Assembly: GCA_018334875.1 (NCBI GenBank)
Contig: JAGXLC010000012.1
Coordinates: forward strand, 1 to 34,035
Direction: 5' to 3'
Length of the DNA: 34,035 bases
From: Bacteroidales bacterium
Lineage (GTDB): Bacteria; Bacteroidota; Bacteroidia; Bacteroidales; UBA12077
This document shows positions 1 to 34,035 of this stretch, piece by piece. The position numbers and the translations under genes are program-made. The notes below the pieces were generated by a model, which worked only from the letters and a program-made list of their open reading frames with translations, was not told the DNA's origin and made no database searches. How positions within the stretch are numbered: the first letter of the stretch is position 1; each line of letters starts with the position of its first letter.

Positions 1-592
1 CTAAATCAAACAGAAAAATGTCCGGTGCCATTCCGCCGCGGTATCTTTTCCAGGTTCTGTATATCCGTGATTTGTCAGTGTAGGCGATACGGTTGCCGTC
101 ATCAGAGAATGAAGCATTCTCCCCATAGGGAACGGATAATTTTTCTGCCGGTCCACCTTCATCGGAGATGAGATAAAACTGGCTGTAACGCTGGCGTCCG
201 CTTTTTCTTGATGAGGCGAACAATACCTGCGATCCGTCGGGGTGCCAGTCCAGCACCCGGTCGGAACCGCCGTGCCAGGTGACACGGGTTGGTATGCCGC
301 CTGTGCTCGGAGTAACATATACATCCATGTTGCCGTCGTAATTGCCGCTAAAGGCAATTTTGGACCCGTCTGGCGAAAATTTGGGCCAGGATTCTTCACC
401 ATCCGGTGAGCTAAGCTTATGAGCGGTACCGCCGGTTTTTTCCACCACCCAGATATCGCCCCCGTAGGAGAAGGTGATGTGGCTTTCCGATACATCGGGA
501 TAGCGAAAGAGACGCGCATCAATCTGCGCCATGATGTTGACGCTAAAAAGGGCAAACATCAGCAAAGGGAGCGTAGTTTTCAAAAAATTCAT
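1..592 (-). CDS. Tricorn-like S41-family protease, N-terminal part (runs off left edge)
   Basis: The frame opens with ATG at 592-590 and stays open to the window edge, giving 197 codons. The first 23 residues (MNFLKTTLPLLMFALFSVNIMAQ) form a clear signal peptide ending at a likely cleavage after Ala-Gln, so the protein is exported. What follows is a beta-propeller of the PD40/TolB type, with repeated blocks such as WPKFSPDGSKIAFSG, DWHPDGSQVLFAS and SFSDDGNRIAYTD, each with the x-SPDG-x-I/V-x-F pattern. The opening motif (FRYPDVSESHITFSYGGDIW) matches tricorn protease homologues, in which two propellers precede PDZ and S41 serine protease domains; those domains would lie outside the window. 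The overlapping frame from 555 to 1 has no such pattern and is a shadow. An alternative is a stand-alone TolB-like propeller, which the opening motif makes less likely. No promoter was recognised upstream. Confidence 0.85.
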   Translation of the reverse strand, partial: MNFLKTTLPLLMFALFSVNIMAQIDARLFRYPDVSESHITFSYGGDIWVVEKTGGTAHKLSSPDGEESWPKFSPDGSKIAFSGNYDGNMDVYVTPSTGGIPTRVTWHGGSDRVLDWHPDGSQVLFASSRKSGRQRYSQFYLISDEGGPAEKLSVPYGENASFSDDGNRIAYTDKSRIYRTWKRYRGGMAPDIFLFDL

Positions 593-760
593 GGTTTAAA
601 AGATTTAAATTGTTTGTTTATATCCGATCCGATATTCCTGAGTTCCTGGGCGAGCTGTTAAAAAGGCGAGCCTTACCAAAAACCTTATAAATAAATGACA
701 GGATATTGAATGAGTGAAGATAAGGAAAAATATTTTTATTCTTTCATTTCGTTTTTTAAT

Positions 761-876
761 CCTGACGGGTCCTAAAGATATCGTCAGGTTAGCCTGGCCC
801 AAAAGACTTGCAGATAAACCCGGAAGGTTGCTGCCGAACCTGAGACCTTCGGGCATCTTGCTGAGACGGGACTCAG
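761..876. repeat. Cluster of inverted repeats (REP-like)
   Basis: Several hairpins lie close together: CCTGACG at 761-767 with CGTCAGG at 782-788; CCCGGAAGGT at 819-828 with ACCTTCGGG at 845-853 (one bulged G); CCGAA at 834-838 with TTCGG at 848-852; and CTGAG at 861-865 with CTCAG at 872-876. The second and third overlap and exclude each other. The stretch is richer in G+C than its flanks. It could be a repetitive extragenic palindrome; copies elsewhere in the genome would be needed to confirm this. No T-tract follows any stem, so none looks like a simple terminator. Confidence 0.45.
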
Positions 877-883
877 AAGCGCC

Positions 884-931
884 TAATCCGGTATAAATTT
901 TATCGTTTTTAAGGCAATATAGCACGTATTT
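884..931 (-). pseudogene. Possible GIY-YIG nuclease remnant
   Basis: Read on the minus strand, this gives KYVLYCLKNDKIYTGL. It resembles the opening of small GIY-YIG domain proteins, which typically read Y-V-x-x-L-x-S-L-K-D/N-x-x-x-Y-x-G-x-T. The usual next segment (D-L-x-x-R-L-x-x-H, with the catalytic Arg, and the later Glu) is absent: the frame passes straight into the inverted-repeat cluster. No ATG start is present in frame. I read it as the relic of a gene cut off by repeat sequence. The match is short, so chance similarity is possible. Confidence 0.35.
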
Positions 932-1005
932 GTCATGAATACCAATTTTCCATTTACTTATCAAATAAAGAAAAGGCTTTTTAAAGATGGAAATTAAGCA
1001 AAAAT

Positions 1006-1036
1006 TTTGATATTTGATACAATTGTTTTATATTTG
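1006..1036 (+). promoter_or_regulatory. Bacteroidota-type promoter for the initiator tRNA transcript
   Basis: TTTG at 1006-1009 and TATATTTG at 1029-1036 are separated by 19 bases. They match both promoter boxes of the phylum's primary sigma factor (-33 TTTG and -7 TAnnTTTG) at the expected distance. Transcription should start near 1042, giving a precursor that reads through the scrambled tRNA copy (from 1078) before the intact tRNA (1183-1255). No equally good promoter lies between the two. Confidence 0.65.
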
Positions 1037-1068
1037 TACTCGTTAATGAGGCAAAACAATCTTAATTA

Positions 1069-1141
1069 AAAATATATTGCGGGGTGGTCCCGCTGGAAGC
1101 GGGACGTTGGGCTCATATCCGGCAGCCGTCGGACACAAGTT
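1069..1141 (+). pseudogene. Scrambled partial copy of the initiator tRNA
   Basis: Three blocks match the intact tRNA region downstream in the same order: 19 bases at 1069-1087 (equal to 1174-1192, the 5' flank, acceptor 5' strand and next three bases), 13 bases at 1105-1117 (equal to 1207-1219, the 5' side of the anticodon arm including CAT), and 8 bases at 1134-1141 (equal to 1230-1237, the 5' side of the T arm). Between them, the D arm is replaced by a hairpin (GTCCCGCT, loop GGA, AGCGGGAC, 1087-1105) and the 3' anticodon strand plus variable loop by a second one (TCCGGC, loop AGCC, GTCGGA, 1118-1133). The 3' T strand and acceptor 3' strand are missing, so it cannot make a normal tRNA. It is probably transcribed from the promoter at 1006-1036. 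Confidence 0.55.
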
Positions 1142-1182
1142 GAAGTACTTTGAAAAAGAGAAAAGAGAATTGCAAAATATAT

Positions 1183-1255
<73 letters not shown>

Positions 1256-1259
1256 CTAA

Positions 1260-1286
1260 AAACCCGTCAAGTGACGGGTTTTTTTA
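1260..1286 (+). terminator. Intrinsic terminator of the initiator tRNA
   Basis: AAACCCGTCA at 1260-1269 pairs with TGACGGGTTT at 1272-1281, and the T run continues to 1285. It begins 5 bases after the tRNA and closes its transcript. Confidence 0.85.
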
Positions 1287-1312
1287 TTGTCCTGCTTGAT
1301 TGTAACCTTATT

Positions 1313-1465
1313 CTACCTCAGATTATTCAATGCCTGGTCGATCATGTTGTTCAGGTCGATTAAATGGTAATATACAACTCCCTCATTGATGGCATTCCTG
1401 AAGCCTGCTTCCTCAAAGATAGGGGATGGGTTAATAAGTAAAGGTTTCCTTTTTTGTTTATTTCC
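1313..1465 (-). pseudogene. Short orphan open frame, possible gene 3' remnant
   Basis: The minus strand is open for about 50 codons from an upstream stop (1468-1466) to a TAG at 1315-1313. There is no ATG and no near-start codon with a sensible leader. Part of it reads IFEEAGFRNAINEG, then VVYYHLIDLNNMIDQALNNL and a stop. The helix-like alternation of hydrophobic and charged residues looks like the C-terminal end of a real protein rather than chance. I do not recognise the family. It may be the 3' end of a gene removed by deletion. Confidence 0.3.
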
Positions 1466-1489
1466 TCATCATAAATTCATGAAATCTAT

Positions 1490-1497
1490 TATCTTTG
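1490..1497 (+). promoter_or_regulatory. Possible -7 promoter box for the M23 peptidase gene
   Basis: TATCTTTG fits the TAnnTTTG box and lies 30 bases before the ATG at 1528. No TTTG was found at the usual 19-22 base distance upstream, so the call rests on one box. Confidence 0.35.
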
Positions 1498-1527
1498 TAG
1501 GTTTGGTTTTTTAAGTATCTATTTCAT

Positions 1528-2403
1528 ATGGCAGAAAAGGAAAACAATAACAATAAGCCTGGCCTGCTTCAGCGGTTAAAAAACAAGTACCGGCTGATCA
1601 TCTTTAATGATGATACCTTTGAGGAAGTGTGGTTCATGCGATTGAGCCGTCTTAATCTACTTGCCGTAGTTGGAAGCGGTACCATACTGTTGATTGCACT
1701 GGTGAGCCTTCTGATTGCTTACACACCCGTCCGGGAATTCATACCCGGTTATCCCGAGGCCAATGTAAGACGTAAAATGGTAGAGAATTATCAGAAGCTG
1801 GATTCGCTCGAAAAGGAGCTTTCTCTGAGATCTCAATATATAGACAATATTTCTACGGTAATGAGCGGAGGGGTACCCGAAAACCCAGCCGAAACATACG
1901 ATACAACTGTCAATGACCGGAATGTAACTTTTCAAACCTCCCGGGATGACTCGTTGCTTCGTGAACAAATTGAACAGAAGGAAAGATATTCCCTGGCGGT
2001 GAATTATCAGGAATCTACCGGAAGGGACTTGTCCCAGATCCATTTTTTTACACCTTGCAAAGGCTTGGTAACGAATTCTTTTAATGCAAGGGAAAATCAT
2101 TTTGGAACTGACATTGTAGCGGGGGAGAATAATGTGGTGAAAGCAGCCCTGGAAGGTACGGTGACCATGGCCAACTGGACCCTTAAGACCGGATATATCA
2201 TTCAGATACAACATAAAGACAATCTTTTAACCGTTTATAAGCACAATGCAGAATTGTTGAAACAGGTAGGCGATCATGTAGAAGCAGGTGAAGCCATTGC
2301 TGTCATCGGAAATTCCGGTGAATTAAGCAGCGGTCCTCATCTGCATTTTGAGCTTTGGAGAAACGGTACCCCCCTCGATCCGGAAAAATACATCGTTTTT
2401 TAA
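1528..2403 (+). CDS. Membrane-anchored M23 (LytM-type) peptidoglycan endopeptidase
   Basis: A 291-residue protein with a short cytoplasmic basic N-terminus, one transmembrane helix at about residues 43-66, a linker with coiled-coil character (about 78-100, then low complexity), and a C-terminal M23 zinc peptidase domain from about 170 to the end. The zinc and catalytic residues are present: His191 and Asp195 in HFGTDI, His239 in VYKHN, and His271-x-His273 in HLHFE. It should therefore be active, cutting peptide cross-links of peptidoglycan on the periplasmic side. M23 enzymes of this single-helix type help separate cells or let the wall expand; which applies here cannot be seen. The downstream gene dxr starts 22 bases after the stop, so the two are probably co-transcribed. 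Confidence 0.88.
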   Translation: MAEKENNNNKPGLLQRLKNKYRLIIFNDDTFEEVWFMRLSRLNLLAVVGSGTILLIALVSLLIAYTPVREFIPGYPEANVRRKMVENYQKLDSLEKELSLRSQYIDNISTVMSGGVPENPAETYDTTVNDRNVTFQTSRDDSLLREQIEQKERYSLAVNYQESTGRDLSQIHFFTPCKGLVTNSFNARENHFGTDIVAGENNVVKAALEGTVTMANWTLKTGYIIQIQHKDNLLTVYKHNAELLKQVGDHVEAGEAIAVIGNSGELSSGPHLHFELWRNGTPLDPEKYIVF

Positions 2404-2425
2404 GTAAGAAGGATAAGAATATATT

Positions 2426-3598
2426 ATGCGGGAAAAAAAGCGAATTGCCATTTTGGGCTCAACCGGTTCTATAGGTACGCAAGCTTTGGAGGTTATAAAT
2501 CAATATCCTCAGCATTTTGACGTTAAGGTATTATCTGCCAAATCCAATGCAGAGCTACTCGCAAAACAGGCCCGTCAGTATGTTCCCGCTTCAGTTGTGG
2601 TTGGTGACGAAACAAAATATGAACAGCTCAGAAACGATCTGGCCAATAACCATGTGAATATATATTCCGGCGTGAATGCCCTGGCAGAAATTGTAAAATC
2701 GAAGGATATCGATTTGGTATTGATTTCACTTGTAGGTTATGCCGGTTTGCTCCCTACCATCAATGCAATCAAAAGTGGAAAGGAAATTGCCCTGGCCAAT
2801 AAAGAAACACTGGTTGTGGCAGGCGATTTGGTCAGATCCCTTGCCGGAAAGTATCAGGTGCCAATTTACCCCGTTGATTCTGAACATTCAGCCATCTATC
2901 AGTGTTTGGTTGGAGAAGAAAACAATAACGTGGAAAAGATTTATCTTACAGCCTCCGGAGGTCCCTTTCGAGATTTTAGCCGGGAGCAGATGAAACATGT
3001 TTCCAAGGAAGATGCGTTGAAGCATCCCAACTGGAGTATGGGTGACAAAATCACCATTGACTCTGCATCTCTTATGAATAAAGGATTGGAGGCAATCGAG
3101 GCCCACTGGCTATTCGGGCTGGAACCGGAACAGATTGACGTGGTCATTCATCCTCAGTCGATTATACATTCCGTTGTGCAGTTTGAGGATGGTTCCATGA
3201 AGGCACAAATGGGGCTTCCGGATATGAAATTGCCGATTCTTTATGCTTTAACTGCACCAGATAGATTAAAATCCGATTTTAAACGTTTTAATTTTGAGGA
3301 TTTTTCCAGGTTGACTTTTGAAAAGCCTGATTCTGAAAGGTTCCCCAGTCTTTTTCTGGCTTATGAATCAATGAAAGCGGGTGGTAATATGCCCTGCATT
3401 TTGAATGCAGCCAATGAAATTGCAGTGGAAGCGTTTTTAGAGAATAAGATCGGGTTTCTTCAGATGTCAACAATAGTTGAACAAACAATGAATAAAATAT
3501 CTTATATTCGCAACCCCGTTCTTGAAGATTATATACAAACAGATGAGGAAACAAGGGTGCTGGCCCGAAGTTTAATATCAAAAAAAGTGGAAGATTGA
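2426..3598 (+). CDS. dxr: 1-deoxy-D-xylulose 5-phosphate reductoisomerase
   Basis: A 390-residue protein of the usual length for Dxr. This enzyme rearranges and reduces 1-deoxyxylulose 5-phosphate to methylerythritol 4-phosphate with NADPH, the first committed step of the non-mevalonate isoprenoid pathway. The N-terminal NADPH-binding loop GSTGSIG is at residues 11-17. The metal-binding acidic residues are in VDSEHSA (Asp151, Glu153) and KGLEAIEAHW (Glu222), and the substrate-binding TASGGPFR is present. The stop codon overlaps the rseP start by one base (TGATG), indicating translational coupling. The link with rseP recurs widely in bacteria and may reflect supply of the undecaprenyl carrier lipid to the envelope. 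Confidence 0.97.
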   Translation: MREKKRIAILGSTGSIGTQALEVINQYPQHFDVKVLSAKSNAELLAKQARQYVPASVVVGDETKYEQLRNDLANNHVNIYSGVNALAEIVKSKDIDLVLISLVGYAGLLPTINAIKSGKEIALANKETLVVAGDLVRSLAGKYQVPIYPVDSEHSAIYQCLVGEENNNVEKIYLTASGGPFRDFSREQMKHVSKEDALKHPNWSMGDKITIDSASLMNKGLEAIEAHWLFGLEPEQIDVVIHPQSIIHSVVQFEDGSMKAQMGLPDMKLPILYALTAPDRLKSDFKRFNFEDFSRLTFEKPDSERFPSLFLAYESMKAGGNMPCILNAANEIAVEAFLENKIGFLQMSTIVEQTMNKISYIRNPVLEDYIQTDEETRVLARSLISKKVED

Positions 3599-4917
3599 TG
3601 GAAGTATTAGTGAAAGTAGTCCAGTTAATAGTTAGTTTGTCGATTCTGGTAATTGTTCATGAATTTGGACATTTTATCCTGGCTAAATTATTCAATACAA
3701 GGGTTGAAAAATTTTATTTGTTTTTTAATCCGGGTTTTTCCCTGTTCAGATTCCGTAAAGGGGAAACCGAATATGGAATGGGATGGCTTCCGCTGGGAGG
3801 CTATGTCAAGATTTCCGGAATGATTGATGAATCTATGGATAAGGATCAGATGCAAAAGCCTCCTCAACCTTATGAGTTCAGGTCGAAACCTGCCTGGCAG
3901 CGTTTGCTTATTATGCTGGGAGGAGTGATAATGAATTTTCTTCTGGCCGTCCTGATTTATGCCTCGGTGCTTTTTGCATGGGGTGAACAATATCTGCCGG
4001 CAGATAACGCAAGATATGGAATAGCGGCTGATTCCCTGGCTGAGCGCATTGGTTTTCAGGATGGAGATAAGATCGTATCTGTGGAAGGCAAATCCGTGAC
4101 ACGTTTTAATGAAATACCCAAAACCATTCTGCTGGAAAAAGCCAATCAGGTGACCGTAGAAAGGAACGGAGAGCCCAGGCAGATTTATATACCTGATTCG
4201 TTATATTCCAAAATTGTTAATAATCCAGGATTTATTAGTTTAAGGGTTCCGTCCATTATTGGGGGGTTTAGCGAGGATTCCCCGGCCAGGCAGGCAGGCT
4301 TGCAGCCCGGCGACCGCATCGTTAAGGTGAACGGAAATGATGTACAGTTTATGGATCAGCTCAGGAAAGTCCTTTCCGATAAAAAAAACGAAAAGATTTC
4401 TGTGACTGTAAAAAGGGAGGGCGAGACCAAAAGCTATTCGCTGAGAACTACCCAGGAAGGCTTAATTGGTTTTTATGCCGGTAGCCTGGAAGAACATTTT
4501 CAGCTCGAAAACAAACGTTATGGCTTTATTGCCGCTGTACCCGCCGGTATAGATAAGGGAATTGAAACCATGAGCGAGTACCTCAAACAACTGGGTTTGA
4601 TATTTACCCCGGATACTGAGCTTTATAAAGAAGTAGGGGGATTCATCACAATAGGAAAGATATTTCCTGGATCGTGGAGTTGGTACGCCTTTTGGAACCT
4701 GACTGCCTTCCTGTCGATCATTCTGGGAATTCTCAACATTTTGCCAATTCCTGCGTTGGATGGTGGTCATGTAATGTTTTTGGTATATGAGATTGTCAGC
4801 GGACAGAAACCCAGTGAAAAGTTTCTTGAATATGCCCAGATAGCGGGTATGCTGATTTTGTTCTCTATCTTGATTTACGCAAATGGCAATGACATTGTAA
4901 AATTGTTTTCTAATTGA
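3598..4917 (+). CDS. rseP: RseP-like site-2 intramembrane zinc metalloprotease
   Basis: 439 residues from the ATG at 3598; the TTG three bases earlier is not needed. The M50 protease motif HEFGH (residues 21-25) lies in the first membrane helix and the second zinc motif, NILPIPALDGGH (Asp388), in a C-terminal one. Between them are two PDZ segments: a divergent one around GFQDGDKIVSVEGKS and a clear one around residues 223-246 (SPARQAGLQPGDRIVKVNG). RseP proteins cut membrane-spanning substrates such as anti-sigma factors or signal peptide remnants; the PDZ domains keep already-trimmed substrates in register. No anti-sigma factor gene is nearby, so the target here is unknown. Four to five hydrophobic segments fit the family. 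Confidence 0.95.
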   Translation: MEVLVKVVQLIVSLSILVIVHEFGHFILAKLFNTRVEKFYLFFNPGFSLFRFRKGETEYGMGWLPLGGYVKISGMIDESMDKDQMQKPPQPYEFRSKPAWQRLLIMLGGVIMNFLLAVLIYASVLFAWGEQYLPADNARYGIAADSLAERIGFQDGDKIVSVEGKSVTRFNEIPKTILLEKANQVTVERNGEPRQIYIPDSLYSKIVNNPGFISLRVPSIIGGFSEDSPARQAGLQPGDRIVKVNGNDVQFMDQLRKVLSDKKNEKISVTVKREGETKSYSLRTTQEGLIGFYAGSLEEHFQLENKRYGFIAAVPAGIDKGIETMSEYLKQLGLIFTPDTELYKEVGGFITIGKIFPGSWSWYAFWNLTAFLSIILGILNILPIPALDGGHVMFLVYEIVSGQKPSEKFLEYAQIAGMLILFSILIYANGNDIVKLFSN

Positions 4918-4998
4918 CAACTTAATTGAGATTGTTTTCAATTTTGTTTAAAAAGTTTTAATTTAGATATCTAATAATACTTAAAAATTTGTAAGCAT

Positions 4999-5214
4999 AT
5001 GTTTGATTTTGTGATACTTGGAATTACCGGACCGTGGGAAATCATTCTCATCGTATTGGCTTTACTGCTGCTTTTCGGTGGAAGAAAGATTCCCGAGATT
5101 ATGAAGGGTTTTGGGAAAGGCATCAAAGAGTTCAAGGATGCCACCTCTGCTAATAAGTCAGAAGAAGAGGATAAAGAAAAATTAGAGGAAAAAAGCCGTG
5201 AGAGCCACGAATAA
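4999..5214 (+). CDS. tatA: Twin-arginine translocase subunit TatA
   Basis: A 71-residue protein with one N-terminal membrane helix (ending LALLLLFGGRKIPEIMKG) followed by an amphipathic helix and an acidic tail rich in Glu and Lys. The FGGRKIPE hinge and GFGKGIKEFK helix are typical of TatA/TatE, which form the pore that carries folded proteins across the inner membrane. No tatC is in the window, so the partner must be encoded elsewhere. It lies 81 bases after rseP. An imperfect hairpin just after the stop (AATCCTT 5213-5219, AAGGATT 5231-5237) could weaken read-through, but has no good T run. Confidence 0.93.
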   Translation: MFDFVILGITGPWEIILIVLALLLLFGGRKIPEIMKGFGKGIKEFKDATSANKSEEEDKEKLEEKSRESHE

Positions 5215-5428
5215 TCCTTCTGTTACATAAAAGGATTTATAATTGATAAGCTTCCCGGAAGGTTAATGGGATAGTTGCGTTCTTTCTACGATTGACATTG
5301 GGGTGTAAATCGGTAATAATGGATAATTCAGAATAATATCCCGTATCTCTTCCCGTTTGATAAATCGGTTGAAAATTCGATCCTTCTGAAATTTACAGGA
5401 GATCGTACGAAATTTGGCTTTTGTGGAG

Positions 5429-5436
5429 TATATTTG
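5429..5436 (+). promoter_or_regulatory. Possible -7 promoter box for the lytic transglycosylase gene
   Basis: TATATTTG matches TAnnTTTG exactly, in the 279-base spacer after tatA. Transcription would start about 50 bases before the ATG at 5494. TTTG at 5413-5416 is only 12 bases upstream, too close for a standard -33 box. The rest of the spacer shows no other signal. Confidence 0.4.
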
Positions 5437-5493
5437 TCTGGCTAAAGTGTAGTTTAAGCAGGAATCTACCGGAATAAGGAACTTTTTATAACA

Positions 5494-6882
5494 ATGCCAG
5501 AAAAAACCCAAAAGAATTTATTCAGACGCATTAGGAAATTCTTAATTACATTCTCTGTAATCGGTATTTTTTCAAGTACTCTGTTTTCCGTCCCTCCCGC
5601 TTCCGATTCCATACCCGTTTTTCCTGATTTGGTTTATGAATACCGGATCACCGAGCTAAACCATCTTACTCCTGTAGAATTGGAGTATAATGAACATGTG
5701 AGGCGGTTTATAGATGTTTATACAGTCGAAAGACGAGATCATCTGGCCAGGATTGCAGGAAGGGCAGAGCGATATTTTCCAATGATTGAGCAAAAACTGG
5801 ATAAATATGATCTGCCCCTTGAACTGAAATATTTGGCTGTTATTGAATCGGCCCTCGATCCGTTTGCTGTATCAGAATCTGGGGCTGTGGGCCTGTGGCA
5901 GTTTAAGCTTAATACCGGGAGGATGTTTGATCTTGAGGTGAATTCCTATATTGACGAAAGAAGAGATCCTTATAAGTCCACAGAAGCTGCCTGTAAATAT
6001 CTAAGGTATCTTTACAGGATTTATGGTAACTGGCAGCTTGCCCTGGGTGCTTATAACGGGGGTCCCGGGGTGATAAGAAAAGCAATTGCCCGTTCGGATA
6101 AGGAAAAGTCTTTCTGGAAGCTTTATCCTCATTTACCGGATCAGACAAAAAGTTATGTCCCTGCTTTTATTGCTGTCAATTATGCCATGAATCATCTGGA
6201 GAAACATAAGATAACTCCTGAGAAGGAGAATCATCAATATATCAATACCGATACGGTAAAGTTGAGTTATGCCGTTTCCTTTCAGGATATTGCGGATAAA
6301 ACAGGGGTATCCGTATCTACGCTTAAAGAGTTAAATCCGGTGTACAGAAGGGATTTTATTCCCAATATGAATGGTGAAACTGTGCTTACTCTCCCGGAAG
6401 ATAAGGTTTTAACATTCCTGAGAAGCGAAGAATCTCTTTCCGATAAAAGGGAGGGGAAATTCCCTGAAGAAAAAAATAAAACAACTGACAGTAAAGAAAG
6501 CAAGAAAAGAATCATTCATGTCGTTAAAAAAGGAGAATATTTTCATAAGATTGCGATGAAATACAATTGCACAATAGAAGATATAAGAGAATGGAATAAT
6601 TTGTCCGGGAACAATCTGACAATGGGTCAGAAGCTTGAAATATGGGTGGATCCTGAATATATTGAACGGATAGAAGATGAAAAGTTGCGATACAGGAAGA
6701 AAGCAGAGTCAGATACAAGCAAACGGATAGTGTACTATACAGTTAAGGAAGGAGATACCATTTGGAGTATTGCCAGTAAATTCAATTGTGAATCCATTGC
6801 AGAACTTATCCGTGCCAATGATATTCAGGACGAAAACGACATAAGTCCGGGCAAGAAGCTTAAAATTTATCTGGATCATTAA
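5494..6882 (+). CDS. MltD-like lytic transglycosylase with LysM repeats
   Basis: 462 residues. A basic stretch (RRIRKF) and a hydrophobic helix at about 16-32 form a signal peptide or anchor. The SLT domain follows at about 95-235, with catalytic Glu118 in VIESALDPFAVSESGAVG and the family's ALGAYNGGPG motif. C-terminal LysM peptidoglycan-binding modules come next: a divergent one around 255-300 (AVSFQDIADKTGVSVSTLKE), then clear ones at about 344-388 and 415-460, separated by charged linkers. The enzyme cuts glycan strands between MurNAc and GlcNAc, leaving 1,6-anhydro ends, and probably remodels the wall together with the M23 peptidase encoded upstream. The next gene starts 15 bases after the stop. 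Confidence 0.92.
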   Translation: MPEKTQKNLFRRIRKFLITFSVIGIFSSTLFSVPPASDSIPVFPDLVYEYRITELNHLTPVELEYNEHVRRFIDVYTVERRDHLARIAGRAERYFPMIEQKLDKYDLPLELKYLAVIESALDPFAVSESGAVGLWQFKLNTGRMFDLEVNSYIDERRDPYKSTEAACKYLRYLYRIYGNWQLALGAYNGGPGVIRKAIARSDKEKSFWKLYPHLPDQTKSYVPAFIAVNYAMNHLEKHKITPEKENHQYINTDTVKLSYAVSFQDIADKTGVSVSTLKELNPVYRRDFIPNMNGETVLTLPEDKVLTFLRSEESLSDKREGKFPEEKNKTTDSKESKKRIIHVVKKGEYFHKIAMKYNCTIEDIREWNNLSGNNLTMGQKLEIWVDPEYIERIEDEKLRYRKKAESDTSKRIVYYTVKEGDTIWSIASKFNCESIAELIRANDIQDENDISPGKKLKIYLDH

Positions 6883-6897
6883 TAAAGAAAATTACCT

Positions 6898-7932
6898 ATG
6901 ATGAATAAATTATTTAGAGGATTTTTGATGATTACACTTATTGGTGTTCTGGCGGGGGGGTGCAAGACTGATAGCGGTGATAGTGGTGATAGCGGAGGAA
7001 AAAAGCGGCAGCAGCAGGGGGTGATGCCCAGTGTAACCGGTAAGACAGGTGAACTTGTTGTTGTGATGGATACAAGTAAGTTTAACGGCGAAACCGGTCT
7101 GCCCGTTAAACAAAGCCTGAGTGCTGTTTTCAAGGGACTGCCCCAAGCGGAACCCATATTTGATTTGGTTAATATTCCCCACAGGGCCCTGGATAAAGGA
7201 TTCAGAACACACCGAAATGTGTTGAGGGTGGATGTTGATAAGAAATATACCGAACCCAAATTTGCTGTTAAAAAAAATGTTTTTGCCAGTCCTCAGACCT
7301 TTGTGGAAGCTCAGGCTCCTAGCGATTCGGCGCTTAAAAGGCTTTTTGAAAACAGCGGGGATGATGTGGCACAGAGATTTGTTGAAGGAGAATGGAATCG
7401 CTATATCAATCTTTATAGAGGCATGCGCAAACAAGGTGTCATGGATCATGTGAAGAATAAGTTCGGAGTCTCAATGGTTATTCCCAAAGGGTATAGCCTG
7501 GATAAGGATACCACCCATTTTTCCTGGATTGCCAAAGAAGCCCCGCGATATACCCAGGCTTTTCTGGTTTATAAATTTCCCTATTCCGGCGAAGAGACTT
7601 TTACGCCTGGTTATCTGGCTCAAATGCGTAACAGATTTACCAGGAGGTTTGTTCCCGGTCCCTCACCCAATTCTTATATGACCATAGAAACTTCGGTGAC
7701 ACCGCATTTTGAGGAAAAAGTCGTTAACGGTCACACGGTTTACGAATTCAGGAGCTTATGGAAAGTGCAAAACGATTTTATGGGAGGCCCTTTTGTCTCT
7801 TATTCTGTATTTGATGAAAGTACGGGTAATGTAGTGACTGTTGACGGATTTGTCTATGCACCCAGGTTCGACAAAAGAAACTATGTGCGGCAGGTAGAAG
7901 CAATTCTTCAAACCCTGGAACTTGCCAGGTAG
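6898..7932 (+). CDS. DUF4837 family lipoprotein of unknown function
   Basis: A 344-residue protein with a lipoprotein signal: a hydrophobic segment, then LAGGC with Cys22 as the lipidation site (ATG at 6901 would serve equally well). After the Cys comes a short acidic Asp-Ser-Gly repeat (DSGDSGDSG, encoded by three near-identical 9-base units), then PSVTGKTGELVVVMD. The whole body looks like the Bacteroidota DUF4837 family: a PxxxGxxGEL-like start, an LPQAEPIFDLVNIPH segment and a C-terminal FVYAPRFDKRNYVRQVEAIL helix. The function of the family is unknown. Acidic residues soon after the lipidated Cys recall surface-export signals of Bacteroidota lipoproteins, so display on the cell surface is possible. 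It appears to be the last gene of the envelope cluster, followed by a terminator. Confidence 0.85.
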   Translation: MMNKLFRGFLMITLIGVLAGGCKTDSGDSGDSGGKKRQQQGVMPSVTGKTGELVVVMDTSKFNGETGLPVKQSLSAVFKGLPQAEPIFDLVNIPHRALDKGFRTHRNVLRVDVDKKYTEPKFAVKKNVFASPQTFVEAQAPSDSALKRLFENSGDDVAQRFVEGEWNRYINLYRGMRKQGVMDHVKNKFGVSMVIPKGYSLDKDTTHFSWIAKEAPRYTQAFLVYKFPYSGEETFTPGYLAQMRNRFTRRFVPGPSPNSYMTIETSVTPHFEEKVVNGHTVYEFRSLWKVQNDFMGGPFVSYSVFDESTGNVVTVDGFVYAPRFDKRNYVRQVEAILQTLELAR

Positions 7933-7957
7933 TTTGGGCATCGACATACCTTCATAT

Positions 7958-8008
7958 TACCGGGATCAAATCAGATATACCTTTATCAATTTATGATCCC
8001 GGTATTTT
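7958..8008 (+). terminator. Intrinsic terminator after the DUF4837 gene
   Basis: TACCGGGATCA (7958-7968) pairs perfectly with TGATCCCGGTA (7994-8004), 11 base pairs, followed by TTTTATTAATTTT. The 25-base loop is long, but contains a small inner GATA/TATC pairing. Confidence 0.6.
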
Positions 8009-8041
8009 ATTAATTTTACACCCTTAATCTAAAAGAGTACC

Positions 8042-9478
8042 ATGGAACTTACGTTACAAAAAGTTCGCGAAAGGGAACTGGATATATCGGTAATATATAT
8101 TGCTGAAAAACAGGCTGATTTTTCAGATTATTCCTTTACTACGACTGAACTGGAATATATTAAGAAGCAAATCAAGGCGAATAAGAAAGCGATTGACATT
8201 AATTCCTATTTTAAGTGGTCGTACATTCGTATTATAGAAACTGAAAAACCGGAATATAAGGCTTGGGAGAAAATGCGGAAGCAGGCTTCGGAACTTTATG
8301 GCACGTTAAAGAAAAATGAACATGAGGAAATTCTGATTGTTGATGTTTCAGGGAGGAATAAACTGGTGAAAGCTTTTTTGGAAGGATTGCTATTAAGTCA
8401 TTACCAGTTTCTGAAATATAAGAGCGATGAAGGAGAGAAAAAGAATCTACTGAAGCGGATTCAGGTGTTAAGTGAAGGGATAAGGGAAGAAGTTCTGAAT
8501 GAACTGAAGATTCTGTGTACCGCAGTATATCAAGCCAGAGACCTGGTTAATGAGCCGCCTTCCCGTTTAAATGCAGTGCAGTTGGGTGAGGAGTTTCAGA
8601 GACTTGCCGGGGAGGCCGGATTTACTGCTGATGTATTTAATAAGAAAAAGATTGAAAGTTTACGCCTTTATGGCCTTCTTGCTGTGAACCGGGGTAGCCT
8701 GGATCCGCCGACATTTACTGTTATGGAATGGAAACCAGACAATTCCGCAAACGAGAAACCTGTTGTTTTAATAGGTAAGGGTATTGTATACGATACGGGT
8801 GGAATCAGTTTGAAACCTACGTCAGGTATGCTGGATATGAAATCGGATATGGCCGGCGGAGCCACAGTGGCAGGGATTATGTATGCTGCGGCCCGGTCGG
8901 AATTACCTGTGCATTTGATAGGACTGGTACCAGCTACGGATAATCGGCCTGATGGAAACGCTTATACGCCTGGTGATGTGATAACCATGCACAGTGACAA
9001 AACTGTGGAAGTTATCAATACCGATGCAGAGGGACGGATGATCCTGGCCGATGCCCTTAGTTTGGCAAAACAGTATGACCCTGAAATTGTGTTTGATTTT
9101 GCCACCCTAACCGGTTCTGCTTCTTTGGCTATAGGGCCTCAGGGAATTGTGGCAATGGGAAATATAGCCCGTTCGATCTTTGATAAGGTGGTTGAAAGTG
9201 GTGACAATACCTACGAAAGGATCGTGGAGTTACCCCTTTGGGAAGAATATAACGAGATGATTAAATCTGATATCGCAGATATTAAGAATGCTGGTGGCCG
9301 GGAGGCCGGAGCAATTACTGCCGGCAAATTTCTGGAACATTTTACAAATTATCCCTGGATTCATTTTGATATTGCTCCTACAGCCTATCTGGATAAAAAT
9401 GATGCCTATCGCCCGAAAGGTGGAACTGGAGTTGGGGTTAGGCTCATGTATGATTTTCTGAAAAACCATAAATTATAG
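8042..9478 (+). CDS. M17 leucyl aminopeptidase
   Basis: A 478-residue cytosolic peptidase that removes N-terminal amino acids using two metal ions. The C-terminal catalytic domain carries the family signature NTDAEGR at residues 326-332, with metal-ligand Lys246 and Asp251 in GKGIVYDTGGISLKP and a further SDMAGGA motif. The N-terminal part (1-160) is a more variable regulatory domain, as usual for this family. It is flanked by a terminator upstream and by pdxA 34 bases downstream, so it may share a transcript with pdxA. The exact substrate preference cannot be read from the sequence. Confidence 0.94.
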   Translation: MELTLQKVRERELDISVIYIAEKQADFSDYSFTTTELEYIKKQIKANKKAIDINSYFKWSYIRIIETEKPEYKAWEKMRKQASELYGTLKKNEHEEILIVDVSGRNKLVKAFLEGLLLSHYQFLKYKSDEGEKKNLLKRIQVLSEGIREEVLNELKILCTAVYQARDLVNEPPSRLNAVQLGEEFQRLAGEAGFTADVFNKKKIESLRLYGLLAVNRGSLDPPTFTVMEWKPDNSANEKPVVLIGKGIVYDTGGISLKPTSGMLDMKSDMAGGATVAGIMYAAARSELPVHLIGLVPATDNRPDGNAYTPGDVITMHSDKTVEVINTDAEGRMILADALSLAKQYDPEIVFDFATLTGSASLAIGPQGIVAMGNIARSIFDKVVESGDNTYERIVELPLWEEYNEMIKSDIADIKNAGGREAGAITAGKFLEHFTNYPWIHFDIAPTAYLDKNDAYRPKGGTGVGVRLMYDFLKNHKL

Positions 9479-9512
9479 ACGACAGATTTACGAATCAAAA
9501 AATATTTGGAAT

Positions 9513-10565
9513 ATGGATCAGGAGAAAATAAAAGTAGGAATTACACATGGCGATATAAATGGCATTGGCTACGAAATCATCCTGAAAACCTTAATGGATA
9601 ATCGCATCACTGAGTTTTGTGTGCCTGTTGTATATGGTTCGGCGAAGGTTGCCGCATACCACAGAAAAGCTTTGGACATTAAAAATTTTAATTTGAATAT
9701 TATAAAAGATGCCAGTATGGCAAATCCGAATAAGCCCCACGTGATCAATTGCCTGGATGAAAATATCCGGGTTGAGCTGGGAAAGTCTGTGGTTAGTGCG
9801 GGTAAGGCTTCTGTACAGGCCCTGGATAAAGCTGTAGAAGATCTGAAAAAAGGGAAGATCGATGTGTTGGTAACTGCTCCGATCAACAAGGAGAACATTC
9901 AGGCGGAGAATTTTAATTTTCCCGGTCACACCGAATATCTGATGGAACATTTTCAGGCTGATGAGGTCCTGATGTTAATGGTCAGTGATGTAATGAAAGT
10001 AGGAGTGGTAACGGGCCACCTTTCCTTAAGACAGGTTCCAGAAGTTTTAACACAGGATTTGATTTTAAGAAAGCTCAATATACTTAATAAATCGCTTTTG
10101 CAGGATTTTAAAATCCGAAAGCCCAGGATAGCTGTCTTTGGTTTAAATCCGCATGCCAGTGACGGAGGTCTTTTGGGAAAAGAAGAGAACGACATTATTA
10201 TTCCTGCTATTCAGCGGGCCAAGGAAAGTAATATTATGGCTTTTGGACCCTATCCTGCGGATGGATTTTTTGGTTCGAGAAACCTCAGGAAATTTGATGC
10301 CATTCTGGCCATGTATCATGATCAGGGTCTTGGTCCTTTTAAGGCCATCTCCTTCGATGAAGGGGTGAACTATACCGCGGGACTGAATATTGTAAGGACT
10401 TCTCCTGCGCATGGTACTGCTTATGAGCTGGCCGGAAAGAATGAGGCATCACCTGCTTCATTCAGAAATGCTTTGTTCCTGGCCCTGGACATTTACAAGA
10501 ACAGGAAAGAATACGAAGAGTTGTCTTCCAGTCCTTTGGAATCGCAGGATAAATCTGATATCTAA
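9513..10565 (+). CDS. pdxA: 4-hydroxythreonine-4-phosphate dehydrogenase
   Basis: A 350-residue protein. PdxA oxidises 4-phosphohydroxythreonine with NAD+ in the DXP-dependent route to pyridoxal phosphate; it is a cytosolic metal-dependent dimer. Motifs visible: the N-terminal GITHGDINGIGYEI; FPGHTEYLMEHF, with a metal-binding His; GLNPHASDGGLLGKEE; and MYHDQGLGPFK, with another metal-binding His. The C-terminus has the family's RTSPAHGTAYELAGK segment. The deoxyxylulose 5-phosphate precursor is shared with Dxr, encoded 6 kb upstream. The gene is convergent with queG; the 93-base gap holds only a weak stem (CCTTGT/ACAAGG). Confidence 0.96.
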   Translation: MDQEKIKVGITHGDINGIGYEIILKTLMDNRITEFCVPVVYGSAKVAAYHRKALDIKNFNLNIIKDASMANPNKPHVINCLDENIRVELGKSVVSAGKASVQALDKAVEDLKKGKIDVLVTAPINKENIQAENFNFPGHTEYLMEHFQADEVLMLMVSDVMKVGVVTGHLSLRQVPEVLTQDLILRKLNILNKSLLQDFKIRKPRIAVFGLNPHASDGGLLGKEENDIIIPAIQRAKESNIMAFGPYPADGFFGSRNLRKFDAILAMYHDQGLGPFKAISFDEGVNYTAGLNIVRTSPAHGTAYELAGKNEASPASFRNALFLALDIYKNRKEYEELSSSPLESQDKSDI

Positions 10566-10658
10566 GATTTTTGCATAGAAAGACCTTGTAATAAAAGGCT
10601 CAAGACAAGGAAATAAGCAGAAAGCACAGATGGTGCCGCATTTATTTTTTTAAACTTG

Positions 10659-11594
10659 TTATTGTTCAGAATCTTTCAGGAAGTTGATGTTTTTCATTAA
10701 CCCTTCGTACTTGATCCGCTTTACTGCAGAATTTTTTAACATTGTTTTGAAATGTTCCCGGGAGAGATTTTCCCATTCGGATCTGGATAAGTAAAGCAGA
10801 TCCGGATGCGGGTTTAGGTCTTCATGAGTATGGGGTCGGGATTTCCGGTTCCAGGGGCAGACATCCTGGCAAATATCACACCCAAAAATCCAATCTTCAT
10901 ATTGTCCTTTAAACGCCTGAGGTATTTCTTTTTTGTGCTCAATGGTCAGATAGGATAGGCATCGTGAAGCGTCTATTTTGTATGGTTCGGTAAGTGCTCC
11001 GGTAGGGCAGGCATCTATGCACCTGCGGCAATTTCCGCAGTAATCCTTTACCGGTTCATCATATTCCAGTTCCAGGTCGATGATGAGTTCTCCGATTAAG
11101 ATAAATGAACCGTATTTTTGGGATATCAGATTGGTATTCTTACCCAGCCATCCCAAACCTCCTTTTTGTGCCCAGATTTTATCCATAACAGGCGCTGAAT
11201 CAACAAAAGGTCTGCCATTGACTTCGGCAATTTCCTCCCGGATAAACTTCAGCAGATCTTTCAGCATATGTTTCATCACAAAATGGTAATCTTTGCCATA
11301 GGCGTACTTTGCAATCTGGTAAGTATCGGTTCTCTGCTGTTTTTCGGGGAAGTAATTCATAATTACCGAAATTACCGATTTGGCATTATCTATTAATCGC
11401 GTAGGATCTGTTCTTTTGTCGAAGTAGTTTTCCATATACTGCATATGGCCATGTCGCCCCTCATTCAGCCATTGCTTTAGCTGCTCGGATTCCTTATCCA
11501 GAAATTCTGCCCTGGAAATACCACAATCCAAAAATCCAAGGCTGCGGGCCCTGGATTTAATCAATGCACTGTTTTTTTGTTTTTCATTGGCCAT
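10659..11594 (-). CDS. queG: Epoxyqueuosine reductase
   Basis: A 311-residue cobalamin-dependent iron-sulfur enzyme making the last step of queuosine synthesis in tRNA, reducing epoxyqueuosine. The likely catalytic Asp132 is in PFVDSAPVMDK, followed by GGLGWLGKNTNLIS. Two 4Fe-4S clusters are coordinated by Cys186, 189, 192 and 196 (CGNCRRCIDACPTGA) and by Cys212, 239, 242 and 246 (GCDICQDVCPWNR). Its ATG is one base away from the stop of sufT, so it is the last gene of the suf operon: a client protein made together with its cluster assembly machinery. About 310 residues is the short form of the family, lacking a C-terminal HEAT-like extension. Confidence 0.95.
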   Translation of the reverse strand: MANEKQKNSALIKSRARSLGFLDCGISRAEFLDKESEQLKQWLNEGRHGHMQYMENYFDKRTDPTRLIDNAKSVISVIMNYFPEKQQRTDTYQIAKYAYGKDYHFVMKHMLKDLLKFIREEIAEVNGRPFVDSAPVMDKIWAQKGGLGWLGKNTNLISQKYGSFILIGELIIDLELEYDEPVKDYCGNCRRCIDACPTGALTEPYKIDASRCLSYLTIEHKKEIPQAFKGQYEDWIFGCDICQDVCPWNRKSRPHTHEDLNPHPDLLYLSRSEWENLSREHFKTMLKNSAVKRIKYEGLMKNINFLKDSEQ

Positions 11595-11595
11595 A

Positions 11596-11919
11596 TTAAA
11601 TCAATCCAAGTTCCAGCTTGGCTTCATCCGACATCATGTCTTTATCCCATGGAGGGTCAAAGACCAGATTGACCTTAGCCTGGTTAACACCATCAATATT
11701 TTTGACCTGGTACTCCACTTCCTGGAGTATTTGGTCTGCTATTGGACAATTTGGCGCCGTAAGGGTCATTTCGATTTCTACGTTATTGCTTTCATCTACG
11801 TCAATATTATAGATCAGCCCCAGATCGTAGATGTTTACAGGTATTTCCGGATCGTATATGTTTTTTAGCACGTTGATAATTTTACTTTCCAGTGCCGTAT
11901 AATCTTTTTGATCACTCAT
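11596..11919 (-). CDS. sufT: SufT-like MIP18 (DUF59) family Fe-S maturation factor
   Basis: A 107-residue single-domain protein. The MIP18/DUF59 core is plain: DPEIPVNIYDLGLIY at about residues 23-37, then MTLTAPNCPI with the conserved Cys58, and a C-terminal VFDPPWDKDMMSDEAK. Proteins of this family help deliver or mature 4Fe-4S clusters in target proteins. Its position between sufE and queG in the operon supports a role in Suf. The related PaaD and YitW proteins share the fold; context favours SufT. Gaps to neighbours are 1 base (queG) and 11 bases (sufE). Confidence 0.88.
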   Translation of the reverse strand: MSDQKDYTALESKIINVLKNIYDPEIPVNIYDLGLIYNIDVDESNNVEIEMTLTAPNCPIADQILQEVEYQVKNIDGVNQAKVNLVFDPPWDKDMMSDEAKLELGLI

Positions 11920-11930
11920 AAAGTTCAGAT

Positions 11931-12356
11931 TTATTGGTTTTGCTTGAATTCGTAAGCCATGGCATAGGCTTTTATTTTATTGATCATTGCCAGCAATCCG
12001 TTGGAACGCGTGGGTGAAAGATTCTCCCTTAGCCCGATTTCATCTATGAAATAGAGGTCTGCATCTTTGATCTCTTCAGATTTTTTTCCGGAGAGCACCT
12101 TAATTAATAAGGCAACCAAGCCTTTGGTGATAATGGCGTCGCTGTCTCCCCTAAAAACCAGCTTGTCTCCATCCATTTCTGCATGAAGCCATACTTTTGA
12201 CTGACAACCCTCTATCAGGTTTTCTTCTGTTTTTTCCCGTGGATCCATCTCAGGAAGCTCCTTGCTCAGTTCAATCAAATAGTTGTACTTATCCATCCAG
12301 TCATCAAACAGAGCAAATTCTTCGACAATTTCTTGTTGTTTTTTGTTTACCGTCAT
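11931..12356 (-). CDS. sufE: SufE sulfur-acceptor protein
   Basis: A 141-residue cytosolic protein. It takes persulfide sulfur from SufS and passes it to SufB. The acceptor Cys51 is in LIEGCQSKVWL, the hallmark of SufE. The N-terminal FALFDDWMDKYNYLIELSK and the C-terminal SPTRSNGLLAMINKIKAYA helices match the family. It directly follows sufS with an 11-base gap, the usual pairing. Confidence 0.95.
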   Translation of the reverse strand: MTVNKKQQEIVEEFALFDDWMDKYNYLIELSKELPEMDPREKTEENLIEGCQSKVWLHAEMDGDKLVFRGDSDAIITKGLVALLIKVLSGKKSEEIKDADLYFIDEIGLRENLSPTRSNGLLAMINKIKAYAMAYEFKQNQ

Positions 12357-12367
12357 AAAAGGTATCT

Positions 12368-13600
12368 TTATCCAAACATTTCATTTACTTTTATTAACGC
12401 ATCATAAAAGTGATCTATTTCATCCTTTGTATTATACATAGCAAAAGAGCATCGTACGGTCCCTTCAATACCAAAATGGTCCATCAGGGGTTCATTACAG
12501 TGATGTCCTGTTCGGACGGCAACCCCCATTTTATCCAGCACCATTCCGGTATCGTAATGGTGGATGTTCCCGATGAGAAAGGATATCACGCCAATTTTTC
12601 GCTCTGACGTACCATAAATGGTTAATCCGGGGATATCCCTTAGCCGGGAGGTGGCGTACTCAAGCAATGCTTTCTCATGGTCCGCGATTGCATCTACACC
12701 TATCTTGTGAAGATATTTTAATGCTTCCGCCATACCAATAGCTCCCACATAATTGGGAGTGCCCGCTTCAAACTTAAAAGGCAGGGAATTGTAAGTGGTG
12801 CGCTCAAACGTGACCTTATGGATCATTTCTCCCCCGGTTTGATAAGGGGGAAGATCTTCCAGCCATTTTTCTTTACCATAAAGGACCCCCGTTCCATTGG
12901 GTCCATATATTTTATGTCCGGAAAAGACAAAAAAGTCACAGTCCAATTCTTGTACATCCAGGGTTTGATGCTGGACACTTTGAGCTCCGTCTACCAATAC
13001 GGGGATATCCTTTTGGTGTGCCAGGGCGGTTATTTTTTTAACATCATTGATTGTCCCCAGTGAATTGGATATGTGGTTTATGGAAACAAGTTTGGTGTTC
13101 CCGGAGAGCATCTTTTCATATTCTTCCATAATGATTTCGCCGCGGTCATTGATGGGCACTACCTTTAAACGGGCGTTTTTCCTGTCACAAAGAACCTGCC
13201 ACGGTACAATGTTGGCATGGTGTTCCAGTTCTGCTATGATAATTTCATCGCCCTCTTCCACGTATTTCTCTCCGAATGAATAGGCTATTGCATTGATTGA
13301 ATGCGTGGTGCCGCCTGTGAAGATGATTTCATTGGTGCTTCGGGCATTGATGAATTCTCGGACTTGCTTCCTTGCATTTTCATACTCCTCGGTGAGTTGT
13401 GTGCTAAGATAATGAACACCCCGGTGTATATTGCTGTTCTTCAGAGAGTAAATTTCATTGACCTTGTCTATAACCGGTTTGGGTTTTTGGGTCGTAGCAG
13501 CATTATCAAAGTAAATTAGCGGATGGTTGTATATCTGCTGATTAAGGATTGGAAAATCCTTGCGAATGGTTTCTATGTCAAAGCTTTTCACCTGATTCAT
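12368..13600 (-). CDS. sufS: SufS cysteine desulfurase
   Basis: A 410-residue PLP-dependent aminotransferase-class V enzyme converting cysteine to alanine and leaving persulfide on its active-site Cys. The PLP Lys230 is in FSGHKIYGPNGTG and the persulfide Cys368 in RTGHHCNEPLM, the short-loop arrangement of group II (SufS-type) desulfurases. Other conserved parts are FDNAATTQKP near the N-terminus and LVDGAQSVQH in the cofactor region. Together with SufE and the SufBCD scaffold it supplies sulfur for cluster building. The gap to sufD is 59 bases. Confidence 0.96.
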   Translation of the reverse strand: MNQVKSFDIETIRKDFPILNQQIYNHPLIYFDNAATTQKPKPVIDKVNEIYSLKNSNIHRGVHYLSTQLTEEYENARKQVREFINARSTNEIIFTGGTTHSINAIAYSFGEKYVEEGDEIIIAELEHHANIVPWQVLCDRKNARLKVVPINDRGEIIMEEYEKMLSGNTKLVSINHISNSLGTINDVKKITALAHQKDIPVLVDGAQSVQHQTLDVQELDCDFFVFSGHKIYGPNGTGVLYGKEKWLEDLPPYQTGGEMIHKVTFERTTYNSLPFKFEAGTPNYVGAIGMAEALKYLHKIGVDAIADHEKALLEYATSRLRDIPGLTIYGTSERKIGVISFLIGNIHHYDTGMVLDKMGVAVRTGHHCNEPLMDHFGIEGTVRCSFAMYNTKDEIDHFYDALIKVNEMFG

Positions 13601-13659
13601 AACGCATAGTAACAGTTTAAAAAGGATAATGCCTTTTTAATTCATAATAAACCGCCTCA

Positions 13660-15039
13660 TCAGTTCTTGCCAGGTTCACCGCAATGCATTTCACAGTAAT
13701 TACATCTGGAAAGTTCTCCTCTCAGGCGTTTTTCCACCAATTCATGAATTCTTTCTTTCAGGGGTTCAATATTGATCTCACCGATAATTTCGTGGGCAAA
13801 TGCGTACATCAGCAGCAATTGGGCCTCTTTGTAGGGTATGCCTCTGCTTCTGAGATAAAACAATGCATCCTCGTTTAGCTGCCCTGAGGTCCCTCCATGA
13901 CTGCATTTAACGTCATCGGCATAAATTTCAAGCTGAGGTTTGGAATTCATTTTGGCATCATCGGTCAGGAGAATGTTGTTGTTGGCCTGATAGGCCTCAG
14001 TCTTCTGAGCATCCCGGCGAACCAAAATTTTCCCGGTGAATGCACCGGTTGCGATATCATCCAGTATCCCTTTAAATAGCTGGTTGCTTCTTGAGTTGGG
14101 GTAAGCATGGTCTATATGCACATAATTGTCTATGTGCTGGCTTCTGTCGGCCATATAGAGCCCCAGTGTATGATTCTCACAATTTTCACCGTTGAGTCGC
14201 ATGTGAAAATTGTTACGAACCAATCCTCCGTGAAGGGTTATGGTATTGGATACCACATTGCTGTCCCTTTCCTGATTCAGGTATATATTGGATATTTGTG
14301 TAGAGCCGTTGTGCTCATTTTGCACACGGTTAAACTGCAAATGTGCATTCTGCCCTGCAAAAATCTCACTTACTGAGTTCGTCAGGAAATTTCTTGCTGA
14401 AAGGGTATGATCGCATACAATGATTTTGGCTTCACCGCCTTCTTCAATAACGAAGAGGTTTCTGTGTTGAGACAACCCGTTCTCCTCGTCCATTAATAGA
14501 TTGATAATCTGTACAGGCTTGTCCATCACTGTTCCTTCAGGCACGTAAATAAAAACGCCATCCTGTGCAAAAGCAGTATTCAGGGCTGTCAGGCCTTCAT
14601 CTTCCGAATCGGCATACTGATTATAGTGTGTTTTTACAAGATCCGGATAATTATTGGCTGCTTCACGGAAGCTGGAGATAATCACCCCATTGGGCAGTTC
14701 TTTCCGGGGTGTTTTATTTTCATAGAACCAGCCATTCAGCAACAGCACCACATGGGTATCCAGCTCAGGTACATCACACCTGAAGATATCATCGAGATTG
14801 AAATCAATCTTTTTAGGCTGGATATAACTCCTGTAATTTTTTTCAAACGCCGGATTCAGATCAGTATATTTGTACTTTTCAATTTTATTATGGGGAAATC
14901 CATTTTTCTGAAAATTTTGAATGGCTTTCTCCCTTTTGTCATTGATATATGTAGGAAGACCGTCTTTCAGATATTCAAGATTTTTATAGAAATAGTCGGT
15001 ATAACGGTCTTTTAAATCTAATTTGGTATCGGTACCCAT
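13660..15039 (-). CDS. sufD: SufD scaffold subunit
   Basis: A 459-residue partner of SufB in the SufBC2D scaffold. The beta-helix core and the C-terminal motif KCSHGGTSGQLNEDALFYLRSRGI-like segment (near residues 391-414) match the SufB/SufD superfamily; it is shorter and more divergent than SufB and lacks the SufB CDSML motif. An unusual feature is the C-terminal end: RCNYCEMHCG, a Cys-x2-Cys-x3-Cys group (Cys446, 449 and 453) before the final six residues. Whether these bind metal is unknown. The gene lies between sufC (23-base gap) and sufS. Confidence 0.94.
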   Translation of the reverse strand: MGTDTKLDLKDRYTDYFYKNLEYLKDGLPTYINDKREKAIQNFQKNGFPHNKIEKYKYTDLNPAFEKNYRSYIQPKKIDFNLDDIFRCDVPELDTHVVLLLNGWFYENKTPRKELPNGVIISSFREAANNYPDLVKTHYNQYADSEDEGLTALNTAFAQDGVFIYVPEGTVMDKPVQIINLLMDEENGLSQHRNLFVIEEGGEAKIIVCDHTLSARNFLTNSVSEIFAGQNAHLQFNRVQNEHNGSTQISNIYLNQERDSNVVSNTITLHGGLVRNNFHMRLNGENCENHTLGLYMADRSQHIDNYVHIDHAYPNSRSNQLFKGILDDIATGAFTGKILVRRDAQKTEAYQANNNILLTDDAKMNSKPQLEIYADDVKCSHGGTSGQLNEDALFYLRSRGIPYKEAQLLLMYAFAHEIIGEINIEPLKERIHELVEKRLRGELSRCNYCEMHCGEPGKN

Positions 15040-15062
15040 AGGTTCTTTTTTAATGCACGTGA

Positions 15063-15818
15063 TTACTTAGTAGCTACTTCTTTTGCAAGCCATTCATAGC
15101 CTTTGTCTTCAAGCTCGAGGGCGAGATGCTTGTCACCAGATTTAACAATCCTGCCATCGTACAGAACATGTACTCTGTCCGGGATGATATAATTTAAAAG
15201 TCTTTGATAGTGAGTTATCACGATCGTGGCGTTATCATCCGATTTCAAGGTATTTACGCCATGAGCCACTATTCTCAGGGCATCAATATCCAGTCCCGAA
15301 TCTGTTTCATCAAGTATTGAAAGCTTGGGATTCAACATAGCCATTTGAAAAATTTCATTCCGCTTTTTCTCACCCCCTGAAAAACCTTCATTAACCGAAC
15401 GATTGGTAAGATTGGAATTGATCTGCACAAGATCCTTTTTTTTCCTCACCATTTTTAAGAAATCCGATGATTTAATGGGTTCCAGACCCTTGTGTTTGCG
15501 CTGTTCGTTTATGGCAGTTTTTAAGAAGTTCATCATACTAACTCCCGGTATTTCCACCGGATATTGAAATCCCAGGAAAATCCCTTCTTTTGCGCGCTCT
15601 TCGGGATCCATCTCCAGGAGGTTCTTACCTTCGTAAAGGATTTCTCCCTCAGTAATTTCAAAAAGGTCCCTTCCTGCCAAAACCGAAGCGAGCGTACTCT
15701 TACCCGAACCATTGGGACCCATGATGGCATGAATCTCTCCTTTATTTACCTTCAGATCGATCCCTTTTAATATTTCATTCCCTTCTATTGCTGTATGTAG
15801 ATTTTTTATTTCAAGCAT
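15063..15818 (-). CDS. sufC: SufC ATPase of the Fe-S scaffold
   Basis: A 251-residue ABC-type ATPase that powers conformational change in SufBC2D. Walker A is GPNGSGKST, the signature is GFSGGEKKRNE, and the Walker B region reads LSILDETDSGLDIDAL, with the SufC-type DETDSGLD in place of the usual DEPTSGLD. The switch His is in IVITHYQRLLNYI. Its length is typical. It sits between sufB (45-base gap) and sufD. Confidence 0.97.
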   Translation of the reverse strand: MLEIKNLHTAIEGNEILKGIDLKVNKGEIHAIMGPNGSGKSTLASVLAGRDLFEITEGEILYEGKNLLEMDPEERAKEGIFLGFQYPVEIPGVSMMNFLKTAINEQRKHKGLEPIKSSDFLKMVRKKKDLVQINSNLTNRSVNEGFSGGEKKRNEIFQMAMLNPKLSILDETDSGLDIDALRIVAHGVNTLKSDDNATIVITHYQRLLNYIIPDRVHVLYDGRIVKSGDKHLALELEDKGYEWLAKEVATK

Positions 15819-15863
15819 TTTTCAGATGATTTTTAGTTTTTGACGATTTGTGTTCATTAAACA

Positions 15864-17312
15864 TTAGCCCACGCTTCCCTCAAGGCTGATCTGTAGCAGC
15901 GTTTGAGCTTCTACTGCAAATTCCATGGGCAGTTTGTTGATTACCTCTTTGGCATATCCATTAACTATCAATCCAATTGCATCTTCTTCATTGATGCCTC
16001 GCTGATTGCAGTAGAATATCTGATCATCTCCTATCTTAGAAGTGGTTGCTTCATGTTCCACGATGGCGCTTTTGTTGTTGGTTTCGATGTAGGGGAATGT
16101 ATGTGCCCCACATTTATCTCCCATCAACATGGAATCGCACTGGGAGAAATTCCGGGCATTTTCAGCATTCTTGGTAACTTTAACCAGACCTCTGTAGCTG
16201 TTATTGCTGTAACCCGCTGATATACCTTTTGAAATAATGGTACTCCTGGTATTTTTTCCTATATGGATCATCTTGGTGCCGGTATCTGCCTGCTGATGAT
16301 TGTTGGTGACAGCTACCGAATAGAATTCTCCTACCGCATTGTCACCCATCAATATTACACTGGGATATTTCCAGGTGATGGCCGAACCTGTTTCCACCTG
16401 AGTCCAGGAGATTTTGGAGTTATTGCCTTTAGCCATGCCTCTTTTGGTGACAAAGTTGTATATCCCGCCTTTCCCGTTTTTGTCTCCAGGATACCAATTC
16501 TGCACTGTGGAGTATTTTACATGGGCATTGTCTTTGGCAACAATCTCAACTATGGCTGCGTGTAGTTGATTGGTGTCGCGTATAGGTGCTGTGCATCCTT
16601 CCAGGTAACTTACATAACTATCATCTTCCGCCACGATCAGGGTTCTTTCAAACTGTCCCGTGTTAGCCGCATTGATTCGGAAATAGGTGGAAAGCTCCAT
16701 GGGAGTCTTTACCCCTTTGGGAATATAGCAGAAAGAACCGTCGCTGAAAACAGCTGAATTAAGGGCTGCGAAATAATTGTCTGTGTAAGGTACAACCGTT
16801 CCCATGTATTCCTTCACAAGATCCGGGTGATTTTGCACTGCTTCGCTGAATGAACAGAAGATGATACCTTGTTCAGCCAGTTTTTCTTTGAAGGTTGTTT
16901 TTACCGAACTGCTGTCCATTACAGCATCCACCGCCACACCTGCCAGGCGCTTCTGTTCATCAATGGGTATACCCAGCCGGTCAAACGTTTTTTTCAGTTC
17001 CGGATCTACATCTTCCATGCTCTTCGGTCCCGCTTTCTGTTTCGGAGCTGAATAATAAACTATATCCTGGTAATTGATCTCAGGAATTCTCAAATGGGCC
17101 CAGGAGGGCATTTCCATTTCTTTCCAGTACCGATAAGCTTTAAGCCTGAAATCCAGAAGGAATTGCGGTTCATTTTTCTTGCTTGATATCAGGCGGACGA
17201 CATCTTCGTTCAATCCTTTCGGTATCGTATCGCTCTCTATGTCTGTCACCCATCCATACTTGTATTCATTCTGGGTATAATGTCTGAGTATATTGTCTTG
17301 ATCTTTTGCCAT
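15864..17312 (-). CDS. sufB: SufB scaffold subunit
   Basis: A 482-residue core of the SufBC2D complex, where clusters are put together. The conserved parts are [61 protein letters not shown], which carries the Cys thought to receive sulfur, and [22 protein letters not shown]. It is the first gene of the seven-gene operon sufB-C-D-S-E-T-queG, reading away from thiL. A putative promoter lies almost on top of its start codon (see 17320-17350). No IscR-, SufR- or Fur-like regulator gene is adjacent. Confidence 0.97.
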
Positions 17313-17319
17313 AATCTTG

Positions 17320-17350
17320 CAAAAATATGATTAATTTTTTAAGCACGAAA
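17320..17350 (-). promoter_or_regulatory. Likely sufB operon promoter with a very short leader
   Basis: On the minus strand, TATTTTTG (17327-17320) fits TAnnTTTG and TTTC (17350-17347) lies 19 bases upstream, one mismatch from TTTG. Transcription would begin near 17313-17316, almost at the ATG (17312). If so, the mRNA would be leaderless or nearly so. Confidence 0.42.
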
Positions 17351-17374
17351 TTAATATAGATTAATTCTAAATTG

Positions 17375-17407
17375 TTGTGAATTTCTAATTAATAACGAGT
17401 AATTTTG
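17375..17407 (+). promoter_or_regulatory. Possible thiL promoter
   Basis: TAATTTTG (17400-17407) fits the -7 box exactly. A TTG at 17375-17377 is about 22 bases upstream, a weak and slightly distant -33 box. The start would be near 17414, about 57 bases before the thiL ATG. Confidence 0.38.
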
Positions 17408-17470
17408 TCTACTTTCATAACAAGAAAACCCGCATCATTGTTTATTTGTTGAACCTGAAAAAATAGATAT

Positions 17471-18514
17471 ATGGCAGAGTCAGAAAATAAAAATCATCGC
17501 ATACATGATCTTGGGGAATTTGGTTTAATCGAACATCTGACGAAAAATGTAAAATTAAACCAGAAAAGTTCAGTGAGGGGTATTGGTGACGACGCCGCGG
17601 TTTTGAATTTTTCAGGCAAACAGACATTGGTTACCAGCGATTTGTTATTGGAGGGCATTCATTTTAATTTGATGTATACGCCTTTAAAACACCTGGGATA
17701 TAAAGCTGTTGTGATCAACATCTCCGATATTCTTGCCATGAATGGCACTCCATCTCAAATTCTTGTATCCCTGGGATTTTCCAACAGATTTGATTTAAAT
17801 TATATAGAGGAGTTGTATGAAGGCATCAAGCTTGCCTGTGAGAAGTATCAGGTGGATATGGTAGGAGGCGATACCTCTTCTTCTCTAACAGGAATGACGA
17901 TAAACATTACGGCCATTGGATATGCAGAGGCAGGGAAAATTGTATACAGAAATACTGCTCAGGTAAATGACATCATTTGTACAACGGGTGATTTGGGGGC
18001 TGCATATATGGGCCTGCAATTGCTGGAAAGGGAAAAGGAAGTTTTTAAGTCAAAACCCGGCGTTCAACCTGATTTACGGGGATATGACTATATTCTTGAG
18101 CGGCAGCTTAAGCCGGAAGCCCGGAGCGATATGATTCGGTTCTTCACTGAGAAAGAGTTAAAGCCTACTGCAATGATTGATATATCCGACGGCCTCGCTT
18201 CCGATCTTTTGCATGTCTGTCATCAATCGGACTTGGGATGTAAAATATTTCAGGATAAAATCCCCATTGATAAAAATACAGAAGAAATGGCTGCCGAATT
18301 TGATATTGAACCCTTAACAGCCGCATTGAACGGCGGTGATGATCATGAGTTGTTGTTTACTATCAGCACGGATGATTATGATAAAATTAAAGATGAGGAG
18401 GAAATTTCTCCTATAGGCCATATGACCAGCCCGGATTTTGGCTGTTATATGATTTCCACCAGCGAACATGAGATAAAACTAAAAGCACAGGGTTGGCGGG
18501 ACAACGAAGAATAG
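17471..18514 (+). CDS. thiL: Thiamine-monophosphate kinase
   Basis: A 347-residue ATP-dependent kinase making thiamine diphosphate from thiamine monophosphate, the last step in that cofactor's synthesis. The N-terminal IGDDAAVLNFSG, with a metal-binding Asp pair, TSDLLLEGIHFNL, INISDILAMNGTP and the MVGGDTSSS segment all match ThiL of the AIR-synthase-like fold. Near the C-terminus, IDISDGLASDLLH and GGDDHELLFTI complete the family pattern. It is transcribed alone, diverging from sufB and convergent with lpxA 16 bases away. No other thi genes are in the window. Confidence 0.95.
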   Translation: MAESENKNHRIHDLGEFGLIEHLTKNVKLNQKSSVRGIGDDAAVLNFSGKQTLVTSDLLLEGIHFNLMYTPLKHLGYKAVVINISDILAMNGTPSQILVSLGFSNRFDLNYIEELYEGIKLACEKYQVDMVGGDTSSSLTGMTINITAIGYAEAGKIVYRNTAQVNDIICTTGDLGAAYMGLQLLEREKEVFKSKPGVQPDLRGYDYILERQLKPEARSDMIRFFTEKELKPTAMIDISDGLASDLLHVCHQSDLGCKIFQDKIPIDKNTEEMAAEFDIEPLTAALNGGDDHELLFTISTDDYDKIKDEEEISPIGHMTSPDFGCYMISTSEHEIKLKAQGWRDNEE

Positions 18515-18530
18515 AATGAGAAGGTTAAAG

Positions 18531-19316
18531 TTATTCTTCCGAGTGGTAACCCTTTATAACCCCGCGTTTGGAATTTCTGATAAAATCTAAGATTTCATCT
18601 CTTTCTCTGGTTTGGGGCATGGAACTTTCGATATTTTCTATGGCCTGGCTTTTGTTGTTGCCTTTTTGATATATTTCCCGGTATATATCGTGAATTTCTT
18701 TGATTTGTTCATCGGAGAAGTTTCTTCTTCTCAGCCCTACGGAGTTGATTCCTACATAGGAAAGGGGTTCTCTCGCTGCTTTTATAAATGGAGGTACATC
18801 TTTTCTTACCAGTGCTCCCCCCGAGATCATCACATGTGATCCAATATGCACGAACTGATGAACGGCAACCAGGCCGCTGACTATAGCAAAATCATCAATT
18901 GTAATTTCTCCTGCAAGATTGGAAGCGTTTCCCAGGATTACATGATTGCCGATAAAACAATCATGAGCCACATGGACATAGGCCATGAGCAAGCAATTAT
19001 CACTCACAACGGTCTTTCCTTTTGACCGGGTTCCGCGGTTAACCGTTACGCATTCACGGATGGTTGTATTTTCTCCTATTTCTGCAATAGTTTCTTCGCC
19101 CTTGAATTTTAAATCCTGAGGGATGGCTGAAATAACCGCGCCGGGAAAAATTTTACAGTTTTTGCCAATCCGGGCTCCCTCCATAATCGTTGCATTAGGT
19201 CCTATCCAGGTACCCTCACCGATTTCCACATTTTTGCTTATAGATACAAACGGTTCGATTACTACATTTTCTGATACTTTGGCCTCGGGGTGTACATACG
19301 CTAATTCCTGCTTCAT
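18531..19316 (-). CDS. lpxA: UDP-N-acetylglucosamine acyltransferase
   Basis: A 261-residue cytosolic acyltransferase that starts lipid A synthesis by adding a 3-hydroxyacyl chain to UDP-GlcNAc. The N-terminal two-thirds is a left-handed beta-helix of hexapeptide repeats; catalytic His118 is in AYVHVAHDCFIGNH. The C-terminal helical part holds VGLRRRNFSDEQI, as in other LpxA proteins. Its ATG overlaps the lpxC-fabZ stop codon in ATGA, so translation is coupled. It is the last gene of the HD-lpxD-lpxC/fabZ-lpxA set. Confidence 0.96.
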   Translation of the reverse strand: MKQELAYVHPEAKVSENVVIEPFVSISKNVEIGEGTWIGPNATIMEGARIGKNCKIFPGAVISAIPQDLKFKGEETIAEIGENTTIRECVTVNRGTRSKGKTVVSDNCLLMAYVHVAHDCFIGNHVILGNASNLAGEITIDDFAIVSGLVAVHQFVHIGSHVMISGGALVRKDVPPFIKAAREPLSYVGINSVGLRRRNFSDEQIKEIHDIYREIYQKGNNKSQAIENIESSMPQTRERDEILDFIRNSKRGVIKGYHSEE

Positions 19317-20713
19317 TCCTCCTTGTTTTTTGTAATTTGTGCGGTCAGTTCTCCTTCCATAACTATCTGCTCCCCCACGAACGCTTGTCCGAACATTGTT
19401 ACGATTCCCCGCCGGATAGGGTTACTTAGATTTAATTTATATATTAATGTATCTCCCGGTGTAACTTTTCTTTTAAAACGCACCTTATCTATCTTGAGAA
19501 AATAAGTAATGTAATTCTGCGGGTCAGGAACCGAATTTAGCGCAAGAATCCCTCCAACCTGTGCCATTGATTCAACCTGCAACACACCTGGCATTAGGGG
19601 TTCGTTGGGAAAATGACCAACAAAAAATCCTTCGTTCATGGTAACATTCTTAAGTCCTATGATGGATGAATGATCCATTTGAAGTATTTTGTCTATTAAC
19701 AAAAAAGGAGACCTGTGCGGTAAATATTCCTTGATCTGGTTGATATTGAACAAAGGCTTTTGATTGATGTCAATTTGGGGCACATGCTCCCGTGATGCTT
19801 CTTTGTTAATGGATGAAAGAATTTTTTTTGCAAATTTTGTATTGGCGTGGTGTCCGGGCTTTTTGGCTATGATTCTGCCCTTTATAGGCCTTCCAATTAA
19901 GGCCATATCACCCAGAATATCGAGTAATTTATGACGTGCAGGCTCATTGGTGTAGAAAAGATCAATATTGTTCAGCACTCCTTCCGGTTTGACCTTTACA
20001 TGTGGCTTGTTGAAAAGATCCGCAATCCTGTCGAGCTCTTCCTGCGGTACCGGGTTTTCCATGATCACAATTGCATTTTCCAGATCACCTCCTTTTATAA
20101 GGTTGTTTTTTAACAGAAATTCAAGTTCATGGAAGAATACGAATGTTCTTGAAGGAGCCAGCTCTTCCAGAAAATCAATTTTTTCGTTGAATATGGCAAA
20201 CTGATGCCCCAACACTTTGGAGTTATAATCGATCAATACATTTACTGATAATTCTTCATCAGGATAAGCAATTAATTCAATTTGGTTTTCTTCGTCTTTA
20301 TATTCGATCTTCTCCTTAATATAATAATAGTTCTTGTCCTCATCAAGTTCCTCTATTTCTGCATCGGTAAGCGACCGGGCTATTTGCCGGGAACTACCGT
20401 CGAGGATGGGGGTTTCCGGGCCGTTTAATTCTACAAGAACGTTATCAATCTCCAGACCATTAAGGGCAGCCAGGACGTGTTCAACCGTATGTACCTTTAC
20501 TCCGTTCTCCTCAAGGGTAGTACCCCTGGACGTATCTACAACATTGTTAACGCTTGCTTTAATGATGGGATTTTCTTTAAGATCGGTTCTTTTAAACTTA
20601 ATTCCATGATTCGAAGGGGCTGGTTTGAACTTGATTTCTACTTCATATCCTGTGTGTAATCCCCGGCCTTCCAATTTAACAGGATTGACAATGCTTTTCT
20701 GTTTATCGGACAT
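19313..20713 (-). CDS. lpxC-fabZ: Fused LpxC deacetylase and FabZ dehydratase
   Basis: A 466-residue two-enzyme protein. Residues 1 to about 305 are LpxC, the zinc deacetylase committing UDP-acyl-GlcNAc to lipid A: HTVEH with Glu78 and His79, then HKLLDILGD with zinc ligands His261 and Asp265, and GHHANTKFA with His288. Residues about 320-466 are FabZ, 3-hydroxyacyl-ACP dehydratase: GHFPNEPLMPGVLQVESMAQ with catalytic His367 and Glu381. The fusion is a known Bacteroidota trait; it joins two enzymes that draw on the same 3-hydroxyacyl-ACP pool, one for lipid A and one for fatty acids. Both active sites look complete. Confidence 0.97.
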   Translation of the reverse strand: MSDKQKSIVNPVKLEGRGLHTGYEVEIKFKPAPSNHGIKFKRTDLKENPIIKASVNNVVDTSRGTTLEENGVKVHTVEHVLAALNGLEIDNVLVELNGPETPILDGSSRQIARSLTDAEIEELDEDKNYYYIKEKIEYKDEENQIELIAYPDEELSVNVLIDYNSKVLGHQFAIFNEKIDFLEELAPSRTFVFFHELEFLLKNNLIKGGDLENAIVIMENPVPQEELDRIADLFNKPHVKVKPEGVLNNIDLFYTNEPARHKLLDILGDMALIGRPIKGRIIAKKPGHHANTKFAKKILSSINKEASREHVPQIDINQKPLFNINQIKEYLPHRSPFLLIDKILQMDHSSIIGLKNVTMNEGFFVGHFPNEPLMPGVLQVESMAQVGGILALNSVPDPQNYITYFLKIDKVRFKRKVTPGDTLIYKLNLSNPIRRGIVTMFGQAFVGEQIVMEGELTAQITKNKEE

Positions 20714-20724
20714 AAAAATACCTG

Positions 20725-21774
20725 TTAATCGTTTTTATTTTTTTGTTTAAGCTGTTTAATATCTTCCTCTAATTCATTGATTTTGTCATATAAGTCGGGC
20801 AGTTTTCTGAAAAGCACATAAGATTTCTGGTATCTGCCAAAATCGAAAGCAGGAGCCCCCTGGATAACCTGGCCAGGCTCCTTAATGCTTGAAGAAATCC
20901 CCGATTGAGCAGCCACTTTAACTCTGTCGGCAATTTTTAGATGCCCGACAAAACCGGCTTGACCTCCTATCATACAATCTTTGCCGATTTTTGTTGAACC
21001 CGCTATGCCCACCTGGGCGGCTATCACGGTATTTTCTCCTATTTCGCAGTTGTGGGCAATCTGTATTAGATTATCCAGTTTAACTCCTTGATGAATAATC
21101 GTGGACCCTAAAGTTGCCCTGTCTATGCAGGTATTTGAACCAATTTCAACATGGTCTTCCACTATTACATTTCCAATCTGCGGAATTTTTTGATAATTGT
21201 TGTTGGTTTGCGGAGCAAATCCAAAACCGTCGCTTCCGATTACAACTCCTGCATGTATCAGACAGTTTTGACCAATCTTGCAGTTGTTGTATATTTTTAT
21301 TCCGGGATGTAAAATGGTATCCCGGCCAATGGATACGTAATCACCAATATAAGTGTGGGGCAGAATTTTAACATTGTCTTCAATCACAGCATGCTTACCA
21401 ATATATACATAATCATCGATCAGTACATTTTTTCCCACTTTTGCACTTTCTTTGATGGTAGCCTTTGAACTGATACCTGAAGTATTAAGTTTGTTGTTGT
21501 TTTGCAGGTTGAGTAGCTTGGCAAAAGCTTGGTATGCGTCATCTACCCGTATAAGGGTTGTGTTTATTCCGTTTTGAGTTTTTAAATCCCGGCTGACCAG
21601 TACCACGGAAGCATCCGTTGATTGTAGGTATTTGAAATATTTTGGATTTGCTATAAATGAAATGGTCCCTTCTTTACCTTCTTCTATTTTTGAAAAACCT
21701 TCGATTTTTATTTCCGGATCCCCTTCTAAATCACCATCCAATAAGTCAGCTATTTGCCGGGCAGTATATTCCAT
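20725..21774 (-). CDS. lpxD: UDP-3-O-acylglucosamine N-acyltransferase
   Basis: A 349-residue acyltransferase adding the second 3-hydroxyacyl chain (N-linked) in lipid A synthesis. An N-terminal uridine-binding domain (1 to about 100) precedes a hexapeptide-repeat beta-helix; catalytic His241 is in LIQIAHNCEIGENT. The C-terminus is a charged helix (LPDLYDKINELEEDIKQLKQ), as in LpxD trimers. It lies 11 bases before lpxC-fabZ and 45 bases after the HD gene. Confidence 0.96.
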   Translation of the reverse strand: MEYTARQIADLLDGDLEGDPEIKIEGFSKIEEGKEGTISFIANPKYFKYLQSTDASVVLVSRDLKTQNGINTTLIRVDDAYQAFAKLLNLQNNNKLNTSGISSKATIKESAKVGKNVLIDDYVYIGKHAVIEDNVKILPHTYIGDYVSIGRDTILHPGIKIYNNCKIGQNCLIHAGVVIGSDGFGFAPQTNNNYQKIPQIGNVIVEDHVEIGSNTCIDRATLGSTIIHQGVKLDNLIQIAHNCEIGENTVIAAQVGIAGSTKIGKDCMIGGQAGFVGHLKIADRVKVAAQSGISSSIKEPGQVIQGAPAFDFGRYQKSYVLFRKLPDLYDKINELEEDIKQLKQKNKND

Positions 21775-21819
21775 GATCTCTTAAAATTAAATTTTTGCAA
21801 AAATAATGATTATTATGAA

Positions 21820-23040
21820 TTATATATTACATTCCTTGGGATAACATATAAAATATTTTTTTACGATCTTTGATAAAACAGGTAAACTGAGCATGTCCGA
21901 AGCTTCACCGATGTCTTTAATCTCTTTGTTTTTATATATAATCTGAATGTTATCGTTTAAAGTACTATATGCTTTGTTGATAATGCTATCCGTGAAAACA
22001 AAAAAATTGATTTCATCATCGGTGATGTCGGATTTATTCTTTATTTGCTCTTTTAACAGGTCCACCTTGTTCTTCTCAAAAGGTACATTTTGCAGCTCAA
22101 TTTTATACAATTTTCGTTCCATAATCTGCCGGCAAAGTACGGATAATACCTTATCGTCGCATTCCATCCATGTTTTAAATGCCACCAGAATGTCCGTATC
22201 ATCGAGTCTGGAAAACATTTTGAGCATGTTATTCCTGGTATCTCTTGTATATTCTTTATGGAGAAAATATGCCAGGGATTTCGGTGCGTCTAATTTAACT
22301 CCCTGATCGATAATTGCTTTGCTGCGTTTAAAAATGTTGATTAGCATTTGCTCGGCTGATACAACCGTTTTGTGGAAATACACCTGCCAGTACATAATCC
22401 AGCGTGCTATCAGAAATTTCTCAATAGAATGGATACCTTTTGCTTCTATTACCAATTGATCATTATATACATTGAGCATTTTAATGATTCTGTCGGAGCC
22501 GATTACTCCTTCCGAAACTCCTGTATAGAAGCTATCCCTTTTGAGATAGTCGAGCCTGTCCATATCCAGTTGACTGGATACCAGTTGATGAAGGAATTTT
22601 TTATCATACGCGTTTTTGTAAATTTTTATTGCCAGATCCAGTTGACGGTCGAATTTCTGGTTAAGATGATCCATGATCATGAGGGAGAAATGCTCATGAT
22701 TATAATCTTCCATCCAGAAAGATTCGAGGGAATGAGAAAGCGGACCGTGGCCAATATCATGCAAAAGAATGGCAATTTTTACGGCTTGTGCTTCTTCTTC
22801 TGTTATTTCATGACCTTTTGACCGAATTGTGCTTATCGCAGACTGCATAAGATGAAGAGTACCAAGGGAATGCTGCAATCTTGTATGAGTAGCTCCGGGG
22901 TATACCAATTGTGTCAGCCCCAGTTGTTTAATCCTTCTCAGGCGTTGGAAAAACGGGTCCTCTATAAGATCATATATCGTTTCATCGTAAATGCTGATAA
23001 AACCATAAATCGGATCGTTAATTATCTTTTTTTTGTTCAT
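21820..23040 (-). CDS. HD-domain phosphohydrolase (dGTPase-like)
   Basis: A 406-residue protein. The HD metal-binding set is complete: His56 in HTRLQHSLGT, His94-Asp95 in AILLHDIGHGPLSHSLE, and a later Asp in QLDMDRLDYLKRDS. The start, IIYGFISIYDETIYDLIEDPFFQRL-like, is characteristic of SAMHD1/dGTPase-related bacterial proteins, many of which act on (deoxy)nucleoside triphosphates; the true substrate is not known here. The C-terminal third is family-specific. It is the first gene of the lpx transcript, 45 bases ahead of lpxD, so its activity may be tied to lipid A supply only by shared transcription. Confidence 0.85.
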   Translation of the reverse strand: MNKKKIINDPIYGFISIYDETIYDLIEDPFFQRLRRIKQLGLTQLVYPGATHTRLQHSLGTLHLMQSAISTIRSKGHEITEEEAQAVKIAILLHDIGHGPLSHSLESFWMEDYNHEHFSLMIMDHLNQKFDRQLDLAIKIYKNAYDKKFLHQLVSSQLDMDRLDYLKRDSFYTGVSEGVIGSDRIIKMLNVYNDQLVIEAKGIHSIEKFLIARWIMYWQVYFHKTVVSAEQMLINIFKRSKAIIDQGVKLDAPKSLAYFLHKEYTRDTRNNMLKMFSRLDDTDILVAFKTWMECDDKVLSVLCRQIMERKLYKIELQNVPFEKNKVDLLKEQIKNKSDITDDEINFFVFTDSIINKAYSTLNDNIQIIYKNKEIKDIGEASDMLSLPVLSKIVKKYFICYPKECNI

Positions 23041-23093
23041 AGCGGTTGCTTATTCGGATGAAACCCGTAACCAGGAAACTTGTAACACGAGAA

Positions 23094-23143
23094 CAAAATT
23101 ACCATGCGGGTATAATTTGATTATCAATAGATCAGCAAAATTA
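23094..23143 (-). promoter_or_regulatory. Two possible -7 boxes for the HD-lpx operon
   Basis: On the minus strand, TAATTTTG occurs twice, at 23101-23094 and 23143-23136, both exact matches to TAnnTTTG. Neither has a good TTTG 19-21 bases upstream; the nearer one has TTG at 23127-23125 (about 23 bases away). Starts would lie about 50 or 95 bases before the ATG at 23040. Confidence 0.35.
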
Positions 23144-23364
23144 ATAAATATTTCAGCCATCTGTACGTTTTCTGCTTCAAACCGTTCATTCATTTAACAG
23201 GTTATTAAAAAAATTGAATTTCAAATTGATTTATATACCAAGTTTACAAACTTTGCCTGTATTACAATGGAACCTGTATGTTACTCATGTTCTTGTTGTG
23301 AAGGTTCCCGGATAAGGGTTTCATCTGTAATTTTTAAATAAAAAAATAAAACATGATATAATTA

Positions 23365-23396
23365 TTTGCCAATTAATAAGATTATTTTTAATTTTG
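23365..23396 (+). promoter_or_regulatory. Promoter of rimP-nusA-infB
   Basis: TTTG at 23365-23368 and TAATTTTG at 23389-23396, 20 bases apart, match both boxes of the phylum's main promoter. Transcription should start near 23402, leaving a leader of about 70 bases before rimP. Confidence 0.6.
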
Positions 23397-23401
23397 CAGT
23401 G

Positions 23402-23452
23402 CGAAAAAAAGTGGAATTTTTTGATTGGGGACCGGGAAGTCCCCTTTTTTCG
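23402..23452 (+). promoter_or_regulatory. rimP leader with terminator-like hairpin (possible attenuator)
   Basis: GGGGAC (23427-23432) pairs perfectly with GTCCCC (23439-23444) around loop CGGGAA, followed by six T (23445-23450): a standard intrinsic terminator shape, but placed between the promoter and the rimP ATG at 23473. The predicted 5' end, CGAAAAAA (23402-23409), is complementary to TTTTTTCG (23445-23452), and its A run could instead pair with another T run at 23417-23422. These rival pairings suggest a switch that controls read-through into rimP-nusA-infB, whose second gene encodes a termination factor. No gene upstream on this strand needs a terminator here. Confidence 0.55.
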
Positions 23453-23472
23453 TATGCTTGATCGGGTAGAGT

Positions 23473-23931
23473 ATGGTAAAGAACGGCGACATAGAAAAGG
23501 CACTTAATGAGCTGACCGGCAATACAGATTTTTTTGTTGTTGATATACAAAATAAAAAAGGGAAGATAACGGTTTTTATTGATAATTACAAGGGAATTAA
23601 ACTGGAGGATTGTGTTAGAATCAATCAGGAACTGAGAAATTTATTTGCTGGGGAACTTGACGAATATAATTTGGAGGTTACCTCCCCTGGTTTAGATAGC
23701 CCTTTTAAAGTACATCAGCAATATGAAAAAAATATTGGCAATAAAGTGGGAGTATTGCTAAAAACGGGTCAGAAGATTGAGGGAAAGTTGCTTCGGACAG
23801 ATAAAGAAGGAATAGCCCTGGAAGAGAAAAAGAGGATAAAGAAGAGCAATAAAAAAAAGACAACCATACGAAAAGAACATCACATTGCTTTTGATGAAAT
23901 GGAATATACTAAAACAATAATTTCTTTTTAA
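23473..23931 (+). CDS. rimP: Ribosome maturation factor RimP
   Basis: A 152-residue cytosolic protein assisting assembly of the 30S subunit. The N-terminal half has the RimP pattern TDFFVVDIQNKKGKITVFI and LEDCVRINQELRN, then YNLEVTSPGLDSPFK, the most conserved segment (SPGLDxPL in most members). The C-terminal small barrel is rich in Lys (KRIKKSNKKKTTIRKEH), fitting RNA contact. The start at 23473 fits family length. It is first in the rimP-nusA-infB operon and 4 bases ahead of nusA. Confidence 0.94.
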   Translation: MVKNGDIEKALNELTGNTDFFVVDIQNKKGKITVFIDNYKGIKLEDCVRINQELRNLFAGELDEYNLEVTSPGLDSPFKVHQQYEKNIGNKVGVLLKTGQKIEGKLLRTDKEGIALEEKKRIKKSNKKKTTIRKEHHIAFDEMEYTKTIISF

Positions 23932-23935
23932 AAAT

Positions 23936-25180
23936 ATGAAAGAGATGGATACTGCGAATTTATTTGATACTTTTTCCGAATTTAAGGACCTCAAGAACAT
24001 CGACAGGGAAACGATGATGAATGTACTTGAAGAGGTTTTTCGCAAATCTCTCATTAAGCACTTTGGTACCGATGAGAATTTTGACATTATCATAAATATA
24101 GATAAAGGGGACTTTGAAATCTGGAGAAACAGAGAAGTTGTTAATGACGGCGAGGTAGAAGACGAGAATCTGCAAATTCCCCTTTCGCAGGCAAGGAAAA
24201 TCGATGATGATTATGAAGTTGGGGAAGAGGTAACCGATGAGGTTAAACTGGAAGATTTCGGTCGCAGGGCTATCCTTTCACTCAGACAACATCTGACATC
24301 AAAGATTCTTGAAATTGAAAGAAATAATGTTTTTGCCAAATATAAGAAGAAAATAGGCCAGATTGTCAGCGGAGAGGTTTATCAGGTCTGGAAGAAGGAG
24401 ATTTTGATTCTGGATGATGAAGGCAATGAACTGATATTACCCAGAGAAGAGCAGATTCCTTCTGATCATTTCAGGAAGGGGGATTTGCTGCGAGCTGTGG
24501 TAATAAGAGCTGAAATGAAAAACAATACTCCCCTGATCATCATTTCGAGGACTTCTCCCATATTCCTGGAGCGGTTGTTTGAATTTGAAGTTCCGGAAAT
24601 CTATGACGGTTTGATTACGATTAAAAAAATAGTAAGAGCTCCCGGGGAGAAGGCCAAGGTTGCAGTGGAATCCTATGATGATCGAATCGATCCGGTGGGT
24701 TCGTGTGTTGGAATGAAAGGTTCAAGAATTCATGGAATTGTAAGGGAGTTAAGAAATGAAAACATTGATGTTGTCAATTATACGACAAATACACAGCTTT
24801 TTATTCAAAGAGCCCTGAGCCCTGCAAAAGTGAATTCTATTAAGATCAATGAGGAAGAGAAAAGTGCAGAAGTGTTTCTTGACGCGGATGAAGTATCCCT
24901 GGCTATCGGGAAAGGCGGGTTGAATATAAAGCTGGCCAGTCAGTTAACGGGATATGAGATCGACGTTTACAGAGAGACCCAGGAAGACGAGGAGGATGTT
25001 AATATAGATGAATTTTCCGATGAAATCGAGCAGTGGGTGTTAGATGTCCTCAAGTCCGTAGGCCTGGATACGGCAAAAAGCGTATTGGAGCTGGACAAGG
25101 AAGAATTGGAGAGAAGAACGGACTTAGAGAGAGAAACGGTTGATGAGATCACGGAAATTTTTAAATCAGAATTTGAATAA
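23936..25180 (+). CDS. nusA: Transcription termination/antitermination factor NusA
   Basis: A 414-residue RNA polymerase-binding factor. The N-terminal domain (1 to about 125) binds polymerase; an S1 domain follows (about 133-200, GQIVSGEVYQVWKKEILILDDEGNE), then two KH domains, with GSCVGMKGSRIHGIVRELR and EVSLAIGKGGLNIKLASQLTG. A short acidic C-terminal tail with one helix-hairpin unit (VLELDKEELERRTDLERETVDE) ends the protein. NusA affects pausing and hairpin-dependent termination, so it could act on the hairpin in its own operon leader. A second possible start is Met at 23945. Confidence 0.96.
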   Translation: MKEMDTANLFDTFSEFKDLKNIDRETMMNVLEEVFRKSLIKHFGTDENFDIIINIDKGDFEIWRNREVVNDGEVEDENLQIPLSQARKIDDDYEVGEEVTDEVKLEDFGRRAILSLRQHLTSKILEIERNNVFAKYKKKIGQIVSGEVYQVWKKEILILDDEGNELILPREEQIPSDHFRKGDLLRAVVIRAEMKNNTPLIIISRTSPIFLERLFEFEVPEIYDGLITIKKIVRAPGEKAKVAVESYDDRIDPVGSCVGMKGSRIHGIVRELRNENIDVVNYTTNTQLFIQRALSPAKVNSIKINEEEKSAEVFLDADEVSLAIGKGGLNIKLASQLTGYEIDVYRETQEDEEDVNIDEFSDEIEQWVLDVLKSVGLDTAKSVLELDKEELERRTDLERETVDEITEIFKSEFE

Positions 25181-25254
25181 ATTGGCATATTAATTATATT
25201 TTAGCACCGTTATTGTCAACAAAAGATTTTTAGAATATAATTTGTGGAAGGTTT

Positions 25255-28200
25255 ATGGCAACAGACAAAAAAGTAAAGCGATTAAGTAAAGTGGCTAAGG
25301 AATTTAATGTTGGGATCCATACGCTTGTGGATTATCTCAACAAGAAGGGGTATAATGTTGACACCAATCCGAATGCAAAGGTTTCTCCTGAACAATATGA
25401 ATTATTGCTAAAGGAATATAGTTCCGAAATTGATGTAAAAAGACAATCTGAAAAAATTGGCAAGAGTTATTCTGAGACGAAAAGCTCGATATCGGTTGGT
25501 GATATGGATAAAAAAGAAGAAGAAGCAGAAACAGAAACAGAGGACAAGAATAAGGAGGAAAAAGAGGATGAGCTGTTTATTAAGGATGTAAGTGGAAAAA
25601 AAGCAGAAGCACAGGATACCGAAGAAAAAGAAGAGGAAGCAACAACTGAAAAGGAAGAGAAGAGCGAAGAAGATCAACAGGAAACAACTGAACCCAAAGT
25701 TATTGGAAAGATAGATCTGGACTCTTTCGGCAAAAGTAAGAAGAAGAAAAAAGAAGAACCTCCGAAGGAAGAAAGCAAGAAAGAAGAGCAGGTGCCTAAG
25801 GAGGAAGCTGAAAAAGAGGAGGAGCAGGTGGAAGGTAAAGAAGAACCTGTTGATACGGAAAAAGAAACGAAGGAAGAAGCGGAAGAGAAATCGGAAGAAC
25901 CTGCAGAGGAGACAGCAGGAGAGACAGATTCCGGAGTGGATGAGCAGGAAGAGGAACATAAAGAGGAGGAGATTTCTGAGGAGGAGATTTCTGAAGAAGA
26001 GATTTCTGAAGAAGAAATTTCAGAGGAGGAAAAAGAGAAAATTAAGGTGGTTGGAAAAATCGATCTGGATTCTCTGAATCAAAAAACCAGGCCTGACAAG
26101 AAAACCAGAAAAGAACGCGAAGCAGAGCGACAAGCCAAGGAAAAAGTACAGAGGGAGAAGCGAGCCCGCAAAAAAGAGACGGAAGAAGGTTCAAAAACAT
26201 CTGCCGGAGAGTCAACCGGTAAAGAAAAAGAAAAAGAACGGGAAAAGGCAGGCTCTAAAGAGGATTTCAGGCCTAAGCGAAAAAGAAGGAAAAGAATCCA
26301 TAAGGATAAAGAAAGGGTTCAGATTGACGAAAAGAAATCGGCACCCGACGAAAAGAAATACACCAGGAAAAAGAAAAAGAAGAAACGACCTGTACATAAA
26401 GATATTAAAGAGGAAGATGTCCAGAAACAAATCAAAGAAACACTTTCCAGGTTAGAAAGCAAAGGCAAGTCAAAGGCTGCAAAATACAGACGGGAAAAGC
26501 GCAATGTAATAAACCAAAGGCAGAAGGATGAAGAAGAAAAGCAGGAACAAGAAAAGAATGTACTTAAAGTTACTGAATTTGTTTCTGTTAATGAGTTGGC
26601 CACAATGATGAGTGTTCCTGTAAACGATGTTATACAAACCTGTATGAACCTGGGGCTTTTGGTTTCGATTAATCAGAGGCTGGATGCCGAAACCATGGCC
26701 CTTGTTGCCGATGAATATAATTATAAGGTTGAATTTGTAAGTGCCGAGGTACACGAAGCCATACAGGAAGATGAGGATAATGAGGAAGACCTGCAGCCTC
26801 GTGATCCCATTATTACGGTGATGGGTCACGTAGATCACGGAAAAACTTCATTGCTCGATTTTATCAGAGAGGAAAATGTTATAGCTGGCGAAGCTGGTGG
26901 CATAACCCAGCATATCGGTGCTTACCGCGTTGAAGTAGAGGAAGGGCGTAGTATCACTTTCCTTGATACACCGGGTCACGAGGCATTTACTGCCATGCGT
27001 GCCAGAGGAGCTCAGATAACCGATATTGCCATTATTGTTGTTGCGGCTGATGACAATATCATGCCGCAGACCATCGAGGCCATTAATCACGCGTCGGCTG
27101 CAGGTGTGCCCATTATATTTGCCATCAATAAAATTGATAAACCAGGAGCCAGTCCCGAAAGAATTAAGGAGGAACTGGCCAACATGAATTACCTGGTTGA
27201 AGATTGGGGTGGAAAGTATCAATCGCAGGATATTTCCGCAAAAAATGGAGTCAATATAGAGGAGCTTCTGGAAAAAGTATTGCTTGAATCAGATATTCAA
27301 GATCTTAAAGCCAATCCCAATAAACAGGCTAAAGGAACTGTTATTGAGTCATGGTTGGACCGTGGACGGGGATATATTGCCAACCTGCTTGTTCAGGGAG
27401 GTACAATGAGAGTTGGTGAGGTTATATTGGCCGGTAGTCACATGGGTAGAGTCAGAGCAATGTTCAATGAGAGGGGTCAGCGATTGGAGGCGGCCGGTCC
27501 CTCGCAGCCGGTTCAGTTGCTTGGCTTAAACGGAGCACCACAGGCCGGCGATAAGTTCAATGTTATGGAGAGTGAGAAGGAGGCCAAGGAGATTGCCAAT
27601 AAACGGGGTCAGCTTGAGCGGGAGCAGAATATGAGAACTCAGAAACACATTACCCTCGATGAGATAGGAAGAAGAATTGCCATTGGTAACTTTAAAGAGG
27701 TAAATCTTGTTGTTAAGGGTGACGTGGATGGATCCATTGAAGCCCTTAGTGATTCATTCTCTAAGCTGAGCACGGAAGAATTGCAGGTAAATATTATTCA
27801 TAAAGGAATTGGACAGATTACAGAATCGGATATCCTGCTTGCAGCAGCTTCCAATGCCATCATCATTGGTTTCCAGGTAAGACCCTCAAGTAATGCAAGA
27901 AAAATTGCAGAAAAAGAACAAATTGATATCCGCTTGTATTCAGTAATATACGATGCCATTAATGACATGAGAGATGCCCTTGAAGGCATGTTAACCCCTG
28001 AAGTTAAGGAAGAAATTACAGGATATGCCGAAGTGAAAGAAACCTTTAAAATTAAGAAAGTGGGCACCGTTGCTGGCTGTATCGTAAGAGATGGCAAACT
28101 GGAAAGAAATTCCAGGGTAAGGGTCATTCGTGATGGAATTGTAATTTATACGGGCGAGCTGGAATCCCTGAAAAGATTTAAGGATGATGTAAAAGAAGTG

Positions 28201-28329
28201 AGAGAAAGTTATGAGTGCGGACTGAATGTTAAGAACTACAACGACATTAAAGTTGGAGATTATATCGAAGGCTTTAAGCAGGTTGAAGTGAAAAGGACAT
28301 TGGACACTTCTCAGCAACAAAAGGCTTAA
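25255..28329 (+). CDS. infB: Translation initiation factor IF-2
   Basis: A 1024-residue GTPase that brings initiator tRNA to the ribosome. An N-terminal IF2_N module (1 to about 50) is followed by about 370 residues rich in Lys and Glu, then a second IF2_N-like module (about 440-495). The GTPase motifs are GHVDHGKT (524-531), DTPGH (571-575) and NKID (625-628); domains II to IV follow to the C-terminus, ending in the IF2-C2 region that binds fMet-tRNA. Within the charged part a motif occurs twice, KVIGKIDLDSFGK (148-160) and KVVGKIDLDSLNQ (264-276), and a four-fold EEISE repeat lies at about 238-257. The extension is long compared with E. coli IF2 (890 residues). It follows nusA by 74 bases. 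Confidence 0.97.
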   Translation: MATDKKVKRLSKVAKEFNVGIHTLVDYLNKKGYNVDTNPNAKVSPEQYELLLKEYSSEIDVKRQSEKIGKSYSETKSSISVGDMDKKEEEAETETEDKNKEEKEDELFIKDVSGKKAEAQDTEEKEEEATTEKEEKSEEDQQETTEPKVIGKIDLDSFGKSKKKKKEEPPKEESKKEEQVPKEEAEKEEEQVEGKEEPVDTEKETKEEAEEKSEEPAEETAGETDSGVDEQEEEHKEEEISEEEISEEEISEEEISEEEKEKIKVVGKIDLDSLNQKTRPDKKTRKEREAERQAKEKVQREKRARKKETEEGSKTSAGESTGKEKEKEREKAGSKEDFRPKRKRRKRIHKDKERVQIDEKKSAPDEKKYTRKKKKKKRPVHKDIKEEDVQKQIKETLSRLESKGKSKAAKYRREKRNVINQRQKDEEEKQEQEKNVLKVTEFVSVNELATMMSVPVNDVIQTCMNLGLLVSINQRLDAETMALVADEYNYKVEFVSAEVHEAIQEDEDNEEDLQPRDPIITVMGHVDHGKTSLLDFIREENVIAGEAGGITQHIGAYRVEVEEGRSITFLDTPGHEAFTAMRARGAQITDIAIIVVAADDNIMPQTIEAINHASAAGVPIIFAINKIDKPGASPERIKEELANMNYLVEDWGGKYQSQDISAKNGVNIEELLEKVLLESDIQDLKANPNKQAKGTVIESWLDRGRGYIANLLVQGGTMRVGEVILAGSHMGRVRAMFNERGQRLEAAGPSQPVQLLGLNGAPQAGDKFNVMESEKEAKEIANKRGQLEREQNMRTQKHITLDEIGRRIAIGNFKEVNLVVKGDVDGSIEALSDSFSKLSTEELQVNIIHKGIGQITESDILLAAASNAIIIGFQVRPSSNARKIAEKEQIDIRLYSVIYDAINDMRDALEGMLTPEVKEEITGYAEVKETFKIKKVGTVAGCIVRDGKLERNSRVRVIRDGIVIYTGELESLKRFKDDVKEVRESYECGLNVKNYNDIKVGDYIEGFKQVEVKRTLDTSQQQKA
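25966..26025 (+). repeat. Four tandem 15-base repeats inside infB
   Basis: Four units of 15 bases, roughly GAGGAGATTTCTGAG, encode EEISE four times. Units differ only at third positions (GAG/GAA, TCT/TCA), so they stay in frame and probably arose by slippage. The copy number may vary between strains. Confidence 0.85.
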
Positions 28330-28344
28330 ATCTCATCTCATAGG

Positions 28345-28394
28345 AAAAAAAGGTAAAAGGTCTAGTTTTTCAACCAGACCTTTTACCTTTTTTT
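28345..28394. terminator. Bidirectional terminator between infB and gcvH
   Basis: The inverted repeat AAAAAAAGGTAAAAGGTCT (28345-28363) and AGACCTTTTACCTTTTTTT (28376-28394) is perfect. It gives a T run in both directions and stands between the convergent ends of infB and gcvH. Confidence 0.9.
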
Positions 28395-28427
28395 GATGCT
28401 ATTATAATAAACCCTTAATGTGATTGT

Positions 28428-28808
28428 TTATGACTGGATTAATTCTTTGTACGCGGAGGCATCCAATAAATCGTCCAGCTCTGACTTATCACTCAGTTTT
28501 ACTTTAATCAACCATCCTTCTCCATATGGATCCTTGTTGACGATCTCCGGTGAGTCTTCAAGCTTTGAATTGACTTCCTGTACTTCACCTGAAATGGGCA
28601 TGAAAATATCAGAAACCGTTTTTACGGCTTCTATTGTTCCAAAAACTTCTTCTTTTTTAAGTTTTTCGCCTTCTGTTTCAATTTCCACAAATACAATGTC
28701 GCCTAATTCATTCTGGGCATAATCGGTAATGCCCACGTAAGCTTCATCTCCATCAACTTTAATCCATTCGTGATCTTTGGTATACTTAAGATTTTCAGGA
28801 ATGTTCAT
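28428..28808 (-). CDS. gcvH: Glycine cleavage system H protein
   Basis: A 126-residue lipoyl carrier that shuttles the aminomethyl group of glycine between the P, T and L proteins. Lipoylated Lys63 is in [13 protein letters not shown], and the N-terminal [12 protein letters not shown] and LGDIVFVEI are typical. No gcvP or gcvT lies in the window. It follows sprA by 59 bases in the same direction, an arrangement seen in other Bacteroidota. Confidence 0.96.
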
Positions 28809-28838
28809 GACTTTTGTTTTTTTAATTTAAATTGAAAT

Positions 28839-28846
28839 CAAAGATA
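28839..28846 (-). promoter_or_regulatory. Possible -7 promoter box for gcvH
   Basis: On the minus strand, TATCTTTG (28846-28839) fits TAnnTTTG in the sprA-gcvH gap, about 30 bases before the gcvH ATG. No -33 box is seen, so gcvH may also be read through from sprA. Confidence 0.33.
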
Positions 28847-28867
28847 CAAATTTTTTTTATATTAAAA

Positions 28868-31800
28868 TTATTCTGCCAGAGTAAATCTCAAACTGAATCC
28901 AAAATTGGTATTGGAAGTAGGGTAGGAGCGGGATATTTTGGGCTCGTTCACATTTCTGTCGAAAAATACACGCACGTTTAAACGATTACTAAGCGCATAA
29001 TCTGAGGAAAATCCTATTACCACATTTCTTTGACCCGCAGTAGGCATATCGTCCACATCTTCATCCAGTTTTCTTAAAATGGTCAGGTTGTCGCGAAGCT
29101 TAACATTTCCTTTGATATTCAAATCATTTTGAAAGGCTTCCCTCTGACCCCCAAAATCCAGAATAAGGTTGAAATTTTCAAACCGGTATCCTACACTAAA
29201 TGAATATTGGTCACTTAACGTTTCCGTTACCTGATTGTTTGCAAAACTAAGGGAGACCCTTCTGGACTTGGATATCTGAAAACTGGTAGTAAGATTGTTT
29301 TGCCATGTAACATCGAAGTTAATCAGTGGATTGAATTGCTCGTTAATGGCTACGGAATTGATTTCATATTTGGGGATGAAGTTGTTTTTCACATCCCTTA
29401 AATGGCTCAGATTATCTTCCAATGAAGTATAATCAGGATTAAGCAGAAAATTCCCTATCGTATATGTTGACTTGTAGGAGTGACTGATATTGACACTTTG
29501 GGCTACTTCTTTGATAAAAGACACGTTGCTTAAATTGTTGAAATTTATCCTCCAATTGGGAAAAGGAATCATGGGGAATTTGTCCAGCGGAGCGTTATTG
29601 ATACCGTATTCGCCGTAGGCGGACAGGAATGCCGGAATAAGTACATGCTGGCTGGTGGGTCCATAGCCGTCCCAGTACCCCTGGTTGTCCGAAGTGGATG
29701 GATCATACCCTCCTTCAGACTGTTCCCTCCTTCGTTCAGCCAGCCTTTGTGATATTTTTTTTCTGTTGGACCTGAGCTTATCAAAAGCATCTGAATGATA
29801 GTTGTTTTCCTGGCTGATTTCGTCAAAAGCAGTTCCAATGGAAAGAAAACTCATTGAAAAGTTACCCTGCTCCCGCAACCCGTAATTTCGTATTGTGCCG
29901 GTACTATCGGCAGTATAATATTCCCTTTGGCTATTTGACTCACTTCTGGAACCGTTAAGATCAATTCGGATTCCCTGGAAAGGTTCTATGGATGCCCTTA
30001 AGTTTAAATTTTTATTGTTGGTTAGCGTAAAGGGGCTGCTGAGATTTGGATCCCGGGTAATCCAATTGTTCTGTTTTGCCAGATTGGCAAAATTTTCGTT
30101 TTGCCATCCCAATATGAATGGAATGGTTGGTGCATGGTGATTGTTGAGCTGGTTCAAGCCCAGGAATTGATGATTAGGGAGAAATCCTGGTAGCTCGCTT
30201 CCCTCTGACTGTGAATAGGAAATGGATATGTTTTTCACTCCCATAAGAATCCGGGCAAGGTTTTCAGCGATGAACTGAAAAGGACCTTCTGTCTGTTCAA
30301 TTTTACCCTGTATCTCAACTTTGGCATCCTGGTAATCCTCACTGGTTTCAAAAGTAATAGCCCTTTTGTTGAGGATTTCATGGGACCCGTCGATTCTCCT
30401 TCCTTGATTGTCAAATACTTCTACTTGAATGTTTTCAGTCATCAAATTGTGATTGATCCTCTCCGGTTCTCCCGCTTCGAAACTTACATTGTCTTCGTTG
30501 TAATTAACCGTTTCATATTGTGTTTGGTTTCTGCCCCTGGATTGCTGGTTGATTTTTTTCAGGAAGCCTACTTTATTATATAAATTATTGAAGTTGAATT
30601 GGCTATTGAGTTGTAGGGTATTTGAATTGCGGATGGTATTTCCCAGATTGATGGAGCTGGTGTCATGAAGCAATGGCCCGGCCTGCCAGTTATAAGTTCC
30701 GTTGAATCTTGCAGAGACGTTTACCCAGTCGAGCAAAGGCAATTTATTGATGGGAACACGGTAATTGGCCTCCCATTTATGATTGTAATCGGTATTTCGG
30801 CCAAAGTTTCTGATATTTGACATTACCGAATCTTTCCAGAACTGGTACTGTATTGGTTCTTTTCTTTTATTAACCATACCTCTGGGTTCATCAATGCGGG
30901 CTCGGTTGGTAGCGTCGAAATTGAGTTTTAACGAGCGGGTAAGGTCAAACTGGATGTTAAAATGCCTGTTCCACAGAAAATTCTTATCAAATGTGGGTTG
31001 ATACCTGACGTTTGGGTTGGCAATGCTTTTGTGTCGTATGGCATTGTAACTCCTTCTCAAATTCGTGCTGACAGTAATGGATGAAGGATAGTAGTAAAAA
31101 TTAAAGTCTCTTAAAATCCGGAACAGATCCGTGTTGAATATTCCTCCGATACCCTGAAAAGGAGTGACGGCCTGTGGATTCGTGTTGAAGTTGTATACAA
31201 GGCCACCCTGGAATTCTTCCATGAGATTATAATCTGTGTTGATATCTCTTGCAAATATTTCATTATAGGAATAGTTCATTGAGAAGTTTGATATATCATA
31301 AAAGGCAGGGTTGTTTTGATTCTGAGGAGTTACTCTGACGTTGTTGAAATTGATGCTTTTTCTTCGTACATAATCCTGGCTCATTTTTTTGAGTGAATCG
31401 CGGGCACGCTGGTCTTCGGCCGCATCTAATGCATCTTCCAGTTGAATGTCAGGGTTAAGCGGATTGTATTGAGGTGTAATGAATCTTTCCGAATATCCAA
31501 GGTACATTGGGATTCTAACACCGGCCTTATCCGGAAAAAATTTACCCAGATCAAGGTTTGTAGAAAGGTCATACTGTGTTGTTTTTTCTTTATTTCTTTC
31601 ATTTACCTTTTTGTCGATACTTCCGAAGCCAGGCGTGCTCGTGTTGCCGGATACGTTTATTCTTCCGAAATCTGCCAGTTGGGTTGACATTCTTCCTCTG
31701 GCAGCCCATCCTCCCTCTTCTTTGAAATCGCTAAGTCTGAGTTCGTTAATCCATACTTCTCCCGATTTAGGCATACCATCGTCTTCTGATAGTGTATTTC

Positions 31801-34035
31801 CTTGTTGGTCAGGATTTCTTATACCCATCATAATGGTTTTTAAATTACTTAGATTCGGATTTCCCCGAACACTAATTTTGGCTCCATCTCTTATCATACT
31901 ATAAATGGTATTCATAGAGATGTTGGTATTGCCCTTCCGCATGGCATTATTCCTTTCAAGCTTCAATTCAGGAAGTTCATTAAGATTAATAACCATCTCG
32001 TTTTTCCAAACCTGTTTTCTGTCACTACCGCTTGTGTTGTTGTAGAAACCCGGTGGGGTAACATCAAGGGGAATTTCATATTCATAATAATTGTTTCGGT
32101 AATCTGTTCCCAAACGGATAAAGGCCCTCAGATCGTTATCATTGAGTATTTTATTTTCAAGTGCTTCAGTATGAAGGAACATTCTCAGCTTTTTAAACTG
32201 CCTTACATCCATATCGATATTCTTGAATGCAGCACGGGCATCTCCATCCTCAAGCTCTTGCACATTGAATGCAATAGCCTGTTCATTAAGCTGGCGGAGT
32301 TGGGGGTTGGTCGGATCAATAACACGATCTATGCCTGGCGGAAGTACATAATTTACAGGAGTTTTGTTGGCATTTTCTTCAATGTTTACAGTTGAAATAT
32401 TCATTGATCCCCTGCTGAATTCCGGGGCGGATAGATTTTCTCCTGCTTCATACAATGATTTGGTGTAATTTCTCCATTCTCCGCGCACCAGATTTAACTT
32501 GGCAAATCTTAATATCACCGAATCCTGAAACTCCCTTAAAAACATTCTCATAAACCGAATGGACTTGAAGTCTCTGATTGCACCTACCCGTTTGTCCGGT
32601 TTTCTTACCGGAATTTTAAATTGATACCATGTAATCTCGGATTTGTTACCATTAGCAAGTTCAACTTGTCTTTTTACCTTATCTGTAATGTAGTTTTCCC
32701 CAACCTGCATTTCCCGGGGGTCCAGCTCAACCCGGTACTGGTAATAATTTTCGTTTTCTTCCAGGGTATTATCCTGATTGATGTCCTCAACATCTGGCAG
32801 TGTTTTACCTGAAGTGGGGTAATTTTCCGGTGATTGTTCCGAGGTTGGAGAATTGCCTTCCATCCCGTTGTATTTTTTATACCTTTCAATGATTCCCTTT
32901 TTCTCGCTGTTGTAATCACTTCCTCTATAATAGTGGTAATTGTCATTAGATGGGTCCTCCAGAAATTTGTCAAAAGCTTCATCAGAAAGGTTTTCATTTA
33001 AATTGTCAAGGTATTCGGAAAAAAAAGTCTGCTCCTCTTCATCACTGATTCCATCCAAACCTACATCCTGAAATTTCCTGGCCTCGGGATCATTATCAAA
33101 AGCATTTACCAGCGATTGGGAGATCGGTATCCGCCCCCATGATGTGGTATCCACCATGCTTATCTGTTCAGAGGTTGGGAGTCCGTTTTCAAAGCTTTTT
33201 CTTCCATCTTTTAAAATATCCTCCGAAACTGTCCCCAGGTTAAAATATAATGTTCCTTCATTGGTTCGGGTCGAATCGTAAACAAAGGGATCCATAAGCC
33301 AGAACTCAATATATTCCACATTCGACTCTTCGAAATCGGTGGTGTTGATTTCTCTCATGATCCCTCCCCATCTTGATTCCGGCTCTTTGAGCGATCCGTC
33401 GGATTGAATACCCGCTGATATTCCCCCCTCCCCCGAAGGTTCGTGTTCGTAATTATAAGGACCCCTTTCATCAGGGAAAAATGCAAGGTTTAATACTTGT
33501 ATGCTTGCCGGAATATCATTCGGATTATCTTTGTTTGGGAACAATTCTTTCTCATAGATTTCCCGGACAAAGTGGCTGGAACGTTGGTCTGGGTTGCTTT
33601 TTAGATGCTGGGGCATATTCGGGCTGTTTTCTCTCAGGAATAACGGATCTATATGATACCACGCCAGCCTGGACCGGTTATAATTATATGGTAAAGAGTC
33701 GATTAAACTGGCTTCCGGAAAGAGCTCCGGCTGTCCCTGCGGTGTACTTGCCAAGACCCAGGCAGAGGGGTTTTTCATGTCAATGGCCGTTTCACTACCT
33801 TCAAAATCGTCTATGTAAGAAACACCCTCTTTTTCTATGGCTTGGGAGTGACCTGGTATGAGGTGGGCAAATTCACCGTCAAATCTGATGCTGGATTGTT
33901 CCTCTGTATCCAGAAAAGGGATTCCATCAACCAGTTGGGTAAGAAACGGAGACTCGCTCCGGTAAGATCCGTTTAATCCCCAGATGGTATTGGAAATGGG
34001 CTCATTCCCAATGTTTACCTTTCTGGTAAGTGGCC
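28868..34035 (-). CDS. sprA: SprA/Sov, type IX secretion system outer-membrane translocon (N-terminal part beyond right edge)
   Basis: The frame is open from the right window edge to TAA at 28870-28868, giving 1721 residues; the Met at 33778 is internal, because the codons before it continue the family pattern (YIDDFEGSETAIDMKNPSAWVLASTP). SprA is a giant outer-membrane barrel of about 2,300-2,500 residues through which type IX cargo passes, so about 600-800 N-terminal residues, including the signal peptide, lie outside. Visible are long alternating beta-strand segments, a W-I-N-E-L-R-L motif (GEVWINELRLSDF), TTQYDLSTNLDLGKFFPDKAGVRIP-like strands and a C-terminal NFGFSLRFTLAE typical of a barrel's last strand. 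Its presence suggests protein secretion, possibly with gliding, through type IX. No other type IX gene is in the window. Confidence 0.95.
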   Translation of the reverse strand, partial: PLTRKVNIGNEPISNTIWGLNGSYRSESPFLTQLVDGIPFLDTEEQSSIRFDGEFAHLIPGHSQAIEKEGVSYIDDFEGSETAIDMKNPSAWVLASTPQGQPELFPEASLIDSLPYNYNRSRLAWYHIDPLFLRENSPNMPQHLKSNPDQRSSHFVREIYEKELFPNKDNPNDIPASIQVLNLAFFPDERGPYNYEHEPSGEGGISAGIQSDGSLKEPESRWGGIMREINTTDFEESNVEYIEFWLMDPFVYDSTRTNEGTLYFNLGTVSEDILKDGRKSFENGLPTSEQISMVDTTSWGRIPISQSLVNAFDNDPEARKFQDVGLDGISDEEEQTFFSEYLDNLNENLSDEAFDKFLEDPSNDNYHYYRGSDYNSEKKGIIERYKKYNGMEGNSPTSEQSPENYPTSGKTLPDVEDINQDNTLEENENYYQYRVELDPREMQVGENYITDKVKRQVELANGNKSEITWYQFKIPVRKPDKRVGAIRDFKSIRFMRMFLREFQDSVILRFAKLNLVRGEWRNYTKSLYEAGENLSAPEFSRGSMNISTVNIEENANKTPVNYVLPPGIDRVIDPTNPQLRQLNEQAIAFNVQELEDGDARAAFKNIDMDVRQFKKLRMFLHTEALENKILNDNDLRAFIRLGTDYRNNYYEYEIPLDVTPPGFYNNTSGSDRKQVWKNEMVINLNELPELKLERNNAMRKGNTNISMNTIYSMIRDGAKISVRGNPNLSNLKTIMMGIRNPDQQGNTLSEDDGMPKSGEVWINELRLSDFKEEGGWAARGRMSTQLADFGRINVSGNTSTPGFGSIDKKVNERNKEKTTQYDLSTNLDLGKFFPDKAGVRIPMYLGYSERFITPQYNPLNPDIQLEDALDAAEDQRARDSLKKMSQDYVRRKSINFNNVRVTPQNQNNPAFYDISNFSMNYSYNEIFARDINTDYNLMEEFQGGLVYNFNTNPQAVTPFQGIGGIFNTDLFRILRDFNFYYYPSSITVSTNLRRSYNAIRHKSIANPNVRYQPTFDKNFLWNRHFNIQFDLTRSLKLNFDATNRARIDEPRGMVNKRKEPIQYQFWKDSVMSNIRNFGRNTDYNHKWEANYRVPINKLPLLDWVNVSARFNGTYNWQAGPLLHDTSSINLGNTIRNSNTLQLNSQFNFNNLYNKVGFLKKINQQSRGRNQTQYETVNYNEDNVSFEAGEPERINHNLMTENIQVEVFDNQGRRIDGSHEILNKRAITFETSEDYQDAKVEIQGKIEQTEGPFQFIAENLARILMGVKNISISYSQSEGSELPGFLPNHQFLGLNQLNNHHAPTIPFILGWQNENFANLAKQNNWITRDPNLSSPFTLTNNKNLNLRASIEPFQGIRIDLNGSRSESNSQREYYTADSTGTIRNYGLREQGNFSMSFLSIGTAFDEISQENNYHSDAFDKLRSNRKKISQRLAERRREQSEGGYDPSTSDNQGYWDGYGPTSQHVLIPAFLSAYGEYGINNAPLDKFPMIPFPNWRINFNNLSNVSFIKEVAQSVNISHSYKSTYTIGNFLLNPDYTSLEDNLSHLRDVKNNFIPKYEINSVAINEQFNPLINFDVTWQNNLTTSFQISKSRRVSLSFANNQVTETLSDQYSFSVGYRFENFNLILDFGGQREAFQNDLNIKGNVKLRDNLTILRKLDEDVDDMPTAGQRNVVIGFSSDYALSNRLNVRVFFDRNVNEPKISRSYPTSNTNFGFSLRFTLAE

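Follow-up and report, generated by a model that had tools for sequence, protein, structure and literature searches.

A GC-rich hairpin followed by six T separates a Bacteroidota-type promoter from the rimP-nusA-infB operon of a Bacteroidales bacterium, raising the question of whether transcription is stopped prematurely at this site and, if so, whether NusA, which is encoded just behind it, takes part in controlling its own synthesis. We approached this question through a stretch of 34,035 nucleotides (contig JAGXLC010000012.1 of assembly GCA_018334875.1; hereafter the window) and through comparison of its rimP leader with those of nearer relatives and of genomes from across the phylum.

Architecture of the rimP leader

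TTTG forms the -33 box of Bacteroidota promoters. Their -7 box, TAnnTTTG, is given in a transcriptome report on Flavobacterium psychrophilum (PMC9723704). In the window, TTTG (23365-23368) and TAATTTTG (23389-23396) are separated by 20 nt and, judging from the position of the -7 box, the transcript would start at about 23400-23404. The hairpin with its T-tract (GGGGAC-CGGGAA-GTCCCC-TTTTTT, 23427-23450) lies thirty nt past the -7 box, with the ATG of rimP 22 nt beyond it, and nusA follows on the same strand, starting at 23936 after the end of rimP at 23931. Everything that an earlier, sequence-only reading had placed here was found exactly where it said: the stem (23427-23432/23439-23444) with its loop, the six T (23445-23450), an A-run and a T-run (23417-23422) (Table 1). 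The nearest named relatives of the window are uncultured Bacteroidales, with NusA 91% identical.

Table 1 Features of the rimP-nusA-infB locus in the window
Feature	Position	Strand	Basis or remark
HD-domain protein gene, upstream neighbour	21820-23040		divergent from rimP
TTTG, -33 box of Bacteroidota-type promoter	23365-23368	+	sequence
TAATTTTG, -7 box (consensus TAnnTTTG)	23389-23396	+	sequence
A-run CGAAAAAAA at predicted 5' end	23402-23410	+	conserved role: none found (permutation test negative)
T-run within leader	23417-23422	+	conserved role: none found
GGGGAC, 5' arm of putative terminator hairpin	23427-23432	+	sequence, conservation, covariation
CGGGAA, hairpin loop	23433-23438	+	variable in relatives, 3-6 nt
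GTCCCC, hairpin 3' arm	23439-23444	+	GTCCCC in 83/91 distinct leaders
Six T, T-tract (U-tract of putative terminator)	23445-23450	+	unbroken TTTTTT in window
rimP	23473-23931	+	PF02576 E 2.7e-9; ORF
nusA (N-terminal domain, S1, KH domains)	23936-25180	+	PF08529 E 2e-33; KH_5 9.1e-28
infB (IF-2)	25255-28329	+	PF11987 E 6.9e-41

Upstream, 432 bases separate the start of the HD-domain gene from the start of rimP. Because this gene is divergent, the hairpin is ruled out as the 3' terminator of a neighbour; a terminator on the reverse strand was likewise ruled out, there being no T-run after the stem on the - strand. An out-of-frame ATG (window position 23454 onwards) lies 19-20 bases before the rimP start and opens a short frame that overlaps this start, probably by chance.

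Conservation across Bacteroidota

Taken alone, the hairpin in the window is not beyond chance, whereas the comparative evidence is far beyond it. In 2 kb of the window, two terminator-like sites were found against 1.2 (sd 1.1) expected by chance, and the 51-nt leader folded no better than its shuffles (z -0.46; 53/200 at least as good). The pattern GGGGACN{3,8}GTCCCC occurs in one place in the whole genome, the rimP leader; the same pattern written backwards, used as a control, is likewise present once on each strand, so this single occurrence is not evidence by itself. Six further gene starts in the window were inspected, and none had a hairpin with a T-tract within 150 nt.

Leaders were collected in two sets. 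For the nearer relatives, 104 loci yielded 101 with a rimP match and 99 leaders (L003 and L047, whose rimP matches sit at a contig end, are missing from this list), of which 91 were distinct after removal of 8 duplicates. For the phylum-wide set, NusA was found in 157/158 genomes and 130 loci were taken; the 27 omitted genomes with NusA were contig-edge, split, near-duplicate or unlisted cases, many of them from family code f17. A rimP gene was found in 129/130 of these loci and the window's own was dropped as a duplicate, leaving 128 distinct leaders from 32 family codes besides that of the window. Start codons of rimP in this set were guesses.

Under a single scoring rule (score 22), a hairpin with a T-tract was present in 216/219 distinct leaders as against 136/2190 shuffles, the counts here and in the covariation analysis being of sequences, not independent events, and inflated by relatedness. 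This comprised 90/91 nearer relatives (shuffles, 54/910) and 126/128 phylum-wide leaders (82/1280). The 22-point threshold was picked after the results of the first rule and of score 26 had been seen; at score 24 the counts were 88/91 (29/910) and 123/128 (51/1280), and at score 26 they were 78/91 (3/455) and 108/128 (11/640). With a score of 23, the window's hairpin passes the first of these cuts and fails those at 24 and 26. An earlier, short-loop terminator rule identified sites in 90/91 and 98/128 leaders, and reverse-strand sites too in 20/91 and 29/128. The three leaders missed at score 22 were L100, in which the hairpin is kept and the T-tract lost, and L145 and L255, which probably reflect miscalled rimP starts. 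A covariance model of the element (R1), which was too short, matched 34/198 whole genomes and missed the window's own; genome G108 gave a match elsewhere, on contig C2.

Covariation and rewriting of the stem

Comparing rimP leaders across Bacteroidota, as the sequence-only reading had proposed, showed that the stem covaries. MAFFT alignments A1 and A3 had gaps inside the stem or were out of register, which is why the pair counts come from the gapless alignment A2 and, by script, from the ungapped letters of A3. In A2 (30 rows), 99.2% of cells were paired, and 0/500 shuffles were as good. A set of 44 distinct rows gave 350/352 paired cells with changes on both sides in 6/8 pairs, again with 0/500 shuffles as good; for this set the 5-nt-loop register was applied to 19 loci, of which L158, L181 and L185 did not fit and were omitted, and 46 rows reduced to 44 distinct ones. 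Below the core the letters change: two steps down, the pair in the 91 nearer leaders is T-A (36), G-C (17), A-T (14), C-G (8) or G-T (3), and is unpaired in 13. Such change of letters with pairing kept indicates a constraint on pairing.

Within the core, the arms differ in how far they have drifted. Among the 91 leaders the 5' arm reads GGGGAC 65 times, GGGGGC 15 times, GGGGAT 8 times and something else 3 times, the changes mostly preserving G-U pairing, as compared to GTCCCC in 83/91 on the 3' side. This hints at sequence selection on the 3' arm beyond pairing.

Across the phylum, the stem has different sequences in different clades. GGGGAC/GTCCCC is found in most Bacteroidia family codes, GGGAACG/CGTTCCC in much of f3, GTGAGCG.../...CACTCAC with T7-T8 in f23, GTGGGG/CCCCAC in f17, CGCCCC/GGGCG in f16 and f34, and GGGC/GCCC in f24. 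By arm type, the 128 leaders comprise 70 GGG/CCC, 28 inverse (CCC/GGG), 28 that are neither and 2 without a call; exact GGGC/GCCC arms occur in 19 and exact GGGGAC/GTCCCC arms in 21. Rewriting is visible even within genus code g7, where G166 (L178) and others have GGGGAC/GTCCCC and G108 and G081 (L154 and L175) have GGCACG/CGTGCC at the same place, with several pairs differing on both arms and all pairs kept.

Evidence for termination

The hairpin lies downstream of a conserved promoter. In 83/91 leaders the distance from the end of a TAnnTTTG box to the hairpin is 15-34 nt, compared to 0-3/91 in four of five control windows; the fifth (18/91), set at 45-64 nt ahead of the hairpin, coincides with the -33 box. 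The full promoter, TTTG-N18-23-TAnnTTTG, precedes the hairpin in 68/91 distinct leaders.

The window also has the arrangement that defines an intrinsic terminator, a GC stem running directly into a T-tract, and the core hairpin prevails in the leader ensemble of 82/83 cases (probability 0.96 in the window). In nearly all of the 91 leaders a T-rich tail comes straight after the stem, with T at positions +3 to +6 and +9 in 76 to 89 of them. The start codon, by contrast, can be as little as 10 or as much as 87 nt away from the stem, with about 17-25 nt in most. A T-tract fixed to the stem with a variable distance to rimP fits a terminator; an element acting in translation would instead keep its distance to the start codon. 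While the window has an unbroken TTTTTT, the tail in most Bacteroidales is TATTTTATTA, an interrupted T-tract; in Bacillus subtilis, suboptimal hairpins and U-tracts are described as sites where NusA and NusG assist (PMC8060035). The hairpin is kept and the T-tract degraded in L067, L075, L090 and L100 (the last with almost no T-tract), where termination may have been lost or the hairpin may be used alone.

Seven of the 219 leaders (L075, L087, L089, L091, L096, L097 and L098) have a tRNA-Gln gene (anticodon TTG) upstream, ending roughly 15-65 nt from the rimP hairpin. The nearest TAnnTTTG lies at least 100 nt before the hairpin in seven leaders, which would follow from a promoter located ahead of the tRNA. 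The arrangement parallels that of metY before rimP in Escherichia coli and suggests that the rimP hairpin can double as a tRNA terminator.

The view of the sequence-only reading, that an attenuator lies in the rimP-nusA-infB leader, is thus well supported by conservation, by covariation, by the position between promoter and gene and by the attachment of the T-tract to the stem. On this comparative sequence evidence, the rimP-leader hairpin is very probably a partial terminator, or attenuator.

No conserved pairing switch in the leader

The same reading had suggested that the 5' end of the RNA pairs with the T-run after the stem or, alternatively, with that at 23417-23422. Regulatory pairing of this kind would predict that complementarity between 5' end and tail is kept in relatives. 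Instead it was at chance: native 5' segments showed no better pairing to the tail of their own leader than to those of other species (mean duplex energy -2.18 versus -2.09, sd 0.14, for permuted partners; 79/300 permutations at least as good), and the window's own duplex (-4.3 kcal/mol) was equalled by 19/82 foreign 5' segments. The T-run at 23417-23422 was not shared among the leaders compared. As a general device, a switch between A-run and T-run is therefore not supported by these sequences, and no antiterminator was found in the leaders compared, in which 5'/tail pairing is not conserved.

Relation to known rimP leaders

The main text of Naville & Gautheret (2010) describes a rimP-leader attenuator, consisting of a short terminator hairpin (GGGc...gCCC) and a U-stretch before rimP-nusA-infB, with a strongly conserved stem and no antiterminator (PMC2965389). 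The window resembles it as described there in the G-rich 5' arm, the C-rich 3' arm, the T-stretch, the position in the operon and the lack of a visible antiterminator. It differs in that GGGGAC...GTCCCC has its C-G pair two positions further in than the published motif; the inner c...g is not matched, so we claim only the general rimP-leader form and not the exact motif. Neither 'Bacteroid' nor 'Flavobacter' occurs in that paper's main text.

The Rfam family RF01770 (rimP), the rimP leader of Gammaproteobacteria, shares the gene context of the window but differs in having 102 model positions and a further terminator-like hairpin upstream. It had no match at the gathering score in the window (E up to 5) and none in 16 Bacteroidota loci searched along with an E. 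coli positive control, which scored 102 bits. The sequence-only reading held that NusA-linked autoregulation in E. coli works through a different leader, which is misleading: the K-12 counterpart, GGGC-TTTAG-GCCC-TTTTTTT, lies directly before rimP, in the same place as the hairpin of the window, and forms the end of the E. coli member of RF01770. The window element belongs to the general rimP-leader kind as an added member and not to RF01770.

Closer to the window phylogenetically, a 2021 transcriptome of Flavobacterium psychrophilum reports a transcribed and structured 5' element of rimP that is also conserved in further genera of Flavobacteriaceae and gives no Rfam hit; the passage on it contains neither sequence nor mechanism (PMC9723704). 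This is presumably the same hairpin as that of the window. Our literature search, supplements aside, found no Bacteroidota-wide description of a rimP-leader terminator, which is not proof of absence. The present comparison places throughout Bacteroidota a leader terminator known from Gammaproteobacteria and Firmicutes, and it supplies alignments for an RNA family that lacks Rfam coverage in this phylum. The repeated rewriting of the stem under pairing constraint favours an ancient and general control of NusA.

Proposed mechanism and alternatives

The window element is probably the version of the rimP-leader attenuator found in Bacteroidota, an intrinsic terminator that stops transcription prematurely and is subject to feedback by NusA. 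RNA polymerase would start near 23402 and transcribe about 25 nt before reaching the hairpin, where the nascent RNA at 23427-23450 would fold into a short GC stem-loop with U6 behind it. A fraction of the polymerases would stop there, releasing a leader RNA of about 45-50 nt, and the rest would continue into rimP-nusA-infB. From its binding site on the polymerase, close to the exit channel for RNA, NusA could stabilise the hairpin or the pause and so increase termination, such that high NusA would lower, and low NusA would raise, transcription of its own operon.

We infer termination in vivo, NusA as the effector and the negative sign of the feedback. Feedback on top of attenuation is rather likely by analogy, being made plausible by precedent: a review credits Mondal et al. 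(2016) with showing that NusA of B. subtilis is autoregulated by NusA-stimulated termination in its own 5' leader (PMC12288461), and there is a proposal in PMC2965389. The proposed logic is the same; according to that review it is experimental in B. subtilis, whereas in the window it is deduced. The window's NusA has the N-terminal, S1 and KH domains, which also counts in favour.

The main rival to NusA feedback is a constitutive partial stop, which would set the basal level of rimP-nusA-infB and end the upstream tRNA in some lineages. This is a possibility of limited but real weight. It agrees with there being no antiterminator or second conserved structure in the leaders, with a promoter-to-hairpin segment that is not conserved and 5'/3' pairing at chance, and with the seven tRNA-Gln leaders, where the hairpin would act as a tRNA terminator. 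However, near-universal retention before one operon, together with strong sequence conservation within clades, suggests more than level setting, and the B. subtilis leader provides a case in which NusA stimulates termination.

RimP and ribosomal proteins bind RNA. The stem might accordingly be a sequence-specific site for another factor (RimP, IF-2, a ribosomal protein or NusG) modulating termination or translation, and the constancy of the 3' arm, set against a 5' arm that drifts mostly via G-U pairs, leans that way. We consider this unlikely, since other clades, and even members of a single genus code, keep rimP and nusA but have a wholly different stem sequence, which argues against a single fixed sequence read by a protein; the retained T-tract, moreover, points to termination. 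A hairpin with a post-transcriptional role, in mRNA stability or in translation initiation, is very unlikely: its usual position shortly before the start codon would suit such a role, but this distance is variable while the T-rich tail keeps its place next to the stem, and the T7-T8 runs of some phylum members look like textbook terminators. Finally, a functionless chance hairpin, compatible with the unremarkable single-sequence statistics, is refuted by conservation and covariation and was ruled out (216/219 leaders; 0/500 shuffles matching the stem pairing).

Returning to termination under NusA feedback, a more speculative and rather doubtful extension is that each lineage's NusA reads, through S1-KH, the sequence of the stem and not only its shape, so that NusA and leader would form a co-evolved pair in each clade. 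The differing clade stems, GGGGAC/GTCCCC in most Bacteroidia and GGGAAC/GTTCCC, GTGAGCG, GTGGGG or CGCCCC elsewhere, would be the basis for this. If true, the rimP leader would be a natural record of shifting NusA RNA specificity. The simplicity of the leader (about 50 nt with one hairpin) makes it suited to tests of NusA feedback in an understudied phylum.

More elaborate or divergent arrangements were seen in a few lineages. In family codes f16 and f34 (among L217-L248), the inverse-polarity stem CGCCCC...GGGCG is followed by T5-T6 and resembles the upstream tandem terminator of Gammaproteobacteria. In f13 (L137-L139, L141 and L142), a second hairpin-like stretch, GCCCG...CGGGCGTTTTTT with T6, lies between the first hairpin and rimP, giving tandem terminators.
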